NCBI GenBank assembly: GCA_023384105.1
Contig: JAHDXR010000002.1
Span: 186,001 to 250,000, forward strand
Direction: 5' to 3'
Length of the DNA: 64,000 bases
Source: Hyphomonadaceae bacterium
GTDB lineage: Bacteria; Pseudomonadota; Alphaproteobacteria; Caulobacterales; Aquidulcibacteraceae
Shown here: piece by piece, positions 1 through 64,000 of the stretch
Position numbering within the stretch: the stretch's first letter is position 1
How the letters are laid out: each line of letters begins with the position of its first letter
Notes under the pieces: model-generated
Databases searched by the model: none
Told to the model about the DNA's origin: nothing
The model's input: only the letters and a program-made list of their open reading frames with translations
Position numbers and translations under genes: made by a program

Positions 1-818
1 GGGCGCTGGCGATGCTGACGGCGGAAGGACGCACGCCGAACGGGCGCGCGTTCTCGCTGGGCCTCGGGCCGCGTCCGAGCGATCCGCAGGGCCATATCCG
101 CCTGCGGTCGGACGATGCGGGCTTCGCGGTCGCGGCGCTGACGGGCGCGAACAACATTATCGGCGGCACGGCGGAAGCGGACGGCGAGTGGCGCGCGGGG
201 CCGCCGAGCCAGGCGCGCTTCGACGTGCGGCTGCGCGATTTCTCGGTCGTGCGCCTGCCGGCGATGGCGCGGCTGCTGTCCTCGGCGGGTTCGCTGACGG
301 GCCTGGTCGAGATGCTGAACGGCGACGGCATCAGCTTCGCCGCGCTCGATGCGCGGATGGCGTATGCGAACGACCGGGTGACCTTCACCGAAGGCCGCAT
401 GGCCGGGCCGTCGATGGGGCTCACCGGATCGGGCGCCTACAACATCGCCGGCGACGATCTCGACATCGACGGCGTGGTGGCGCCCTCGCCGCTGCTCAAT
501 CTGTCGATGCTGGGCGAGGTGCCGCTGATCGGCGACCTCCTGGTGTCGCGCCGCGGCGAAGGCGTGTTCGGCATGACCTACACGATCAACGGCCCGGCCG
601 GGCAGCCGCGCGTGGGCGTGAACCCGGTGTCGGCGCTGACGCCCGGCATTCTGCGGCGCATCTTCGAGCCGGTGCGCGAGAGCGGCGCGCATGCGCTGCC
701 GCCCTTGCCGGAGGAGGCGCCGCCGGGCGAGCGCCCAGCGCCGACGGCGCCGCAGCCGGGGGCTGAGGCGTCGTCTGCGGATACGCAGGAGACGGCGGCG
801 CTGGCGCCGGCGAACTGA
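1..818 (+). CDS. AsmA-like C-terminal domain protein, 5' end outside window
   Basis: The frame is open from base 3 to a TGA at 816-818, so this is the C-terminal part of a longer protein that starts upstream; the ATG at 12 is internal. The visible part has the pattern of alphaproteobacterial DUF3971/AsmA-like envelope proteins: repeated beta-strand segments, a stretch reading LNLSMLGEVPLIGDLLVSRR and, before the tail, VNPVSALTPGILRRIFEP. The last ~45 residues are a Pro/Ala/Glu-rich disordered tail. Relatives are large, inner-membrane-anchored periplasmic proteins linked to outer-membrane lipid transport or homeostasis. Its stop codon abuts the stop of the convergent gene on the other strand with no spacer. 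Confidence 0.8.
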   Translation, partial: ALAMLTAEGRTPNGRAFSLGLGPRPSDPQGHIRLRSDDAGFAVAALTGANNIIGGTAEADGEWRAGPPSQARFDVRLRDFSVVRLPAMARLLSSAGSLTGLVEMLNGDGISFAALDARMAYANDRVTFTEGRMAGPSMGLTGSGAYNIAGDDLDIDGVVAPSPLLNLSMLGEVPLIGDLLVSRRGEGVFGMTYTINGPAGQPRVGVNPVSALTPGILRRIFEPVRESGAHALPPLPEEAPPGERPAPTAPQPGAEASSADTQETAALAPAN

Positions 819-1511
819 TCAGCTTGTGTCGGAATTGAAGGCGAGCGCGTCGGCCCAGAGGCAACGGTCGGCGGTCGCTTGCGCATCGGCGTCGGCATAG
901 GGCGAACGCGGCCAGCGGGCGACAGCGAGCCGCAGCACAAGGCGCGGCGCCGTGCGCAGTTTGCGCGCAAGCCGGCGCGCGGCGACGAGCGGCTTGGCCA
1001 GCACGCGCTCGAGCGCGGCGATGCGCCCGGCGATGCGCTGCGGCTCGGGCGCGCGCATGAAGCGCACCATGTTGAGGCGGTCGGCCTGCGCCTCGCGGAA
1101 GCGCTCGCGGTAGATGTCGCGCACCAAAAGCGGGGGCCCGAGCCGGCGGATGCGCGCGGGATGCGGTTTCCGGCGCGGCCACAGGCGGAAGCGGGCGTTG
1201 CGTTCGCGCGGCTGCGGATAGGGCGCTTGCGGCGCCGGCCCATAGTGCACGAGCGGCGGGCGCTTGGCTTGCTGCGGGCGCGGCGGCTCGGGCGTGCGCG
1301 CGAGCCGCATCGCCTGCAGCAGCACGATCTTGCGCACCATCGCTTCGAGCGGCCGCAGCCAGGCGCGCATCTGCGCGAGCGCGTCCGGATCGAGATGGCG
1401 CTGCCGGGCGATCGTCTGCGCCTCGCCGACGGCGGCGCGCAGGCGCTCGAAGAAAGCGCGCGCGGCTTGCCAGAGGCTGGCGATGGGATCGGGTGCTGTG
1501 ATGGCGTGCAT
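819..1511 (-). CDS. Hypothetical Arg/Pro-rich protein, 230 aa
   Basis: ATG at 1511 to TGA at 819. I do not recognise a family. The N-terminal third looks helical (WQAARAFFERLRAAVGEAQ, then LRPLEAMVRKIVLLQAMRLA). A Pro-rich stretch around residues 72-105 follows, then a basic helical half with many Arg pairs. There is no signal peptide or membrane segment. Codon use matches its neighbours and the gene fills the space up to the convergent AsmA-like gene, so it is probably real. Arg-rich soluble proteins of this size are common among lineage-restricted alphaproteobacterial hypotheticals. Confidence 0.6.
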   Translation of the reverse strand: MHAITAPDPIASLWQAARAFFERLRAAVGEAQTIARQRHLDPDALAQMRAWLRPLEAMVRKIVLLQAMRLARTPEPPRPQQAKRPPLVHYGPAPQAPYPQPRERNARFRLWPRRKPHPARIRRLGPPLLVRDIYRERFREAQADRLNMVRFMRAPEPQRIAGRIAALERVLAKPLVAARRLARKLRTAPRLVLRLAVARWPRSPYADADAQATADRCLWADALAFNSDTS

Positions 1512-1631
1512 GGACGCAAGTATGCGCCCGGCGCGGAGGGGGGCGGATAGATTTTTGATCTATCCTCGTGCTTGTTGCGCCGCCGCCCCGTGCTCCCCCG
1601 GGGAGGACGGACGGTGCGCTGGATGGCGCGT

Positions 1632-1720
1632 GCTGTCTTCTTCGCGCGGAGAAACACGCTTCCCGGCCGCAGCGCAGCGGAGAGCCGGGACCCAGGAGCA
1701 AACGCAGCGCGCTTCACCCC
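1632..1720 (+). repeat. Dispersed ~90-bp palindromic repeat, copy 1
   Basis: It shares most positions with 1791-1883: TTCGCGCGGA, then CTTCCCGGCCGCAGCG, GCGGAGAGCCGGGA and a conserved CTTCA near the right end. TCCCGGC (1661-1667) pairs with GCCGGGA (1684-1690), giving a stem-loop. It resembles REP-type extragenic palindromes of GC-rich alphaproteobacteria. Confidence 0.75.
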
Positions 1721-1772
1721 CTGGGCCCCGGATCGCACCCCGGCCTTCGCCGGGGCTGCGTCCGGGGAGCGG
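1721..1772. repeat. REP-like hairpin between the two 90-bp copies
   Basis: CCCCGGC and GCCGGGG flank a CTTC-type loop near 1738-1756, inside a wider imperfect dyad running from CCCCGGATCGCA to TGCGTCCGGGG. A similar motif (TTCCGGATCGCGC...TCCGGAA) recurs at 6147-6174. Confidence 0.6.
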
Positions 1773-1790
1773 GGGAACATGCAACGCAAA

Positions 1791-1883
1791 GCCGTCTCTT
1801 CGCGCGGAAAGCATCCACGCTTCCCGGCCGCAGCGAAGCGGAGAGCCGGGATCCAGGGGCGAACGTGAGCGTGCTTCAACCCC
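1791..1883 (+). repeat. Dispersed ~90-bp palindromic repeat, copy 2
   Basis: Direct copy of 1632-1720 with a few substitutions and a small length difference near the left end. The same internal stem (TCCCGGC...GCCGGGA) is kept. Confidence 0.75.
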
Positions 1884-2052
1884 TTTAAAGTATCGCGCGC
1901 CAAATTTGGCGCAGATTGCTGGGCTCGCGGCGTTTCGGTTTCCAGCCGTTTGCAGGATGAAATGAAACACAGGCGCCGGCGGTTCATAGCGACGAGGCGC
2001 CCGATATCCAGCGCGGCGCTTTAGGCCCGGCTCGGGCTGCGTCCCGGGCAGG

Positions 2053-3312
2053 CTATTCCAGCCGGAGCAGGGCGTGTTTTTTCTTGCCGAAGGAGAGCTT
2101 GATGGCGCCGTCGATGACGTCGGCGTCGGTGAGCGTTGCTGTTTCTTCGGCGACGGGCTTGTCGTTCACGCTTACGGCTTTCGAGGCGATGGCGCGCTTG
2201 CCTTCGCCGTTCGACGCCACCAGCTTGGTCAGCGCGAGTGCGTTGGCGACGCGCAGGCCTTGCGCGAACGCGGCGCGGGAGACGGCGACGGTGGGCAAGT
2301 CCTCGCTGCGCGCGCCGTGCTCGAAGGTGGCGCGCGCGGCCGCTTCGGCCTTCAGCGCTTCTTCGCGCCCGTGCAGCAGCGCCGTCGCTTCGGTGGCGAG
2401 CACTTTCTTGGCGTCGTTGACCTCGGCGCCCTGCAGCGCCGCCAGGCGCGCCACCTCGTCGAGCGGCAGGTCGGTGAAGATCCTGAGGAAGCGGCCGACG
2501 TCGGCGTCCTCGGCGTTGCGCCAGTATTGCCAGTACTCGTAGGGGCCGAGCATGTCGGCGTTGAGCCAGACCGCGCCTTGCGCGGTCTTGCCCATCTTGG
2601 CGCCGGAAGCGGTGGTGATCAGCGGCTGGGTCAGGCCGTAGAGTTCGACCTGGTCCATGCGGCGCCCGAGTTCGACGCCGTTGACGATGTTGCCCCACTG
2701 GTCGGAGCCGCCCATCTGCAGCTTGCAGCCGTAGCGGCGGTGCAGCTCGACGAAATCGTAGGCCTGCAGGATCATGTAGTTGAACTCGATGAAGCTCATC
2801 GGCTGCTCGCGTTCGAGCCGGAGCTTCACGCTGTCCATCGTCAGCATGCGGTTGACGCTCATGTGGCGCCCGACCGTGCGCAGGAAGTCGAGATAGTTGA
2901 GCGGCAGCAGCCATTCGGCGTTGTCGACGAGGACGGCGTCGCTCCTGCCCGAGCCGAAGCTCAGGAATTTCTCGAACGTGGTGCGGATCGAGGCGGTGTT
3001 TTTGGCGATCTGCTCTTCGCTGAGGAGCTGGCGCATCTCCTCCTTGCCGGAGGGATCGCCCACGCGCGTGGTGCCGCCGCCGAGGAGCACGATCGGCTTG
3101 CCGCCGGCCTGCTGCAGCCGGCGCAGCAGCATGATCTGGGTGAGGTTGCCGACATGAAGCGAGGGCGCCGTCATGTCGAAGCCGATATAGCCGGTGACGC
3201 CCGCCGCTGCGGCCCGGTCGAGGCCGCCGAGGTCGGTGCACTGGTGGAACTGGCCGCGCGCGACGATGTCGCGGAGGAAGGCGGAGCTGAGATGGGCGGT
3301 TTCGGCGGTCAC
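2053..3312 (-). CDS. tyrS: Tyrosyl-tRNA synthetase
   Basis: Class I aminoacyl-tRNA synthetase that charges tRNA-Tyr. The start is the GTG at 3312: AGGAG lies ~9 bases upstream and the protein then begins at the conserved N-terminal segment ([14 protein letters not shown]), giving 419 residues, the usual length. An ATG upstream at 3399 adds an Arg-rich leader with no counterpart. The HIGH-type signature is HVGN (residues 53-56). The KMSKS loop reads KMGKT (239-243), the eubacterial TyrRS variant, and [10 protein letters not shown] marks the tyrosine pocket. The C-terminal ~60 residues are an S4 RNA-binding domain. The gene is divergent from the DOMON-like gene, with 242 bp between them. Confidence 0.97.
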
Positions 3313-3554
3313 GGGGGATAGTCTCCTGGCGGTGTATTGCAGGCCGGGACCGTCTCTTGTCGAGGGCTTGCGTCCGGCCTTCCGGCGGCGGACGCGCAAG
3401 GCGCGCCGCGCGCTTTAATTCAGCGAGCGATAATAGAGCGGGGCGTGGCGGCGCGGCATGGGCCGGGTGCTAGCTGGGCGGCGCGGCGCCCGTCAAGCCG
3501 GGACGCCTTACAAAGCTACGCGCGGTTAAGCGGGATCGGGTCTAAGGTGGGGCC

Positions 3555-4082
3555 ATGCGCGTCGCTCTACAGCTGCATCCGGGCTGCCGTTCCGAGGCCG
3601 TGTCGGCGATCGAGGCCGACGTGGCGCGGGAGGACGGCGTGCTGCGGCTCGCCTACCGCGCGCGCGGGCGGATGAGCCAGCTGCTCGTTCCGGCGGCGGC
3701 GGATTTCGAGCGCGCCGACGGGCTCTGGAAAGAAACCTGCTTCGAGGCGTTCGTGCGCGGGACGCGGGGCGAGGCGTATTGCGAGTTCAATTTCGCGCCG
3801 TCGACGCGCTGGGCGGCCTATGCGTTCGACGGCTATCGCGCCGGCATGCGCAATTTCGAGGTCGCGCCGCTCTATATCGAGACGGAGGCCGGGCCGGACT
3901 GGTTCGAACTGCGCGCGGCGGCGGCGCCGGGCGAAACCGGGCCGTGGCGCGTGGCGCTCGCGGCGGTGATCGAGGACGTAAGCGGGATGAAGTCCTACTG
4001 GGCGCTGAAGCACGCGCCGGGCAAACCGGACTTCCACCGCGCGGACGCATTCGCGCTGGAGCTGGACGCGCCGGCGAATTGA
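3555..4082 (+). CDS. DOMON-like domain protein
   Basis: 175 residues from ATG 3555. The sequence matches a small family annotated as DOMON-like in Caulobacter and Sphingomonas. Hallmarks are GLWKETCFEAFVRG (residues 57-70), YCEFNFAPSTRWAAYAFDGYR (about 75-95), SYWALKHAPGKPDFH and a short tail. The pattern suggests a single beta-sandwich binding a ligand or cofactor; the biological role is unknown. No signal peptide is visible, so it is predicted cytoplasmic. It stands alone between tyrS and a toxin-antitoxin pair. Confidence 0.8.
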   Translation: MRVALQLHPGCRSEAVSAIEADVAREDGVLRLAYRARGRMSQLLVPAAADFERADGLWKETCFEAFVRGTRGEAYCEFNFAPSTRWAAYAFDGYRAGMRNFEVAPLYIETEAGPDWFELRAAAAPGETGPWRVALAAVIEDVSGMKSYWALKHAPGKPDFHRADAFALELDAPAN

Positions 4083-4124
4083 CATGCGACGCACGTATTA
4101 CTATCTTGGCATTCAGGTATTACC

Positions 4125-4382
4125 ATGGTCACGCTCACCATAAAACTTCCCGAAGCGCTGGCGGCGAAGCTGGAGGCGCTGGTGCGCCGACGGGGACAGC
4201 GCCGGAGCGAGATCGTGCGCGAGGCGATCGAGCGCGCGGTGAAGGAAGCGCCGGACTCAGAGAGACCGAGCGTGTATGATCTGCTCCAGGACCTGAAGGG
4301 CGTCGGCGAGGGGCCGAAGGATTTAGCGACGAATCCAAAGCATATGCGCGGCTTCGGACGTGACCGCACACACCCTCGTTGA
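4125..4382 (+). CDS. Ribbon-helix-helix antitoxin (CopG type)
   Basis: 85 residues. The N-terminal ~45 form a ribbon-helix-helix DNA-binding domain: the strand VTLTIKLPEALAAKLEAL, then RRSEIVREAIERAV. The C-terminal ~40 residues are likely the disordered toxin-neutralising tail. It overlaps the downstream PIN gene by 23 bases, the usual arrangement for a type II antitoxin and toxin. Family members repress their own operon by binding palindromes near the promoter; no clear operator was seen in the short gap (4083-4124). Confidence 0.85.
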   Translation: MVTLTIKLPEALAAKLEALVRRRGQRRSEIVREAIERAVKEAPDSERPSVYDLLQDLKGVGEGPKDLATNPKHMRGFGRDRTHPR

Positions 4383-4782
4383 TACTGGGCCGCTCGTGGC
4401 GTGGTTCAATCGCGCTGAGCGTCATCACGAATGGGCGGTAACACAATTCAAAAGACTGAAACCCCCGCTGCTCACCTGCGAAGCCGTACTCACCGAGGCT
4501 TGCTTCCTGCTCCGCTCGGGACGCATCGATCCTGCGGTAGCGCTAGACGCGGTCCGACGCGGAGCCGTCAAGTTGGATTTTTCGCTCGCCGCCGAGATCG
4601 AGCCGGTCAACCGATTGATGCGCCGCTACGCCAATATCGGCGCGTCGCTGGCTGATGTCTGCCTGGTCCGCATGTCCGAACTTCATTCGAACTGCAAGGT
4701 GCTGACGCTGGACCGCGATTTTCTCATCTATCGCCGCGACGGACGGCGAACGATACCATTGATCGCGCCGTTTGACGCCTGA
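4360..4782 (+). CDS. PIN-domain toxin (VapC-like)
   Basis: 140 residues from a GTG start inside the antitoxin gene. The acidic residues of PIN ribonucleases are visible: Asp near residue 8 (LVDTGPLVAW), Glu in LTEACFLL, Asp in SLADVCLVRM and Asp in LTLDRDFLIYRR. PIN toxins cut RNA with Mg2+ when released from their antitoxin. With the preceding RHH gene this forms a type II toxin-antitoxin module, one of two PIN modules in the window. It looks intact. Confidence 0.85.
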   Translation: MTAHTLVDTGPLVAWFNRAERHHEWAVTQFKRLKPPLLTCEAVLTEACFLLRSGRIDPAVALDAVRRGAVKLDFSLAAEIEPVNRLMRRYANIGASLADVCLVRMSELHSNCKVLTLDRDFLIYRRDGRRTIPLIAPFDA

Positions 4783-4823
4783 ACGGCATAGAACAGAATC
4801 GATTCACCGCGCAGGATGACGGC

Positions 4824-6032
4824 ATGAAATTCGGCATAGAGCGGCTGCTGGAAGACGCGAGCCTGCGCGCGCCGCTGGCGGGCCGGCGCGTGGCGCTGAC
4901 GGCGCATCCGGCGTCGGTGACGCGCGATCTGACGCATGCGCTCGATGCGCTGACGGCGCTCTCGGACGTGAACGTCACGGCGGCGTTCGGGCCCCAGCAC
5001 GGCATGCGCGGCGACAAGCAGGACAACATGATCGAGAGCGCCGACTACGCCGATCCGCTGCACGGCGTTCCGGTGTTTTCGCTCTATGGCGAGGTGCGCC
5101 GGCCCACCGGCCAGATGATGTCGACGTTCGACGTCGTGCTGATCGATCTGCAGGACCTGGGCTGCCGCATCTACACCTTCATCACCACGCTGCTCTACAT
5201 GCTCGAAGCGGCGGCCGCGCACGGCAAGGAGGTGTGGGTGCTGGACCGGCCCAATCCGGCGGGGCGGCCGATCGAAGGGCTGAGCCTGCGCGCCGGCTGG
5301 GAGAGCTTCGTCGGCGCGGGGCCGATGCCGATGCGCCACGGCCTCACGCTCGGCGAACTGGGCGGCTGGTTCATCGACCATTTCAAGCTCGACGTCGCCT
5401 ATCGCGTGATCGCGATGGAGGGCTACGCGCCGGACGCCGCGCCCGGCTATGGCTGGCCGGTCGGCGCGCGCACATGGGTCAACCCCTCGCCCAACGCGCC
5501 GAACCTCTGGATGGCGCGCGCCTACGCCGGCACGGTGATGCTCGAAGGCTGCACGCTGAGCGAAGGGCGCGGCACGACGCGGCCGCTGGAGCTGTTCGGC
5601 GCGCCCGACATCGATGCGCGCGCGGTGATCGGCGAGATGCGCGCGCTGGCGCCGGATTGGCTGAAGGGCTGCGTGCTGCGCGAGTGCTGGTTCGAGCCGA
5701 CCTTCCACAAGCACGCCAAGACGCTGTGCAACGGCGTGCAGATCCATGTCGAGGATCCCGCGCACTACGATCATTACGCCTTCAAGCCGTGGCGGCTGCA
5801 GGCGCTGGCGTTCAAGGCGATCCGGCGGCTCTGTCCGGGCTACGAGCTGTGGCGCGATTTTCCGTACGAATACGCGTTCGGCAAACTGCCGATCGACGTC
5901 ATCAACGGCTCGCCGCTGCTGCGCGAATGGGTGGACGATTCGAACGCGGCGCCGGGCGATCTGGATGCGCTCGCGCAGGCGGATGAACAGGCCTGGGCCG
6001 AGACGCGCGCGCGGCATCTGCTCTATTCCTGA
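4824..6032 (+). CDS. DUF1343 / GH171 NamZ-like glycosidase
   Basis: 402 residues from ATG 4824. The family signature motifs are clear: AFGPQHGMRGDKQDNM (about 54-69), IDLQDLGCRIYTF (about 109-121), VLDRPNPAGR and the long motif around EGRGTTRPLELFGAPD (about 249-264). The characterised relative NamZ of Bacillus is an exo-beta-N-acetylmuramidase acting on peptidoglycan fragments. This protein has no signal peptide, so a cytoplasmic role in muropeptide turnover is more likely than a secreted one; that is inference. It sits alone, followed by palindromic repeats. Confidence 0.85.
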   Translation: MKFGIERLLEDASLRAPLAGRRVALTAHPASVTRDLTHALDALTALSDVNVTAAFGPQHGMRGDKQDNMIESADYADPLHGVPVFSLYGEVRRPTGQMMSTFDVVLIDLQDLGCRIYTFITTLLYMLEAAAAHGKEVWVLDRPNPAGRPIEGLSLRAGWESFVGAGPMPMRHGLTLGELGGWFIDHFKLDVAYRVIAMEGYAPDAAPGYGWPVGARTWVNPSPNAPNLWMARAYAGTVMLEGCTLSEGRGTTRPLELFGAPDIDARAVIGEMRALAPDWLKGCVLRECWFEPTFHKHAKTLCNGVQIHVEDPAHYDHYAFKPWRLQALAFKAIRRLCPGYELWRDFPYEYAFGKLPIDVINGSPLLREWVDDSNAAPGDLDALAQADEQAWAETRARHLLYS

Positions 6033-6045
6033 ACATCGCCGCTTC

Positions 6046-6242
6046 GGACCGCCGGCGTCTTGCCGGCATGCGGCGTTTCAGGTTGAGGCCGTGTGCAGGA
6101 TGAAGCGGGGTTGCCGGCCGGAAGCCGGCGCATCGTTGGCCCTGGGTTCCGGATCGCGCTTCGCGCGTCCGGAATGACTGCGGTTGTTCATCCTGTATGC
6201 GGTGACGTTGAAACGCCGCATGCCGGCTGGAAGCCGGCGGTG
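6046..6242. repeat. Palindromic element pair (GCCGGC family) with inner REP hairpin
   Basis: The left end reads GGACCGCCGGCGTCTTGCC. GCCGGCATGCGGCGTTTCA at 6062-6080 is the exact reverse complement of 6209-6227, so the whole region is one long inverted repeat. Between the arms, TTCCGGA...TCCGGAA (6147-6174) makes a separate stem. It fills the gap between the convergent DUF1343 and regA genes and may end transcription from both sides. Confidence 0.8.
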
Positions 6243-6253
6243 CGGGGGCGGGG

Positions 6254-6802
6254 TTAGCGTGGGGCGCGTTTGGCCAGGATGCGCTGCAGCGTGCGGCGGT
6301 GCATGTTGAGGCGGCGCGCGGTTTCCGAGACGTTGTGGCCGCACAGTTCGTAGACGCGCTGGATGTGCTCCCAGCGGATGCGGTCGGCGCTCATCGGATT
6401 GTCCGGCGGCTCGGGCGTTGCGTCCGGTGGCGCGAGCAGGGCCTTGACGATGTCTTCGGGATCGGCCGGCTTGGCGAGATAGTCGATCGCGCCCGCCTTC
6501 ACGGCGGCGACGGCGGTGGCGATGGCGCCGTAGCCGGTCAGCATCACGACGCGGCAATCGTCACGGTGGCGGTTGAGGGCTTCGACCACCGAAAGGCCGG
6601 ATCCGTCCTCCAGGCGCAGGTCGAGCACGGCGTAGGCCGGCGGCGACCTGGCGGCGATGTCGCTGGCTTCGGCGACGCTGCCGACGGCGGTGACTTCAAA
6701 ACCGCGGCCTTCGAGGGCGCGGGCGAGACGGGTGCGGAACGCAGCGTCGTCGTCGAGGATCAGCAGCGATTTGTCGCCGTCGGGAGGGGCTTCAGTGGCC
6801 AT
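6254..6802 (-). CDS. regA: Redox response regulator RegA/PrrA/ActR
   Basis: 182 residues from ATG 6802. A TTG at 6820 preceded by GAGG would add six residues and cannot be excluded. The receiver domain (about 10-125) has the acidic patch LDDDAAF, the phosphoacceptor Asp61 (VLDLRLEDG) and LAKPAD with the conserved Lys. The C-terminal Fis-type helix-turn-helix (NVSETARRLNMHRRTLQRIL) is the nearly invariant recognition region of RegA. Family members control aerobic/anaerobic energy genes (oxidases, carbon or nitrogen fixation, photosynthesis). It follows regB on the same strand, 50 bases downstream, so the kinase and regulator are likely co-transcribed. Confidence 0.95.
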   Translation of the reverse strand: MATEAPPDGDKSLLILDDDAAFRTRLARALEGRGFEVTAVGSVAEASDIAARSPPAYAVLDLRLEDGSGLSVVEALNRHRDDCRVVMLTGYGAIATAVAAVKAGAIDYLAKPADPEDIVKALLAPPDATPEPPDNPMSADRIRWEHIQRVYELCGHNVSETARRLNMHRRTLQRILAKRAPR

Positions 6803-6852
6803 GGTATGGGAATGCTCCAAGTTGCCTCGTATTTAATGATTTTCTCGGCAAA

Positions 6853-8160
6853 TCAAAGCGCAGGCGCCTCAATTGATGTGCGCTTCCAGACGCTTTTCAC
6901 CACCGCGCCGCGATTTGGCGGGCGGCGGTTGCGGACGTCGAGCCTGGCGCCGGTGCGCTCCAGCAGCGTTTTCGAGATGAAGAATCCGAGCCCTAGCCCG
7001 CCGGCCATGCCCTCGCGGTCGCGCTCGGTCAGGTAAGGCTCGCCCAGCCGGTTCAAAATTGCAGGGGAGAATCCCGGTCCGTCATCGCGCACGGTGACGC
7101 TGATCGTCTCGCCGTCCCAGACGGCCTCGATGTCGACGCGGGTCCTGGCGAAGCCGACCGCGTTCTCGACGATGCCGCCGAGGGCGTGGACGATCTCGGG
7201 CATGCGGCGGACCTCGAGCGGACCCTCGCCGCGGGCCTCGATATGGATGTCGGCGCCGAGGCCTTCGTGCGGGGCGGCGATCTCCTCCAGCAGCGCCCGG
7301 ATCGGCGCGCGCGCGTGCATCACGTCGCCCTGTTCGCGCATGGCGGAGAGCTGGCCCAGGATGGCGCGGCAGCGTTCGCTCTGCGTGACCAGGAGTTGCA
7401 GATCCTCGGCGCGCGGATCGTCGGGGCCGGCTTCGCGCGCCATTTCCTTGGCGGCGAGATGGATGGTGGCGAGCGGAGTGCCGAGTTCGTGCGCGGCGGC
7501 GGCGGCGAGGCCGCCGAGCGCGGAAAGCGTCTGTTCTCGCGCCAAAACCGCCTGCACGGCGGCGAGCGCGATGTTGAGACGCTCCTCTTCGGCGGCGACG
7601 CGCCAAGCGTAGACGCTGGTGAAGGCGAGCCCCACCAGCACCGCGGCGGCGAGACCCATCTGGTAAAGCGCCGGCAGTTCGAACGAGCCGCCCTCGGGCC
7701 AGGGCAGCGGCAGACGCCACACCGAAATCACGCCGACGCAGACGAAGGTGAGCGCCGCGAGCACGGCGGTGACGGCCGGACGCAGCACCGTGGCGGACAC
7801 CGCAACCGGCGCGATGAACAGAAACACGAACGGGTTCTGCAGGCCCCCGGTCAGCGCCAGCAGCACGGCGAGCTGCACCGCGTCATAGGCGAGCAGCGCC
7901 GCCGCTTCCCACTCCTTGGCGAGTTCCTGCGAGCGGCGCGCGGCGAGCCCAAGATTGAGCACGACCGACACCGCCACCGCCACCAGCGCCCAGTCGAGCG
8001 GAAACTCGACGTCAAGCCCGTAGCGCACGAACAGCACCGCCGCCGTCTGCCCGATGATGGCGAGCCAGCGCAGCATGATGAGCGTGCGCAGGCGGACCCG
8101 GCTCTGGGCGGTCCAGAAGCTGGGCACGGGGGCGGGCTCGCGGGTCTCGGACACGGCCAT
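6853..8160 (-). CDS. regB: Redox sensor histidine kinase RegB/PrrB/ActS
   Basis: 435 residues from ATG 8160. An N-terminal membrane domain of about six helices carries the ubiquinone-sensing motif GGLQNPF (about residues 104-110). The H-box His224 is in AAHELGTPLATIH. Cys264 (ERCRAIL) lies at the place of the redox-active Cys265 of Rhodobacter capsulatus RegB. The HATPase domain shows VENAVGFA, DDGPGFS and GLGLGFFISK. The kinase phosphorylates RegA when the quinone pool or the Cys is reduced. In Rhodobacter regB and regA are divergent with senC; here they are tandem, and a SCO1/SenC gene lies 6.4 kb away. Confidence 0.95.
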   Translation of the reverse strand: MAVSETREPAPVPSFWTAQSRVRLRTLIMLRWLAIIGQTAAVLFVRYGLDVEFPLDWALVAVAVSVVLNLGLAARRSQELAKEWEAAALLAYDAVQLAVLLALTGGLQNPFVFLFIAPVAVSATVLRPAVTAVLAALTFVCVGVISVWRLPLPWPEGGSFELPALYQMGLAAAVLVGLAFTSVYAWRVAAEEERLNIALAAVQAVLAREQTLSALGGLAAAAAHELGTPLATIHLAAKEMAREAGPDDPRAEDLQLLVTQSERCRAILGQLSAMREQGDVMHARAPIRALLEEIAAPHEGLGADIHIEARGEGPLEVRRMPEIVHALGGIVENAVGFARTRVDIEAVWDGETISVTVRDDGPGFSPAILNRLGEPYLTERDREGMAGGLGLGFFISKTLLERTGARLDVRNRRPPNRGAVVKSVWKRTSIEAPAL

Positions 8161-8238
8161 GGGACCTCATGCGCAGGGTTCGCGCAGGGGCTCAAGGCCG
8201 CGGCGTCCCAAAAACCGCGCCTAGTTTGCTATTGCGTC

Positions 8239-8253
8239 TGCGAGTCAATCGCA
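8239..8253. promoter_or_regulatory. Candidate Fur-family box
   Basis: TGCGAGTCAATCGCA is a TGCGA-N5-TCGCA dyad and fits the TGC-N9-GCA form of alphaproteobacterial Fur-type boxes. It lies 37 bases before the receptor start, in the 129-bp gap between the divergent regB and the receptor operon. No B12-riboswitch-like structure fits in this short leader. Confidence 0.55.
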
Positions 8254-8289
8254 ATAAGAGCGGCCGGCAACCACGATGGAGCGGGTGAG

Positions 8290-10503
8290 ATGGGACGCAT
8301 GCGGGGACGGTCGGCGCTGGTGCTGGCGCTCGGGCTGGCGGGGGCCGGCGCGGCGGCGGCTGAAGAGGCCGAGGAGCGGCTTTACGCCGAGAACGAGATC
8401 ACGGTGACGGCGACGCGCAGCGCGCGCGACGCGTTCGAGGTGCCGACCGTCGTGACGGTGATCGGCCGGGACCAGATCGAGGACAACCTCGTCACCGACA
8501 TCAAGGACCTGATCCGCTTCGAGCCGGGCGTTTCGGTGCCGACTTCGCCGTCGCGCTTCAGTGCGGCGCTGAGTGCGACCGGCCGCGACGGCAATTCCGG
8601 CTTCACCATCCGCGGCATGGGCGGCAATCGCGTGCTGCTGCAGGTCGACGGCATCCGCGTGCCGGACGGCTTCAGCTTCGGTCCGAACTCGTTCGGGCGC
8701 GGCGACTATGTCGATCTCGACCTGCTGCAATCGGTGGAGATCGTGCGCGGGCCCGCCTCGGCGCTCTACGGCAGCGACGGGCTCGCCGGCGTGGTGAGCT
8801 TCATCACCCGCGATCCGAGCGACTTCCTCGCCGAGGATGAGGCGTTCGGCGCGCGGCTGCGCGCGTCCTACGCCAGCGTCGACGACAGCTGGTCCGAGAA
8901 CCTTACCGCGGCGGGGCGGCTGAACGACCAATGGTCGGCGCTGATCGCCTACACGCGCCGCGACGGACACGAGACGGAAAACCAGGGCGAGAACGACTCG
9001 ACGACGAACTGGGCGGCGCGGACCGTGCCGAACCCGCAGGACGTCGAGTCGAACGCCGTGCTCGGCCGCATCGTGTTCGAGCCGAGCGACGCGCACCGCT
9101 TGCGCCTCACCGGCGACTGGGGCGACCGCACGATCGTCACCGAGCCGCTGACCGGACGCAGCGCGACCGTGCTCGATCTCGACGGCCTGGACGAAAGCGA
9201 GCGCTCGCGGCTCACGCTCGACTACACGTTCGAGAACGGCGGCGGCTTCATCGACAACGCATTCGTCGCCGTCTATGCGCAGACCAGCGGGCTGACGCAG
9301 TTCACCTACGAAGACCGCACGCCCGCCGTCGACCGGACGCGGCGCACCACCTACGACACCGACGTCTGGGGGCTGACGGCGCAGGCCGAAAGCGTGTTCG
9401 AGGGCGTCGTCGGGCATCGCTTCGTGTACGGCGTCGATCATTCGGTGACGACGCAGGGCGCGATCCGCGACGGCACGACGCCGACGCCGCCGGCGGTGTT
9501 CCCGGACCGGCCGTTCCCGGAGACGGAGTACGAGCGCACCGGCGTCTTCATCGTGGACGAGATTTCGCTGCTGGACGGCGCGCTGACGCTGTTCCCGGCC
9601 GTGCGCTACGATTCCTACGAACTGACGCCGCACGCGGACCCGCTCTATCTCGGCACGATGTCGGGCCAGAGCGACGACCGTATCTCGCCGAAGTTCGGCG
9701 TTGTGGCGTGGCCGACCGAGCATTTCGGCGCCTTCTTCAACTACGCCTCGGGCTTCAAGGCGCCGGCGCCGAACGAAGTGAACAATTTCTTCGAGAACCT
9801 GACCTACGGCAGCATCGGCCAGGCCTACACCTCGATCCCGAACCCGGACCTGGCGCCGGAGACCAGCGACGGTTTCGAGGCGGGCGTGCGCGGCCGCAAC
9901 TGGCGCGCGTTCGGCGCCGGCTGGGACTGGAGCGCCTCGGCGTTCGCGTCGTTCTACGAGGACTTCATCACCCAGGATATCGTCGCCGGCTCGGGCTCCA
10001 CCGCCGATCCGTTCGTCTATCAGTACGTGAACCTGAACGAGGTCGAGATCAGCGGCGCCGAGGCCCGCATCCGCGGCTACTGGGAGAACGGCTTCGCGCT
10101 GAACGTCGCGCTTTCATACGCCGAGGGCGAGCAGACCACGCCCGCCGGCACGGGGCCGCTGGAGACGGTCGATCCGTTCAAGGCGGTGCTCGGCCTCTCC
10201 TACGACGCGCCCGGCGGCGCCTGGGGCGGCCAGGCGATCGTGACCTACGCCGCGCGCAAGGACAGCGACGACGTAGCCTCGCCGCTGACAGCGTTCCGGC
10301 CGGATTCGTTTGCGATCCTCGATCTCACCGCATACTGGAACGTCACCGACGCCGCGACCGTGCGCGTCGGCGTCTTCAACGCGACCGACGAGACATATTG
10401 GTGGTGGAGCGATGCGCGCGGTCTCAGCGCGGCGTCGGCGGTGCTCGATGCGTACACGCAGCCGGGCCGGAATTTCTCGGCTTCAATCTCGTATCGTTTC
10501 TAG
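8290..10503 (+). CDS. TonB-dependent receptor, heme/hemoglobin type
   Basis: 737 residues from ATG 8290 after GGAGCGGG; the open frame extends far upstream but that part overlaps regB. A signal peptide (about 1-23) precedes a TonB-box-like ENEITVTATR and a plug domain with FTIRGMGGNRVLLQVDGIR and VEIVRGPASALYGSDGLAG. The barrel carries FKAP (489-492) and NPDL (518-521), the FRAP and NPNL boxes of heme/hemoglobin receptors, but no His between them; Tyr residues sit there instead. The protein ends in Phe (SYRF), as outer-membrane barrels do. It is the first gene of a three-gene operon behind a Fur-like box, so iron-regulated uptake of heme or a related metallo-tetrapyrrole is likely. Confidence 0.88.
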   Translation: MGRMRGRSALVLALGLAGAGAAAAEEAEERLYAENEITVTATRSARDAFEVPTVVTVIGRDQIEDNLVTDIKDLIRFEPGVSVPTSPSRFSAALSATGRDGNSGFTIRGMGGNRVLLQVDGIRVPDGFSFGPNSFGRGDYVDLDLLQSVEIVRGPASALYGSDGLAGVVSFITRDPSDFLAEDEAFGARLRASYASVDDSWSENLTAAGRLNDQWSALIAYTRRDGHETENQGENDSTTNWAARTVPNPQDVESNAVLGRIVFEPSDAHRLRLTGDWGDRTIVTEPLTGRSATVLDLDGLDESERSRLTLDYTFENGGGFIDNAFVAVYAQTSGLTQFTYEDRTPAVDRTRRTTYDTDVWGLTAQAESVFEGVVGHRFVYGVDHSVTTQGAIRDGTTPTPPAVFPDRPFPETEYERTGVFIVDEISLLDGALTLFPAVRYDSYELTPHADPLYLGTMSGQSDDRISPKFGVVAWPTEHFGAFFNYASGFKAPAPNEVNNFFENLTYGSIGQAYTSIPNPDLAPETSDGFEAGVRGRNWRAFGAGWDWSASAFASFYEDFITQDIVAGSGSTADPFVYQYVNLNEVEISGAEARIRGYWENGFALNVALSYAEGEQTTPAGTGPLETVDPFKAVLGLSYDAPGGAWGGQAIVTYAARKDSDDVASPLTAFRPDSFAILDLTAYWNVTDAATVRVGVFNATDETYWWWSDARGLSAASAVLDAYTQPGRNFSASISYRF

Positions 10504-10515
10504 GAGGGTTGTCTC

Positions 10516-11427
10516 ATGATCACACGCCGCGCCACGCTGGTTGCGCTTGCGGGGTCGAGTCTGCTCGCCGGAGTCGCCGCGCCTGCCTTGGCGCAGACGC
10601 GCGATTTCGGCGTGCTGGTGATGGCGCACGGGGGCGGCGCGGTCTGGAACGGCGAGGTCGAGGCCATGCTCCAGCCGCTGCGCGCAGACTATCCGCTGGA
10701 GATCGCGTTCGGCATGGCGGACGCGGTGGGCCTGCAGCGGGCGGTGAGCCGGCTGGAGGCGCAAGGGGCGCGCCGCATCGCGGTGGTGCGCCTGTTCATC
10801 AGCGGCGAAAGCTGGTTCGAGCGCACCGAGCAGATCCTGGGCGTCGTCCCCGGCGCGCCGCCGCGCCCGCCGGCCGATCCGCACGCCGGCCACGGCGCGC
10901 ACGCGGGCCACAGCATGGAGTTCTGGCGCATCAGCACCGACGCGCGGTTCGCGGTGAGCACGGAAGGCCTGGCGGAAGCGCCGGAGATGGACGCCGTGCT
11001 GCTCGACCGCGCGCGGGCGCTGAGCCGGGAGCCGGCGCGCGAAAGCGTCCTGGTCCTCGCGCACGGGCCCGAGGACGACGCCGAGAACGCACGCTGGCTG
11101 GCGCTGATCGGCGCGCGCGCCCAGGGCCTGCGGCAATTGCCGTTCCGCCGCGTCGAGGTGGAGACGCTGCGCGAAGACTGGCCGGAGAAGCGCGCGGCTT
11201 CGGAAGCGCGCATCCGCGCCTTCATCGAGACCGCGCGCAGCGACGGCGGACGCGCCATCGTCATCCCCTATCGCGTGCAGGGCTTCGGTCCCTATGCGCG
11301 CGTGCTGGAGGGTTTGGACTACGTGTCGGACGGGCGCGGGCTGTTGCCGAGCGCCGAGGTCGAACGCTGGGTGCGCCGCCAGGTCGAGCAGTTGCGCGCC
11401 GGCGCGTTCCGCTCGCCTGTCGCATGA
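10516..11427 (+). CDS. Exported CbiX/sirohydrochlorin-chelatase-like protein
   Basis: 303 residues; AGGAGGG overlaps the receptor stop codon, with ATG at 10516. The first 27 residues form an export signal with a twin Arg (ITRRATLVALAGSS...ALAQ), so the product should be periplasmic. Two chelatase-like halves follow, with His38 in VLVMAHGGGAVWN and His183 in VLVLAHGPEDD. Cytoplasmic class II chelatases use such His to insert Co or Fe into tetrapyrroles. A loop at 121-134 (DPHAGHGAHAGHSM) has four His spaced by three and looks metal-binding. Export of a chelatase fold next to a heme-type receptor suggests metal removal or metalloporphyrin handling rather than biosynthesis; that is inference. 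Confidence 0.82.
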   Translation: MITRRATLVALAGSSLLAGVAAPALAQTRDFGVLVMAHGGGAVWNGEVEAMLQPLRADYPLEIAFGMADAVGLQRAVSRLEAQGARRIAVVRLFISGESWFERTEQILGVVPGAPPRPPADPHAGHGAHAGHSMEFWRISTDARFAVSTEGLAEAPEMDAVLLDRARALSREPARESVLVLAHGPEDDAENARWLALIGARAQGLRQLPFRRVEVETLREDWPEKRAASEARIRAFIETARSDGGRAIVIPYRVQGFGPYARVLEGLDYVSDGRGLLPSAEVERWVRRQVEQLRAGAFRSPVA

Positions 11428-11444
11428 GAACTGGGAGAGGTCAG

Positions 11445-12416
11445 ATGAGCATGTCTTTGACGCGTCGCGGCTCGATCATGGCGCTGGCGGGCGCCGGCGC
11501 CGCGCTGGCGAGCCCGGCGCCGGCGCAGACGCGCGCCGGCCAGATCGAGCGCGACCGCGCCGCGATCCTGGCGATGGCGGGCGATTATCACGTCCGCTTC
11601 AATTTCGACGAGACGGTGCCGTTCGTCGCCGACTACACGCCGCTCGAACCGAAGACGAGCGGCGGCTACGAAAGCGTGCGCGCGATCGCCGACGAGGGCG
11701 AGTTCATTTCATTGCAGCACCTGCTGGTGGCCGAGCACGAAGGCGAGACCTTCGTGATCAAGCACTGGCGCCAGGACTGGCGATACCAGCCGCGCAACGT
11801 GCTCGCGTACGAGCGGCGCAATACCTGGGCGCTGCGCAGCGTCGGCGGCGCCGAGCGGCGCGGGGCCTGGTCGCAGACGGTGTGGCAGACCGACGATTCG
11901 CCGCGCTACGGCGGCGTCGGCCGCTGGGACTACGCCAACGGGCGCACGATCTGGACCAGCGGGCCGACGGCGCGGCCGCTGGCGCGGCGCGACGCCATCC
12001 GCAATCCGCCCTACGAGCGCTATCTCAGCATCAACCGCCACGCGCTGACGCCGACCGGCTGGGTGCACGAGCAGGACAACGAGAAGATCGGCGTGCGCGA
12101 CGGCCGGCCGGTGGCGATCGTGCACGAGGACGGCGTCAACACGTACAACCATTTCAGCGACTATCCGGTCGCGGCGGCGGATGCGTATTGGCGCGACACG
12201 GCCGAATACTGGGCGGGCGTGCGCCGGGCGTGGGACGAGGCGGTCGCGCGCGGGCGCGGGGTCTATGTCGAGGAGGAGGCGCAGAACGGCGCCGTCACCG
12301 GGCCTGCGCTGATGGGCCTCGCCATGCAGATTCACGACGGCGAGATCGAGACCGCGCCGGCGCTCGCCGAAGCGCGCGCGACGATCGCGCAGGCGACCGG
12401 CGCAGGCGGCGTCTGA
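11445..12416 (+). CDS. DUF6607-family exported protein
   Basis: 323 residues from ATG 11445 after GGGAGAGG, 17 bases after the chelatase-like gene. The signal peptide has a twin Arg (LTRRGSIMALAGAG...PAQ), like the preceding gene, so Tat export is possible. The mature protein is rich in Trp, Tyr and His: YHVRFNFDETVPF, FVIKHWRQDWRYQPRNVLAYERRNTW, WVHEQDNEKIGVRDG and HFSDYPV. I recognise it as DUF6607, which in my recollection often follows TonB receptors with a CbiX-like gene; its function is unknown. The many conserved aromatics and His would suit heme or metal binding, which is inference. Confidence 0.75.
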   Translation: MSMSLTRRGSIMALAGAGAALASPAPAQTRAGQIERDRAAILAMAGDYHVRFNFDETVPFVADYTPLEPKTSGGYESVRAIADEGEFISLQHLLVAEHEGETFVIKHWRQDWRYQPRNVLAYERRNTWALRSVGGAERRGAWSQTVWQTDDSPRYGGVGRWDYANGRTIWTSGPTARPLARRDAIRNPPYERYLSINRHALTPTGWVHEQDNEKIGVRDGRPVAIVHEDGVNTYNHFSDYPVAAADAYWRDTAEYWAGVRRAWDEAVARGRGVYVEEEAQNGAVTGPALMGLAMQIHDGEIETAPALAEARATIAQATGAGGV

Positions 12417-12432
12417 CGCAGCGAATATGCAC

Positions 12433-12472
12433 TGCCGGCGTCCCGCCGGCGGTCCATGTCGGGCTTGCGTCG
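12433..12472. repeat. GCCGGC-family palindromic element, short copy
   Basis: TGCCGGCGTCCCGCCGGCGG is followed by TCCATGTCGGGCTTGCGTCG. The right part recurs after the copy at 27126 (TTGGGCTTGCGTCG). It lies between the DUF6607 gene and lldD. Confidence 0.7.
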
Positions 12473-12541
12473 CGATGCGGCGAGCCGACGGGTTGACCTC
12501 CGGCGGGGAATGGCGACGCTGTCGCCCGCGAGGGGCCGGCC

Positions 12542-13690
12542 ATGAATATCGCTTCCGTTTCCGATTTCCGCGAACTGGCGCGACGGCGCCTGCCGCGGAT
12601 GTTCTTCGACTATCTGGACGGCGGCTCGTACGACGAGGTCACGCTGCGCCGCAACGTCGCCGACATGCAGGCGGTGGCGCTGCGCCAGCGGGTGATGCGC
12701 GACGTCTCGCGCCTGTCGCTGAGCACGACCCTCTTCGGCCAGACCTACGCGATGCCGGTCGGGCTGGGGCCGGTGGGCTTCGCCGGCATGTTCGCGCGCC
12801 GCGGCGAGGCGCAGGCGGCGCGCGCGGCGGCGCAGGCGGGCGTGCCGTTCTGCCTGTCGACGCTGGGCATTTGCGGCGTCGAGGAGAGCGCGGCGGCGTG
12901 CGCGGCGCCGATCTGGTTTCAGCTCTACATGATCAAGGATCGCGGCGTGATGAGCGAACTGCTCGCGCGCGCGGCGCAGGCGCGCTGCTCGGCGCTGGTG
13001 TTCACGCTCGATCTGCCGGTGGCCGGCGCGCGCTATCGCGACTATCGCGCCGGCATGTCGGCGCCGCCGGGCCTGGGCGCGCAGGCGCGCCGCGCATGGC
13101 AGGGCCTCACGCATCCGGCATGGGTCTGGGACGTCATGGTGCGCGGCAAGCCGCACGATTTCGGCAATCTCGCCGGCACGGTGAAGGACGCCAAGGGCTT
13201 CGGCCGGCTCGCCGCCTGGGTGGCGGCCAATTTCGATCCGACGCTGACCTGGGCCGACATCGCCTGGGTGCGCAAGCACTGGAGCGGGCCGCTCATCGTC
13301 AAAGGCATACTCGATCCCGAGGACGCGCGGCTCGCGCTCGATGCGGGCGTGGACGGGCTCGTCGTTTCCAATCACGGCGGGCGCCAGCTGGACGGCGCGG
13401 TGAGCGGCATCGCGGCGCTGCCGCGCGTCGCCGAGGCCGTCGACGGGCGCGTGACGGTGCTGCTCGACGGGGGCGTGCGTTCGGGGCTCGACGTGCTGCG
13501 GGCGCTGGCGTCGGGCGCGCAGGGCTGTCTGCTGGGGCGCGCGTGGGCCTATGCGCTCGCGGCGCGCGGCGAAGCGGGCGTGGCGCGCGCGCTGGAGATC
13601 ATCCGCGCCGAACTGCTGGTGGCGATGGCGCTGACCGGCTGCACCGACGTGCGCGCGGCGAACCGCGACCTGCTCGCCGTCAGCGATTGA
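12542..13690 (+). CDS. lldD: FMN-dependent L-lactate dehydrogenase / alpha-hydroxy acid oxidase
   Basis: 382 residues from ATG 12542. A TIM-barrel flavoenzyme of the LldD/glycolate oxidase family. It shows the N-terminal FDYLDGGSYDEVTLRRN, the FMN segment LSTLGICGVEE, catalytic His278 in VVSNHGGRQLDGA and the phosphate-binding end DGGVRSGLDVLRALASGAQG...GRAWAYALAA. These enzymes oxidise L-lactate or similar 2-hydroxy acids and pass electrons to quinone or oxygen. L-lactate is the best guess; mandelate- or glycolate-type substrates are possible. It is monocistronic and its last 11 bases overlap the convergent DUF2233 gene. Confidence 0.85.
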   Translation: MNIASVSDFRELARRRLPRMFFDYLDGGSYDEVTLRRNVADMQAVALRQRVMRDVSRLSLSTTLFGQTYAMPVGLGPVGFAGMFARRGEAQAARAAAQAGVPFCLSTLGICGVEESAAACAAPIWFQLYMIKDRGVMSELLARAAQARCSALVFTLDLPVAGARYRDYRAGMSAPPGLGAQARRAWQGLTHPAWVWDVMVRGKPHDFGNLAGTVKDAKGFGRLAAWVAANFDPTLTWADIAWVRKHWSGPLIVKGILDPEDARLALDAGVDGLVVSNHGGRQLDGAVSGIAALPRVAEAVDGRVTVLLDGGVRSGLDVLRALASGAQGCLLGRAWAYALAARGEAGVARALEIIRAELLVAMALTGCTDVRAANRDLLAVSD

Positions 13691-14459
13691 GCACGACGAC
13701 CATCGGCCCGAATTCGTGGTCGTCGTCCATGCGGTCGAGTTCGGGCGCCCAGAGGCTGGAGACCGAGCCGTCGAGATAGAGCGCGTCGGCGCAGCCGAGC
13801 GCGTCGCGGAAGAAGCGCGCGAAGCGGCCGAACGAGACGAAGCCGGCGCTGATGACGAAATAGGCGCGCGCGCCGTCGCCGCGCACGCCGACGCCGTTGC
13901 GGGTGTAGCGCGAGGCGCCGTCCTCGGCGAAGCGCGGGTGCATCGCGCCGTCGATCAGCAGCATCGGCCCCGATTGCGTCGCCCAGCGCGCGGCGGGCCG
14001 CGCGGCGGCGAACGCGTCCGACGTGTCGACGTGGACGCGCCCGTCCCCGCCCTGCCAGAACACGCCGTTCGGCTTCATGTGGAAGTTGCCGGGGCCGTCG
14101 GTCAGGCTGAGCGGCGCGTGCTCTTCGCCGTCGGCGATGAAGAGGCCGATCGGCGCGCCGGCGCTGTTGTACATCCCGGCGTTCATGGCGAAGCGCACGC
14201 GGCGCGCGTCGCGGCCGAGTTCGGCCTGCAGCGCCTCGAAGCTGCGCAAGCGGCGGCCGTCGGCGCCGCGCGAGACGAGGCGCAGCTCGTCGCGCTCGGC
14301 GTCGAAGGCGCAGACGATGAAGCGCGAGCCCTCGAACGCGTGCGCTACGCAGGCGGGTTCGGTCTGCGCGCGGCTCGCGCGCGCGCTCAGCAGCGCCACG
14401 CCGGCGACGATGACGATCAGCGCGACGAGCGCGGCATGCCAGGGCCTCAGCCGTTTCAT
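13680..14459 (-). CDS. DUF2233 phosphodiester glycosidase (NAGPA-like)
   Basis: 259 residues from ATG 14459; an upstream ATG at 14513 adds a charged leader and is less likely. A signal anchor (about 8-30) is followed by the NAGPA/DUF2233 domain with FAMNAGMYNSAGAPIGLFIADG, NFHMKPNGVFW, ATQSGPMLLIDG, TRNGVGVRGDG and ALYLDGSVSSLW. The human relative is the uncovering enzyme that removes GlcNAc from a phosphodiester; bacterial members are thought to hydrolyse sugar phosphodiesters in the cell envelope. It faces lldD and is divergent from the SCO1 gene. Confidence 0.85.
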   Translation of the reverse strand: MKRLRPWHAALVALIVIVAGVALLSARASRAQTEPACVAHAFEGSRFIVCAFDAERDELRLVSRGADGRRLRSFEALQAELGRDARRVRFAMNAGMYNSAGAPIGLFIADGEEHAPLSLTDGPGNFHMKPNGVFWQGGDGRVHVDTSDAFAAARPAARWATQSGPMLLIDGAMHPRFAEDGASRYTRNGVGVRGDGARAYFVISAGFVSFGRFARFFRDALGCADALYLDGSVSSLWAPELDRMDDDHEFGPMVVVLNR

Positions 14460-14575
14460 CGCCGTGTCACATGCGCTGTTTCGGGGGTTTCGCTCAAGCT
14501 TGGGCTGCGGCAATGCGCCCCCTGCGCGTCAGCGCCGCGTTGCTCGGGGTGCGGGCGGCGCCCTAGCGTCCGAGC

Positions 14576-15283
14576 ATGGCGGAGCCTGTCGAAACACCGC
14601 GCCGGAGATTGACTGGCGCAATCGTACCCGCACTGGCGGCGGCGGCTCTGGCGGCGCTGGGGGCGTTGCTTCTGGTCGGGCGCAATAGCGGCGAGGCGCC
14701 GCGCGACCGGGCCGATCTCGGCAGCTGCATCCTGGACGGCGCGGACGCGGTCGGCGGGCCGATCGATCTGGTCGATCCGAACGGAACACGGGTGACGCAG
14801 GCCGATTTCGCCGGCCAGCCGGCGGTGGTCTATTTCGGCTTCACTCACTGCCCCGACGTGTGCCCGACCACCATGTACGCGGTCGCCGAAGCGCTGGCGC
14901 GCGGCGACAGCTACGACGTGCAGTCGGTCTTGATCACGGTCGATCCCGCGCGCGACACGCCGCAGGTGATGGGCGAATATGCGCGCACCAACGGTTTTCC
15001 GCCGGGTCTGGTGGGGCTGACCGGGAGCGCGGCGCAGATCGATGCGGCGAAGCGGGCGTTTCGCGTCTACGCCAGCCGCGCCGAGATTCCGGGCGCGCCG
15101 GAAGGAACCTACAATGTCGACCATTCCTCGCTGCTCTACGTGATGGACGGCGGCTGGCGCACGGTGGCGGTCATCCCGACCATGAGCCGGGCGGACCCGA
15201 ACGATCCGCGCAGCCCGATGACGGCCGCGCCGGTGGAGCAGATATCGGCCTGCATCGCCGCCGGGCTGGAACGCGGTTCCTGA
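14576..15283 (+). CDS. SCO1/SenC copper chaperone
   Basis: 235 residues from ATG 14576. One N-terminal anchor helix (about 13-34) holds a thioredoxin-fold domain in the periplasm. The copper ligands are Cys92 and Cys96 in FTHCPDVCPTT and His183 in VDHSSLLYVMD. SCO1 proteins deliver copper to the CuA site of cytochrome c oxidase, or reduce its cysteines. In Rhodobacter senC belongs to the regBA locus; here it is 6.4 kb from regB. Confidence 0.93.
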   Translation: MAEPVETPRRRLTGAIVPALAAAALAALGALLLVGRNSGEAPRDRADLGSCILDGADAVGGPIDLVDPNGTRVTQADFAGQPAVVYFGFTHCPDVCPTTMYAVAEALARGDSYDVQSVLITVDPARDTPQVMGEYARTNGFPPGLVGLTGSAAQIDAAKRAFRVYASRAEIPGAPEGTYNVDHSSLLYVMDGGWRTVAVIPTMSRADPNDPRSPMTAAPVEQISACIAAGLERGS

Positions 15284-15517
15284 TGTGAACCGCAACGGCG
15301 TCCGACGCTTGCGCGCGCCGTAACCTTGATTACGTTAATTTCCAGCCAGGATCGGGCGGGGGAGCGCCGGACCCGGGCGCGGTAGGGCGTTTGGCCTAAT
15401 CGCCTGCGCGGTCGCTGCGGTGCACCATTTTCGCGCGAGCGGACGTCTTACCTTGTTAGTAATCAAACGCGGCGCAGTATCTGCGTGAGCTGCTGCGGCG
15501 CAGCACGAAAGGGGCTT

Positions 15518-16810
15518 ATGCTCTATTCGCTCTACGAATTGGGACACATGTCGGTGGCGCCGCTGCGCATTGCGGCGCTGATGCAGGCCTCGGTGCTGCG
15601 CTCGCCGCTCAATCCGATGGCCGACACCGACGTGGCGCGCACAGCCGCCGCCGCGTCGGACCTGTTCGAGTCCATGACCCGGCGCTACCGCAAGCCGGAA
15701 TGGAACCTGCCGACGACGACCGTCAACGGAACCGCGGTTGCGGTGACGCCGCGCCCGGTCTGGTCGACGCCGTGGTGCCGGATGCTGCACTTCGAGCGCG
15801 ACGCGCAGGCGCTGAAAGCCGCGCGCGGCGAAGGCGCCGACCCGAGCGTGCTGATCGTAGCGCCGATGTCGGGCCACTACGCGACGCTGCTGCGCGGCAC
15901 GGTGGAGGCGTTCCTGCCGGAGCACGAAGTCTACGTCACCGACTGGTCGGACGCGCGCATGGCGCCGGTGCTGGCCGGGCGCTTCGACCTGAACGACTAT
16001 ATCGACCACGTCATCGCCATGCTGCGCGCGCTGGGGCCGCAGACGCATGTCCTCGCCGTGTGTCAGCCCGGTCCCGCGGTGCTGGCGGCGGTGTCGCTCC
16101 TGGCGCAGGCGGACGATCCGTGCGCGCCGGCGACGATGACGTTCATGGGCTCGCCGATCGACGCGCGCAAATCGCCCACGGCGCCGAACAAGCTGGCCGA
16201 GACGCGCGATCTGGACTGGTTCAAGAAGAACATGATCCATACCGTGCCGGCGCTCTATCCGGGCGCGTTCCGGCGCGTCTATCCGGGCTTCGTGCAGCTC
16301 GCCAGCTTCATGGGCATGAACCTCTCGCGCCACGTCGACGCGCACCACGCCTATTTCCAGAACCTGGTGAAGGGCGACGGCGACAGCGCCGAGAAGCATC
16401 GCGAATTCTACGACGAGTATCTCGCGGTGATGGATCTCACGGAAGAGTTCTACATCCAGACGCTCGAGGACGTGTTCCAGCGCTATGCGCTGGCGACCGG
16501 GGCGCTGCTGCATCGCGGCGTGCGCGTCGATCCGCGCGCCATCACCCGCACCGCGCTGATGACGGTCGAAGGCGAGAACGACGACATCTCCGGCATCGGC
16601 CAGACCCAGGCCGCGCACGATCTGTGCGCGAACATTCCCGCGGCGATGCAGCACGACTACATCCAGCCGGGCGTGGGCCATTACGGCGTGTTCTCCGGCC
16701 GGCGCTTCCGCACCGAAATCTATCCGCGCGTGCGCGCGTTCATGCGGACGTTCCAGTCGGACGCGGCGCGCACGCAGCGGCGGACGAGGCTGAAAGTGGT
16801 GAGCGAGTAG
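15518..16810 (+). CDS. phaZ: Intracellular poly(3-hydroxybutyrate) depolymerase
   Basis: 430 residues from ATG 15518 after AAAGGGG; the product begins MLYSLYELGHM, as PhaZ proteins do. Cys182 in AVCQPGPAVL matches the catalytic Cys183 of the Cupriavidus necator depolymerase, with APMSGHYATLLRGTVEAFLP and PGVGHYGVFSGRRFR (catalytic His) at the usual places. The enzyme mobilises stored polyhydroxyalkanoate granules in the cytoplasm. It is followed directly by a long hairpin (16810-16885). Confidence 0.95.
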   Translation: MLYSLYELGHMSVAPLRIAALMQASVLRSPLNPMADTDVARTAAAASDLFESMTRRYRKPEWNLPTTTVNGTAVAVTPRPVWSTPWCRMLHFERDAQALKAARGEGADPSVLIVAPMSGHYATLLRGTVEAFLPEHEVYVTDWSDARMAPVLAGRFDLNDYIDHVIAMLRALGPQTHVLAVCQPGPAVLAAVSLLAQADDPCAPATMTFMGSPIDARKSPTAPNKLAETRDLDWFKKNMIHTVPALYPGAFRRVYPGFVQLASFMGMNLSRHVDAHHAYFQNLVKGDGDSAEKHREFYDEYLAVMDLTEEFYIQTLEDVFQRYALATGALLHRGVRVDPRAITRTALMTVEGENDDISGIGQTQAAHDLCANIPAAMQHDYIQPGVGHYGVFSGRRFRTEIYPRVRAFMRTFQSDAARTQRRTRLKVVSE

Positions 16811-16885
16811 TTCGGCAGTCGGCAGGTCGGCAGTCGGAAAATTCGAGAATGGGTGGCGCGACTGCCGATCTGCCGACTGCCGAAC
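16810..16885. repeat. 27-bp inverted repeat built from tandem heptads
   Basis: The left arm (16810-16836) is a tandem of TTCGGCA/GTCGGCA units. The right arm (16859-16885) is its reverse complement with one mismatch; the loop is 22 bases. It begins at the phaZ stop codon and may end or protect that transcript. The design (short tandem units mirrored into a hairpin) recurs with other units at 34684-34768. Confidence 0.85.
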
Positions 16886-16931
16886 TGCCGCACACTTGAG
16901 CCGTCGACGCGCGCCATGAGACTCTTCGCGC

Positions 16932-17675
16932 ATGCGCTTCGATTCGCGGCCGAAGGCCGGGCCAACTCAGATTGAGATCGAAACGATCGACGGCCGCCGC
17001 GCGCCGGTGAAGCTCGTCGTCAATCCGCGCGCGCGGCATGTGTCGGTGCGGATCGATCCGACGCGGCGCGAGGCGATCGCGACGGCGCCGTCGCAGCGTC
17101 ATCTGAAGCACGCGGCGCAGTTCGCGGCCGAACGCGCGGGCTGGATCGCGCAGGAATTGTCGCGCCTGCCGCAGGGCGTGTCGCTGGCGCCGGGCGCGCG
17201 TGCGCCGCTGCGGGGCGTTGCGCATCTGCTGGTGTACGAGCACGGCCGCGCCGCGCCGCGCATCGAGGGCGGCGATGCGCCCCGCCTCGTCGTGCCGGCG
17301 CCGGACGCGGCGCTGTTCGAGCCCAGGCTGCTGCGCTTCTTCAAGGACCAGGCGCGCGAGAATCTGATCGACCGCGTCGCCGCGCACGCGGTGACGCTGG
17401 GCGTGCGCCCGGCGCGGCTGCAGGTGAAGGAGCTGCGCTCGCGCTGGGGCTCGTGCTCGGTCGACGGGGTGCTGTCGTTCTCCTGGCGGCTGGTGCTCGC
17501 GCCGCCGTTCGTGCTCGACTATCTGGCCGCGCACGAAGTGGCGCATCTGCGCGAAATGAACCACTCGCGCCGGTTCTGGGCGCACGTGAAGCGCTGCATT
17601 CCCGATTACGAGATCGGCCGCGCCTGGCTGCACGAGCGCGGCAGCGAACTCCACGCCGTCGGCATGGCGCGTTAG
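16932..17675 (+). CDS. YgjP/DUF45-family zinc metalloprotease
   Basis: 247 residues from ATG 16932. It shows the YgjP-like (M48-related, DUF45) signature: LQVKELRSRWGSCS, FSWRLVLAPPFVLDYLAAHEVAHLREMNHSRRFW, with the HExxH zinc site (AHEVAHL) and a downstream His in MNHS. The N-terminal half contains LVVNPRARHVSVRIDP, the usual beta-rich lead-in. It has no signal peptide. Substrates are unknown. Confidence 0.88.
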   Translation: MRFDSRPKAGPTQIEIETIDGRRAPVKLVVNPRARHVSVRIDPTRREAIATAPSQRHLKHAAQFAAERAGWIAQELSRLPQGVSLAPGARAPLRGVAHLLVYEHGRAAPRIEGGDAPRLVVPAPDAALFEPRLLRFFKDQARENLIDRVAAHAVTLGVRPARLQVKELRSRWGSCSVDGVLSFSWRLVLAPPFVLDYLAAHEVAHLREMNHSRRFWAHVKRCIPDYEIGRAWLHERGSELHAVGMAR

Positions 17676-17700
17676 GCGCTGCGGTCCATACGACGTTGCG

Positions 17701-18264
17701 TTAGGCGCTCTTCGGCGGCGCGAGCATGCGGCGCATGATCCCGTCGCGGTCGATCACGGCGTGCTTGAGCGCGCCGAGCACATGCACCGAGATCAGCACG
17801 ATGAGCGCCCAGCGGCCGATCGCGTGCAGCACCTCGGCCAGTTCGTGCACGCCTTCGTTGCGCTCGGCGAAAGGCGTCGGGATCGAGAACAGGCCGAACA
17901 CGTCGATGGCGCGCCCGCCCGACCAGACCGCGAGCGGGCCGGAGACCACCTGGATCAGGATGGCGAGCAGCAGCAATTGGTGCGTGCCGACGGCGAGCAG
18001 CTTGAACGGCGGCGCCTGTTCGGGCGCGGCCGGGCGCGGCTGCGCGTAGCTGGCGACCACGCGCGCAAGCAGCAGCAGCACGATGCTGGCGCCGATCGAG
18101 ATATGCATGCCCATCAACGCCGCGCGCAGTTCGCGGTCGCCGGCGTCGCCGGCCATCTCGGCGCGGAAGCCGGTGACGAACATGGCGACGATGGCGATGG
18201 CGGCGAGCCAGTGCAGGGCGATCGAGAGCCAGCCATACCCGCGCTTGTCGTTGATCCACTGCAT
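17701..18264 (-). CDS. Cytochrome b561
   Basis: 187 residues from ATG 18264; an ATG upstream at 18342 is unlikely. Four transmembrane helices carry the heme-ligand His residues: IALHWLAAIA (helix 1), LMGMHISIGASIVLL (helix 2), GTHQLLLLAILIQVVSGP (helix 3) and LISVHVLGALKH (helix 4). Bacterial b561 proteins pass electrons between quinol and other acceptors at the inner membrane; some act as superoxide:quinone oxidoreductases. Which applies here cannot be told. Confidence 0.9.
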   Translation of the reverse strand: MQWINDKRGYGWLSIALHWLAAIAIVAMFVTGFRAEMAGDAGDRELRAALMGMHISIGASIVLLLLARVVASYAQPRPAAPEQAPPFKLLAVGTHQLLLLAILIQVVSGPLAVWSGGRAIDVFGLFSIPTPFAERNEGVHELAEVLHAIGRWALIVLISVHVLGALKHAVIDRDGIMRRMLAPPKSA

Positions 18265-18405
18265 GTTCGCCCTCGTCCGCAATCGTTTGCAATCATTCGC
18301 CGTTAGCAGACGGAAGCTTACGGGTTGCTGACGGAGCCACAAGACGCCATCGCGCCCTGCGACGTCGGCGGCGTGTCTGCGAGCAAGAACCAGTCGCAGC
18401 GCGCG

Positions 18406-20757
18406 TCAGCCTTCGGGGCCGAAGTCGAGCGAGCGGTCCTGATCGTCGGGCGGAGCGATCGGCGGCGGGCCGACGACGACGCCGATCGGCGCGCCGACCG
18501 CCGTCATCGTCGGCGGCGCCGGATCGGGCGCGCCGACGTCGTAATCCTCGTCGCGCGGCATCTGCATCGGGCGCACCGGCGTGTCGCGCAGCGCCACCGG
18601 CATGAAGCGCGCCCAGATGTCGGCCGGCAGCGAGCCGCCAGTGACGCGCGCGGTGGTGCTGAAATTGTCGTTGCCGACCCAGACGCCGCCGACCAGGCCC
18701 GGCGTGTAGCCGATGAACCAGGCGTCGCGATAATCGTTGCCGGTGCCGGTCTTGCCGCCGATCTCGCGTCCGCCGATGCGCGCGGCCGTGCCGGTGCCGG
18801 CATCGACCACGCGGCGCATCATCATGTTCATGTAGCGCAGCGGCCGTTCCTCGATCACGCGCTCGCGCTCGGCGCGGAAGCTCCACATCGTCTCGTTGTT
18901 GTTGGCGCGGCGGATGCGGGCGATGCCGTGGGCGCGCACGCGATAGCCCTCCGACGCCATCGCGCCATAGGCGCTCGCCATTTCGAGCAGCGTGATTTCC
19001 TGCGCGCCGAGCGCGAGCGAGTGATAGTTGTGCAGCGGCGCGGTGACGCCGAGACGGCGCGCGGTGTCGATCACGTTCTGGCCGCCGACCTCGTTGGCGA
19101 CGCGGATCGCCACCATGTTGTACGAGTGCTGAAAGGCGCTCGTGAGCGTGACCGGGCCGCGGAACTCGTTGGTGTAGTTGCCGGGCGTCCAGTCGGGCTG
19201 GCCGGCGATGGAGATGGTGATCGGCGCGTCGTCGCGGACGCTCCAGGGCGTGAGGCCGTTCTCCATCGCCGCGAGATAGATGAAGTACTTGAACGAGGAG
19301 CCCGGCTGGCGGCGCGCCTGGGTGACGCGGTTGAACTGGCTCTGATCGTAGTCGCGCCCGCCCACCATCACGCGCACGGCGCCGGCATCGTCCAGCACCA
19401 GCGCCGCGGCCTGTTCGACGCGGCGGGTCTCGCCGTACTCGTCCAGCACCGCCTCGACGGCCTCGGCGGCGGCGCGCTGGGCGGCGATGTCGATGGTGGT
19501 TTCGACGATGAAGTCGTCGCGCTCGTTGCCGATCACCTCGCTCAGCAGCGGATCGATCCAGTCGCGATAATAGGAGAGCACGCCGGCAGGGTTGCGGCGG
19601 CTGACGACGAGTTCCTCGCGCAGCGCCGCGTCGCGCTCGGCGGCGCTGATGAAGCCCTCGGCCACCATTTCGTTGAGCACGACGGCGGCGCGCTCGCGCG
19701 CGGCGGCGATGTCCTGGCGCGCCGGGTTGAGGCGCGAGGGCGCTTTGACGAGGCCGGCCATCATCGCCGACTGCAGCAGCGTGAGTTCGCGCGCGGGACG
19801 GTCGAAATAGCGCTCGGCGGCGGCTTCCACGCCATAGGCGCCGGCGCCGAAATAGACGCGGCTCAGATAGAGCGCGAGGATCTCGTCCTTGGTGAAGCGG
19901 CTCTCGAGCCAGAACGCGAGCATGATCTCCTGCGCCTTGCGGCGCCAGGAGCGTTCGTTGGTGAGGAACAGGTTCTTGGCCAGCTGCTGGGTGATGGTGG
20001 AGCCGCCCTGCACGACGCGGCCGGAGCGCACGTTCTCGGCGGCGGCGCGCATCATGCCGCCGAAGTCGACGCCGAGATGGTGATAGAAGCGCCGGTCCTC
20101 GATGGCGATGAAGGCCTGCGGCACGTAGGGCGGCAGCGAGGCGAGATCGACCGGCGGGGCGTTCTGCGCGCCTTCGCGCAGGATCACGTGGCCGTTGCGG
20201 TCGAGGAAGGTGATCGACTGGCCCTGGCGCGCTTCCCAGAGATCGTCGGTGGAGGGCATGCCCCAGGTGACGAAGAAGAAGAAGCCGACGATGACGGCGA
20301 CGCCGCCGGCCGCGGCCCATCCGCTCCAGACCGCCGCCTCGCGCACGTTGCGCGGGCGCTTGATCGTCTTGGCGGCGCGCAGCGCTTCGCTGCCGGCGGC
20401 GCTGGCGGCGACGCGGACCTTGTCGATCCTGGGCTTGGCCAGCCGCCAAGCTTCGCGGGCGCGCTCCTCGGCGCGGGCGCGGAGCCTGGCGTGCCAGCTC
20501 TGCGGCGGCTCGGGCGGCGGCTCGTCGGGATCGCCGGCGGCGCGAAAATAGTTCGGCGGCAGATCCGCGCCGGCGGGCGGCGGTGCGGACGGTTCGGGCG
20601 CGGCTACGGCTTCCGGTTCGGGACCTTCGTCGACGCCTTCGGGCGCGGCCTCGCGCGCGGCGTCTTCGACAGGCGGCGCGGGCTGCGCGTCGTCGGCAGC
20701 CGGATGCGGCTTCGGAGGCTCTTCCCCCGGCGCGTTGGGATCGTTTTCGTCAGCCAC
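18406..20757 (-). CDS. mrcA: Penicillin-binding protein 1A (bifunctional)
   Basis: 783 residues from GTG 20757 with GGAGGTGATG upstream. A ~135-residue cytoplasmic Pro/Ala/Glu-rich, then basic, segment precedes one membrane helix (VAVIVGFFFFVTWGM). The GT51 domain has catalytic Glu220 (AIEDRRFYHHLGVDFGG) and GGSTITQQLAKNLFL. The transpeptidase domain has Ser487 in QPGSSFKY, HSYNMVA and K669-TG (GGKTGTGNDYRDAWFIGY). It polymerises and crosslinks peptidoglycan. The long acidic/Pro-rich N-tail is unusual for PBP1A and could be a partner-binding region. Confidence 0.95.
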   Translation of the reverse strand: MADENDPNAPGEEPPKPHPAADDAQPAPPVEDAAREAAPEGVDEGPEPEAVAAPEPSAPPPAGADLPPNYFRAAGDPDEPPPEPPQSWHARLRARAEERAREAWRLAKPRIDKVRVAASAAGSEALRAAKTIKRPRNVREAAVWSGWAAAGGVAVIVGFFFFVTWGMPSTDDLWEARQGQSITFLDRNGHVILREGAQNAPPVDLASLPPYVPQAFIAIEDRRFYHHLGVDFGGMMRAAAENVRSGRVVQGGSTITQQLAKNLFLTNERSWRRKAQEIMLAFWLESRFTKDEILALYLSRVYFGAGAYGVEAAAERYFDRPARELTLLQSAMMAGLVKAPSRLNPARQDIAAARERAAVVLNEMVAEGFISAAERDAALREELVVSRRNPAGVLSYYRDWIDPLLSEVIGNERDDFIVETTIDIAAQRAAAEAVEAVLDEYGETRRVEQAAALVLDDAGAVRVMVGGRDYDQSQFNRVTQARRQPGSSFKYFIYLAAMENGLTPWSVRDDAPITISIAGQPDWTPGNYTNEFRGPVTLTSAFQHSYNMVAIRVANEVGGQNVIDTARRLGVTAPLHNYHSLALGAQEITLLEMASAYGAMASEGYRVRAHGIARIRRANNNETMWSFRAERERVIEERPLRYMNMMMRRVVDAGTGTAARIGGREIGGKTGTGNDYRDAWFIGYTPGLVGGVWVGNDNFSTTARVTGGSLPADIWARFMPVALRDTPVRPMQMPRDEDYDVGAPDPAPPTMTAVGAPIGVVVGPPPIAPPDDQDRSLDFGPEG

Positions 20758-21013
20758 CCCGGCTCATCACCTCCGCGCTGCTGGTAGCGCGATTCGACAG
20801 CGAACCGCCTGACGGGACCCAGCGCGCAGCCGCTTCGTGGCGAAAACGCGGCGAAACGTGCGGCGGTTCCCACAGTTTCGAAGCATGAGCGCCGGTAAGC
20901 TTAACCGCAAGCGCAACGGGAGACCGCTTTTTCTTGCGGCGCCCCCGCACGGCAGCCATATTGATTTGCAAGTGTTACGGGCGGCCTTTCGGCCGTCCAA
21001 GAGGAGGATGTTG

Positions 21014-21766
21014 ATGAGCGACTACCACACCCAGGCGCGATCGATTCCGACCGGCCGGGCGGATATGGCGGTCGATGCCGGCCTGCGCGCGTTCATGTTG
21101 GGCGTTTACAACAAGATGGCGCTGGGGCTCTTGCTCTCGGCGGTGCTGGCCTACGCCTCGGTCGCGATCGAGCCGCTGCGCGTGTTCTTCTTCCAAACGC
21201 CGATGCTGTACGTGGTGATGTTCGGCCCGATCGCGCTGATCTTCATCTCCATGTTCACGATGCGCAATCCCTCGCCGGTGGGCGCGAACCTGCTCTATTG
21301 GGGCATCGTTTCGCTGATCGGCATCGGCCTCGGCGTCACGCTGATGATGTACGCCGGCCGGCCCGGCGGCATGATGGACATCGTCAAGGCGTTCCTCGTC
21401 ACCTCGGCCACGTTCGGCGGACTGAGCCTCTGGGGCTACACCACCAAGAAGGATCTTTCCGGCTGGGGCACGTTCCTGATCATGGGCGTATGGGGCATGG
21501 TGCTCGCCGGCCTCGTGAACATCGGCTTCGCCATGTTCACCGGCGCGCCGATCGAAGGCTTCTCGATCATCTTCAGCGTGATCGGCGTGCTGCTGTTCTC
21601 GGCCATCACGGCGTGGGAGACCCAGCAACTGAAGTACATGTACTACAACATCGCCGGCGATCTGCGCGCGATGTCGGTGGCGACCACGCTGGGCGCGCTC
21701 AATCTGTACATCACCTTCATCAACCTGTTCCGCTTCTTCCTGACGCTGCTGAGCGGGCGGGAATAG
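21014..21766 (+). CDS. Bax inhibitor-1/YccA family membrane protein
   Basis: 250 residues. GAGGAGG at 21001-21007 favours ATG 21014 over the ATG at 21008, which abuts the ribosome site. About seven transmembrane helices follow a short N-terminal tail. Family features include NKMALGLLLSAVLAY, the central GLSLWGYTTKKDLSGWGTFLIMG and AITAWETQQLKYMYY. Relatives are pH-sensitive Ca2+ leak channels or modulators of the membrane protease FtsH; the role here is not evident. A strong terminator follows at 21800. Confidence 0.93.
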   Translation: MSDYHTQARSIPTGRADMAVDAGLRAFMLGVYNKMALGLLLSAVLAYASVAIEPLRVFFFQTPMLYVVMFGPIALIFISMFTMRNPSPVGANLLYWGIVSLIGIGLGVTLMMYAGRPGGMMDIVKAFLVTSATFGGLSLWGYTTKKDLSGWGTFLIMGVWGMVLAGLVNIGFAMFTGAPIEGFSIIFSVIGVLLFSAITAWETQQLKYMYYNIAGDLRAMSVATTLGALNLYITFINLFRFFLTLLSGRE

Positions 21767-21799
21767 CGGATCGTCCGGACCGGATAACTGGATAAGGGA

Positions 21800-21828
21800 A
21801 CGCCCCGGTTTCGGCCGGGGCGTTTTTC
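21800..21828 (+). terminator. Rho-independent terminator after the BI-1 gene
   Basis: ACGCCCCGG pairs with CCGGGGCGT around a TTTCGG loop, followed by a T-run (21823-21827). A textbook intrinsic terminator. Confidence 0.92.
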
Positions 21829-21839
21829 TGTGCGGCGGT

Positions 21840-22151
21840 TCAGTCGCCGACGACGCGCATGCGCCGGGGCGCGAGCACGTCGAGCACGCGTTCGAGATCG
21901 TGGCCGCGGCGCAGGATGCGCCCGTCGACGGCGCGGACGCTGTAGGCGCCCTGCCTGCGCGCATCTTCGGGCCGTTTCTCGATCTGGTAGAGCGGCGCCT
22001 CGCTGGTGCGGCGATAGACGCTGAACAATGCGCGGTCAGGCAAGGCGTCGAGGGCGTAGTCGCGCCATTCGCCGGCGGCGACCATTCGGCCATAAAAACG
22101 GAACAGACGATCCAACTCGAGACGCTCGAAAAACACCTTGCGCCCGCTCAT
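21840..22151 (-). CDS. DUF2794 protein
   Basis: 103 residues from ATG 22151; the frame runs further upstream but without family resemblance. It matches the alphaproteobacterial DUF2794 pattern: LDRLFRFYGRMVAAGEWRDY, ALFSVYRRTSEAPLYQIEKRPE, RQGAYSV, and GRILRRGHDLERVLDVL. Function is unknown. It is a small soluble protein, often a single gene. Confidence 0.85.
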   Translation of the reverse strand: MSGRKVFFERLELDRLFRFYGRMVAAGEWRDYALDALPDRALFSVYRRTSEAPLYQIEKRPEDARRQGAYSVRAVDGRILRRGHDLERVLDVLAPRRMRVVGD

Positions 22152-22285
22152 GCGCGCCGGCCTCCAGAATCCTGTGCAAAACAGTACAACACTGAAAGCC
22201 GGCGCCGGCCACATCATTAAAAAACCAGCAGGTCGGCTTTTGGCCCGATTTTGCGCTTGCTCTCGCCGCAAGCGAGCGCGAACTT

Positions 22286-22410
22286 GTCAATGTGGCCGGC
22301 CGGAGAAAGGCTCGTGCTGGGTATCCATCAGCCCCCCCAGCCCCCCCAGTACGCGCTTCGGTCGGCCACATCTCGCTACAAAGCCCGCGCCTTGGCGCGG
22401 GCTTTGTCGT
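22286..22410 (+). ncRNA. Candidate small RNA with C-rich loop
   Basis: ATGTGGCCG (22290-22298) pairs with CGGCCACAT (22363-22371), enclosing a region with GCTG...CAGC and a tandem AGCCCCCCC repeat (22330-22347). It is followed at once by a 13-bp terminator stem (22379-22406). No upstream plus-strand gene accounts for this terminator. C-rich loops are used by several alphaproteobacterial small RNAs to pair with ribosome sites. No known family is recognised. Confidence 0.35.
22379..22410 (+). terminator. Orphan intrinsic terminator
   Basis: CAAAGCCCGCGCC pairs perfectly with GGCGCGGGCTTTG, followed by TCGTTT. It has no coding gene just upstream on the plus strand, so it supports the small RNA call. 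Confidence 0.65.
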
Positions 22411-22674
22411 TTCCGCGCCGCGCGAAAACCGGCGCAAATCAAGCACTACAGTCGAGATGCGGCGGCGCGCGAACGGCGTATGCGCGCTCTGCCCGCGGCG
22501 CCTCGGGCGATCCCGGCGCGGCCGCCGAGCCAGGTTCACCGGTTGGAAACCCGGCCTGGAATCGGCGCGCCTGATTCGGCCTGAGCGCGCCCCTCTGTGG
22601 ATAAGTGTGGGTAGCCTTTTCGCCAAAACCGCCTTATGAGCGGCGCTCGCTTTTCGACGGGGTCATCCATCCAC

Positions 22675-23397
22675 ATGCTGCTGCAGGTCGAAGGTCTGCG
22701 GAAGACATTCGGTCGCCGCGTCGCGGTCGACGGTATCGGCTTCTCATTGGACGTGGGGGAGATCGTCGGCTTCCTCGGCCCGAACGGCGCCGGCAAGACG
22801 ACGACGATGCGCATGATCGCGGGCTATCTCGAGCCCGACGAAGGCGCGGCCAAGATTTTCAACATCAACGTGACCCAGGACCGCCGCCGGGCGCAGGAGC
22901 GCCTCGGCTACCTGCCGGAGGGAGCGCCGCTCTACGGCGAGATGACGCCGTGGAGCTTCCTGCGCTTCATCGCCGAGGCGCGCGGCATGAGCCGGGAGGC
23001 GGCGCGCCACGCGGTGCGGCGCGCGGCCCAGGACGCGCGGCTGGGCGATTCCATCACCCGGCCGATCGACACGCTCTCCAAGGGCTATCGCCGGCGCGTG
23101 GGCTTTGCGGCGGCGCTGCTGCACGATCCGATGCTGCTGATCCTCGACGAGCCGACCGACGGGCTCGATCCGAACCAGCGCCAGGCGGTGCGCGATCTGA
23201 TCCGGAAGCTGGGCGAGGAGCGGGGTCTGCTCATCTCCACGCACATGCTGGAGGAAGTCGAGGCGGTGTGCACGCGCGCGATCGTGATCGACCGCGGCCG
23301 CATCGTCGCCGACCGGACGCCGCAGGCGCTGATCGAAGAACACGGCACGCTCGAACGCGCGTTCGCGGCGCTGACGCGCGGGGAGGAGCGCGTATGA
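22675..23397 (+). CDS. ABC transporter ATP-binding protein, GldA-like
   Basis: 240 residues from ATG 22675; ATG 22636 would add 13 residues and is an alternative. Walker A is GPNGAGKTTTMRMIAGYLEP, the signature is LSKGYRRRVGFAAALLHDP, and Walker B is LLILDEPTDGLDP with the H-loop in LISTHMLEEVEAVC. It energises the permease encoded next (ATGA overlap at 23394). With the GldG-like and DUF4340 genes it forms a four-gene operon of the type seen with gliding genes gldAFG in Bacteroidetes and as uncharacterised exporters in Proteobacteria. Confidence 0.93.
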   Translation: MLLQVEGLRKTFGRRVAVDGIGFSLDVGEIVGFLGPNGAGKTTTMRMIAGYLEPDEGAAKIFNINVTQDRRRAQERLGYLPEGAPLYGEMTPWSFLRFIAEARGMSREAARHAVRRAAQDARLGDSITRPIDTLSKGYRRRVGFAAALLHDPMLLILDEPTDGLDPNQRQAVRDLIRKLGEERGLLISTHMLEEVEAVCTRAIVIDRGRIVADRTPQALIEEHGTLERAFAALTRGEERV

Positions 23398-24146
23398 GAA
23401 AGCGCCCCGGCCTCGCCAGCATGCTCGCCGTGTACCGGCGCGAGCTGCTGTCCTATCTCACCACGCCGACCGCTTACGTGTTCGTGGCGGTGTTCCTGTT
23501 CGCGATCGGGCTGTTCACGTTCAATATCGGCGGCTTCTTCGAGGCGCGCCGCGCCGATCTCACCGCGTTCTTCGCGTTCCATCCGTGGATATTCATGGTG
23601 TTCCTGCCGGCGATCGCGATGCGGCTGTGGGCGGAAGAGAGCCGCTCCGGCGCGCTCGAACTGCTGCTGACGCTGCCGGCGCCGACATGGGCGCTGGTCG
23701 CCGGCAAGTATCTCGCGGCGTGGACCATCGCGGCGGCGGCGCTGGCGCTGACCGCGCCGCTGTGGATCACGGTCAACATCCTGGGCTCGCCCGACAATGC
23801 GGCGATCTTCACCGCCTATCTCGCGAGCCTGCTGATGGCGGGCGCCTACATCGCCATCGGTTCGGCCATGTCGGCGCTGACGCAGGCGCAGATCGTGGCG
23901 TTCGTGCTGGCGGTGCTGATCTCGTTCCTGCTGACGGCGCTGGGGCTGCCGCTGGTGCTCGACTTCTTCTCCGGCGCGATCGGCGGCGGCGCAGCCGAGA
24001 CGATCGCGCGCTTCTCGCTGCTGCATCATTTCGATGCGGCCCAACGCGGCGTCGTGGAGTTCCGCTCGGTGTTCTACTTCGTTTCGCTGATCGCGCTGTG
24101 CCTGGGCTTCACCGTGCTCGCGGTCGATGCGCGGCGGGGAGGCTGA
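23394..24146 (+). CDS. ABC transporter permease, GldF-like
   Basis: 250 residues, start overlapping the ATPase stop (ATGA). About six transmembrane helices. The opening VYRRELLSYLTTPTAYVF and the segment AMRLWAEESRSGALELLLTLP are characteristic of ABC-2 permeases of the GldF type. It likely forms the membrane channel for the GldA-like ATPase. The substrate is unknown. The next gene starts 3 bases after its stop. Confidence 0.9.
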   Translation: MRKRPGLASMLAVYRRELLSYLTTPTAYVFVAVFLFAIGLFTFNIGGFFEARRADLTAFFAFHPWIFMVFLPAIAMRLWAEESRSGALELLLTLPAPTWALVAGKYLAAWTIAAAALALTAPLWITVNILGSPDNAAIFTAYLASLLMAGAYIAIGSAMSALTQAQIVAFVLAVLISFLLTALGLPLVLDFFSGAIGGGAAETIARFSLLHHFDAAQRGVVEFRSVFYFVSLIALCLGFTVLAVDARRGG

Positions 24147-24149
24147 GCG

Positions 24150-26081
24150 ATGAGCGCACGCCGCTTCGCCCTGATCGCCGCACTGGCGCTGCTCGCGGCC
24201 TTCGCAGCCGCGAACGTGATCTCCAATTCGTGGTTCCGCGCCTGGCGGCTCGATCTCACCGAGAACCATCTCTACTCGCTGAGTTCAGGCGCCAAGGCGA
24301 CGCTCGACGACCTCACCGAGCCGGTGGAGCTGACGCTCTACTATTCGCGCGACGCCGCGCGGGTTTCGCCGCAGCTGCAGGCCTATGCGGGGCGCGTGCG
24401 CGAGATGCTGCAGACCTTCCAGGCGCGCTCGCGCGGGCGGGTGCGCTTCGTCGAGATCGACGTCGAGCCGTTCTCGGAGGCGGAGGACGCCGCGGTCGCG
24501 GCGGGCGTCGAGCCGGTGCGGCTGACGGGCGCGGGCGATCCGATCTATTTCGGCCTCAGCGGCGCCAACGCGATCGACGATCATGTCGGCATCGCCTTCC
24601 TCGATCCGGAGCGCGAGGCGTTTCTCGAATACGAGATCACGCGGCTGATCTTCGAACTGGAGAACCCGGAGCGGACCAGCGTCGCGCTGATCACGTCGCT
24701 GCCGATCGATCCGGCGGCGGCGGGCTCGCCCTTCGCCGCCCCGCAATCGGTGTTCGCCATCGAGATGGGGCGGATGCTCGACGTGACCAGGCTCGCGCCG
24801 GACTTCGCCGAGATCCCGGACGCGGACGTGCTGGCGATCATCCATCCGGGCGCGCTCTCGCAGCAGCAGCTCTATGCGATCGACCAGTTCATCCTGCGCA
24901 AGGGCCGCGCCTTCGTCGCGCTCGATCCGGCCGCGCTGATGGCGCAGCAGGCGACCGGGTTCGATCCGTTCAATCCGGTCGCTCCGGCGCCGACGAGTTC
25001 GAACCTTGCGCCGCTGCTGCAGCGCTGGGGCGTGGAAATGGCGCCGACCGTGGTGCTCGATCTCGACAACGCGCTGGGAGTGCAGGCGCAGGACCCGCGC
25101 ACCGGCCAGCCCACCGAAGCGCCGCAGCCGCTGTTCTTCGCCGTGCCGGCCGATCAGCTGGACCGCGACGACCTGATGACGGCGTGGCTGCGGCGCGGGG
25201 TGAATTTCGGCCTGGCCGGCGCGCTGAGCTGGAGCCGGCGCGAGGGCGTTGCGGTCGAGCCGCTGGCGCGCACCAGCGGGCGGACGATGCGGCTGCCGGC
25301 GGAGGCGGCGCTGGCGCGGCCTTCGCCGTTCGACATCCTGCAGATGTGGCCGCCGAGCGGCGGGCGCGTGGAGACGGTGGCGCTGCGGCTGTCGGGCGAT
25401 CTGGAGACGGCGTTTCCCAGCGGCCGGCCCGCCGACGGACCGGAACAAGGCGAGACGGCGGACGCCGCGGCGCCGCCTCCGCCGCCGCCGGCCGATGCGG
25501 GCGAGCCGCTCTCGCGCTCGGCGACGCCGGCGCAGATCGTCATCGTCGCCGACGTCGATTTCCTCGCCGACGAATTCTACATCGATCCGCGCAGCGGCGG
25601 TTCGGGCGCCGACAACGCCGCGTTCGCGCTGAACGCGATCGACGTGCTGGGCGGCTCGGACGCGCTGGTGTCGCTGCGCTCGCGCGCGCCGTCGGTGCGG
25701 CGCATGGAGCTGGTCGAAGACATGGAGCGCGGCGCCGAGCGGCGCATCCGCGACCGGCAGGAGGCGCTGCAGGCGCAATTGCAGGAGACCGAGGAGCGGC
25801 TGGCGCAGTTGCAGGCGGGCGGGCGCGGCTCGGGCTTCTTCTCCGGCGATCTCGGCGCCGAGCTGACGCCGGAAGAGAACGCCGAGATCGAACGCTTCCG
25901 CGCGCGCGTCGTCGAAGTGCGCGGCGAGCTGCGCGACGTCGAGCGCAATCTGCGCGGCGACATCGACCGGCTGGAGGCGGTGGTCGTGTTCGTCAATGTG
26001 TGGCTGGCGCCGCTCCTGGTGGCGGGCGCGGGGCTGATCCTGTTCTGGCGCCGGCAGCGCCGCGGGAGGGCGCGGCAATGA
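24150..26081 (+). CDS. GldG-like ABC auxiliary protein
   Basis: 643 residues. An N-terminal membrane helix (about 5-24) is followed by the domain lead-in WRLDLTENHLYSLSSGAKAT and a large periplasmic region of the ABC_transp_aux/GldG family. Residues ~530-560 form a coiled coil (RIRDRQEALQAQLQETEERL), and a second membrane helix (~610-632) ends in a basic cytoplasmic tail. In GldG-type systems this subunit may receive or position a substrate outside the membrane. ATGA overlap with the next gene indicates translational coupling. Confidence 0.87.
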   Translation: MSARRFALIAALALLAAFAAANVISNSWFRAWRLDLTENHLYSLSSGAKATLDDLTEPVELTLYYSRDAARVSPQLQAYAGRVREMLQTFQARSRGRVRFVEIDVEPFSEAEDAAVAAGVEPVRLTGAGDPIYFGLSGANAIDDHVGIAFLDPEREAFLEYEITRLIFELENPERTSVALITSLPIDPAAAGSPFAAPQSVFAIEMGRMLDVTRLAPDFAEIPDADVLAIIHPGALSQQQLYAIDQFILRKGRAFVALDPAALMAQQATGFDPFNPVAPAPTSSNLAPLLQRWGVEMAPTVVLDLDNALGVQAQDPRTGQPTEAPQPLFFAVPADQLDRDDLMTAWLRRGVNFGLAGALSWSRREGVAVEPLARTSGRTMRLPAEAALARPSPFDILQMWPPSGGRVETVALRLSGDLETAFPSGRPADGPEQGETADAAAPPPPPPADAGEPLSRSATPAQIVIVADVDFLADEFYIDPRSGGSGADNAAFALNAIDVLGGSDALVSLRSRAPSVRRMELVEDMERGAERRIRDRQEALQAQLQETEERLAQLQAGGRGSGFFSGDLGAELTPEENAEIERFRARVVEVRGELRDVERNLRGDIDRLEAVVVFVNVWLAPLLVAGAGLILFWRRQRRGRARQ

Positions 26082-27109
26082 ACACTCAACTGGCCGAGCG
26101 CCGCAGGAGCCAGGCGCTGATGTTGTGGCTGATCGCCGGCGCTCTGGTGGTGGCGGCGGCGGTGACGGCGGCGATCGAAACGCGCGCGCTGCGGCCCGAT
26201 CTGGCGGCGGGGCCGGTGGTGCCGGGGCTTACGGAGACGATCGGCGCCGCCCAGCGCGTCATCGTCGTCAGCCAGGAGGCGAGCTACCGGATCGAGAAGG
26301 CCGAACGCGGCGGGCAGGACGTCTGGGTCATGCGCGACCGCGGCGATTTCCCGGTGACGGCGGGAAGCCTGGCCCAGCTCACGCGCGGCCTGCAGGAGCT
26401 GCGCTATACGCGGCGCATGACCAGCGACCCGTCCAAGCATCAGCGGCTCGGCGTCACCGATCCGCGCCAGGGCGGGCGCGGCGTGCTGGTGCAGGTCGAG
26501 GACGGGCGCGGCGCGCTGCTGGTGAACCTGATCCTCGGCGTCGAGACCAGCGGGCTCTACGTGCGCCGGCCCGACGACGATCAGACCTGGGCCGCGCGCG
26601 AAGGCGAAAACGCGCCGCTGCCGCCGCTGCGCAACGCCGCGGCGTGGCTGAACCTGCGGCCGCTAGGGATCGATCCGGCGCGGCTGGCGCGGGTGGAGAT
26701 CGCGCCGGCGGAGGGGCGCGCCTACATCCTCGCGCGCGAGGCGCCGGACCAGCCGTGGCGGATCGTGACGCCGGCGCTGGCGACGCTGGCGCAATCCAAC
26801 GTGACCGCCGCAGCCGAGCAGCTGACGCAGCTGACGCCGGTCGACGTGCAGCTGGCGCCGGCGGTGCAGGGCGAGGCCGTCGCGCGCGTGCGGGCCGCGC
26901 TGTTCGACGGCGTGCTGATCGATGCGGAGCTGATCCCGAGCGAAGGGCGCGTGTGGCTGAAGCTGGCGGCGCGGGCCAATTCGCCGGAGCTGCAGCAGGC
27001 GGCGGTGGAAATCAATGCGCAGGCCGCCGACTGGGCGTTCGCGCTGCGCGAGTCCGACGCGCAGGCGCTGGCGCCGCCCTTGAGCGCGCTGGTCCCGAGC
27101 CGCCAGTAG
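26078..27109 (+). CDS. DUF4340 protein, last gene of the Gld-type ABC operon
   Basis: 343 residues, start overlapping the GldG-like stop. One N-terminal membrane helix (about 13-33), then an all-periplasmic region with DUF4340 features: a repeated pattern of short beta-strand units with YRIEKAERGGQDVWVMRDRG, KHQRLGVTDP and AWLNLRPLGIDPARLARVEI. DUF4340 proteins regularly follow gldG-like genes and are probably part of the same transporter. Substrate and function are unknown. Confidence 0.85.
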   Translation: MNTQLAERRRSQALMLWLIAGALVVAAAVTAAIETRALRPDLAAGPVVPGLTETIGAAQRVIVVSQEASYRIEKAERGGQDVWVMRDRGDFPVTAGSLAQLTRGLQELRYTRRMTSDPSKHQRLGVTDPRQGGRGVLVQVEDGRGALLVNLILGVETSGLYVRRPDDDQTWAAREGENAPLPPLRNAAAWLNLRPLGIDPARLARVEIAPAEGRAYILAREAPDQPWRIVTPALATLAQSNVTAAAEQLTQLTPVDVQLAPAVQGEAVARVRAALFDGVLIDAELIPSEGRVWLKLAARANSPELQQAAVEINAQAADWAFALRESDAQALAPPLSALVPSRQ

Positions 27110-27125
27110 CGCGGACGCGCCGCCG

Positions 27126-27149
27126 ATACGGACCGCCGGCGGTTCGTAT
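27126..27149. repeat. GCCGGC-family palindrome, 24 bp
   Basis: ATACGGACCGCC and GGCGGTTCGTAT are reverse complements with one mismatch. The sequence after it (TTGGGCTTGCGTCG) also follows the copy at 12433. It lies between the convergent DUF4340 and DUF1223 genes and could stop transcription in both directions. Confidence 0.75.
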
Positions 27150-27165
27150 TGGGCTTGCGTCGAAT

Positions 27166-27900
27166 TCAGTCTTCCGCAGTGAAGGCGGCGGCGAGGATCG
27201 GGCCGCCGTTCGGGGCCTGCACGATCACTGCGCATTGCGGCGTGCAGCGCGCGCGCTCGTACCAGACCGAGCGGCCGTTCCAGCTGTCCAAGCGTTCGAG
27301 GCGCCGCACCAGATTGTAATGGGTGATGGTGCGGTCGCGGTTGAGGCCGCCGGTGACCATCACGGTCAGCGGGCCGGGGTCGTAGGCCGCGAGCCAGACG
27401 TCGGCCTCGCGCACGGCCGGGCTTGCGCCGAGCGTGATGCGCACGCGGCCGTTGCGCAGCCGCGCGATCGAAAGGTCGGGCGCGGCGGCCGGCCAGCCGG
27501 CGGCCTGCTGCGCCTCGTAGTTGGCGCGCGCCTGGTCCCAGTCGGACGCGCTGATCTGGCGGGCGCCGTTGATGACAAGCTGCGGCGTGAAGCGGCCGCG
27601 CACGCGCATGGCGCGGGAATAGGCGCGCTGGCGGTCGCCGAATTCGGGCTGGGCGTAGGTGTCGCGCCAGCCGAGATAGTCCCAGATGCCGACCGGGAAG
27701 GTGAGGGCGAGGACGCCGTCTTCGCGGGCGAACATGCCGAGCAGCCGGTTGGCGCGCGGACATTGGGTGCAGCCTTGGCTGGTGAACAGCTCCACCACCA
27801 TCTCGGCGCGCGCGCCGTCCTGGGCGTGTGCGCGCGTGGCTGTCGCCGCCAGTGCGACCAGCGCGGCGGCGAGAAGACGGGCGATCATGCGCGCCAGCAT
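27166..27900 (-). CDS. DUF1223 thioredoxin-like exported protein
   Basis: 244 residues from ATG 27900; ATG 27888 is an equal candidate. A signal peptide (to about residue 26) is followed by VELFTSQGCTQCPRANRLL with a CxxC pair, LTFPVGIWDYLGWRDTYAQPEF, YSRAMRVRGRFTPQLVING and later YNLVRRLERLDSWNG. This is the DUF1223 family of periplasmic thioredoxin-like proteins, common in alphaproteobacteria. A redox role is suggested by the CxxC, but no substrate is known. It is monocistronic, between the ABC operon and acnA. Confidence 0.9.
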   Translation of the reverse strand: MLARMIARLLAAALVALAATATRAHAQDGARAEMVVELFTSQGCTQCPRANRLLGMFAREDGVLALTFPVGIWDYLGWRDTYAQPEFGDRQRAYSRAMRVRGRFTPQLVINGARQISASDWDQARANYEAQQAAGWPAAAPDLSIARLRNGRVRITLGASPAVREADVWLAAYDPGPLTVMVTGGLNRDRTITHYNLVRRLERLDSWNGRSVWYERARCTPQCAVIVQAPNGGPILAAAFTAED

Positions 27901-27951
27901 GGCCGCGCATGACGCCCGGTTCTAATCAAACCGCTGTGACGGAACGGCGGC

Positions 27952-30648
<2,697 letters not shown>

Positions 30649-30965
30649 GGGTCTGCATCCGGCTAAATAGCTTCAGAGATGCAAGCGCGTTGGGGAGCGC
30701 CCCAAATCCGGAATCAAACCGGGCGCGCGGCAGGGCCTATTTAGCGCCGATTGGTGAATTCGCAATTCCTAACGGCGGCTGGCGCCGCCTTTGGCCTGGC
30801 GCCCTTGGCCGCACCCGGCGTGAAGCAGGATACGCCCGCGGCGTGATCCGGCTGAGACGCCGTTTCTCCAACCAGCGTTGGTTCCGTGCCGCGGCGGCGC
30901 GCCGGCGGCAGGCCCGGTCCCTGCATTGGGGGCCGTTAACGCAGGATAACCAAGGAGAATTGAAG
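30649..30965. other. 317-bp divergent intergenic region
   Basis: Divergent promoter region of acnA and the OmpA-domain gene. An in-frame extension of the OmpA gene upstream to 30690 lacks a signal peptide and is Arg-rich, so it is not taken as coding. The only clear signal is AAGGAG at 30952-30957, which decides the GTG start at 30966. No repeat or RNA gene is seen. Confidence 0.5.
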
Positions 30966-32168
30966 GTGCGCCTGTCGAATATGAAAATGGCTGCGGCTGC
31001 GATCGTCATTGCGGTCGCGGCGCCGCAAATGGCCTACGCCACCAATTTTGGCGGCGGCGGCCACAACAATAACAACAACGGTCCGAGCAACACCAACAAC
31101 ACGAACACCAACACCAACCACAACGGCAACAGCCTGGACATCAATCTCGGCGACTACACCGAGAACAACAACTCGACCACCGCCTATGGCGGCAACGCGG
31201 TCGCCAAGGGCGGCAACGCGACCGGCGGCAACGCCGTCAACGCCAACGGCAACTTCGCCGACAACACCAACAACAACAACAACAACAGCAGCGCCAACAA
31301 CAACGGCAATCTGAACGGCAACAACAACGGCAATAACAACGGCAACAACAGCTCGAACAACAATCTCGGCCAGGGCCAAGGCCAGGAGCAGGGCCAAGGT
31401 CAGAGCCAGGGCCAAGGCCAGAGCCAAGGTCAGGGCCAGAGCCAGTCGCTCTCCAACGACAGCTCCAGCTCGAACAATGCGAGCCAGGACGTCGAGGTGA
31501 ACACCTATCATGAGCGCGCGCCGGTCAGCACCGCGTTCGCCGCGCCGCTGACGTCGGGCGAAGACACCTGCATGGGGTCGAGCTCGATCGGCGCTCAAGC
31601 GGTGACGTTCGGCCTCTCGCTCGGCACCACCTGGCAGGATTCCAACTGCCGCCGCCTGAAGAACTCGCGCCAGCTGGTGGCCCTCGGCTATCACCGCGCG
31701 GCGACGGCGCTGATGTGCGTCGACGCCGACGTGCGCCGCGCCATGGACGAAGCCGGCACGCCATGCCCGAGCGCCAACGACCAGCAGGCGCAGCTGACGC
31801 CGGCTTCGGCGCCGGCCGCCGCGGTCTGCCCGACCGATGACTTCGTGGTGCCGTTCGCCTGGGATCGTTCGAACCTGAACCGCGCCGCGGCGGGCGTCAT
31901 CGACGCCGCCGTGACCCGCGCCCGCCAGTGCAACGTCAACGGCGTCGTCGTGATCGGCCACACCGACACGTCGGGCTCGAACGCCTACAACGCCGCGCTG
32001 TCGCAGCGCCGCGCGGTCGTCGTCCGCAACGCGCTGATCGAGCGCGGCGTCAGCGCCGACCTGATCGTGACCGAAGCGCGCGGCGAAACCGATCTCGCCC
32101 ACGCGACCCCGGACGGCGTGCGCGAAGCCGCCAACCGCCGCACGGCTGTGACGATCAGCTTCCGCTGA
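30966..32168 (+). CDS. OmpA-domain surface protein with Asn-rich and Gln/Gly-repeat region
   Basis: 400 residues from GTG 30966, 8 bases after AAGGAG. A signal peptide (about 1-26) precedes a ~165-residue low-complexity region: Asn-rich runs coded by AAC repeats (HNNNNNGPSNTNNTNTNTN, then NNNNNNSSANNN and GNNNGNN), followed by GQ repeats (GQGQGQEQGQGQSQGQ). A middle domain has four conserved-looking Cys (DTCMGSSSIGAQ, DSNCRRLKNSRQL, ALMCVDADVRRAM, GTPCP). The C-terminal ~110 residues are an OmpA peptidoglycan-binding domain (VVIGHTDTSGSNAYNAALSQRR). It is probably anchored to the wall with a disordered outer part. A strong terminator follows. Confidence 0.88.
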   Translation: MRLSNMKMAAAAIVIAVAAPQMAYATNFGGGGHNNNNNGPSNTNNTNTNTNHNGNSLDINLGDYTENNNSTTAYGGNAVAKGGNATGGNAVNANGNFADNTNNNNNNSSANNNGNLNGNNNGNNNGNNSSNNNLGQGQGQEQGQGQSQGQGQSQGQGQSQSLSNDSSSSNNASQDVEVNTYHERAPVSTAFAAPLTSGEDTCMGSSSIGAQAVTFGLSLGTTWQDSNCRRLKNSRQLVALGYHRAATALMCVDADVRRAMDEAGTPCPSANDQQAQLTPASAPAAAVCPTDDFVVPFAWDRSNLNRAAAGVIDAAVTRARQCNVNGVVVIGHTDTSGSNAYNAALSQRRAVVVRNALIERGVSADLIVTEARGETDLAHATPDGVREAANRRTAVTISFR

Positions 32169-32193
32169 TCGCTACGCAGACAGAGCGCACTCG

Positions 32194-32229
32194 AACGGGC
32201 CCGGCCACAGGTCGGGCCCGTTTTCTTTT
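32194..32229. terminator. Intrinsic terminator between convergent genes
   Basis: AACGGGCCCG pairs with CGGGCCCGTT, followed on the plus strand by TTTTCTTTT. It ends the OmpA-domain gene and may also end the convergent DUF4349 gene that stops at 32234. Confidence 0.9.
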
Positions 32230-32233
32230 GCGT

Positions 32234-33181
32234 TCAGCTTTCCGGTTCGGGCGGCGCGGCGCGCGGTCCGAAGAAGCGGCCGCCGCGGCGCCTGCGCCAG
32301 CGCAGCGCAAGCCAGAGCAGCGGCGCCGCGATGACGACGATCGGGATCGCGCCGGCGATCAGATAGATGATCGCGGCGAAGCCGCCGACGATCACGCCCA
32401 GGAAATCGGCGAAGGCGCGCCGCAGCGGCTCGAACGTGTCGCTGCCGACCGGACGCGGCGCCGAGCGATAATTGATCGTCAGCTCGCTCATCGCCACGCG
32501 CGTGCGCATCACGGCGAGGTTGGACTGGATCGCGTCGATCTCGCCTTGCACGCGCGCCAGTTCGCGCTCGACCTCGAGCAGATCGGAGAGCCGGCCGGGA
32601 CGCGAGCGCAGCAGTTCCTGCAGCCGGTCGCGTAGCGCGGTGAGCGCGCGCAGCCGCGCCTCGGTGTCGACGATCTGGCGGGTGAGGTCTTCGGTGTTGG
32701 TGGTCTGCTGGACGATGCGCCCGCCGGCGGCGTCGACCTGGGCCGACATGCCGGACATGAAAGTCCGCAGCCATTGCGGTTCGGCGCGCAGCGAAACGTA
32801 GCCTTCCATGTAGCTGTCGGGATCGCCGCTCTTGTTGGAGCCGATCAGCTGGCACAGGCGCGGGCCGGCGCCCTGGCAGGCCTGGACGTGCGCGTCCATC
32901 ACGGCGGATAGGCGCTGGCTCGGTATCTCCAGCCCCATGCCGTAGCTGTAGGCGAGATACAGCGCCGGCGCGGGCGCGGGCGTGCTGCCGTCGGGCTGCT
33001 GCTGGCCCGGCGCGGCGGCGGGCGCGCTTTCAGCCTCGACCGGCGGAGCGGGCGCGGGCGCGGCGACAGGCGCCTGCCGCTCCATGCTGGCGCCGCCCGA
33101 CGCCGAGTCTTCCACCGCCATCTGCTGGCCGCAGCCGGCCAAAGCCAGCGCGAGCATCGCTCCCGCAACGAAACGCAGCAT
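32234..33181 (-). CDS. DUF4349 lipoprotein
   Basis: 315 residues from ATG 33181, 7 bases after GGAGGGAGG; upstream in-frame starts are ignored. The lipobox LALAGC gives a lipidated Cys. A Pro/Ala-rich linker (about 30-75) leads into a DUF4349 region with VDAAGGRIVQQTTNTEDLTRQIVDTEARLRAL, a long coiled coil (about 165-230) with RLSDLLEVERELARVQGEID, one or two C-terminal membrane helices and a basic tail. Such proteins are of unknown function and resemble MscS/sensor accessory proteins only loosely. It is divergent from ccmA. Confidence 0.85.
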   Translation of the reverse strand: MLRFVAGAMLALALAGCGQQMAVEDSASGGASMERQAPVAAPAPAPPVEAESAPAAAPGQQQPDGSTPAPAPALYLAYSYGMGLEIPSQRLSAVMDAHVQACQGAGPRLCQLIGSNKSGDPDSYMEGYVSLRAEPQWLRTFMSGMSAQVDAAGGRIVQQTTNTEDLTRQIVDTEARLRALTALRDRLQELLRSRPGRLSDLLEVERELARVQGEIDAIQSNLAVMRTRVAMSELTINYRSAPRPVGSDTFEPLRRAFADFLGVIVGGFAAIIYLIAGAIPIVVIAAPLLWLALRWRRRRGGRFFGPRAAPPEPES

Positions 33182-33257
33182 CGCAGCACCTCCCTCCGCG
33201 AACACCAAGGCCCGCCTTGGCGGATCGCGCAACCCTTTCTAGAACCGGGGCCGGATT

Positions 33258-33875
33258 ATGAGCGGGCCCGGACCTTTCCAAGACAAGCCGTCGCTGCGGG
33301 TTGAATCGCTGACGCTGGCGCGCGGCGAGCGCACGCTGCTGCGCGATTTCGGTTTTGCGGCCGGGCCGGGCGGGTTCGTCGAGATCCGCGGCGGCAACGG
33401 CGCGGGCAAGACCACGCTGCTGCGGGCGATCGCCGGCTTTCTGAAGCCGCGCGCCGGCGCGATCGCATTCGAGGGCGTCGAGGAGCCGTCGCTGGCGCTG
33501 CATTATGTCGGGCATCTGAACGGGCTGAAGGGCGGTGCAAGCGTGCTGGCGCACCTGCGCTACTGGGCCGGGCTGTTCGGCGCGGCGCCGCGCGAGGAGG
33601 AGGCGCTGACGCGGCTCGGCCTGCGCGCGCAGGCGGAGCTGCCGGCGCGGGTGCTGAGCCAGGGCCAGGCGCGGCGGCTGGCGCTGGCGCGCCTCGTCGC
33701 GGCGCCGCGCCCGGTATGGCTGCTGGACGAACCGGCGGCCGGGCTCGATGCGCAAGGGCGCGGCGTGCTCTCGGCGCTGATCGAGGCGCATCGCGCCGAG
33801 GGCGGCGTTGTCGTCGCCGCGGTGCACGAAGCGCTGGGGCCGGCGCCGTCGCAGACGCTGACAGTGGGTGCGTGA
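33258..33875 (+). CDS. ccmA: Heme exporter ATP-binding protein CcmA
   Basis: 205 residues. Walker A is GGNGAGKTTLLRAIAGF (residues ~45-60), the signature LSQGQARRLALARL and Walker B PVWLLDEPAAGLD. CcmA is the ATPase of the CcmABCD complex, which releases holo-CcmE during cytochrome c maturation. The cluster order here is ccmA, ccmB, ccmC, ccmD, ccmG, but ccmA and ccmB are separated by 154 bp carrying a palindrome, which is unusual for an operon that is normally tightly packed. Confidence 0.95.
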   Translation: MSGPGPFQDKPSLRVESLTLARGERTLLRDFGFAAGPGGFVEIRGGNGAGKTTLLRAIAGFLKPRAGAIAFEGVEEPSLALHYVGHLNGLKGGASVLAHLRYWAGLFGAAPREEEALTRLGLRAQAELPARVLSQGQARRLALARLVAAPRPVWLLDEPAAGLDAQGRGVLSALIEAHRAEGGVVVAAVHEALGPAPSQTLTVGA

Positions 33876-34003
33876 TGCCGTGCAGCGTAACGAACTTCCG
33901 TCAGGGAGAGAGCAGGGGCCGGGATGAGGCTCTGCGCCAACAGAGCGCGCCGCTCGGCGCCGTCGGACAATTTTCAGACGTCGCGCTGCACCCCGCCCCC
34001 CGG

Positions 34004-34027
34004 CCCCCTCCCCTCGAGGGGAGGGGG
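34004..34027. repeat. 24-bp perfect palindrome covering the ccmB ribosome site
   Basis: CCCCCTCCCCTC is followed by its exact reverse complement GAGGGGAGGGGG. The right arm is also the ribosome-binding purine run of ccmB (ATG at 34030), so the hairpin would hide it in the mRNA. Confidence 0.85.
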
Positions 34028-34029
34028 AG

Positions 34030-34680
34030 ATGAGCGCGTTCGCGGCGACGTTCAGGCGCGATGCCGCGCTGATGTGGGCGGGCGGAGGCGCGCTGGCGCC
34101 GGTCGGCTATTTCCTCGGCGCGACCATGCTGGTGCCGCTGGCGATGGGGCCGGAGCGCGCGTTGCTGGAAGCGGCGGGGCCGCCTCTGGTGTGGATCGCG
34201 GCCGGGCTGGCGGTGTTGGCGACGCTGGAGCGGGTGTTCCAGGCCGACCTGGAGGACGGCTCGCTCGACCAGATGCTGCTGTCGCCGGCGCCGCTGGAGC
34301 TGCTGGTGCTGGCGAAGGGACTGGCGATGTGGTGCGTGGTCGGGCTGCCCATCGCGCTCGCGGGCGCGCCGGCTGCGATCGCGCTGCAGGCGCCGGTCAG
34401 CCTGGTTCCGGCGATCGTGCTGAGCCTGGCGCTCGGCATGGCGGCGTTCATCGGCGTGGGACTGGCGGGAGCCGCCGTCACCGCGGGTGTGAAACGCGGC
34501 GGGGTTTTGATCGCGCTCATCGTGCTGCCGTTCTTCGCGCCGCCTATCATCTTCGGCTCGGCGGTGGCCGCCGGCGACCAGGTGGCGGCGGCGTTGTCGA
34601 TTTTGGCCGGCTGCGCGCTGGGGGCCGCCGCGCTGGGGCCGATCGCGGCGGCGGCGGCGCTCAGGCTGCAAGCGGAATGA
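34030..34680 (+). CDS. ccmB: Heme exporter membrane protein CcmB
   Basis: 216 residues, about six transmembrane helices. CcmB landmarks are the N-terminal FRRDAALMWAGGG, LATLERVFQADLEDGSLDQMLLSP, LAKGLAMWCVVGLPIALAG and FFAPPIIFGSAVAAG. It pairs with CcmA as the ABC membrane subunit. The ribosome site lies inside a perfect palindrome. Confidence 0.95.
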   Translation: MSAFAATFRRDAALMWAGGGALAPVGYFLGATMLVPLAMGPERALLEAAGPPLVWIAAGLAVLATLERVFQADLEDGSLDQMLLSPAPLELLVLAKGLAMWCVVGLPIALAGAPAAIALQAPVSLVPAIVLSLALGMAAFIGVGLAGAAVTAGVKRGGVLIALIVLPFFAPPIIFGSAVAAGDQVAAALSILAGCALGAAALGPIAAAAALRLQAE

Positions 34681-34683
34681 GGT

Positions 34684-34768
34684 CTTCAGGTGTCGGGTGT
34701 CGAGTGTCAGGTGTCAGAATGACCTACTCCAATCCTTGTCTAACACCTGATACCTGACACCTGAAACC
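34684..34768. repeat. Tandem-unit inverted repeat between ccmB and ccmC
   Basis: The left arm is a tandem of GGTGTCG/GGTGTCA-type heptads (TCAGGTGTCGGGTGTCGAG). The right arm, AACACCTGATACCTGACACC, is its imperfect reverse complement, with about 19 of 24 positions matched and several wobble pairs. It has the same build as 16810-16885 with a different unit. Confidence 0.75.
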
Positions 34769-34769
34769 T

Positions 34770-35492
34770 ATGATCTCTTATCTCGCCAACCCGCAGCGCT
34801 TCATGGCCTTCTCGGCCTGGGCCGCGCCGATCTGTTTCGCCGCGGCGGTCATTACGCTGGGGCTGGGGCTGCCGTGGGCGCTCGCGCTCTCGCCGGCCGA
34901 TTACCAGCAGGGCGAGACGGTGCGGATCATGTACGTGCACGTGCCGGCGGCCTGGTGGTCGATGGGGATTTACGCCTTCATGGGCGCAGCGAGTTTCATC
35001 GGCCTGGTGTGGCGCCACGCGCTGGCCGATGTGGCCGCGCGCGCGGCGGCGCCGATCGGGGCGACGTTCGCGGGGCTGTGCCTGATCAGCGGCGCCCTGT
35101 GGGGCGCGCCGACCTGGGGCACGTGGTGGGAGTGGGACGGGCGGCTGACGTCGATGCTCGTGCTGTTCGTGATCTATCTCGGCTACATCGCGCTGTGGAG
35201 CGCGATCGAGGACGAGGAGAAGGCGGCGCGGCTGGCGGCGATCCTGTGCCTCGTCGGCCTCATCAATCTGCCGATCATCAAGTTCTCGGTCGACTGGTGG
35301 AGCACGCTGCACCAGCCGGCGAGCATCATGCGCTCGGGCGGCTCGGCGATCCATCCGAGCATGCTGGGGCCGCTGCTGACGATGGCGGCGGGCTTCCTGT
35401 TCCTGTTTGCCGCGCTCACGATGATGAACATGCGCGCAGCGATCTTCCGGCGGCGAGTCGAGAGCGCGCGCGCACGCGGAGGCGAGGCATGA
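34770..35492 (+). CDS. ccmC: Heme transporter CcmC
   Basis: 240 residues, six transmembrane helices. The Trp-rich heme-handling motif is WGTWWEWDGRLTSMLVL, flanked by the axial His residues in VRIMYVHVPAAWWSM and STLHQPASIMRSGGSAIHP. CcmC attaches heme to CcmE in the periplasm. It overlaps ccmD by ATGA. Confidence 0.96.
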   Translation: MISYLANPQRFMAFSAWAAPICFAAAVITLGLGLPWALALSPADYQQGETVRIMYVHVPAAWWSMGIYAFMGAASFIGLVWRHALADVAARAAAPIGATFAGLCLISGALWGAPTWGTWWEWDGRLTSMLVLFVIYLGYIALWSAIEDEEKAARLAAILCLVGLINLPIIKFSVDWWSTLHQPASIMRSGGSAIHPSMLGPLLTMAAGFLFLFAALTMMNMRAAIFRRRVESARARGGEA

Positions 35493-35620
35493 TCGAAGGC
35501 GGTTGGGACTATGTCTATCCGGCCTATGCCATGACGTTCGGCGGGCTCGCCGTGCTGGCGGCGGTGGTGATGGCGCGGCTGACGCACTGGGCCAGGCGCG
35601 CCAGGGAGTTGCAGCGCTGA
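35489..35620 (+). CDS. ccmD: Heme exporter protein CcmD
   Basis: 43 residues from ATG 35489, overlapping the ccmC stop and sharing a base with the ccmG start (TGATG at 35618). One membrane helix (GGLAVLAAVVMARLTHW) follows YVYPAYAMTFG and a basic tail follows it, as in all CcmD. It stabilises the CcmABCD complex. Confidence 0.92.
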   Translation: MIEGGWDYVYPAYAMTFGGLAVLAAVVMARLTHWARRARELQR

Positions 35621-36144
35621 TGCGGCGGCTGGCCGCTTTCGCTCCGCTGCTGGCGCTGCTCGTGGTGGTCGTGGCCTCGGCGTTCCTGCTGACGCGCGGC
35701 GGCGAGCGCGAACAGTTCAAGGCGGGCATGGTGGGGCGCATGGCGCCGGACTATGCGCTCGAACGTCTGGGCGGCGGCGAACCGGTGACGCCCGAAGCGA
35801 TGGCCGGGCGGCCTTACCTGATCAACGTGTTCGCGTCGTGGTGCACGCCCTGCCGCGCCGAGCATCCGCAGCTCATGGCGCTGCAGCAGAGCGGCGTGGC
35901 GATCCTCGGCGTGGCGTACAAGGATGCGCCGGAGGATACGGCGGCGTTCCTGGCGGAACTCGGCGATCCGTTCGCCGTCGTCGGCATGGACCCCGAAGGC
36001 CGCTACGGGCTCGAACTCGGCGTGACGGGCGCGCCGGAGACGTTCGTGGTCGGCGCGGACGGGACGATCCGCGCGGCGCATCGCGGGCCGCTGACGGATG
36101 AGATCGTGCGCCGGACGATCCTGCCGGCGCTGAGGGCGGAGTAG
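35620..36144 (+). CDS. ccmG: Thiol:disulfide interchange protein CcmG/DsbE
   Basis: 174 residues. One N-terminal anchor helix (about 7-24), then a periplasmic thioredoxin fold with Cys75 and Cys78 in FASWCTPCRAEHPQL, the acidic loop typical of CcmG (GVAYKDAPEDTAAFLAELG) and GAPETFVVGADG (cis-Pro nearby). It reduces the apocytochrome c CxxCH before heme ligation. It is the last gene of the ccm block; ccmE, ccmF and ccmH are not in the window. Confidence 0.95.
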   Translation: MRRLAAFAPLLALLVVVVASAFLLTRGGEREQFKAGMVGRMAPDYALERLGGGEPVTPEAMAGRPYLINVFASWCTPCRAEHPQLMALQQSGVAILGVAYKDAPEDTAAFLAELGDPFAVVGMDPEGRYGLELGVTGAPETFVVGADGTIRAAHRGPLTDEIVRRTILPALRAE

Positions 36145-36151
36145 AGCGGCC

Positions 36152-36254
36152 TCCTTGGATCGCCGGCGTCCTCGCCGGCGCCCCCGTTTCAACTTGAACC
36201 GGCGTCATAAGCTGAAACGCCCCGCGTCGGCGAGGACGCCGGCGGTCCAAGAAG
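36152..36254. repeat. GCCGGC-family palindromic element, full copy
   Basis: The left arm reads CTTGGATCGCCGGCGTCC...CGTTTCA. The right arm reads TGAAACG...GGACGCCGGCGGTCCAAG and is its near reverse complement. It lies between the convergent ccmG and marR-type genes, where it could terminate both transcripts. Confidence 0.85.
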
Positions 36255-36256
36255 GC

Positions 36257-36817
36257 TCAGCGGCGCGGTTTGCGGGGCGCTTCGGCTTTCGCTTCTTTCT
36301 TCTGCGCGCGCTTTTGCTTCTTCGCCTGCTTGCGCGCCTCGCGTTCCGCGCGTTCGGCCGCTTCGTCCGCGAGCTTGGCCAGCTTGGTGACGATGTTGAG
36401 GAAGGTGCGCCGCTTGGTGCGCGGCAGCGCATCGAGAATGGCGGCGTCGGCGGCGCGGGCGTGATGGGTGGCGGCGGCGAGCAGGGTGGCGCCGGCGGGC
36501 GAGAGCCGCACCGAACGCATGCGCGCGTCGGTGCTGGCGGGCGCGCGGGTGATCCAGCCGTTGCGCTCCATGCGCAGCATCATGTCGCCCATGGTGGAGC
36601 GGTCGACGCCGGCGGCGCGGCCGAGGGCGGTCTGGCTGAGGCCGGGGTTCTCGGCGACCGCCGCCAGCACGGTGAACTGGCGCAAGGTCACGGTTTCGCC
36701 GACGAGCTGGGTGAAGCGGTCGGCCGCGAGCTGCTCGGCGCGGCGCAGCAGGTGGCTCGCCGACGCCGCCAGCCGGTAGGGCTCGGACTCAGAATTATCC
36801 GGCATCGAACGCGCCAT
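36257..36817 (-). CDS. MarR-family regulator with basic C-terminal tail
   Basis: 186 residues from ATG 36817. The winged helix-turn-helix is clear: LRQFTVLAAVAENPGLSQTALGRAAGVDRSTMGDMMLRMERNGWITR, with the wing around ASTDARMRSVRLSPAG. The last ~35 residues are almost all Lys, Arg, Ala and Glu (EREARKQAKKQKRAQKKEAK), a tail not usual in MarR proteins and likely to add non-specific DNA binding. Its target cannot be inferred; no adjacent efflux gene is present. Confidence 0.88.
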   Translation of the reverse strand: MARSMPDNSESEPYRLAASASHLLRRAEQLAADRFTQLVGETVTLRQFTVLAAVAENPGLSQTALGRAAGVDRSTMGDMMLRMERNGWITRAPASTDARMRSVRLSPAGATLLAAATHHARAADAAILDALPRTKRRTFLNIVTKLAKLADEAAERAEREARKQAKKQKRAQKKEAKAEAPRKPRR

Positions 36818-36926
36818 GAAACGCCGTTCCTTTACGTGCGCGGACACTAGCGCCGCAGCATGACGGTTCAATCATCCGATCGAGCGTGGTTCGCCGCCGA
36901 GGCGAAAATCCGGCGGGAACCTGGGC

Positions 36927-37574
36927 TTATTTTGCGGTTTGCGCCGAAGTGGCGTCGTTTTCATCACGCTCGCGATGGTGTTTGAGCACGATCGGCGTGT
37001 TCATCGCGGCGAACGCCAGCGTCAGCGGGAAGACGATGAAGGGCCGCGAGTTCAGCCAGAAGTCGAAGCTCTGGGTGTTGCGGATCACCTCGTTGAGGAT
37101 CGCCTGAAACAGGAAGAAGGCGCTCCACCGCAGCGCGAGCACGGTCCAGATCCGGTCGGGCAGGTTGAAGGCGTGGCCGAACAGCAGCTTCCAGACGTTC
37201 TGCCGGATGACGAGCGAGACCAGGATCGCGGCGACATAGAAGAGATAGGTGAAGGTCGGCTTGATCTGGATGAAGGCCGGGTTGCGCAGCCAGAGCGTGA
37301 GCCCGCCGAAGGCGGCGACGATCACGCCGGTGACGAGCAGAACGGGCGGAATCCTGCCGAGCTTGACCCTGCAATAGCCGATGGCGGCGAGCGTCGCGGC
37401 GATGAAGATCCCGGTGGCGATATAGACGGCGTTGTCCTTCGTCGCCTCGATCCGCTGCAGCACGTTGAAGGCGATGACGAAAATGACGATCGGGCCGAGG
37501 TCGATCAGCAGCTGGTTCGGGCCGCCGGCCTGTTTCGGCTTGGCGGTGGCGAGCGGTGTGAGTTCTTCGGTCAT
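36927..37574 (-). CDS. yciB: Inner membrane septation protein YciB/IspZ
   Basis: 215 residues from ATG 37574; the open frame continues far upstream only by chance. Six transmembrane segments and YciB landmarks: NQLLIDLGPIVIFVIAFN, IKPTFTYLFYVAAIL, WKLLFGHAFNLPDRIWTVLALRW and FLFQAILNEVIRNTQSFDFW. YciB proteins affect cell-envelope synthesis and division. In alphaproteobacteria the gene typically lies near ftsY, as here. Confidence 0.95.
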   Translation of the reverse strand: MTEELTPLATAKPKQAGGPNQLLIDLGPIVIFVIAFNVLQRIEATKDNAVYIATGIFIAATLAAIGYCRVKLGRIPPVLLVTGVIVAAFGGLTLWLRNPAFIQIKPTFTYLFYVAAILVSLVIRQNVWKLLFGHAFNLPDRIWTVLALRWSAFFLFQAILNEVIRNTQSFDFWLNSRPFIVFPLTLAFAAMNTPIVLKHHRERDENDATSAQTAK

Positions 37575-37673
37575 TGGCGGCTCTGATACGCCGAACCGGG
37601 CGGCGCGGGCCAGCGGCTTGCGCTGAACCGCGTTTCCGGCCCAGATCGCCGGTGCGGGTTCGGGGAGGACGGG

Positions 37674-38558
37674 ATGAGATTCGCGGCTGTCGCAGCATTG
37701 GGGATCCTGGCGGCGTGCGCGAGCGCGCCCGCGCCGGACGGGCCGGCGCGCTCGCTGGGCGAAATCCTGGACCAGGCGCCGGCCGGGGACTGGCGGACGG
37801 TCGATCAGGACAATCTGCTCTACATGCAGCTGCCGCAGGGGCGGGTGATCATCGAACTGGCGGCGGATTATGCGCCGGCGCATGCGGCCAACATCCGCGC
37901 GCTGGCGCGGGCGCATTATTGGGACGGCGCCGCGATCGTGCGCAGCCAGGACAATTACGTCGTCCAGTGGGGCCGCGACGAGGGCGATCCGCAGCCGATG
38001 GGCGAGGGCGTCGCCGCGCTGGCGCCGGAGTTCGACCGCCCGCGCGCCGGGGTCGAGATCACGCGGCTTGCCGATCCGGATACGTACGCGCACGAAGTCG
38101 GCTTCGCGTACGGTTTTCCGGTGGCGAGCGACGGTCGGCGCACATGGCTTGCGCACTGCTACGGCATGGTCGGCGCCGGGCGCGGCGACACCGCCGACAG
38201 CGGTTCGGGCGCGGAGCTTTACGCCGTCATCGGCCACGCGCCGCGCCATCTCGACCGCAACATCACCACGGTCGGGCGCGTGCTGCAGGGGATGGAGAGT
38301 CTTTCTGTCATGCCGCGCGGGACCGGGCCGCTCGGCTTCTATGAGACGCCGCAGGAGCGCACGCCGATCGTCTCGGTGCGTCTGGGCTCGGAACTGCCGG
38401 AAAGCGAGCGCGTGCATTTCGAAGCGCTGCGCACCGACAGCGCCACGTTCCGCGATGTGATCGAGAGCCGCCGCTTCCGCCGCGACGGCTGGTTCCTCGA
38501 TCCGGTCGGGCGGCTCAATGTCTGCAACGCGCCGCTGCCGGTGCGGGTGCGGCGCTAA
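37674..38558 (+). CDS. Cyclophilin-type peptidylprolyl isomerase, lipoprotein
   Basis: 294 residues. The lipobox ILAAC gives a lipid anchor. A cyclophilin-like domain follows: [74 protein letters not shown] and [30 protein letters not shown]. The catalytic Arg/Phe pattern of cyclophilins is only partly kept, so activity is likely but not certain. It would act on periplasmic proteins. It overlaps the convergent phnA gene by 4 bases. Confidence 0.88.
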
Positions 38559-38890
38559 GCCTTCCGCACGAACTCGGACTTGAGTTTCATCGCGCCGAAG
38601 CCGTCGATCTTGCAGTCGATGTCGTGATCGCCGCCGACGAGGCGGATGTTCTTCACGCGCGTGCCGACCTTCAGCACCTGCGACGAGCCCTTGATCTTCA
38701 GGTCCTTGATGACCGTCACCGTATCGCCGTCGGCCAGCACGTTGCCGTTGGCGTCGCGGATTTGCGGTGCGTCGTCGGCGGCGGCTTGCGCCGGCGACCA
38801 TTCATGCGCGCATTCGGGGCAGATCAGCAGCGGCCCGTCCTCATAGGTGAACGCCGATGAGCAGTTTGGGCAGGGCGGCAGCGTGGTCAT
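38555..38890 (-). CDS. phnA: PhnA/YjdM-type zinc-ribbon protein
   Basis: 111 residues. An N-terminal zinc ribbon ([27 protein letters not shown], Cys pairs at about 7/10 and 24/27) is followed by the PhnA domain [25 protein letters not shown] and a final [10 protein letters not shown]. Despite the name, these proteins are not generally phosphonoacetate hydrolases; the role is unknown. Confidence 0.92.
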
Positions 38891-38899
38891 GAGCGGCTC

Positions 38900-39862
38900 T
38901 CAGTTCAGGCCGACGAGCGCGCGAGAGAAGCTCGTCGCGTCGAACGGTTGCAGGTCTTCGGCTTTCTCGCCGACGCCGATGAAGTGGATCGGGATGGCGT
39001 GGCGCTGGGCGACGGCGACGAGCACGCCGCCTTTGGCGGTGCCGTCGAGCTTGGTCATGACGAGGCCGGTGATTTCCGTCACCGAGCGGAAGCTTTCGAC
39101 CTGGCTCAAGGCGTTCTGGCCGACGGTGGCGTCGAGCACGAGCAGGGTCTCGTGCGGGGCGTCCTCGTCGAGCTTGCGCATGACGCGGATGATCTTCGCC
39201 AGCTCGGCCATCAGTTCGGACTTGTTCTGCAGCCGGCCTGCGGTGTCGATCAGGGCGACGTCGGCGTGTTCTTCCCTGGCGCGCTTCACCGTCTCGAACG
39301 CGACGCCGGCGGCGTCCGCGCCTTGCGCAGCGGCGACGAAGGAGGCGCCGGCGCGATCGGCCCAGACTTTCAGCTGCTCGATCGCGGCGGCGCGGAAGGT
39401 GTCGGCGGCGCCGATGACGACACGGGCGCCGGCCTTGGCGAGATTGTTGGCGAGCTTGCCGATCGTCGTCGTCTTGCCCGAGCCGTTGACGCCGATGACG
39501 AGCACGATGCGCGGCTTGGGCCCCTGGGTGAGGTCGAGATGGGCTTCGCGCGGCTTCAGGATGCGCGCGACTTCGGCGGCGAGGGCTTCGCGCGCTTCGG
39601 CCTGGCCGTTCTCCTTGCTGAAGCGCTGGTCGGCGAGCGCGCCGGCGATGCGCGCGGCGGCGGCCGCGCCCATGTCGGAGGCGATCAGCACCTCTTCCAG
39701 TTCGGCGATGTCGGCGGCGTCGAGCTTTTCCTTGGTGAACACCGACGTGAAGCTGTCGACGAGCTTGGCCGAGGATTTGCGCAGGCCGTCGAACAGGCCT
39801 TTCGCCTGTTCGGGCGCGGCGTCTTCGGGCTTCTTCTTCTTGTCGAACAAGCCCCAGATCAT
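38900..39862 (-). CDS. ftsY: Signal recognition particle receptor FtsY
   Basis: 320 residues; ATG 39862 overlaps the mtaB stop (ATGA). The NG domain has GVNGSGKTTTIGKLANNLA, DTFRAAAIEQLKVW, DVALIDTAGRLQNKSELMAEL and LVMTKLDGTAKGG. The acidic A domain is reduced to a short N-tail, as in other alphaproteobacteria. FtsY docks Ffh-ribosome complexes at the membrane. Confidence 0.96.
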   Translation of the reverse strand: MIWGLFDKKKKPEDAAPEQAKGLFDGLRKSSAKLVDSFTSVFTKEKLDAADIAELEEVLIASDMGAAAAARIAGALADQRFSKENGQAEAREALAAEVARILKPREAHLDLTQGPKPRIVLVIGVNGSGKTTTIGKLANNLAKAGARVVIGAADTFRAAAIEQLKVWADRAGASFVAAAQGADAAGVAFETVKRAREEHADVALIDTAGRLQNKSELMAELAKIIRVMRKLDEDAPHETLLVLDATVGQNALSQVESFRSVTEITGLVMTKLDGTAKGGVLVAVAQRHAIPIHFIGVGEKAEDLQPFDATSFSRALVGLN

Positions 39863-41178
39863 GCGGCGACGCCGATCAGGTGCTGGCCGTCATGGGCGGT
39901 GAAGCGCAGGCGAATGTATGGACCGCCGGCGTCCTCGCCGGCCGGCGCTTCATTCCGCAAGCTTGGCGCATGCCGGCGAGACGCCGGCGGTCCATATTGG
40001 ACTGCGCTGAAGTCGGGCAAACGAGCAAATCCTTCGCGTTCGACGATGCCGGTGGTCTTGCGGCCGATCCACCGATCCAGGTGGCGCGCGAGCGCCGCCG
40101 CACCCGCTTCGCGCAGGCGCGCGGCGCGTTCTTTCACGACGCGGCGGTCGAGCTGGGGCATGCGCGCGGCGGGCGCGCCATCGCGCGGGCTGAAAGGAAA
40201 GGCGTGGACGTAAGCGAGGCCGCAGGCGTCGACGAGAGAGACGAGGTTGGCGAAGTGCGCCTCGGTTTCGGTCGGGAAGCCGGCGATGAGATCGGCGCCG
40301 AGCGCGATTTCGGGGCGCGCCGCCTTGAGCCGTCGGCACAGATCGATCGCCTGCGCGCGCGAATGGCGGCGCTTCATGCGCTTGAGGATGAGATCGTCGC
40401 CGTGCTGCAGCGACAGATGCAGATAGGGCGCGACGCGCTCATGCTGCGTGACCAGTTCGAACAGCTGATCGTCCATCTCGATGGCGTCGAGCGAGGAGAG
40501 GCGCAGCATAGGCAGTTCGGGGACGAGCTTGAGGATGCGCGCGACGAGAGCGCCGAGCTGCGGCTGGCCGGGCAGGTCGGCGCCCCAGGAGGTGAGGTCG
40601 ACGCCGGTGAGCACGACCTCGGGCACGCCGTTGGCGGCGAGGCGGCGGATCTGCTCCACCACTTCGCCCGCCGGCGCCGAGCGCGAGTTTCCGCGGCCGT
40701 AGGGGATGATGCAGAAGGTGCAGCGGTGGTCGCAGCCGTTCTGCACCTGCACGTAGGCGCGGGTGCGCTCGCTGAAGCCGTCGATCAGGTGCGAAGCGGT
40801 TTCGCGCACGGCCATGATGTCGGCGACCTCGACGCGCGGGTGCGGCGCCGGCGCAAAGCTCTCGGCGCGCATCTTCTCGGCGTTGCCGATGACGCGGCTG
40901 ACCTCGGGCATTTGCGCAAACGATTGCGGATCGATCTGGGCGGCGCAGCCGGTGACGATGATCTCGGCGCCGGGGCGTTCGCGGCGGGCGCGGCGGATGG
41001 TCTGGCGCGCCTGGCGCACGGCCTCGTTGGTGACGGCGCAGGTGTTGACGATGACCGCGTCGCCGAGCGCGGCCTCCTCCGCAAGCGCGCGCATAGCCTC
41101 GCTTTCGTAGGCGTTGAGGCGGCAGCCGAGCGTGACGATCTCGACATCCGCGCGCGGAGGCTTGGTCGGCGCGTTCAT
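39859..41178 (-). CDS. mtaB: tRNA t6A37 methylthiotransferase MtaB, with repeat-derived insert
   Basis: 439 residues from ATG 41178. The UPF0004 domain has Cys19 (TLGCRLNAYES), NTCAV and VTGCAAQ; the radical-SAM cluster is Cys149-x3-Cys153-x2-Cys156 (GCDHRCTFCIIPYGRG). It adds a methylthio group to t6A37 of ANN-decoding tRNAs. Near the C-terminus, in the TRAM region, residues ~395-421 (GPPASRRHAPSLRN and onward to AGEDAGGPY) are coded exactly by a palindromic repeat (39917-39996) that also occurs between genes elsewhere. The frame is kept on both sides. Function is probably retained because the insert lies in a terminal domain. Confidence 0.94.
   Translation of the reverse strand: MNAPTKPPRADVEIVTLGCRLNAYESEAMRALAEEAALGDAVIVNTCAVTNEAVRQARQTIRRARRERPGAEIIVTGCAAQIDPQSFAQMPEVSRVIGNAEKMRAESFAPAPHPRVEVADIMAVRETASHLIDGFSERTRAYVQVQNGCDHRCTFCIIPYGRGNSRSAPAGEVVEQIRRLAANGVPEVVLTGVDLTSWGADLPGQPQLGALVARILKLVPELPMLRLSSLDAIEMDDQLFELVTQHERVAPYLHLSLQHGDDLILKRMKRRHSRAQAIDLCRRLKAARPEIALGADLIAGFPTETEAHFANLVSLVDACGLAYVHAFPFSPRDGAPAARMPQLDRRVVKERAARLREAGAAALARHLDRWIGRKTTGIVEREGFARLPDFSAVQYGPPASRRHAPSLRNEAPAGEDAGGPYIRLRFTAHDGQHLIGVAA
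39917..39996. repeat. GCCGGC-family palindromic element inside mtaB
   Basis: Arms TATGGACCGCCGGCGTC... and ...GACGCCGGCGGTCCATA are reverse complements apart from one extra base in the left arm. It lies wholly within the coding frame of mtaB and adds about 27 codons. Confidence 0.88.
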
Positions 41179-41185
41179 CTGGGTA

Positions 41186-41216
41186 AGGCAATAGGGCAGT
41201 AGAGCGGTAGGGCAAT
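41186..41216. repeat. Tandem octad array upstream of mtaB
   Basis: Four near-identical 8-bp units (AAGGCAAT, AGGGCAGT, AGAGCGGT, AGGGCAAT) end 8 bases... before a T/A-rich spacer, just upstream of the mtaB start on the minus strand. No mirrored arm is seen, unlike the arrays at 16810 and 34684. Confidence 0.65.
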
Positions 41217-41224
41217 AGATATGA

Positions 41225-41258
41225 TTTGGGCCGCAGCGCGCAAACGCAGCGGCCCAAA
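41225..41258 (-). terminator. Hairpin after rplS
   Basis: TTTGGGCCGC and GCGGCCCAAA form a 10-bp stem, extended by GCG/CGC in the loop. It lies 29 bases past the rplS stop on the minus strand. There is no T-run, so it may be a weak terminator or a 3' end stabiliser. Confidence 0.6.
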
Positions 41259-41286
41259 CGCCTTGTCGTCTTGCCGCCCGAGCCGC

Positions 41287-41694
41287 TTATTCCGCGGCGT
41301 CCACGGCTTCGCCGACGAAATCCTCTTCGCGGGCGCCGCCGGTGCGTTCGGCGATGCGGGCCGACTTGCCGCGGCGCTGACGCAGGTAATAGAGCTTCGC
41401 CCGGCGGACCTTGCCGCGGCGGACCACCTCGATCGAATCGACGGTCGGCGAAAACAGCGGGAACACCCGCTCGACGCCTTCGCCGAAGCTGATCTTGCGG
41501 ACGGTGAAGTTGGCGTTGAGGCCCGAACCCGAGCGGGCGATGCAGACGCCCTCATAGGCCTGGACGCGCTCGCGGTCGCCTTCCTTGATCTTCACGTTCA
41601 CGCGCAGCGTGTCGCCCGGGTCGAAGGAGGGGACGGTCTTGCCCTTGGTGATGCGGGCGACTTCTTCTTGTTCGAGCGTCTGGATCAGGTTCAT
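41287..41694 (-). CDS. rplS: 50S ribosomal protein L19
   Basis: 135 residues from ATG 41694. The L19 signature is intact: [51 protein letters not shown] and [24 protein letters not shown]. It sits at the 30S-50S interface. It is the last gene of the ffh-rpsP-rimM-trmD-rplS block, separated from trmD by a gene for a secreted protein and a 106-bp gap, so it may have its own promoter. Confidence 0.98.
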
Positions 41695-41800
41695 CGGCAC
41701 TACCGGAGCGCACAGGCTTACGGCCGGCGCTTCCACTGGGAAACCACGGGAAAGCGGGGCGTATAAGGGAAGCCCCCGCCGCTGTCGAGGGGCTTTCGGC

Positions 41801-42334
41801 CTAGCCTGCAGGATCGTCCGCAAGCGGGGCGATGGGCGCGCAGCCGGCGAGGGTGAGGAGCGCGCCGTCGGGCTGGCGGATGCGCAGGACCGGGCGGTCG
41901 CCGGCGCGGCCGATCTGGAACGCCAGCTCCTGGCCGCCGGCGTCGCGCACGCCGATGAAGCCGTCCGCTTCGCTGATCACCGAGTAGGCGCCGAGGCCCG
42001 GCGTAAACCACGTCATGGCGAGCGGCGGGAAGAAGTAGGCGGCGCCCGGCGTGTCGGCGAGCGGGACGACGTGGAGGGCGCGGATGCCGCGGACGCGGGC
42101 GGCGGACCGGGCGTCGAGTTCGGCCGGCATGGCGGCGTCGAGGGCGCGCATCTCCTGCTCGGCGCCGGCGCAGGCGGCGGCGATCGACCGGGCCGTGAGC
42201 GCGCCGTCGACCGGGCGCCATACCGCGCCGATGGCGCCGGCGGCGCGGGTAAGCTCGGGGCTTGCGGCCGGGCGCTGCGCGGCGGCGGGCAGGGCGAACA
42301 GAGCAAGGGCGGCGACGGCCATGGACAGGCGCAT
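41801..42334 (-). CDS. Exported hypothetical protein between trmD and rplS
   Basis: 177 residues; ATG 42334 shares a base with the trmD stop (TGATG), so it is translationally coupled. A signal peptide ends near ALPAAAQ (about residue 20). The mature part has two Cys ([21 protein letters not shown]) and segments [20 protein letters not shown] and [24 protein letters not shown] recognise no family. A periplasmic protein in a ribosomal/tRNA-modification operon is unusual. Confidence 0.75.
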
Positions 42335-43050
42335 CAATCGCCCTTGCCCCTCAAATCAGGCCGTCTTTGGGCGGTGATGCGCGCGCGCTCGGCGCGGCGC
42401 CAGGCGTCGATCCTGGCGTGATCGCCGCTGAGCAGCACGTCGGGAATGGCGCGGCCCTCCCACTCGCGCGGGCGGGTGTATTGGGGATGTTCGAGCAGGC
42501 CGTCGCTGAAGCTCTCTTCGATCGCGGAGGCGGCGTTGCCGAGCACGCCGGGCAAGAGCCGCACGCACGCTTCCAGCAGCACAAGCGCCGCCGCTTCGCC
42601 GCCCGCGAGCACCGCCTCGCCGACCGCGACTTCCTGCATCGCGCGCGCTTCGATGACGCGCTCGTCGAGGCCCTCGAAGCGGCCGCAGAACAGGATCACG
42701 CCGGGCCCCGCCGCCCATTCGCGCGCCATGGCCTGGTTCAGCTGGCGGCCGCGCGGCGAAAGGTAGATGAGCGGCGCTCTCGGAGCGCCGGCGTCCTCGC
42801 CGGCGAGACGCCGGCGATCCAAGACGTGATCGATCGCCGCCGCCGCCACATCGGCGCGGATCACCATGCCGGCGCCGCCGCCGGCGGGCGTGTCGTCGAC
42901 CTGCTTGTGCGGGCCCTGGCCGAAATCGCGCAACGGCACGACGTCGAGCGACCACGCGCCCTCGCGCAGCGCCTTGCCGATCAGCGAAACGCCGAGCGTG
43001 CCTGGAAACGCTTCCGGAAAGAGCGTGATGACGGAGGCGGCGAAACTCAT
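42334..43050 (-). CDS. trmD: tRNA (guanine37-N1)-methyltransferase, with repeat-derived insert
   Basis: 238 residues from ATG 43050, which overlaps the stop of the toxin gene upstream (ATGA). SPOUT-fold landmarks: [81 protein letters not shown] and [15 protein letters not shown]. It makes m1G37 and is usually essential. Residues ~77-90 ([14 protein letters not shown]) precede the conserved LSPRG and are coded by a palindromic repeat (42783-42823) read in frame. Confidence 0.95.
42783..42823. repeat. GCCGGC-family palindromic element inside trmD
   Basis: GAGCGCCGGCGTCCTCGCCG continues to GAGACGCCGGCGATCCAAG. It shares the core CGCCGGCGTCCTCGCCGGC with the copies at 36152 and 39917 and lies in the coding frame of trmD. 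Confidence 0.85.
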
Positions 43051-43454
43051 GTGCGCCACGGATTCAGCACGCGGACGCCGAGATCGGCGAAGTCGCGTTC
43101 GTTGCGGGTGGCGACGGTGAGGTTGTGCACGCGCGCGGTCGCGGCCAGGAGGGAGTCCGCGCACGGCAAGGTGCGGCGCACCGTTGCGCTGATCCTGCCC
43201 CATTCGGCGGCGACCAATTCATCGATGGAGATCAGACGCGCCTTGAAGGCGCTTGAGGTGAATGCAGCTAGCCAGAATTCAAGCAACGACCGGCGCTTGC
43301 CGGACGGCAGCCGCTCAATTCCTTTGATGATCTCGCCAATCGTTACAGTGCTCATAAAAGCGGTGTCCATCTGCACCGAAGCCCAGCGCTGAACTTGCGA
43401 GTCCGGTCGCGGCTTGGCGAGTTCGGACACCACGTTTGTATCAACGAGAAACAT
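43047..43454 (-). CDS. vapC: PIN-domain toxin (VapC)
   Basis: 135 residues from ATG 43454, sharing a base with the antitoxin stop (TGATG). PIN residues: Asp5 ([16 protein letters not shown]), Glu in [13 protein letters not shown], Asp in [15 protein letters not shown] and the C-terminal [18 protein letters not shown]. FitB/VapC-like toxins are Mg2+-dependent RNases. Its TGA overlaps the trmD start, so the toxin and an essential tRNA methylase are translationally coupled. Confidence 0.92.
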
Positions 43455-43756
43455 CAGTCCTCGCGGTCGAACTCTGAACGGTCCTCGTGAACGCCGCGTC
43501 GCAACTCGCGACGGCCTTCTTCGATCGACTCCGCGAGTGCGTCTCCAAGTCCGCTTTGGCGTAGCGGCTCAAATAATTCCCAGAGCGTCTTCGGTGCGTC
43601 GCGCGCCGCCGCTGCGTGCGCCGGGGCGTCTTCCTTGCGCATCACCACAAACTCTTCCTTGCCGCGGACCGTGATGGTCTGCGGGCCTTGCTCGCGCACG
43701 GCGCGGAGGAGTTCGCTGAGCTTGGCTTTCGCCGTTTGGAGCTGCCAGGTGGCCAT
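43454..43756 (-). CDS. Phd/YefM-family antitoxin
   Basis: 100 residues from ATG 43756. The N-terminal domain (WQLQTAKAKLSELLRAVREQGPQTITVRGKEEFVVMRKED) is the Phd/YefM fold that binds operator DNA. The C-terminal half, rich in Glu, Asp and Arg, should wrap the toxin. A double palindrome (43762-43782) lies just upstream of the start codon and is a likely autoregulatory operator. Confidence 0.9.
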   Translation of the reverse strand: MATWQLQTAKAKLSELLRAVREQGPQTITVRGKEEFVVMRKEDAPAHAAAARDAPKTLWELFEPLRQSGLGDALAESIEEGRRELRRGVHEDRSEFDRED

Positions 43757-43761
43757 ACAAA

Positions 43762-43782
43762 CAGACTAGTCTGACTAGTCTG
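43762..43782. promoter_or_regulatory. Antitoxin operator: two GACTAGTC palindromes
   Basis: GACTAGTC occurs at 43764-43771 and again at 43773-43780, inside a wider palindromic block beginning 6 bases upstream of the antitoxin start. Centres are 9 bp apart, as expected for cooperative binding of antitoxin dimers. It lies in the 38-bp gap between rimM and the antitoxin gene. Confidence 0.75.
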
Positions 43783-43794
43783 TTCGTTCAAGGC

Positions 43795-45054
43795 TCACTT
43801 ACCCACCGGTTCCGGGGCCGGCGGATCGATGACGACGCGCTTGGCGGCGAGATCGACGTGCGGGACGGTTTCCTTGGTGAAGGTGACGCGCACGTTGGGG
43901 CCGCCGTTGGCGGGCTTGTATTCGAGGATGTCGCCGGCGCCGAAATTCCACACCGCGACGATGTCGCCCAGCACGGCGCCGTCGAGCGTCTCCGCGCGCG
44001 AGCCGAGCAGATCGACGATGTAGAATTCGTCTTCGGCGGTGGCCGGCAGGTTGGCGCGCGGCACGAACAGTTTCTGGCCCTTCAGCGCCTCGGCCTGCTC
44101 GCGGGTCTTCACCTCGGGGGCGACGACGGCGACGCCGTCCTTCAACTCGCGCCAGCTCTTCGGCTTGAGCAGCACCTTGCCGTCCTCGCCATAGAGCGGC
44201 CCGTAGGAGATCACGCCGTCCTTCCTGCCGGTGAAGGCGCGCAGGCGCACCTCGCCCTTGACGCCGAAGGCGCCGGCGACGGCGCCGACCAGGACCATGC
44301 CCTTGGCCGCGCCGGCCTTGCCCTTGAAGGCGGGCACGGCCTTGGACTCGCCGACGAGTTCGGGTTCGCTGACGGGCTTGGGCGCGGCGAGCGGTTTGGG
44401 CGCGGCGGGACGGACCGGGGCCAGCACCGGCGTGCGGGCGATCGGCTGCGCACGGCCGGCGGCGACCGCCAGGGGCTTTGCCGGGATCGGCTTGGAGAAG
44501 GCGGCTTCGACAGGGGCGAGCTTCGGCGGCTTGGGCGGTTTCGGGGCTTTGGCGGGCTTGGCCGGTTTCTCCGGCTTGGCTGCGGGCGCCGGCGCTGCGG
44601 CCTTGCCGGCGACGCCGGGCTTGGCTTTGGCCTTCTTATCCTCGGCCTTGAGTTCCGGCTTCTTGGCTTCGGCCTTCGGTTTGGCCTCCGCCTTGGCTTT
44701 GGGCTCGGGCTTCGGCGCCGGCTTGGCCTTGGCGTTCGCCTTCGGAGCGGGCTTGGCCGCCTTGGCTTCGGGCTTCGCCGGCTTCTTCGCTTTCGCGTCC
44801 GCTTTGGGGGCCGGCTTCGGCTGGGCCTTCTTGGCCGCCGGAGCGGGCTTGGCCGGCTTGGCCGGCGCGGTTTTCGCCGCAGCCGCCGTCGCCTTCGGCG
44901 CGGGCGGCGCCTTCTTGGGCGCGGCCTTGGCCGGGGCGGGCGCCTTCTTCGCCGCCGGTTCGCGGCGGGCGGCCGGCGCCGGCTTCTTGGCGGGAGCCGG
45001 CTTGGCCGCGGCGGCGGCCTTCGGCTTGGTCAAAGCGGACTTCTTGTCAGGCAA
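43795..45054 (-). CDS. rimM: Ribosome maturation factor RimM with long Lys/Ala/Pro-rich extension
   Basis: 419 residues if started at the TTG at 45054, 7 bases after the rpsP stop. The RimM part is residues 253-419: VLVGAVAGAFGVKGEVRLRAFT, the barrel domain and the PRC domain with FYIVDLLGSRAETLDGAVLGDIVAVWNFGAGDILEY. RimM normally has ~170 residues and assists 30S head assembly. Residues 1-252 are almost pure Lys, Ala and Pro in KPAPK/AKAKPAPK-type repeats, like histone H1 or AlgP tails. An ATG at 44298 would give a normal 167-residue RimM, but its ribosome site is poor. The low-complexity frame is uninterrupted, so I favour the long form, with moderate certainty. Confidence 0.82.
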   Translation of the reverse strand: MPDKKSALTKPKAAAAAKPAPAKKPAPAARREPAAKKAPAPAKAAPKKAPPAPKATAAAAKTAPAKPAKPAPAAKKAQPKPAPKADAKAKKPAKPEAKAAKPAPKANAKAKPAPKPEPKAKAEAKPKAEAKKPELKAEDKKAKAKPGVAGKAAAPAPAAKPEKPAKPAKAPKPPKPPKLAPVEAAFSKPIPAKPLAVAAGRAQPIARTPVLAPVRPAAPKPLAAPKPVSEPELVGESKAVPAFKGKAGAAKGMVLVGAVAGAFGVKGEVRLRAFTGRKDGVISYGPLYGEDGKVLLKPKSWRELKDGVAVVAPEVKTREQAEALKGQKLFVPRANLPATAEDEFYIVDLLGSRAETLDGAVLGDIVAVWNFGAGDILEYKPANGGPNVRVTFTKETVPHVDLAAKRVVIDPPAPEPVGK

Positions 45055-45061
45055 AGATTTC

Positions 45062-45424
45062 TTACGCCTCCGGAGCGGCCTCGCCTGCCGACGCCGCCTG
45101 CGCGCGTTCTTCTGCGCGCTCGGTCATCTTCTTGCCGGGCTTGGCCTTGTTGGGGTTGTTGCGGGCTTCACGCTTCATGACGCCAGCCTGGTCCAGGAAC
45201 CGCGCGACGCGGTCGGTCGGCTGAGCGCCCTTCGACATCCACTCTTGAATCCGATCGAGCTTCAGGGTGACCCGGTTGGGGTCTTCGGACTTCAATATAG
45301 GATTGTAGGTTCCGACTTTCTCAATGAAACGCCCGTCGCGCGGGCTCCGGCTGTCGGCCACAACGATGGAGTAGAATGGACGCTTCTTGGCGCCGCCGCG
45401 CGCGAGACGGATTTTGAGGGACAT
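45062..45424 (-). CDS. rpsP: 30S ribosomal protein S16
   Basis: 120 residues from ATG 45424. Begins [43 protein letters not shown], then [28 protein letters not shown], the S16 signature. The C-terminal ~35 residues are Ala/Glu/Lys-rich, an extension seen in other alphaproteobacterial S16 proteins. It lies 24 bases after ffh. Confidence 0.98.
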
Positions 45425-45448
45425 TTCTGCTGCTTCTCCTTTGAACTC

Positions 45449-46918
45449 TTAGCTTTTTTTGTTGCTTCCGGGAAGTCCCGGCAACCCACCGGGGAGTCCC
45501 GGCGGGCCAGATTGAGGGTTAAGGCCGGGTAGGGATTTTCCCGACCCCAGCTGCTTCAGGACTTCGGGATTGGGCCTGGCGCCCCCCATCCCGGGCATGC
45601 CGAAGGGCATCTTTCCCTTGCCCATGGCCTTGGCCATGTCGGCCATGTTGCGGTGCATCTTGAGCAGACGGTTGACCTCCACGACCTCGACGCCCGCGCC
45701 CTTGGCGATGCGGGCGCGGCGGCGGCCGTTGAGCAGGTCGGGCTTGGCGCGCTCGGCCTTGGTCATCGAGCGGATGATGGCGATCTGGCGGTGGATCTGC
45801 CTGTCGTCGAGCTGGGCGTCGGAAATCTGGCTTTTCATCTTCTGGACGCCGGGCAGCATGCCCATGACGCCCTTGAGACCGCCGATCTGGATCAGCTGCG
45901 ACAGTTGCTTTTCCATGTCGTCGAAGTCGAAGCGGCCCTTGGCCAGCTTCTTGGCCATTTTCTCGGCTTCGGCGCGGTCGACGGTTTCGACCGCCTTTTC
46001 AACCAGTCCGACGATGTCGCCCTGGCCGAGGATGCGCCCGGCGATGCGCTGGGCGTCGAACGGTTCGAGCGCGTCGGCGCGTTCGCCGAGGCCGAGGAAC
46101 TTGATCGGCAGGCCGGTGACGGCGCGCATGGAGAGGGCCGCTCCGCCGCGGCCGTCGCCGTCGGCGCGGGTGAGGACGAGGCCGGTCAGCGGCAGGCGCT
46201 CGTGGAAGCGCTTGGCGGTCTCGACCGCGTCCTGGCCGGTGAGGCTGTCGGCGACGAGCAGGACTTCGGGCGGCCTGGCGATCTGCGCGATCGAGGCCGC
46301 TTCCGCCATCATTTCTTCGTCGAGGGTGGTGCGCCCGGCGGTGTCGAGGATGAGGACGTCGTGGCCGCCGAGGCGCGCGGCCTGGAGCGCACGCTTGGCG
46401 ATCTCCTGGGGCGTCTGGCCGGCGATGATCGGCAGCACGTCGACGCCGATGGTCTTGCCGAGGGTGGAGAGCTGCTCCATCGCCGCCGGGCGGCGGGTGT
46501 CGAGCGAGGCCATCAGCACGCGCTTTTTGTCCGTCTTGGTGAGACGGAGCGCGATCTTGGCGGCGGTGGTGGTTTTGCCGGAGCCCTGGAGGCCCGCCAT
46601 CATGATGACGTTGGGTGGCTCGCCGTGGACGCGCAGGCCTTCGGGCGGTCCCTCGCCGCCGAGCATGTCCACGAGCGCGTCATAGACGATCTTGACGACC
46701 TGCTGGCCGGGCTTCACCGACTTGATGACGGCTTCGCCGACGGCTTCGGTTTTCACCCTGGCGATGAAGTCCTTGACCACGGGCAGCGCCACGTCGGCCT
46801 CGAGCAGGGCCACGCGCACCTCGCGCAGGGCGGCGTCGACGTCGGCCTCCGACAGCGCACCGCGCCCGGTGAGCTTGTCGAAAACGCCGCCTAAGCGCTC
46901 TGTCAGGGCCTCAAACAT
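45449..46918 (-). CDS. ffh: Signal recognition particle protein Ffh
   Basis: 489 residues from ATG 46918, 6 bases after AGGAG; an ATG at 46972 is upstream of that site and unlikely. The N and G domains carry GLQGSGKTTTAAKIALRL, DTRRPAAMEQLSTLG, DVLILDTAGRTTLDEEMM and TRADGDGRGGAALSM. The M domain has MEKQLSQLIQIGGLKGVMGMLPG and a Gly/Met/Pro-rich end. It binds signal sequences and 4.5S RNA and works with FtsY, encoded 6 kb away. Confidence 0.97.
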   Translation of the reverse strand: MFEALTERLGGVFDKLTGRGALSEADVDAALREVRVALLEADVALPVVKDFIARVKTEAVGEAVIKSVKPGQQVVKIVYDALVDMLGGEGPPEGLRVHGEPPNVIMMAGLQGSGKTTTAAKIALRLTKTDKKRVLMASLDTRRPAAMEQLSTLGKTIGVDVLPIIAGQTPQEIAKRALQAARLGGHDVLILDTAGRTTLDEEMMAEAASIAQIARPPEVLLVADSLTGQDAVETAKRFHERLPLTGLVLTRADGDGRGGAALSMRAVTGLPIKFLGLGERADALEPFDAQRIAGRILGQGDIVGLVEKAVETVDRAEAEKMAKKLAKGRFDFDDMEKQLSQLIQIGGLKGVMGMLPGVQKMKSQISDAQLDDRQIHRQIAIIRSMTKAERAKPDLLNGRRRARIAKGAGVEVVEVNRLLKMHRNMADMAKAMGKGKMPFGMPGMGGARPNPEVLKQLGSGKSLPGLNPQSGPPGLPGGLPGLPGSNKKS

Positions 46919-47106
46919 TCCAACTCCTAAACTCCTCCCCCGCTTGCCGGGGAGCAGCACGCGCCAAAGCACTTTTACCCCGCCGGACGATCACGTCGGG
47001 CGGGGTGCCTCGCCGGCCTCCGGGCCCCATATGGGGCCGTGTGCCGGTCAAAGCGCGCTTTTAGTCTGGCGCGTGGGCGGGCTTTTAGTTGCGAACGGCG
47101 GGGCGG

Positions 47107-48201
47107 TCAAACGCCGAGGCGGCCGGCTACTTCTTCGCCGATGGCGAGCGAGGCGGTGAGGCCGGGGCTTTCGATGCCGAAGAGGCAGACGAGGTTGGCG
47201 GCGCCGTCATCGATGACGAAGTCGCCCTGGGGTTCGTCGGGGCCGTGCAGCTTGGGGCGGATGCCGGCGTAGTCGGGAACGAGCGCGCCGTCGGGCAGCG
47301 CCGGCCAGAAGCGGCGGATGGCGGCGTAGAAGCCGGCGGCGCGGGCGGGGTCGACGGCGTAGCTCTCGGCGTCAACGAATTGGAGGTCGGGGCCGAAGCG
47401 GGCGACGCCGCCGAGGTCGCGGCGATAGTGCGTGCCGAGCGCGCCGGGGATCGGCGGGGGATAGATGAGGCGCGCGAACGGCGTCCTGACGCCTTGCAAC
47501 GCGAAGTAACTGCCTTTGCCGAAGTGAAGCGCGGGGATGCGCTCGGGCGGGAAGCTGTCGACCAGGCGCGCGGCCGCCTGCGCGCCCAGGCCGGCGGCGA
47601 TCACCAGCTGGCGCACGGTGATGGCGGTGGGCGCGTCGCCGCCGACGCGGACGCCGAAGCCCTCGGCAACCGGGGCGGCGCCGAGGAAGGGCGCGTTCAG
47701 AACCACCGCGCCGCCGTGCGCTTCGATCTCGCCTTCGAGCGCGTCCATGTAGCCGTGCGCGTCGAACACGCCGCTCTCGCGCGATTCCAGGGCGGCGACG
47801 GCGTTGAGCTGCGGCTCCAGCGCGCGCGCTTCGGCGCCGCTGAGCCAGCGCACGCCTTCAACGCCGTTGATTTCGCTCTGCTCGGCCAGGCGTTCGAGCG
47901 CTTCGATCTCGCTGTCCTCGGTGGCGACGATGAGCTTGCCGCATTTATCGTAGGCGACAGTGTGCGCGTCGAGGAACGGATAGAGCGCGCGCCGGCCGGC
48001 GACGCAGAGGCGCGCCTTCAGCGATCCGGTGGGATAATGCAGCCCGGCGTGGACAACTTCGGAATTGCGCGAGGAGACGCCGGCGCCGATGCGCGAGTTT
48101 CGTTCCAGCACGACAACGGATCGGCCGCGCCGCGCGAACGCATAGCCGCACGCCAGGCCGACTGCGCCTGCCCCTACGATCGCCACGTCAAAGTCGCTCA
48201 T
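47107..48201 (-). CDS. lhgO: FAD-dependent oxidoreductase, L-2-hydroxyglutarate oxidase type
   Basis: 364 residues from ATG 48201. FAD-binding GAGAVGLACGYAFARRG at the N-terminus, then SRNSEVVHAGLHYPTGSLKARLCVAGRRALYPF, typical of L2HGDH/LhgO. Further motifs are KCGKLIVATEDSEI, HGYMDALEGEIEAHGG, FGKGSYFALQG and GIRPKLHGPDEPQGDFVI. LhgO oxidises L-2-hydroxyglutarate, a side product of TCA enzymes, to 2-oxoglutarate. Other DAO-superfamily substrates are possible. Confidence 0.85.
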   Translation of the reverse strand: MSDFDVAIVGAGAVGLACGYAFARRGRSVVVLERNSRIGAGVSSRNSEVVHAGLHYPTGSLKARLCVAGRRALYPFLDAHTVAYDKCGKLIVATEDSEIEALERLAEQSEINGVEGVRWLSGAEARALEPQLNAVAALESRESGVFDAHGYMDALEGEIEAHGGAVVLNAPFLGAAPVAEGFGVRVGGDAPTAITVRQLVIAAGLGAQAAARLVDSFPPERIPALHFGKGSYFALQGVRTPFARLIYPPPIPGALGTHYRRDLGGVARFGPDLQFVDAESYAVDPARAAGFYAAIRRFWPALPDGALVPDYAGIRPKLHGPDEPQGDFVIDDGAANLVCLFGIESPGLTASLAIGEEVAGRLGV

Positions 48202-48331
48202 GTCGGCCGCCGCACCGCCGCCCTCGCTCCAGCGCTTAACCGTTCTTAATCGCTGTAACTGATCTTACGAACGAGCGGTTAATCTAAACGCAAGCACGCG
48301 GCGGTAGTTTGGGGCGCTGGTCGAGGTCCGC

Positions 48332-49708
48332 GTGATCAATTTCCAAGATCCATCCATGTACGCCGCGGCGCGCGCGCACGTTGCAAGCCTGCGCTGGCGC
48401 GTGGCGGTGGGGACGCTGTTTGCGGTCGGCGCTTCGTTCGTGCTCGATTCCTTCGCCGCGGGCTTCGGCTGGTTTCTGGCGGTGATGCTGTCGACCGGCT
48501 TCGACGCCATGCTCGGCCAGACCTACATCGAAACGCGCAGCCAGCGCGAGAAGCGCACCTCGGGCGCGCTGTTCGTGTGGGGCGTCGCCTTCTCGATCGC
48601 GATCTTCTCGGCGATGACGCTTTATCTCGCCGCCTATGGCGGCGGGACGGGACGCATTCTTTCGGCGCTGATGGCGGCGAGCGCGCTGGTCAGCGTCATG
48701 CTGTTTCTGTTCCAGGCGCCGGGCTTCATGCTGATCACGGCGGCGCCTGCAACCTTGTGCCTGCTGGCGATGGCGTTCATGCCGTTCCAGCAGGGGCCGG
48801 CCGACGAGTCCTGGCAGGGTGCGGTCGGCGCCGCGTGCGGGGCGGCGGGGTTCCTCGCCTACGTGATCCGGGCCGCGCTCTATAACGGCCGCATGGTGAC
48901 GGGGCTCAAGGCGGCGAACCAGGAAGCCAAGGAACGCGCGCTCGAAGCCGAGGTGAAGCGGGCCGAGGCGGAAGAGGCGAACCGGGCCAAGTCGGAATTC
49001 CTCGCGGTGATGACGCACGAACTGCGCACGCCGCTCAACGCCGTGATCGGCTATGCCGAGATCATCAACGAAGACCTCGCGGCGGAAGGGCGCGCCGAGC
49101 TGGCGGAAGACGCCGGCAAGATCACCGGTTCGGCGCGGCACCTGCTCGGGCTGATCGACCAGATTCTCAACCTCTCCAGCATCGACGCCGGCCAGGAAGG
49201 CGTGACGCCGCGCGACGTCGACGTGCGCCGGCTGATCGAGGAGGCGGTGGCCGCATGTCAGGACGAGGCGCGCGCGGCGGGCAACCGCGTCTCGACGCGC
49301 ATCGGCGGCGACGCCGAGCATGCTTTCACCGACGGCGCCAAGCTCGCGGTGTGCCTTGGCGCGCTGCTGTCGAACGCGGTGAAGTTCACCTCGAACGGGC
49401 TGATCGCGGTGACGGCGACGCGCGACGAGGTGGATGGACGCGATTATCTGGTGATCGCGGTGTCCGACACCGGCGTCGGCATCGGCGCGCAGGATCTGCA
49501 GCGCGTGTTCACCCCGTTCACGCAGCTGGACGGCTCCGCCACGCGGGCGAAGGGCGGCATGGGGCTGGGACTCTCGATCGCGCAGCGCATGGCGGGCGCG
49601 CTGGGCGGCCAAGTGAAGGCGACGAGCGAACTTGGCGCCGGCTCCACGTTCACGATCGAGCTGCCGATGCGGCTGGGTGCGGCCCAGGCGATCCTGGCGG
49701 CGGCCTGA
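48332..49708 (+). CDS. Membrane histidine kinase
   Basis: 458 residues from GTG 48332. An N-terminal membrane domain of about five helices (residues ~20-190) has no recognised sensor fold. A short coiled coil (EAKERALEAEVKRAEAEEAN) leads to the HisKA box, His229 in MTHELRTPLNAVIGYAE. The ATPase domain has LSNAVKFTSNG, DTGVGIG and GGMGLGLSIAQRMAG. There is no receiver domain and no adjacent response regulator, so it is an orphan kinase. Its signal is unknown. Confidence 0.92.
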   Translation: MINFQDPSMYAAARAHVASLRWRVAVGTLFAVGASFVLDSFAAGFGWFLAVMLSTGFDAMLGQTYIETRSQREKRTSGALFVWGVAFSIAIFSAMTLYLAAYGGGTGRILSALMAASALVSVMLFLFQAPGFMLITAAPATLCLLAMAFMPFQQGPADESWQGAVGAACGAAGFLAYVIRAALYNGRMVTGLKAANQEAKERALEAEVKRAEAEEANRAKSEFLAVMTHELRTPLNAVIGYAEIINEDLAAEGRAELAEDAGKITGSARHLLGLIDQILNLSSIDAGQEGVTPRDVDVRRLIEEAVAACQDEARAAGNRVSTRIGGDAEHAFTDGAKLAVCLGALLSNAVKFTSNGLIAVTATRDEVDGRDYLVIAVSDTGVGIGAQDLQRVFTPFTQLDGSATRAKGGMGLGLSIAQRMAGALGGQVKATSELGAGSTFTIELPMRLGAAQAILAAA

Positions 49709-49865
49709 ACTCTCCCTAAAAGAGCGCCCCGCCCCTCCGTCCTGGGAGGGTCGCGCGGTCGGCGGGGGGAGGGTACGACCGCGCTGCGGGGACTGCGGTT
49801 AGAACGGCGGCTACGCCGGATCGTTCCGGACCGCTTGTCGCAATTCTCAGCGAGACAAAACTAAT

Positions 49866-49897
49866 ATAGACAAGCTTGTCCGATAGAGTTTGTCTAT
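49866..49897. promoter_or_regulatory. LysR-type dyad overlapping the oxyR start
   Basis: ATAGACAA (49866-49873) and TTGTCTAT (49890-49897) form a 32-bp dyad. Its right arm includes the first two bases of the oxyR ATG. Within it, GACAAGCTTGTC (49869-49880) is a perfect palindrome. ATAG/CTAT half-sites are typical of OxyR binding, so autoregulation is likely. Confidence 0.5.
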
Positions 49898-50810
49898 GAG
49901 CGAACGCATCCCCGCCTCCTCGATGCCGACTTTGCGGCAGCTGCAATTCCTGACCGCCCTGCGGGCCGAAGGGAGCTTTGTGGCGGCGGCGGAGGCGGTA
50001 GGGGTGACGCAGCCGACGCTGTCGGCTGGGATCAAGGACCTGGAGACGGCGCTCGGGGTCGTGCTGGTGGAGCGCGGGCGTTCAGGCGCGGTGCTGACGC
50101 CGGCCGGCGCGGAGGCGGTCGACCGCGCGGCGCGTGCGCTGAGCGAGGTCGAGGAGCTGGTGCGCGCGGTGCAGGGCGCGGGCGAGCCGCTGTCGAGCGT
50201 GTTCAAGCTGGGCGCGATCCCGACCATCGCGCCGTTCCTGCTGCCGAAGGCGCTGCCGCTGCTGAAGCGGAAGTTTCCGAAGCTGCGGCTGCAGCTGCGG
50301 GAGGACCTGACCAGCCGCCTGATCGAGCAGCTGCGCATGCGCACGCTCGACGCCGCGATCATCGCGCTGCCGTACGAAGCGTCGGGGATCGCCACGGCGC
50401 CGATTGCGGACGACGAGTTCTTCGTGCTGACGCCGGACGATCACCCGCTGGCCAAGCGCAACGATCTCGCGCCGGAACACCTGCAGAGCGAGGACCTGCT
50501 GCTGCTGGAGGACGGGCACTGCCTGCGCGACCACGCGCTCTCGGCCTGCCGGGTGGCGCCCTCGCGGCGTTCGGCGGAGGTCGGCGCCACCAGCCTGCAC
50601 ACGCTGGTGCAGATGGTGGCGGGCGGCATGGGCGTGACGCTGCTGCCGAAGCTGGCGGCGGAAGGCGGCGCCGCGGCGGGCGCGCACGTGGCGGTGCGGC
50701 CGTTCGCGCGGCCGATCGTGGGACGCTCGATCGGGATTGCATGGCGCGACGGCAGCCCGCGCGAAGAAGAAGCGCGCCTGCTGGCGGATGTGCTGCGCGA
50801 GCTATTCTGA
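49896..50810 (+). CDS. oxyR: Hydrogen-peroxide regulator OxyR
   Basis: 304 residues from ATG 49896. The LysR helix-turn-helix is TLRQLQFLTALRAEGSFVAAAEAVGVTQPTLSAGIKDLE. The peroxide-sensing Cys pair is conserved: Cys209 and Cys218 in LLEDGHCLRDHALSAC, with the same spacing as Cys199/Cys208 of E. coli OxyR. Peroxide oxidises the pair to a disulfide and activates antioxidant genes. No catalase or peroxiredoxin gene is adjacent. Confidence 0.95.
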   Translation: MSERIPASSMPTLRQLQFLTALRAEGSFVAAAEAVGVTQPTLSAGIKDLETALGVVLVERGRSGAVLTPAGAEAVDRAARALSEVEELVRAVQGAGEPLSSVFKLGAIPTIAPFLLPKALPLLKRKFPKLRLQLREDLTSRLIEQLRMRTLDAAIIALPYEASGIATAPIADDEFFVLTPDDHPLAKRNDLAPEHLQSEDLLLLEDGHCLRDHALSACRVAPSRRSAEVGATSLHTLVQMVAGGMGVTLLPKLAAEGGAAAGAHVAVRPFARPIVGRSIGIAWRDGSPREEEARLLADVLRELF

Positions 50811-50821
50811 AGCGCGACGCC

Positions 50822-50919
50822 TATGGAGCGCCGGCGCCCTCGCCGGCATGGTGCGACGGCTACCGACAAGCCGGCGCTTGTTCGATCGGGCGCATGCCGG
50901 CGAGGGCGCCGGCGCTCCA
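50822..50919. repeat. GCCGGC-family element with a perfect 28-bp inverted repeat
   Basis: 50822-50849 (ATGGAGCGCCGGCGCC... to GCCGGCATG) is the exact reverse complement of 50892-50919; the 42-base loop contains further GCCGGC. It lies between oxyR and the convergent membrane gene at 50924. Confidence 0.9.
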
Positions 50920-50923
50920 TGTT

Positions 50924-51262
50924 TTAGGCGGTCGGCCAGTCGGGCTTCGACAGCTGCTTGGCGATGTGCGGCAGGCGGATGACCAGCCACACCGCCGACC
51001 AGACGTTGCCCAGGATGAAGATGGGGGCGGCCCAGAGCGCGGCGACCATCCAGGAGCGCTCGGTCAAAAACACGATCACGGCGAAGAAGAAGAAGCCGAT
51101 ATAGAGGTCGGCGAGGCCGGCGACGCCCCAAGGCAGCGTGGTGATGACGGCGAACTGATCCAGGAACGTCCCGTGCAGGTCGGTCATGGCGACGGCGGCC
51201 CAGATGAGGAGGCCGAGCATGGCCAGCCCCAGGATTCCGATCACGGCCCGCAATACGTTCAT
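50924..51262 (-). CDS. Small membrane protein, DUF1475-like
   Basis: 112 residues from ATG 51262. Three transmembrane helices: VLRAVIGILGLAMLGLLIWA, the LPWGVAGLADLYIGFFFFAVIVF region and ALWAAPIFILGNVWSAVWLV. The DLYIGF and LGN motifs resemble DUF1475 proteins. Function unknown. Confidence 0.7.
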   Translation of the reverse strand: MNVLRAVIGILGLAMLGLLIWAAVAMTDLHGTFLDQFAVITTLPWGVAGLADLYIGFFFFAVIVFLTERSWMVAALWAAPIFILGNVWSAVWLVIRLPHIAKQLSKPDWPTA

Positions 51263-51354
51263 GGAAGCTCTCCTGCCCGCGCTTGTCCCTGCGGTCGGGC
51301 GAGAAATCAAGAGCGGGGAGCGCGGGTCCGAGCCGCCCGCGCTCCCTGCTCCGG

Positions 51355-53466
51355 TCAGTCCATCAAGCGCTGCATCAGGTAGGTGTATTCGAGCGCGCGG
51401 CGGCGGGCGGCTTCGTTGAGATTGGCCGCCGCGGAATGGCCGCCGTCGATGTTCTCGTAATAGAGCGCCGGCATGCCCAGTTCGATCATGCGGGCGACAT
51501 ATTTGCGCGCGTGGCCGGGATGGACGCGGTCGTCCTTGGTGCTGGTGAGCACGAACGGCAGCGGGAAGTCGCCGCGCTCGCGCAGGTTCTGGTACGGCGT
51601 GATGGTTTCGAGGAAGGCGCGCTCTTCCGGGTTGGAGGGCGAGCCGTATTCGTCGACCCACGACGCGCCGGCGAGCAGCTGGTCGTAGCGCAGCATGTCG
51701 AGCAGCGGCACCTGCACGACGGCGGCGTTGATCATCTCCGGGTGCTGGTTGAGCATCACGCCCATCAGCAGGCCGCCGTTCGAGCCGCCCATGATGCCGA
51801 GGCGGCGCGGGCCGGTGACGCCGCGTTCGACGAGATCGCGTTCGACGGCGTAGAAGTCGTCATAGACGACCTGGCGGTTGGTGCGCAGGCCGGCCTGGTG
51901 CCAGGCCGGGCCGAACTCGCCGCCGCCGCGGATGTTGGCCATGACGTAGACGCCGCCGCGTTCGAGCCACAGCTTGCCGACATAGGGCGAATAGCCGGGC
52001 GTCATCGACACCTGGAAGCCGCCATAGGCGTAGAGCAGCGTCGGGTTCCCGCCGTCGAGCGGCATGTCGCGCCGGTGCATGACGAAGTACGGCACGCGCG
52101 CGCCGTCGCGGCTGACCGCTTCGAACTGTTCGGCGACATAGTTCGACGCGTCGAACTGCGCCGGCAGCGAACGCACGGCGCGCGTTGCGTGCGTCGGGCC
52201 GTCGAACGTGTAGAGCGTGTCGGGCGTGAGATAGTCTTCGTACACTGCGAAGGCGCGCTGTTCCATCGGCGACGCGCCGGCGAAGCTTATCGAGCCGTTC
52301 TGCGGCAGTTCGAGATCGCCGATGGCGAACAGGCCGCCATGGTATGTGATGCGCGTGAGGCGGCCGCGGACGTTCTCGAAGCGGGCGGCCAGAATCGCGT
52401 CGCGCGTGATGGCGACGGCTTCGATCGATTGCCGCTCCGTCGGCCGGATGAGGGTTATGGCGTCAGGCTGCTCCCTGCTGCTTTGATGGAGCGGATAGCT
52501 GATCAAGGCGCCTTGCCGGAGCTGGAGCCAGTCTTCCTGCAGGGTGATGATGAGCTGGCCTTGGAACAGCCCCTGAATAGTGGCCTTGCGCGGCAGGCTG
52601 ATGCGTTCGGGCAGGCCGCGGTCGAGGCGATAATAGACGGACTCGAAGAAGGTTGTCGCTTGCACGACGATGGGCGTGCGCGCGCCGTTGGGGTCTTGAA
52701 GCACGCCGGGGAACACGCCGACATCGCTCGCCTGGCCGCGCATGATTTCAGTGGCGGATTCGAGCGGCGTGCCGCGCGACCAGCGCTTCACGACGAACGG
52801 GTAGCCGCTTTCGGTCATCGTGCCCTCGCCCCAATCGGTGGCGATGAGCAGCGTATCGCGATCGAGCCAGGCCACGCCGGACTTGGCCTCGGGCACGACA
52901 AAGCCGCGCCCCTCGAACAGGCGGGTGTTGAGGTTGAACTCGCGGATGGTGACGGCGTCCTTGCCGCCGTCGGAGAGCGAGACGAGGCAACGCGGCGTGC
53001 CGTCCAGGCAGTCGGCGCCCTTGAACACCCAGTTGGCGTTTTCGGCGGCGGCGAGCGCGTCGATGTCGAGCACGGTTTCCCAGCGCGGGTCGCCGTCGCG
53101 CGCGAATTCTTCGAGCGGCGCGCGGCGGTAGACGCCGCGTACGTGGGTCTCGTCCTGCCAGAAATTGTAGTAGTAGCCGTCATGAACGCCGCCGAGCGGC
53201 AGGCGGTCGCGGCTGTTGGCGAGCGCGAGCGCGTCGGCGTGCAGCTGGGCGTAGCGCGGGTCGCCTTCGAGCGCGCCGAGCGAGCGCGCGTTCTGTTCGC
53301 GCACCCAGGCGAGCGCGCGTTCGCCTTCGACCTCTTCGAGCCAGAGGTGTGGATCTTCGCCGGTCATGGCCATGCCGTTTGTCTCTGAGGTTGTGGCGGG
53401 TGTGGTGCCGCACGAAGCAAGAACGAGGGCCGCGGCGGCGGCTGTGACAATTGCGGCAAGGCGCAT
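51355..53466 (-). CDS. Prolyl oligopeptidase family protease (S9A), lipoprotein
   Basis: 703 residues from ATG 53466. A signal with lipobox VLASC predicts a lipid-anchored periplasmic enzyme. The N-terminal beta-propeller starts near EDPHLWLEEVEGERALAWV; the hydrolase domain has the catalytic triad Ser562 (MGGSNGGLL), Asp646 (KDDRVHPGHA) and His677 (DGGHSAA). It also has TLLYAYGGFQVSMTPGYSP and IRGGGEFGPAWH. Family members cut short peptides after proline. Lipid anchoring is less common than a plain signal peptide in this family. Confidence 0.93.
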   Translation of the reverse strand: MRLAAIVTAAAAALVLASCGTTPATTSETNGMAMTGEDPHLWLEEVEGERALAWVREQNARSLGALEGDPRYAQLHADALALANSRDRLPLGGVHDGYYYNFWQDETHVRGVYRRAPLEEFARDGDPRWETVLDIDALAAAENANWVFKGADCLDGTPRCLVSLSDGGKDAVTIREFNLNTRLFEGRGFVVPEAKSGVAWLDRDTLLIATDWGEGTMTESGYPFVVKRWSRGTPLESATEIMRGQASDVGVFPGVLQDPNGARTPIVVQATTFFESVYYRLDRGLPERISLPRKATIQGLFQGQLIITLQEDWLQLRQGALISYPLHQSSREQPDAITLIRPTERQSIEAVAITRDAILAARFENVRGRLTRITYHGGLFAIGDLELPQNGSISFAGASPMEQRAFAVYEDYLTPDTLYTFDGPTHATRAVRSLPAQFDASNYVAEQFEAVSRDGARVPYFVMHRRDMPLDGGNPTLLYAYGGFQVSMTPGYSPYVGKLWLERGGVYVMANIRGGGEFGPAWHQAGLRTNRQVVYDDFYAVERDLVERGVTGPRRLGIMGGSNGGLLMGVMLNQHPEMINAAVVQVPLLDMLRYDQLLAGASWVDEYGSPSNPEERAFLETITPYQNLRERGDFPLPFVLTSTKDDRVHPGHARKYVARMIELGMPALYYENIDGGHSAAANLNEAARRRALEYTYLMQRLMD

Positions 53467-53600
53467 AAGGCGTGTCCCTCCCCATCCCAAATCGGTGCGG
53501 CAACCAAGCAGAAAGGCGCGCGCGAGAAAAGGCCGGAATGCGCCCGCGCGCCGTCACGGAAACGTGGCGCTTGGCCGCAAACCGGCTTACATGAAGGCCG

Positions 53601-54416
53601 ATGCGCTATTTCAAGATGAACGGCTGCGGCAATGACTTCGTCATTCTCGACGCGCGCGCGCGCGGGACGATGGCGCTGTCGCCGGAGCAGGCGCGCGCCA
53701 TCGCCGACAGGAATACCGGTCTCGGCTGCGATCAGGTGATCGCGATCGAGCGTTCGGCCGAGGGCGACGCCTTCATGCGCATCTGGAACGCCGACGGCGG
53801 CCGGATCGACGCGTGCGGCAACGCCACGCGCTGCGTCGCCTGGCTGTTGATGGAGGAAGGCGGCGCCGTATCGCGCCGGATCGAGACGCCGGCGGGCATG
53901 CTCTACGCCGAGCGCGCGGGCGAACGGCTGATCGCCGTGGACATGGGCGTTCCGCTGCTGCGCTGGGACGAGATTCCGCTGGCGCGCGCCATGGCGACGG
54001 ACCGCATGGACTACGCCGTGAACGGCTTCGAGGCGCCCGGCGCTGTGAACATGGGCAACCCGCACGTCGTGTTTTTCGTCGATGACGCCGGCGCCGTACC
54101 GATCGAGACGCTCGGCCCGCGCATCGAGCATGACGCGCTCTTCCCGCAGCGCGTGAATGTCGAATTCGCCGAAGTGCGGTCGCCGCGCCGGATTCGCATG
54201 CGCGTGTGGGAGCGCGGCGCGGGCGTGACCAAGGCCTGCGGCACCGGCGCGTGCGCGACCGTGGTGGCGGCGCATCGGCAAGGGCGCGCCGAACGCAAGG
54301 CCGAGGTCCTGGTGGACGGCGGTTCACTTGAGATTGAGTGGCGCGCGGGCGATGACCACGTTCTGATGACCGGGCCGATCGAACTCGAATCCACCGGGGA
54401 GCTGCCTGCCGCATGA
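53601..54416 (+). CDS. dapF: Diaminopimelate epimerase
   Basis: 271 residues from ATG 53601. NGCGNDFVILDAR opens the protein; the two catalytic Cys are Cys72 (DACGNATRC) and Cys213 (TKACGTGACAT), and GNPHVVFFVDD is the middle landmark. It converts LL- to meso-diaminopimelate for lysine and peptidoglycan. Its end overlaps the next gene by 4 bases. Confidence 0.97.
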   Translation: MRYFKMNGCGNDFVILDARARGTMALSPEQARAIADRNTGLGCDQVIAIERSAEGDAFMRIWNADGGRIDACGNATRCVAWLLMEEGGAVSRRIETPAGMLYAERAGERLIAVDMGVPLLRWDEIPLARAMATDRMDYAVNGFEAPGAVNMGNPHVVFFVDDAGAVPIETLGPRIEHDALFPQRVNVEFAEVRSPRRIRMRVWERGAGVTKACGTGACATVVAAHRQGRAERKAEVLVDGGSLEIEWRAGDDHVLMTGPIELESTGELPAA

Positions 54417-54835
54417 GAGTTGTCGCCGCCGCTTGTCTGTTCGCAGCCGCCTGCGCCACCAGTCCCGCGCCGCCGGCGGAACGGCTCGCGGGCTGCTGGA
54501 TCGGCCGCGACGGCGCGGTGACGACGACGATGCGCTGGCTGGCGGACGCCGAACGGCCGGGCGTGCTCGCGGGCGCGCGGCTGATCTATGGCGCGGACGG
54601 CTCGGTTTCGAACACGGACTACGCGCTGGCGCCCGGCACGGCGGGATCGCGCTTGTGCGAGCTGGGCGCGGACGGCGCGGCGGCGCGCTGCTGGGAAGTC
54701 GCGGAGGGCGAAGGCGGTTCGCTCGAAAGCGGACGCGCCTTCATCGACAGGCACGGCGAGCGCCTGCGCATCGCCATTATCGGCGACGGACCGGAGCAGC
54801 TCGTCTTCGCCGGCCGCCGCGACGGTTGCGATTGA
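54413..54835 (+). CDS. Hypothetical lipoprotein downstream of dapF
   Basis: 140 residues, ATGA overlap with dapF. The signal ends in FAAAC, a lipobox. The mature part is LAGCWIGRDGAVTTTMRWL, then GVLAGARLIYGADGS and two further Cys. The short WxG-type barrel pattern recalls DUF6265 proteins, but the match is weak. It overlaps the VOC gene (TTGA), so three genes are translationally chained. Confidence 0.75.
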   Translation: MRVVAAACLFAAACATSPAPPAERLAGCWIGRDGAVTTTMRWLADAERPGVLAGARLIYGADGSVSNTDYALAPGTAGSRLCELGADGAAARCWEVAEGEGGSLESGRAFIDRHGERLRIAIIGDGPEQLVFAGRRDGCD

Positions 54836-55635
54836 TCTCCGGGTTCGACCACGTCGTCGTCGCCGTGCGCGATCTCGCCGCGGGCGTGGCGGCGTACGAA
54901 CTGCTGCTCGGCCGCGCGGCGTCTGCGCCGACGGAGCGCGACGGCGCCGCGAGCGTGCTGATCGCAACCGACAACATCGCCGTCGAACTGATGGCGCCGG
55001 TCGGCGCGGGCGAAACGGCGCGGCGGCTGTCGGCGGCGATCGACGAAGGCGGCGAAGGTCTGAAGAGCCTGGTGTTCGCGACGGCCGACATCGGGCGCTT
55101 GCACCGGCGGGCCGAGCGCGTGGGCCTGGCGCCTGGAAGCATCGGCGAAAACGCGGCGGGGCGCAGCTTCCGCGCCGGCGCGGAACGCACGCATGGCGTG
55201 CGGTTGTTCTTCATGCAGCGCGCTACGCCGCTTCAGGCCGAACGCGCCGGCGCAACGAGCGCGCGCGGGCTCGATCACGTGGTCGTCCGCTCGCCCGATC
55301 CGGAGCGGGCGGCGGCGCTCTATGGCGCGCGGCTTGGGCTCGACATGCGCCTCGAACGCGAAGTGCGGCGGGCGCGGCTGATGTTTTTCCGCTGCGGCGA
55401 CGCGATCCTGGAGGTCGTGCATGACGCTTCGATCACGGACGGCCGCGACCGGCTTTGGGGCCTGTCGTGGCGCGTGGCCGACGCCGCGGCGGCGCGGGCG
55501 CGGCTGGCGGCGGCGGGGCTCGACGTCTCCGAGGTGCGCGAGGGCGTCAAGCCGGGCACGCGCGTGCTCACCGTGCGCGATGGAACGTGCGGCGCGCCCA
55601 CGCTGATGATCGAGCTGTCGCCAAAGCGTGATTGA
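54832..55635 (+). CDS. VOC-family (glyoxalase-like) protein, two modules
   Basis: 267 residues if started at TTG 54832, which overlaps the lipoprotein stop (TTGA). The first vicinal-oxygen-chelate module begins GFDHVVVAVRDLAAGVAAYELLLGR, the second LDHVVVRSPDPERAAALYGARLGLDMRLER, each with His in the first strand and Glu candidates later (AVELMAPV, ILEVVHD). VOC enzymes act on diverse metabolites with a metal; the substrate is unknown. Confidence 0.85.
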   Translation: MISGFDHVVVAVRDLAAGVAAYELLLGRAASAPTERDGAASVLIATDNIAVELMAPVGAGETARRLSAAIDEGGEGLKSLVFATADIGRLHRRAERVGLAPGSIGENAAGRSFRAGAERTHGVRLFFMQRATPLQAERAGATSARGLDHVVVRSPDPERAAALYGARLGLDMRLEREVRRARLMFFRCGDAILEVVHDASITDGRDRLWGLSWRVADAAAARARLAAAGLDVSEVREGVKPGTRVLTVRDGTCGAPTLMIELSPKRD

Positions 55636-55680
55636 TCCGGGCGCGGCTTGTGGCATGCTCCGCCCGACGAGGGGGAACAT

Positions 55681-56664
55681 ATGGCCGAGCAACAGGCGCT
55701 GAGGGCGACATTCTACGCGTTCCGCAAGCGCGAGCGGAGCGGCGTGCTGCTGCGGGCGACGGCGGCCTTCGCGATCGCCGCGGCGCTGCTGATCGCGGCG
55801 TTCGTCGCTCTGTTCTGGTCGAGCCTCGGGCCGGTGCTGAACTGGTACGGCGAGATCGTCGTCGCGGCGATCAACCAGGATACGGCCGCGATCGAGAACA
55901 CCGAATTGCCGATGGAGTTCTTCGGCGTCGTCGGCGGCGTGCTGGTGTGGCTGTTTCCCTTCTACCTCCTGTATGCGGCCTACGAGGCGGCGTGCCTGCG
56001 CTGGATGATCCACGGCGAGAACGTGGGCTTCATGGGACTCTCTCTCGGCGCGCCGACCTGGCGGGTCTGGTGCGTTTACTGGATATGGTTCCTGCTCAAC
56101 ATCGCCTTCTCGCTGGTGATGGGCGTGGCGACGGCGGTGCTGGCCGGCGCCATCGTGCTTTCGACCGGCGCCGCGCAGAACGCCGAAGGCGCCGCGCATG
56201 TGCTCGAACTCATCCAGTACGGCGTGATGATCTATTTCGCCGTGCGGCTGGCGCCGGCGGCGGCGGCGACCATCGCGCGGCGCAAGTTCGCGTTCTTCGA
56301 CGCCTGGACGGTGACGAAGGGCCGGTTCTGGGCATTGTTCGGTTCGTTCTTCGTGCTGTGGCTGCTCTACGTGCTGGCGTCCGTCGTGCTTTCGATCGCG
56401 TGGTTCGCGACGATGATGAGCGGGATCGCCATCGACTGGGCGGGCCTCGGCGATCCGGAGCGGGTGACGGAGGCGGCGAGCGCCATCATGCAGGGCTTCA
56501 TGCAGTCGCTGCAGCAGCCGAGATCGTGGGCGATCATGGCCGTGCTCTGGCTGGCGAGCGCCCTGGTGGGGCTCGTGTTCTACATCGCCTGTTACGGCGT
56601 GAACGCGCGCGCGGCGACGGTGGCGCTCGAAGAGGGCAAGATCAAGCCGGCCGAACAGGGCTGA
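55681..56664 (+). CDS. Multi-pass membrane protein, paralogue A
   Basis: 327 residues from ATG 55681 after GAGGGGGAACAT. About six transmembrane helices with FPFYLLYAAYEAACLRWMIHGE in the middle, WTVTKGRFWALFGSFFVLWLLY after it and a final YGVNARAATVALEEGKIKPAEQ. The neighbouring gene encodes a clear paralogue with the same landmarks. I do not recognise a named family; function unknown. Confidence 0.82.
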   Translation: MAEQQALRATFYAFRKRERSGVLLRATAAFAIAAALLIAAFVALFWSSLGPVLNWYGEIVVAAINQDTAAIENTELPMEFFGVVGGVLVWLFPFYLLYAAYEAACLRWMIHGENVGFMGLSLGAPTWRVWCVYWIWFLLNIAFSLVMGVATAVLAGAIVLSTGAAQNAEGAAHVLELIQYGVMIYFAVRLAPAAAATIARRKFAFFDAWTVTKGRFWALFGSFFVLWLLYVLASVVLSIAWFATMMSGIAIDWAGLGDPERVTEAASAIMQGFMQSLQQPRSWAIMAVLWLASALVGLVFYIACYGVNARAATVALEEGKIKPAEQG

Positions 56665-56668
56665 GGCG

Positions 56669-57643
56669 ATGGCCGAGCGCTTGAACGCCACGTTCTTCAC
56701 GCTGCGCAAGCGCGACCGGGCGGTGCTGCTGCCGGCGACGCTCGTGATGGCGGCGCTGGTGGCGCTGATCGCCGCGGCGTTTCTGGCGATCAACTGGGGC
56801 TTCTTCAGCCAGCTGCTCGAGATGATCCGCCAGGGCCGCACCGAGCCGCTGTCGGACGCCGAGTCGGTGTTCTTCGTCAGCGGCGTCTTCATGCTGTTCA
56901 GCAGCACGATCCTGCTGCTGTTTCCGTTCTATCTGGTGCTGGCGGCCTACGAGGCGGCGTGTCTGCGCTGGATGATCCGCGGCGAGACGCCGGGGCTGTT
57001 CGGGCTGACGATCGATAACGACACCTGGCGCGTCTATGGCGTCTATTGGTGCTGGGTGCTGCTGCAGTACGCGATCGGCATGGTTGCGGGCGTCGTGATG
57101 GTCCCGCTGATGTTCATGACGATGGGCGCCATCATCGCCGATCCGACGCCCGACCCGATGGAGATGCTGCGCTGGCAGTTGAGCGTCCAGCTGCCGCTGA
57201 CGCTGCTTCAGTACGTGCCGCTGACCTTCTTCGGCGTGCGCTTCGCGCCGGCGGCGGCGACGTCGGTGGCGCGGCGGCGGTTCTCGTTCTTCGACGCCTG
57301 GACGGTGACGAAGGGCCGCTTCTGGGAGCTGTTCGGCTCGTTCGCCGTGCTGTGGCTGATCGCGGGCGCGGCGTTCATCGTCGTGCTGGGGACGTTCTAC
57401 GGCGTCCTGTTCGGCCAGCTGATCGCGGCGCTGTTCGCGGACTGGCCGAACGCGCACGCCGAAGGCGTCGAGGCGGCGATGGAGCGCCTCTTCAGTCCCG
57501 CTGTCATCCCGTTCGTCATCGCCGGCTATGCGGCGTACTTCGCCATCTGCATCGGCTACATGCTGATGAGCTACGGCGTGAACGCGCGCGCGGCGCTGGC
57601 GGCGCTGGAAGACGGCAGGATCAGCCCGGCGCCGGCCGACTGA
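56669..57643 (+). CDS. Multi-pass membrane protein, paralogue B
   Basis: 324 residues, start 4 bases after the paralogue stop. It shares FPFYLVLAAYEAACLRWMIRGE, WTVTKGRFWELFGSFAVLWL and SYGVNARAALAALEDGRISPAP with paralogue A, so the pair arose by tandem duplication and may form a hetero-oligomer. N-termini differ most. A perfect 51-bp palindrome follows. Confidence 0.82.
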   Translation: MAERLNATFFTLRKRDRAVLLPATLVMAALVALIAAAFLAINWGFFSQLLEMIRQGRTEPLSDAESVFFVSGVFMLFSSTILLLFPFYLVLAAYEAACLRWMIRGETPGLFGLTIDNDTWRVYGVYWCWVLLQYAIGMVAGVVMVPLMFMTMGAIIADPTPDPMEMLRWQLSVQLPLTLLQYVPLTFFGVRFAPAAATSVARRRFSFFDAWTVTKGRFWELFGSFAVLWLIAGAAFIVVLGTFYGVLFGQLIAALFADWPNAHAEGVEAAMERLFSPAVIPFVIAGYAAYFAICIGYMLMSYGVNARAALAALEDGRISPAPAD

Positions 57644-57647
57644 AGGG

Positions 57648-57694
57648 CTGAGGCGCTATGGACCGCCGGCGGGACGCCGGCGGTCCATAGCGCC

Positions 57695-57698
<4 letters not shown>
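57648..57698. terminator. Perfect 24-bp-arm palindrome, probable bidirectional terminator (GCCGGC family)
   Basis: 57648-57671 (CTGAGGCGCTATGGACCGCC...) is exactly complementary to 57675-57698, with a 3-base centre. It overlaps the uvrA stop codon (57695-57697) and lies 5 bases past the paralogue B stop. It belongs to the dispersed GGACCGCCGGCG element family. It could terminate both convergent transcripts. Confidence 0.8.
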
Positions 57699-60732
<3,034 letters not shown>

Positions 60733-60736
<4 letters not shown>

Positions 60737-61509
60737 TGGGCGAGGCCGTAGGCGAAAGCCGTCATCGAGAGTCCGGGCTCGTAGTGCTGGTTGAACAGGT
60801 AGGCGCTCTCGCCGTCGCGGCGCGCGCCGAGCGCGTAGAAGACGGGGAAGAAATGCTCCCAGTCGGGCGCGGCTTCGCGCGCGTCGGGATGGGCGCCGTA
60901 GCGCAGCACCGCGCCGTCGTCGCCGCTGGCGGCCGCATCGGCGACGAAGCGGTCGAAGCGTTCCACCCAGGGCTCGAGTTGTTTGGTGCGGAAGAAGGCG
61001 GCGAGGTTGTGCACGATGTTGCCGGCGGCGAGGATCAGCACGCCGTCGTCGCGCAGCGGGCCGAGCGCGCGCGCGATCTCGTAATGCTCCTGCGGCGGGC
61101 GGCGGGCGTCGAGGCTGACTTGCACGACCGGCGCGTCGGCTTCCGGGTACATGCGCCGCAGCACGCTCCAGGCGCCGTGATCGAGACCCCAGCTGTCGTC
61201 GAGCCGCGCGCCGAACGCGCTCAGCTTTTCGACGATCTCCCGCGCCAGCGCGGGATCGCCGGGCGCCGGATAGCGCACGTCGAACAGAGCCTGCGGAAAG
61301 CCGCGGCCGAAATCGTGGATCGTCTTCGGCTGTGCGTTGGACATCACGCGCACGCCGTCCGTCACCCAGTGCGCCGAGATGGCGACGATCGCGCGCGGCT
61401 TGGCGAAGCGCTGCGCGATCTCGGCCCAGCCGCGCGCGGAGGGCGTGTCTTCGATCGCGTTCATCGGCGAGCCGTGGCCGACGAACAGGGCGGGCGCTCT
61501 GGCGGTCAT
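60733..61509 (-). CDS. ygiD: 4,5-DOPA-type class III extradiol dioxygenase, YgiD family
   Basis: 258 residues from ATG 61509. Landmarks: [16 protein letters not shown] with a metal His, [48 protein letters not shown] and AAGNIVHNL. The family opens catechol-type rings, DOPA in vitro for E. coli YgiD; the natural substrate is unknown. It is translationally coupled to uvrA and lies directly downstream of an SOS box, so it should be DNA-damage inducible. Confidence 0.9.
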
Positions 61510-61583
61510 GTCCGGTCTTTCGAGGATCGCCGCGAGCCCCGCGGCGACACCATATGTAGTAGCCGGAGTCGAGCGGACATCAA

Positions 61584-61598
61584 GAACAAAGATCGAAC
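61584..61598 (-). promoter_or_regulatory. LexA (SOS) box for ygiD-uvrA
   Basis: GAAC-AAAGATC-GAAC is the GTTC-N7-GTTC operator of alphaproteobacterial LexA read on the minus strand. It lies 75 bases upstream of the ygiD start. Confidence 0.8.
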
Positions 61599-61719
61599 AA
61601 TTAACCGCCCGCAGAGCCTCCGGCCATGGCTGGCCAGGGGTCGTTTCGGCGCCGCCGGATTCGCCTCGATGGGGCGGCTTGTTAAGGGGCTCTTTACCGA
61701 TGGCGCGAGTCGGCGTATA

Positions 61720-61734
61720 GAACATAGAGAGAAC
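61720..61734 (+). promoter_or_regulatory. LexA (SOS) box for ssb
   Basis: GAAC-ATAGAGA-GAAC, a second GAAC-N7-GAAC motif, 75 bases upstream of the ssb start. Two exact boxes in one 299-bp divergent gap make chance unlikely. Confidence 0.8.
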
Positions 61735-61808
61735 ATCGGTCTGCCCGGGATCGTCCTTGGCCGGCTGTGGGCTCATCGCAGCAAAGCGCAGGAAACAGGA
61801 GGTCGGCG

Positions 61809-62300
61809 ATGGCTGGCAGCGTCAATAAGGTGATCTTGATCGGCAATCTGGGGCGCGACCCGGAAGTGCGGCGGCTCAATTCGGGCGATCCGGTCGTGAA
61901 CCTGCGCATCGCCACGTCCGAAAGCTGGCGCGACAAGCAGACCGGCGAGCGCAAGGAAAAGACCGAGTGGCACAACGTCGTCATCTTCAACGAGCAGCTC
62001 GCCAAGGTGGCTGAGCAATATCTGAAGAAGGGCTCGACGGTTTACATCGAAGGCCAGCTGCAGACGCGCAAATGGACCGACCAGTCGGGCCAGGAGAAGT
62101 ACACCACCGAAATCGTGCTGCAGAAGTATCGCGGCGAGCTGACCATGCTCGGCGGGCGCGGCGACGGCGGCGGCTCGCGCTCGTACGACGACGATGCGGG
62201 CAGTTCGTTCGGCGGCGGCCGCAGCAGCGGCGCCAAGCGCGTCAGCGACGGCCCGCGCGAAAGCTTCAACCAGGACCTCGACGACGAGATCCCGTTCTGA
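61809..62300 (+). CDS. ssb: Single-stranded DNA-binding protein
   Basis: 163 residues from ATG 61809 after AACAGGAGG. The OB fold opens [20 protein letters not shown] and contains [25 protein letters not shown] Gly/Ser-rich linker follows, and the C-terminal acidic tip DLDDEIPF recruits replication and repair enzymes. It is divergent from uvrA with ygiD between, and shares SOS control through its own box. Confidence 0.98.
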
Positions 62301-62506
62301 GGACTCTCCTCGCCCTCGATGGGCGAGGTGGCTCGCGGCGCGCGCCGCGAGACGGAGTGGGCGGTTAGCGCGACTTTGCAGAGGTTGGCGCCGTAGCGGG
62401 GTGCGGGCTTATGAGATCGCAGCCGAGGTGCGCGAACGGCTTTAGCGCAGGGCTCGTCCGCGTCGACGCTGGCGCCTGATCTGCTCGAATCTGCTAGGAG
62501 GAGCGG

Positions 62507-63400
62507 GTGTCATCCGCTTCGCGGGCGTTCGCTCCGCTCGATCTGCTCCAGCTTCTCTCGGTCGCGCTCATCTGGGGCGCGAACAACATTTTCGCGAAGA
62601 TCGCGGTGGATGCGTTTCCGCCGATGATGACGGTGGCGCTGCGCTTCGTCATCGTGCTGGCGTGCGTGTTCATGTGGATCCGGCCGCCGCCGCGACACAC
62701 CTGGCGCGTGTTCGCGCTGATGCTGCTGTTCGTCGGGCCGCTGCATTTCGGCATCCAGTACGCGGGCCTGAAGCTCGCCACGGACATCGCGCCGATGGTG
62801 GTGGCGATGCAGCTCTGGGCGCCGGCCTCGGTGGTGTTCGCCGCATTGGTGTTGCGCGAAGCGGTGGGGCCGCTCAGGTGGGCCGGCGTGGCGCTTGCGT
62901 TCGCCGGCGCGGCGTCGATGAATTTCGATCCGGCGGTGTTCGCGCAGAGCTGGGCGCTTTTCCTCGTCGCGCTGGCCTCGCTCTGCTACGGGTACGGCAC
63001 GGTGCTGGTGCGGCGCATGGGCGGCGGCGTCGATCCCTGGGCGATGCAGGCGTGGCTCGCGCTGGCCACGGCCCCGACGATGAGCCTGGGTTCGCTCGTC
63101 TTCGAGAGCGGCCAAATCGAAGCCGCCGTCAACGCGCCCTGGTATGCGTGGGCGTGCATAGCCTTCGGCGCGATCGTCTCGTCGATCGTCGCCAACGCCT
63201 TCATGTTCAGGCTGGTGCAGAAGTACGAAGTCTCGCGCACCACGCCCTACCTGTTGATGACGCCGGTGTTCTCGTTCGTGCTCGCCGTGCTGATGCTGGA
63301 CAGCCGGATCACGCCGCAAATCCTGCTGGGGGCCGCGCTGACGATCGGCGGGGTGGCGCTGGTGGCGCTGGCGGAGCGCCGCTTCAAGGCAGTGGCGTGA
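62507..63400 (+). CDS. EamA-family transporter
   Basis: 297 residues from GTG 62507, 5 bases after AGGAGGA. Ten transmembrane helices in two EamA repeats; landmarks are ALIWGANNIFAKIAVDAFPP, RFVIVLACVFMW and GPLHFGIQYAGLKLATDIAP in the first half, and SSIVANAFMFRLVQKYEVSRTTPYLLMTPVFSF in the second. Drug/metabolite exporters of this type move amino acids or other small metabolites; substrate unknown. The last 17 bases overlap the convergent SodC-like gene. Confidence 0.9.
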   Translation: MSSASRAFAPLDLLQLLSVALIWGANNIFAKIAVDAFPPMMTVALRFVIVLACVFMWIRPPPRHTWRVFALMLLFVGPLHFGIQYAGLKLATDIAPMVVAMQLWAPASVVFAALVLREAVGPLRWAGVALAFAGAASMNFDPAVFAQSWALFLVALASLCYGYGTVLVRRMGGGVDPWAMQAWLALATAPTMSLGSLVFESGQIEAAVNAPWYAWACIAFGAIVSSIVANAFMFRLVQKYEVSRTTPYLLMTPVFSFVLAVLMLDSRITPQILLGAALTIGGVALVALAERRFKAVA

Positions 63401-63959
63401 GCGCCGCGCAGGCGATCCGCGCCCCCGCGCCGCCGATGGGCTGGCTGGTCTGGTCGTCGGGGCCGGCATGGATCACCAGGGCGGCGCCGTCGGCGTCGAG
63501 CAGGGCTTCGCGCGCGGGCGTCTGGGCCGTGCCCGGAACGCGCTGGGGCGCGAGCACGGCATAGGGCGAGAAGAACTCAGCAGCGAAGGCGGCGCCGGCC
63601 GGCGCGTAGAGGTTGGGCAGATCGCCCGCCTCCGGGCCGCGCGGGTGGAGCAGGCCGTGCGAAACCCGCTCGCCCATGCCGAGATGGCCGCCGGAGGCCT
63701 GGAAACCCGCGGCGAAGTCGCTGCAATCGCCGCGGGCATGAAGATGCAGGCCGTGCCAGCCGCTGGGCAGCGCGTCCTGCTGAAACTCCAGCCGGATCAG
63801 GGTTCCACGCGGCGCGGCGGTGAAGTGAGCCTGGCCGATGGCGCCCCCTTCCGCGCCGACGATCCAGACGGTGCGGGGCGCCGCCGGCGGCGCCTCGCGC
63901 GGGGCGCTCGCGCAGGCGGTCAGCAGGGCTGCAAAAAGGAGGGCGGCGATGAGGCGCAT
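63384..63959 (-). CDS. Cu/Zn superoxide dismutase family lipoprotein
   Basis: 191 residues from ATG 63959 after AAGGAG. The lipobox LLTAC predicts lipid anchoring. The copper-ligand motif is GWHGLHLHARGDC, followed by ASGGHLGMGERVSHGLLH, EAGDLPNLYAPAG and ALVIHAGPDDQTSQP, with the active-site Arg in AGARIAC. In the usual HxGDLPN stretch a zinc-ligand His is replaced by Glu (PEAGDLPN), so metal loading or activity may differ from standard SodC. Confidence 0.88.
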   Translation of the reverse strand: MRLIAALLFAALLTACASAPREAPPAAPRTVWIVGAEGGAIGQAHFTAAPRGTLIRLEFQQDALPSGWHGLHLHARGDCSDFAAGFQASGGHLGMGERVSHGLLHPRGPEAGDLPNLYAPAGAAFAAEFFSPYAVLAPQRVPGTAQTPAREALLDADGAALVIHAGPDDQTSQPIGGAGARIACAALTPLP

Positions 63960-64000
63960 GGGGGCTCCTTGGTTTGCGACGGGGGCGTCCCGATGTTAGT

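Follow-up and report, generated by a model that had tools for sequence, protein, structure and literature searches.

What might a chelatase-like protein do outside the cytoplasm, when its gene lies between those of a TonB-dependent receptor and a DUF6607 protein? The question is raised by a gene cluster in a 64 kb stretch of the genome of a Hyphomonadaceae bacterium, hereafter the window. The sequence-only reading of this DNA described an operon of three genes downstream of a Fur-like box. The arrangement is real: the genes adjoin one another and carry export signals. With genes called by a home-made score, the cluster comprises the following features:

8239-8253, + strand: Fur-like 7-1-7 palindrome TGCGAGTCAATCGCA, a consensus match 36 nt before the receptor start
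8290-10503, + strand: TonB-dependent outer-membrane receptor of the haem/haemoglobin subfamily (Pfam Plug and barrel, TIGR01786/TIGR01785, PhuR match)
10516-11427, + strand: exported class II chelatase-fold protein, CbiX/SirB-like (sequence family, predicted fold and leader)
10882-10911, + strand: His loop of the CbiX-like protein, HAGHGAHAGH, residues 123-132 (sequence)
11445-12416, + strand: DUF6607 protein, a RhuH-type haemophore with an export leader (Pfam, phmmer and Foldseek)

All three genes are on the + strand, with 12 nt between the receptor and CbiX-like genes and 17 nt between the latter and the DUF6607 gene. They probably form an operon for haem acquisition, in which a receptor and a haemophore are accompanied by an exported chelatase-fold accessory that would bind a metalloporphyrin through His38 and His183 and handle haem in the envelope.

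The box upstream was confirmed by a consensus scan, in which TGCGAGTCAATCGCA is the sole site scoring 12/14 in the 64 kb window; the sequence used, which we take to be the Fur consensus, was composed with the window site in view. Comparable boxes recur in relatives. Sites scoring at least 11 lie upstream of 43 of the 66 receptors examined, a set with estimated start positions and a few duplicates (L063 and L102 are from one genome), compared with 112 of 2000 random 310-base pieces. The operon is probably controlled by Fur.

A receptor and haemophore pair

RhuH is a haemophore of Riemerella anatipestifer published in 2025 (PDB 8xjc), and the accessible part of that report places its homologues mainly in Weeksellaceae and Flavobacteriaceae (PMC11967795). 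The window protein, which scores 210 bits with Pfam DUF6607 (cut-off 27) and whose sequence has the export leader read earlier, matches RhuH by phmmer with an E value of 1.9e-49, the homology spanning residues 30-282 of 323. Its predicted model (mean pLDDT 91.5) matches 8xjc by Foldseek with an E value of 1.2e-25 and a TM score of 0.88 by target length. The haem-ligating His96 of RhuH corresponds to His107, kept in 44/44 sequences. Four of the five other modelled contacts, those with the propionates, are likewise identical: Arg143, Tyr144, Arg170, and Gln198 of RhuH are Arg154, Tyr155, Arg182, and Gln210 in the window protein, kept in 44, 44, 44, and 42 of 44, respectively. The fifth, Arg183, aligns with Ser195. 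This homology of sequence and fold overturns the view of DUF6607 as a protein of unknown role; by sequence and model it is a RhuH-type haemophore and a predicted haem binder. Unlike RhuH, it is alphaproteobacterial, is mostly encoded beside a TonB receptor gene, and here accompanies a chelatase-fold protein. No paper naming DUF6607 was found in the part of the literature covered by our search.

The receptor scores 410.8 bits with TIGR01786 (cut-off 323.75) and 387 bits with TIGR01785 (cut-off 316.85), and its closest solved chain is PhuR (8the, E 1.8e-92). Its FKAP and NPDL boxes are present and, as had been read, no His lies between them; no His haem ligand was found in the plug segment either. 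The His and Tyr of PhuR, which we take to be haem ligands at chain positions that we inferred, align with Arg137 and an Asn of the window receptor. A His-less receptor is not a hallmark of the system: His occurs between the boxes in 9 of the 25 receptor rows from CbiX loci, a set in which L026 represents a different neighbouring receptor and L048 has masked bases. Four of these nine are Nitrosomonas receptors in which the plug His is also present, among them that of L040 (TIGR01785, 531 bits; His at both sites). None of the 11 receptor rows from DUF6607 loci fetched without CbiX has it. Other cargoes were rejected. The copper model TIGR01778 gives the receptor 52.7 of 472.45 bits; for cobalt or B12 uptake, the B12 receptor model gives only 117.6 of 599.7 bits, and haemophores accompany CbiX. 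The RhuH homology and conserved haem contacts of DUF6607 therefore make it and the receptor a haem receptor-haemophore pair.

This pair is common in the window's order. DUF6607 was found in 127 of its 299 genomes, and a receptor of the window type lies within about 1.5 kb in 29 of 36 DUF6607 loci. In 23 of these the two genes diverge, in 5 the receptor gene precedes DUF6607 on its strand, and in 1 it follows. In all seven same-genus genomes fetched, taken from 17 others with DUF6607, receptor and haemophore are present and CbiX is absent (the L096 receptor reads as two ORFs), so CbiX is dispensable for uptake. The sequence-only reading expected the three genes to be linked in many genomes. The co-occurrence search gave a different picture: the receptor-DUF6607 association is common, and CbiX is a rare insert, adjoining DUF6607 in 3 of 48 loci. 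Co-inheritance of the three genes was rejected on the order-wide and same-genus comparisons. Caulobacter HutA was also set aside as a direct model, as the accessible portions of the reports describe DUF4198 and other genes near hutA and DUF6607 was not seen there (PMC3751524, PMC13001220).

An exported protein with a chelatase fold

The exported CbiX gene was identified in at least 4 of the 299 genomes of the order, a lower bound, 8 first-look candidates having been scored for most of the genomes listed. In two of the order's genomes it lies away from DUF6607, with no receptor found adjacent. It is a rare accessory, here inserted between the receptor and DUF6607 genes. We gathered 48 CbiX loci by short peptide patterns, by which distant members are under-sampled, and scanned their neighbour genes in part. 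A related TonB receptor belongs to the same-strand cluster in 29 of the 46 assessable loci, which supports the proposed link of the CbiX-like protein to haem-type receptors. The receptor profile finds relatives of the window receptor only and missed the 876-aa receptor of L106 visible by Pfam; the 17 of 46 loci in which it found no related same-strand receptor are therefore loci with none of that type. Haem-uptake genes of other kinds also occur. In L035, the order is CbiX, HmuY (PF14064, 61.9 bits), and a TonB receptor that is under the haem-model cut-offs (115.4 of 316.85). In L030, a receptor, CbiX, and a small ORF come first and HemS (253 bits) follows, together with genes for a periplasmic binding protein, a FecCD permease, and an ATPase that is matched best by the model of the haem ABC ATPase (250.1 bits of 261). 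As L030 carries HemS and a haem-type transporter, intact haem entry is possible there. We found no description of an exported CbiX beside a haem receptor in the literature searched, of which coverage was partial.

The chelatase fold attributed earlier to this protein was borne out by the family profile and by Foldseek. Pfam CbiX gives the window protein 17.5 bits, below the cut-off of 22, and matches 38 of 44 aligned family members at E<=0.01; Pfam CbiK matches 1 of 44. The family profile finds the sirohydrochlorin cobaltochelatase 6m25, presumably CfbA, with an E value of 6.8e-10. The predicted model (mean pLDDT 92.1) matches SirB (2.3e-7), periplasmic CbiK 2xvx (1.3e-6), and FetB 9b86 (2.2e-5), and also periplasmic-binding/LacI folds with E values of about 1e-3 or better and low TM. 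The modelled fold is thus of the bilobal class II chelatase type (SirB, CbiK, periplasmic CbiK, FetB).

Known CbiX/SirB chelatases are cytoplasmic. The leader of the window protein contains TRR; among the leaders of 39 unfused loci, 25 have a lipobox, 3 have TRR, and 11 are unclassified, the lipobox pattern being loose enough that some of the 25 matches (e.g., L005 and L006) may be due to chance. Judging from these leaders, export of the CbiX-like protein looks general. Twin-Arg export, proposed for the window protein, agrees with its own leader and is not general (3/39). The argument that an exported chelatase could not serve cytoplasmic tetrapyrrole synthesis is supported.

SirB, CbiX, and CfbA, the tetrapyrrole-synthesis enzymes with which the window protein shares its fold and first catalytic His, have both catalytic His in one lobe in the large forms and two per subunit in the small forms (PMC7689651, in the part consulted). 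In the exported family, His38 and His183 are invariant and correspond to the first catalytic-type His of each lobe; in the alignment of the family with chelatases, the second catalytic His is absent from both lobes. Met67, Arg219, and Asp221 are also invariant, the Met at a position where 6m25 has Glu. All these residues sit in the chelatase halves, outside the His loop. The HxxHxxHxxH loop reported earlier is present in the window protein, and the stretch of 6m25 aligned with it is a His-rich loop too. The loop is not a conserved trait: in relatives it is His-rich, Met-containing, or neither, with at least two His in 38 of 48 sequences and none in 10, several of the latter having MxMP-type patterns.

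Possible roles: iron release or transfer of intact haem

In the mechanism that we propose, the RhuH-type haemophore would take up haem outside the cytoplasm and cooperate with the TonB-dependent haem receptor. The CbiX-like protein would hold a metalloporphyrin between its lobes, with one His from each (His38 and His183), handle haem in the envelope, and help to free its iron, which might then enter via FeoB, present in the window's genome. A metalloporphyrin as the likely substrate, suggested from the sequence, is supported, and extracytoplasmic haem handling is well supported. For this genome we favour iron release by a small margin over the passing on of intact haem, a close rival. A profile search covering the haem-breakdown families PF01126, PF05171, and PF10615 found none in the window's genome. 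These families occur in 3, 1, and 1 of 14 control genomes, respectively, with none in Caulobacter vibrioides; with so few control genomes matching, the absence is weak evidence for iron release.

It is a serious possibility, at rather less than even probability, that the CbiX-like protein is a non-catalytic envelope carrier or buffer, intact haem moving between receptor, haemophore, and inner-membrane permease. The missing second chelatase His in both lobes is consistent with this, and the single His per lobe could allow bis-His ligation. Periplasmic CbiK of Desulfovibrio binds haem, and in L030 the neighbouring genes for HemS and a haem-type ABC transporter point to intact-haem import. The window's genome has two FecCD permease genes, but both score under the cut-offs of the listed models. 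Moreover, the same operon already encodes a haemophore for haem, and the invariance of Met67, Arg219, and Asp221 may indicate a site of greater specialization. Alternatively, the protein might be a periplasmic chaperone or sink for Cu, Zn, Co, or Ni acting through its His/Met loop and connected with haem receptors indirectly, by way of iron-responsive control. The loop compositions and the 17 of 46 loci without a related same-strand receptor would fit; however, the loop contains none of the invariant residues, and RhuH-type or HmuY-type haemophores and haem-transport genes are neighbours, which makes this unlikely.

Slightly less probable again is that the protein swaps or inserts porphyrin metals outside the cytoplasm, as reported for FetB of P. 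gingivalis with Mn-protoporphyrin, and does not supply iron. The structural similarity to FetB 9b86, the FetB precedent as given in the accessible part of a review (PMC13402209), and the His/Met loop argue for it. Against it, the loop is devoid of His in 10 of 48 sequences, and only one of 44 members matches Pfam CbiK, whereas IhtB is CbiK-related (PMC10913741, in part). That this is a cytoplasmic sirohydrochlorin chelatase misread as exported would agree with the CbiX family match, but is very improbable given the lipobox-like or TRR leaders of 28 of 39 unfused relatives, the absent second catalytic His, and the linkage to receptor and haemophore.

The sequence-only reading knew no characterized system of such composition; as far as the available portions of the reports go, IhtA-IhtB (PMC10913741) and the RhuH haemophore family (PMC11967795) precede it. 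In Porphyromonas gingivalis, the TonB receptor IhtA is accompanied by IhtB, a CbiK-homologous lipoprotein proposed to remove haem iron (PMC10913741). As in the window, an exported chelatase-like protein goes with a TonB receptor, but the window protein resembles CbiX/SirB, arranges its His residues differently, and has a RhuH-type haemophore as partner; Iht adds the transport proteins IhtC-E. FetB 9b86, the Foldseek match, is presumably the same protein as IhtB. The periplasmic CbiK of Desulfovibrio vulgaris (2xvx) belongs to the CbiK family and has an exported bilobal class II fold, as in the window. HmuS of Bacteroidota, proposed to release haem iron in the periplasm and forming one system with the haem receptor HmuR and the haemophore-like HmuY, is described as without similarity to CbiK or HemH chelatases (PMC13227078, accessible part). 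This large CobN/ChlH-like protein is unlike the window protein, and the proposed periplasmic iron release is common to both. Precedents for extracytoplasmic haem handling exist in IhtB/FetB, periplasmic CbiK, and HmuS.

Through its RhuH homology, DUF6607 can be assigned a haemophore role, and the family proves common in an order of Alphaproteobacteria, beyond the main range given in the RhuH paper. The exported chelatase-fold family is repeatedly linked to haem uptake, and its His layout departs from the published class II scheme. Its window member is a small soluble candidate for extracytoplasmic removal of iron from haem. We suggest, tentatively and with considerable doubt, that it represents a subfamily of exported class II chelatases whose active site is laid out in a new way, with a single His from each lobe turned towards a common cleft and the invariant Met in place of the Glu of 6m25, and which runs in reverse on haem delivered by a haem receptor and a RhuH- or HmuY-type haemophore. 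If true, proteobacteria and members of other phyla would have an extracytoplasmic route for releasing iron from haem that needs no haem oxygenase.

The operon and its flanks

The three genes of the operon are arranged head to tail on the + strand:

8239-8253, Fur-like palindrome, consensus match
8290-10503, + strand, TonB-dependent receptor exceeding the TIGR01786 and TIGR01785 cut-offs
10516-11427, + strand, exported CbiX-like protein (weak CbiX match, 17.5 bits for a cut-off of 22)
11445-12416, + strand, DUF6607 protein (210 bits)

Among solved structures, the haem receptor PhuR comes closest to the receptor (E = 1.8e-92). We scored Fur-like sites with a consensus composed with the window site already in view; that this site alone in the window reaches 12 of 14 therefore says little. 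The better evidence is that it recurs in relatives: 43 of 66 related receptors are preceded by a site scoring at least 11, compared with 112 of 2,000 random pieces.

Divergently upstream (6254-8160, - strand) lie genes for a sensor histidine kinase and for a short response regulator that has a Fis-type HTH; together they may form a RegBA-type redox pair. The pair is retained beside receptor and DUF6607 in same-genus genomes, the regulator having no match in one of them (L095). Elsewhere in the window's genome (L112:4544-12644), FeoB, a FecCD permease and a further TonB receptor, kin of haem receptors and below the cut-off, are encoded close together.

DUF6607 and the receptor-haemophore unit

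The predicted structure of DUF6607 (modelled from 44 sequences, mean pLDDT 91.5) matches that of RhuH, a haemophore of Riemerella anatipestifer (PDB 8xjc, E = 1.2e-25), as does its sequence (E = 1.9e-49). In the accessible text on RhuH, this protein binds haem with a Kd of 3.44e-11 M through His96 and extracts it from haemoglobin, and a modelled complex places Arg143, Tyr144, Arg170, Arg183, and Gln198 at the propionates (PMC11967795). The counterparts of His96 (His107) and of Arg143, Tyr144, and Arg170 (Arg154, Tyr155, and Arg182) are each present in 44/44 DUF6607 sequences and that of Gln198 (Gln210) in 42/44; Arg183 corresponds to Ser195 in the window protein. By model and alignment, DUF6607 belongs to a known type of haemophore, that of RhuH. 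The literature searched yielded no paper under the name DUF6607, so the RhuH link was not made there under that name.

In samples of the window's order and class, DUF6607 was found in 127 of 299 and 7 of 289 genomes, and the exported CbiX family in at least four and at least two, respectively, these last counts being lower bounds. A receptor related to the window's lies within about 1.5 kb at 29 of 36 DUF6607 loci (23 divergent, 5 upstream on the same strand, 1 downstream); none was seen in this short flank at the other seven. What is common is the pair of receptor and haemophore. Of the 17 further same-genus genomes that have DUF6607, seven were fetched (L092-L098); in every one of these DUF6607 directly follows the receptor without CbiX, and the adjoining histidine kinase is 74-84% identical to the window's. 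The window thus holds a haem receptor-haemophore operon carrying a CbiX insert. Among the four order genomes with CbiX, the gene is beside DUF6607 in two (the window's and L106) and elsewhere in two (L103, L104). The sequence-only reading had expected the three genes to be linked in many genomes, an expectation that did not hold: CbiX adjoins DUF6607 in 3 of 48 loci (L001, L007, and L037).

The exported CbiX family

These 48 relatives, found by scanning genome contigs, span Alpha-, Beta-, and Gammaproteobacteria, Gemmatimonadota, Planctomycetota, Hydrogenedentota, Armatimonadota, Opitutaceae, Elusimicrobia, and others. Two contigs end too soon for receptor assessment. A related TonB receptor belongs to the same-strand cluster at 29 of the remaining 46 loci, either upstream (20 directly, 1 across DUF6607 in L001, 3 before fused proteins) or downstream (4 within 313 bases, in Nitrosomonas, and 1 past an HmuY gene). 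At the other 17 no receptor of the window's type was seen in the cluster, L016 (partial divergent receptor) and L017 (receptor on the other strand) being scored as none.

Several neighbours are haem-related. At L030, from a marine gammaproteobacterium, the genes after receptor and CbiX encode HemS, a periplasmic binding protein, a FecCD permease, and an ATPase whose closest model is the haem ABC ATPase (250.1 of 261 bits); in L031 the genes for permease and ATPase lie upstream. The Nitrosomonas receptor of L040 scores 531 bits for TIGR01785, with His both in the plug segment and between FRAP and NPNL. The order in L035 is CbiX, HmuY (61.9 bits, cut-off 27), and a TonB receptor under the haem-model cut-offs, and L017 has an HmuY-like gene nearby on the opposite strand. 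RhuH and HmuY are 7.69% identical (PMC11967795, accessible text). Because haemophores of both types and haem-transport genes occur beside one family, these neighbourhoods point to haem. Several planctomycetotal, hydrogenedentotal, and armatimonadotal loci (L022, L024, L029, and others) encode an exported CbiX with no window-type TonB receptor nearby, and the family may therefore have a wider role.

In Gemmatimonadota, HmuY-type genes with TonB receptors lie near an exported CbiX gene at L035:5501-9811 and L017:3-2555. Six gammaproteobacterial loci carry a small related ORF (88-107 aa) 3' of CbiX; it has no Pfam match and is possibly a further component of the system there:

L028:6909-7175
L030:3439-3759
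L031:6819-7085
also L021, L027, and, on the other strand, L026

The CbiX alignment profile matches 6m25 (6.8e-10), deposited as sirohydrochlorin cobaltochelatase and which we take to be CfbA. The model (mean pLDDT 92.1) matches SirB (2.3e-7), periplasmic CbiK of Desulfovibrio (1.3e-6), Salmonella CbiK (4.6e-6), FetB of P. gingivalis (2.2e-5), presumably the protein also named IhtB, and human ferrochelatase; periplasmic-binding and LacI folds match with low TM. His38 and His183, the first His of each lobe, are present in 47/47 sequences (partial L037 and L048 excluded), and the lobes align there over just 27 columns (probability 34.5%). The second His position is occupied by Ser99/Trp100 in the N lobe (profile alignment with 6m25) and by about Pro259 in the C lobe (counted by hand along the model strands). 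Met67 aligns to a Glu of 6m25 that presumably helps bind metal. The His loop is not conserved: 38 of 48 sequences have at least two His and ten have none, several of these bearing Met instead. According to the accessible part of a review, small chelatases have two His per subunit, placed around a shared site, whereas large forms have the pair in a single lobe, Glu replacing one in HemH; one His per lobe is absent from the class II layouts it gives (PMC7689651).

Nitrosomonas-type members have an extra N-terminal CbiX unit. In the betaproteobacterial fusions (L040:5098-6843, L042, L043, L044, and L045), the first catalytic His of this unit is replaced (A[AP]DRG for AHG); a DUF2325 gene precedes the fusion in L040.

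Possible haem carriage or iron release

The haemophore would capture haem and the receptor would take it in, while the chelatase-fold protein would grip the porphyrin between its two lobes. We slightly favour that, in the window's genome, it also helps extract the iron. FeoB is present there, and no match was found to PF01126, PF05171, or PF10615 (the last presumably tied to haem breakdown), the three families covered by the haem-breakdown search. The hint at iron release is weak, because these families match just 3, 1, and 1 of 14 control genomes and none of them matches in Caulobacter vibrioides. Several points count against iron release: the second chelatase His is missing, relatives manage without the gene, and in L030 it accompanies HemS and a haem-type transporter. 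The close rival is that the CbiX-like protein is a pure haem carrier.

Iron release by the CbiX-like protein would have precedents. In the available portions of the sources, P. gingivalis couples the TonB receptor IhtA to IhtB, a CbiK-like lipoprotein proposed to strip iron from haem (PMC10913741), FetB is reported to change metals in porphyrins (PMC13402209, a review), and periplasmic iron release is proposed for HmuS, which differs from the CbiX-like protein in fold (PMC13227078). The idea that an exported chelatase acts on haem has thus been put forward before. Nothing in the accessible text of the literature searched describes the exported CbiX-type subfamily, its one-His-per-lobe layout, how widely it is spread, or its partnering with a RhuH-type haemophore.
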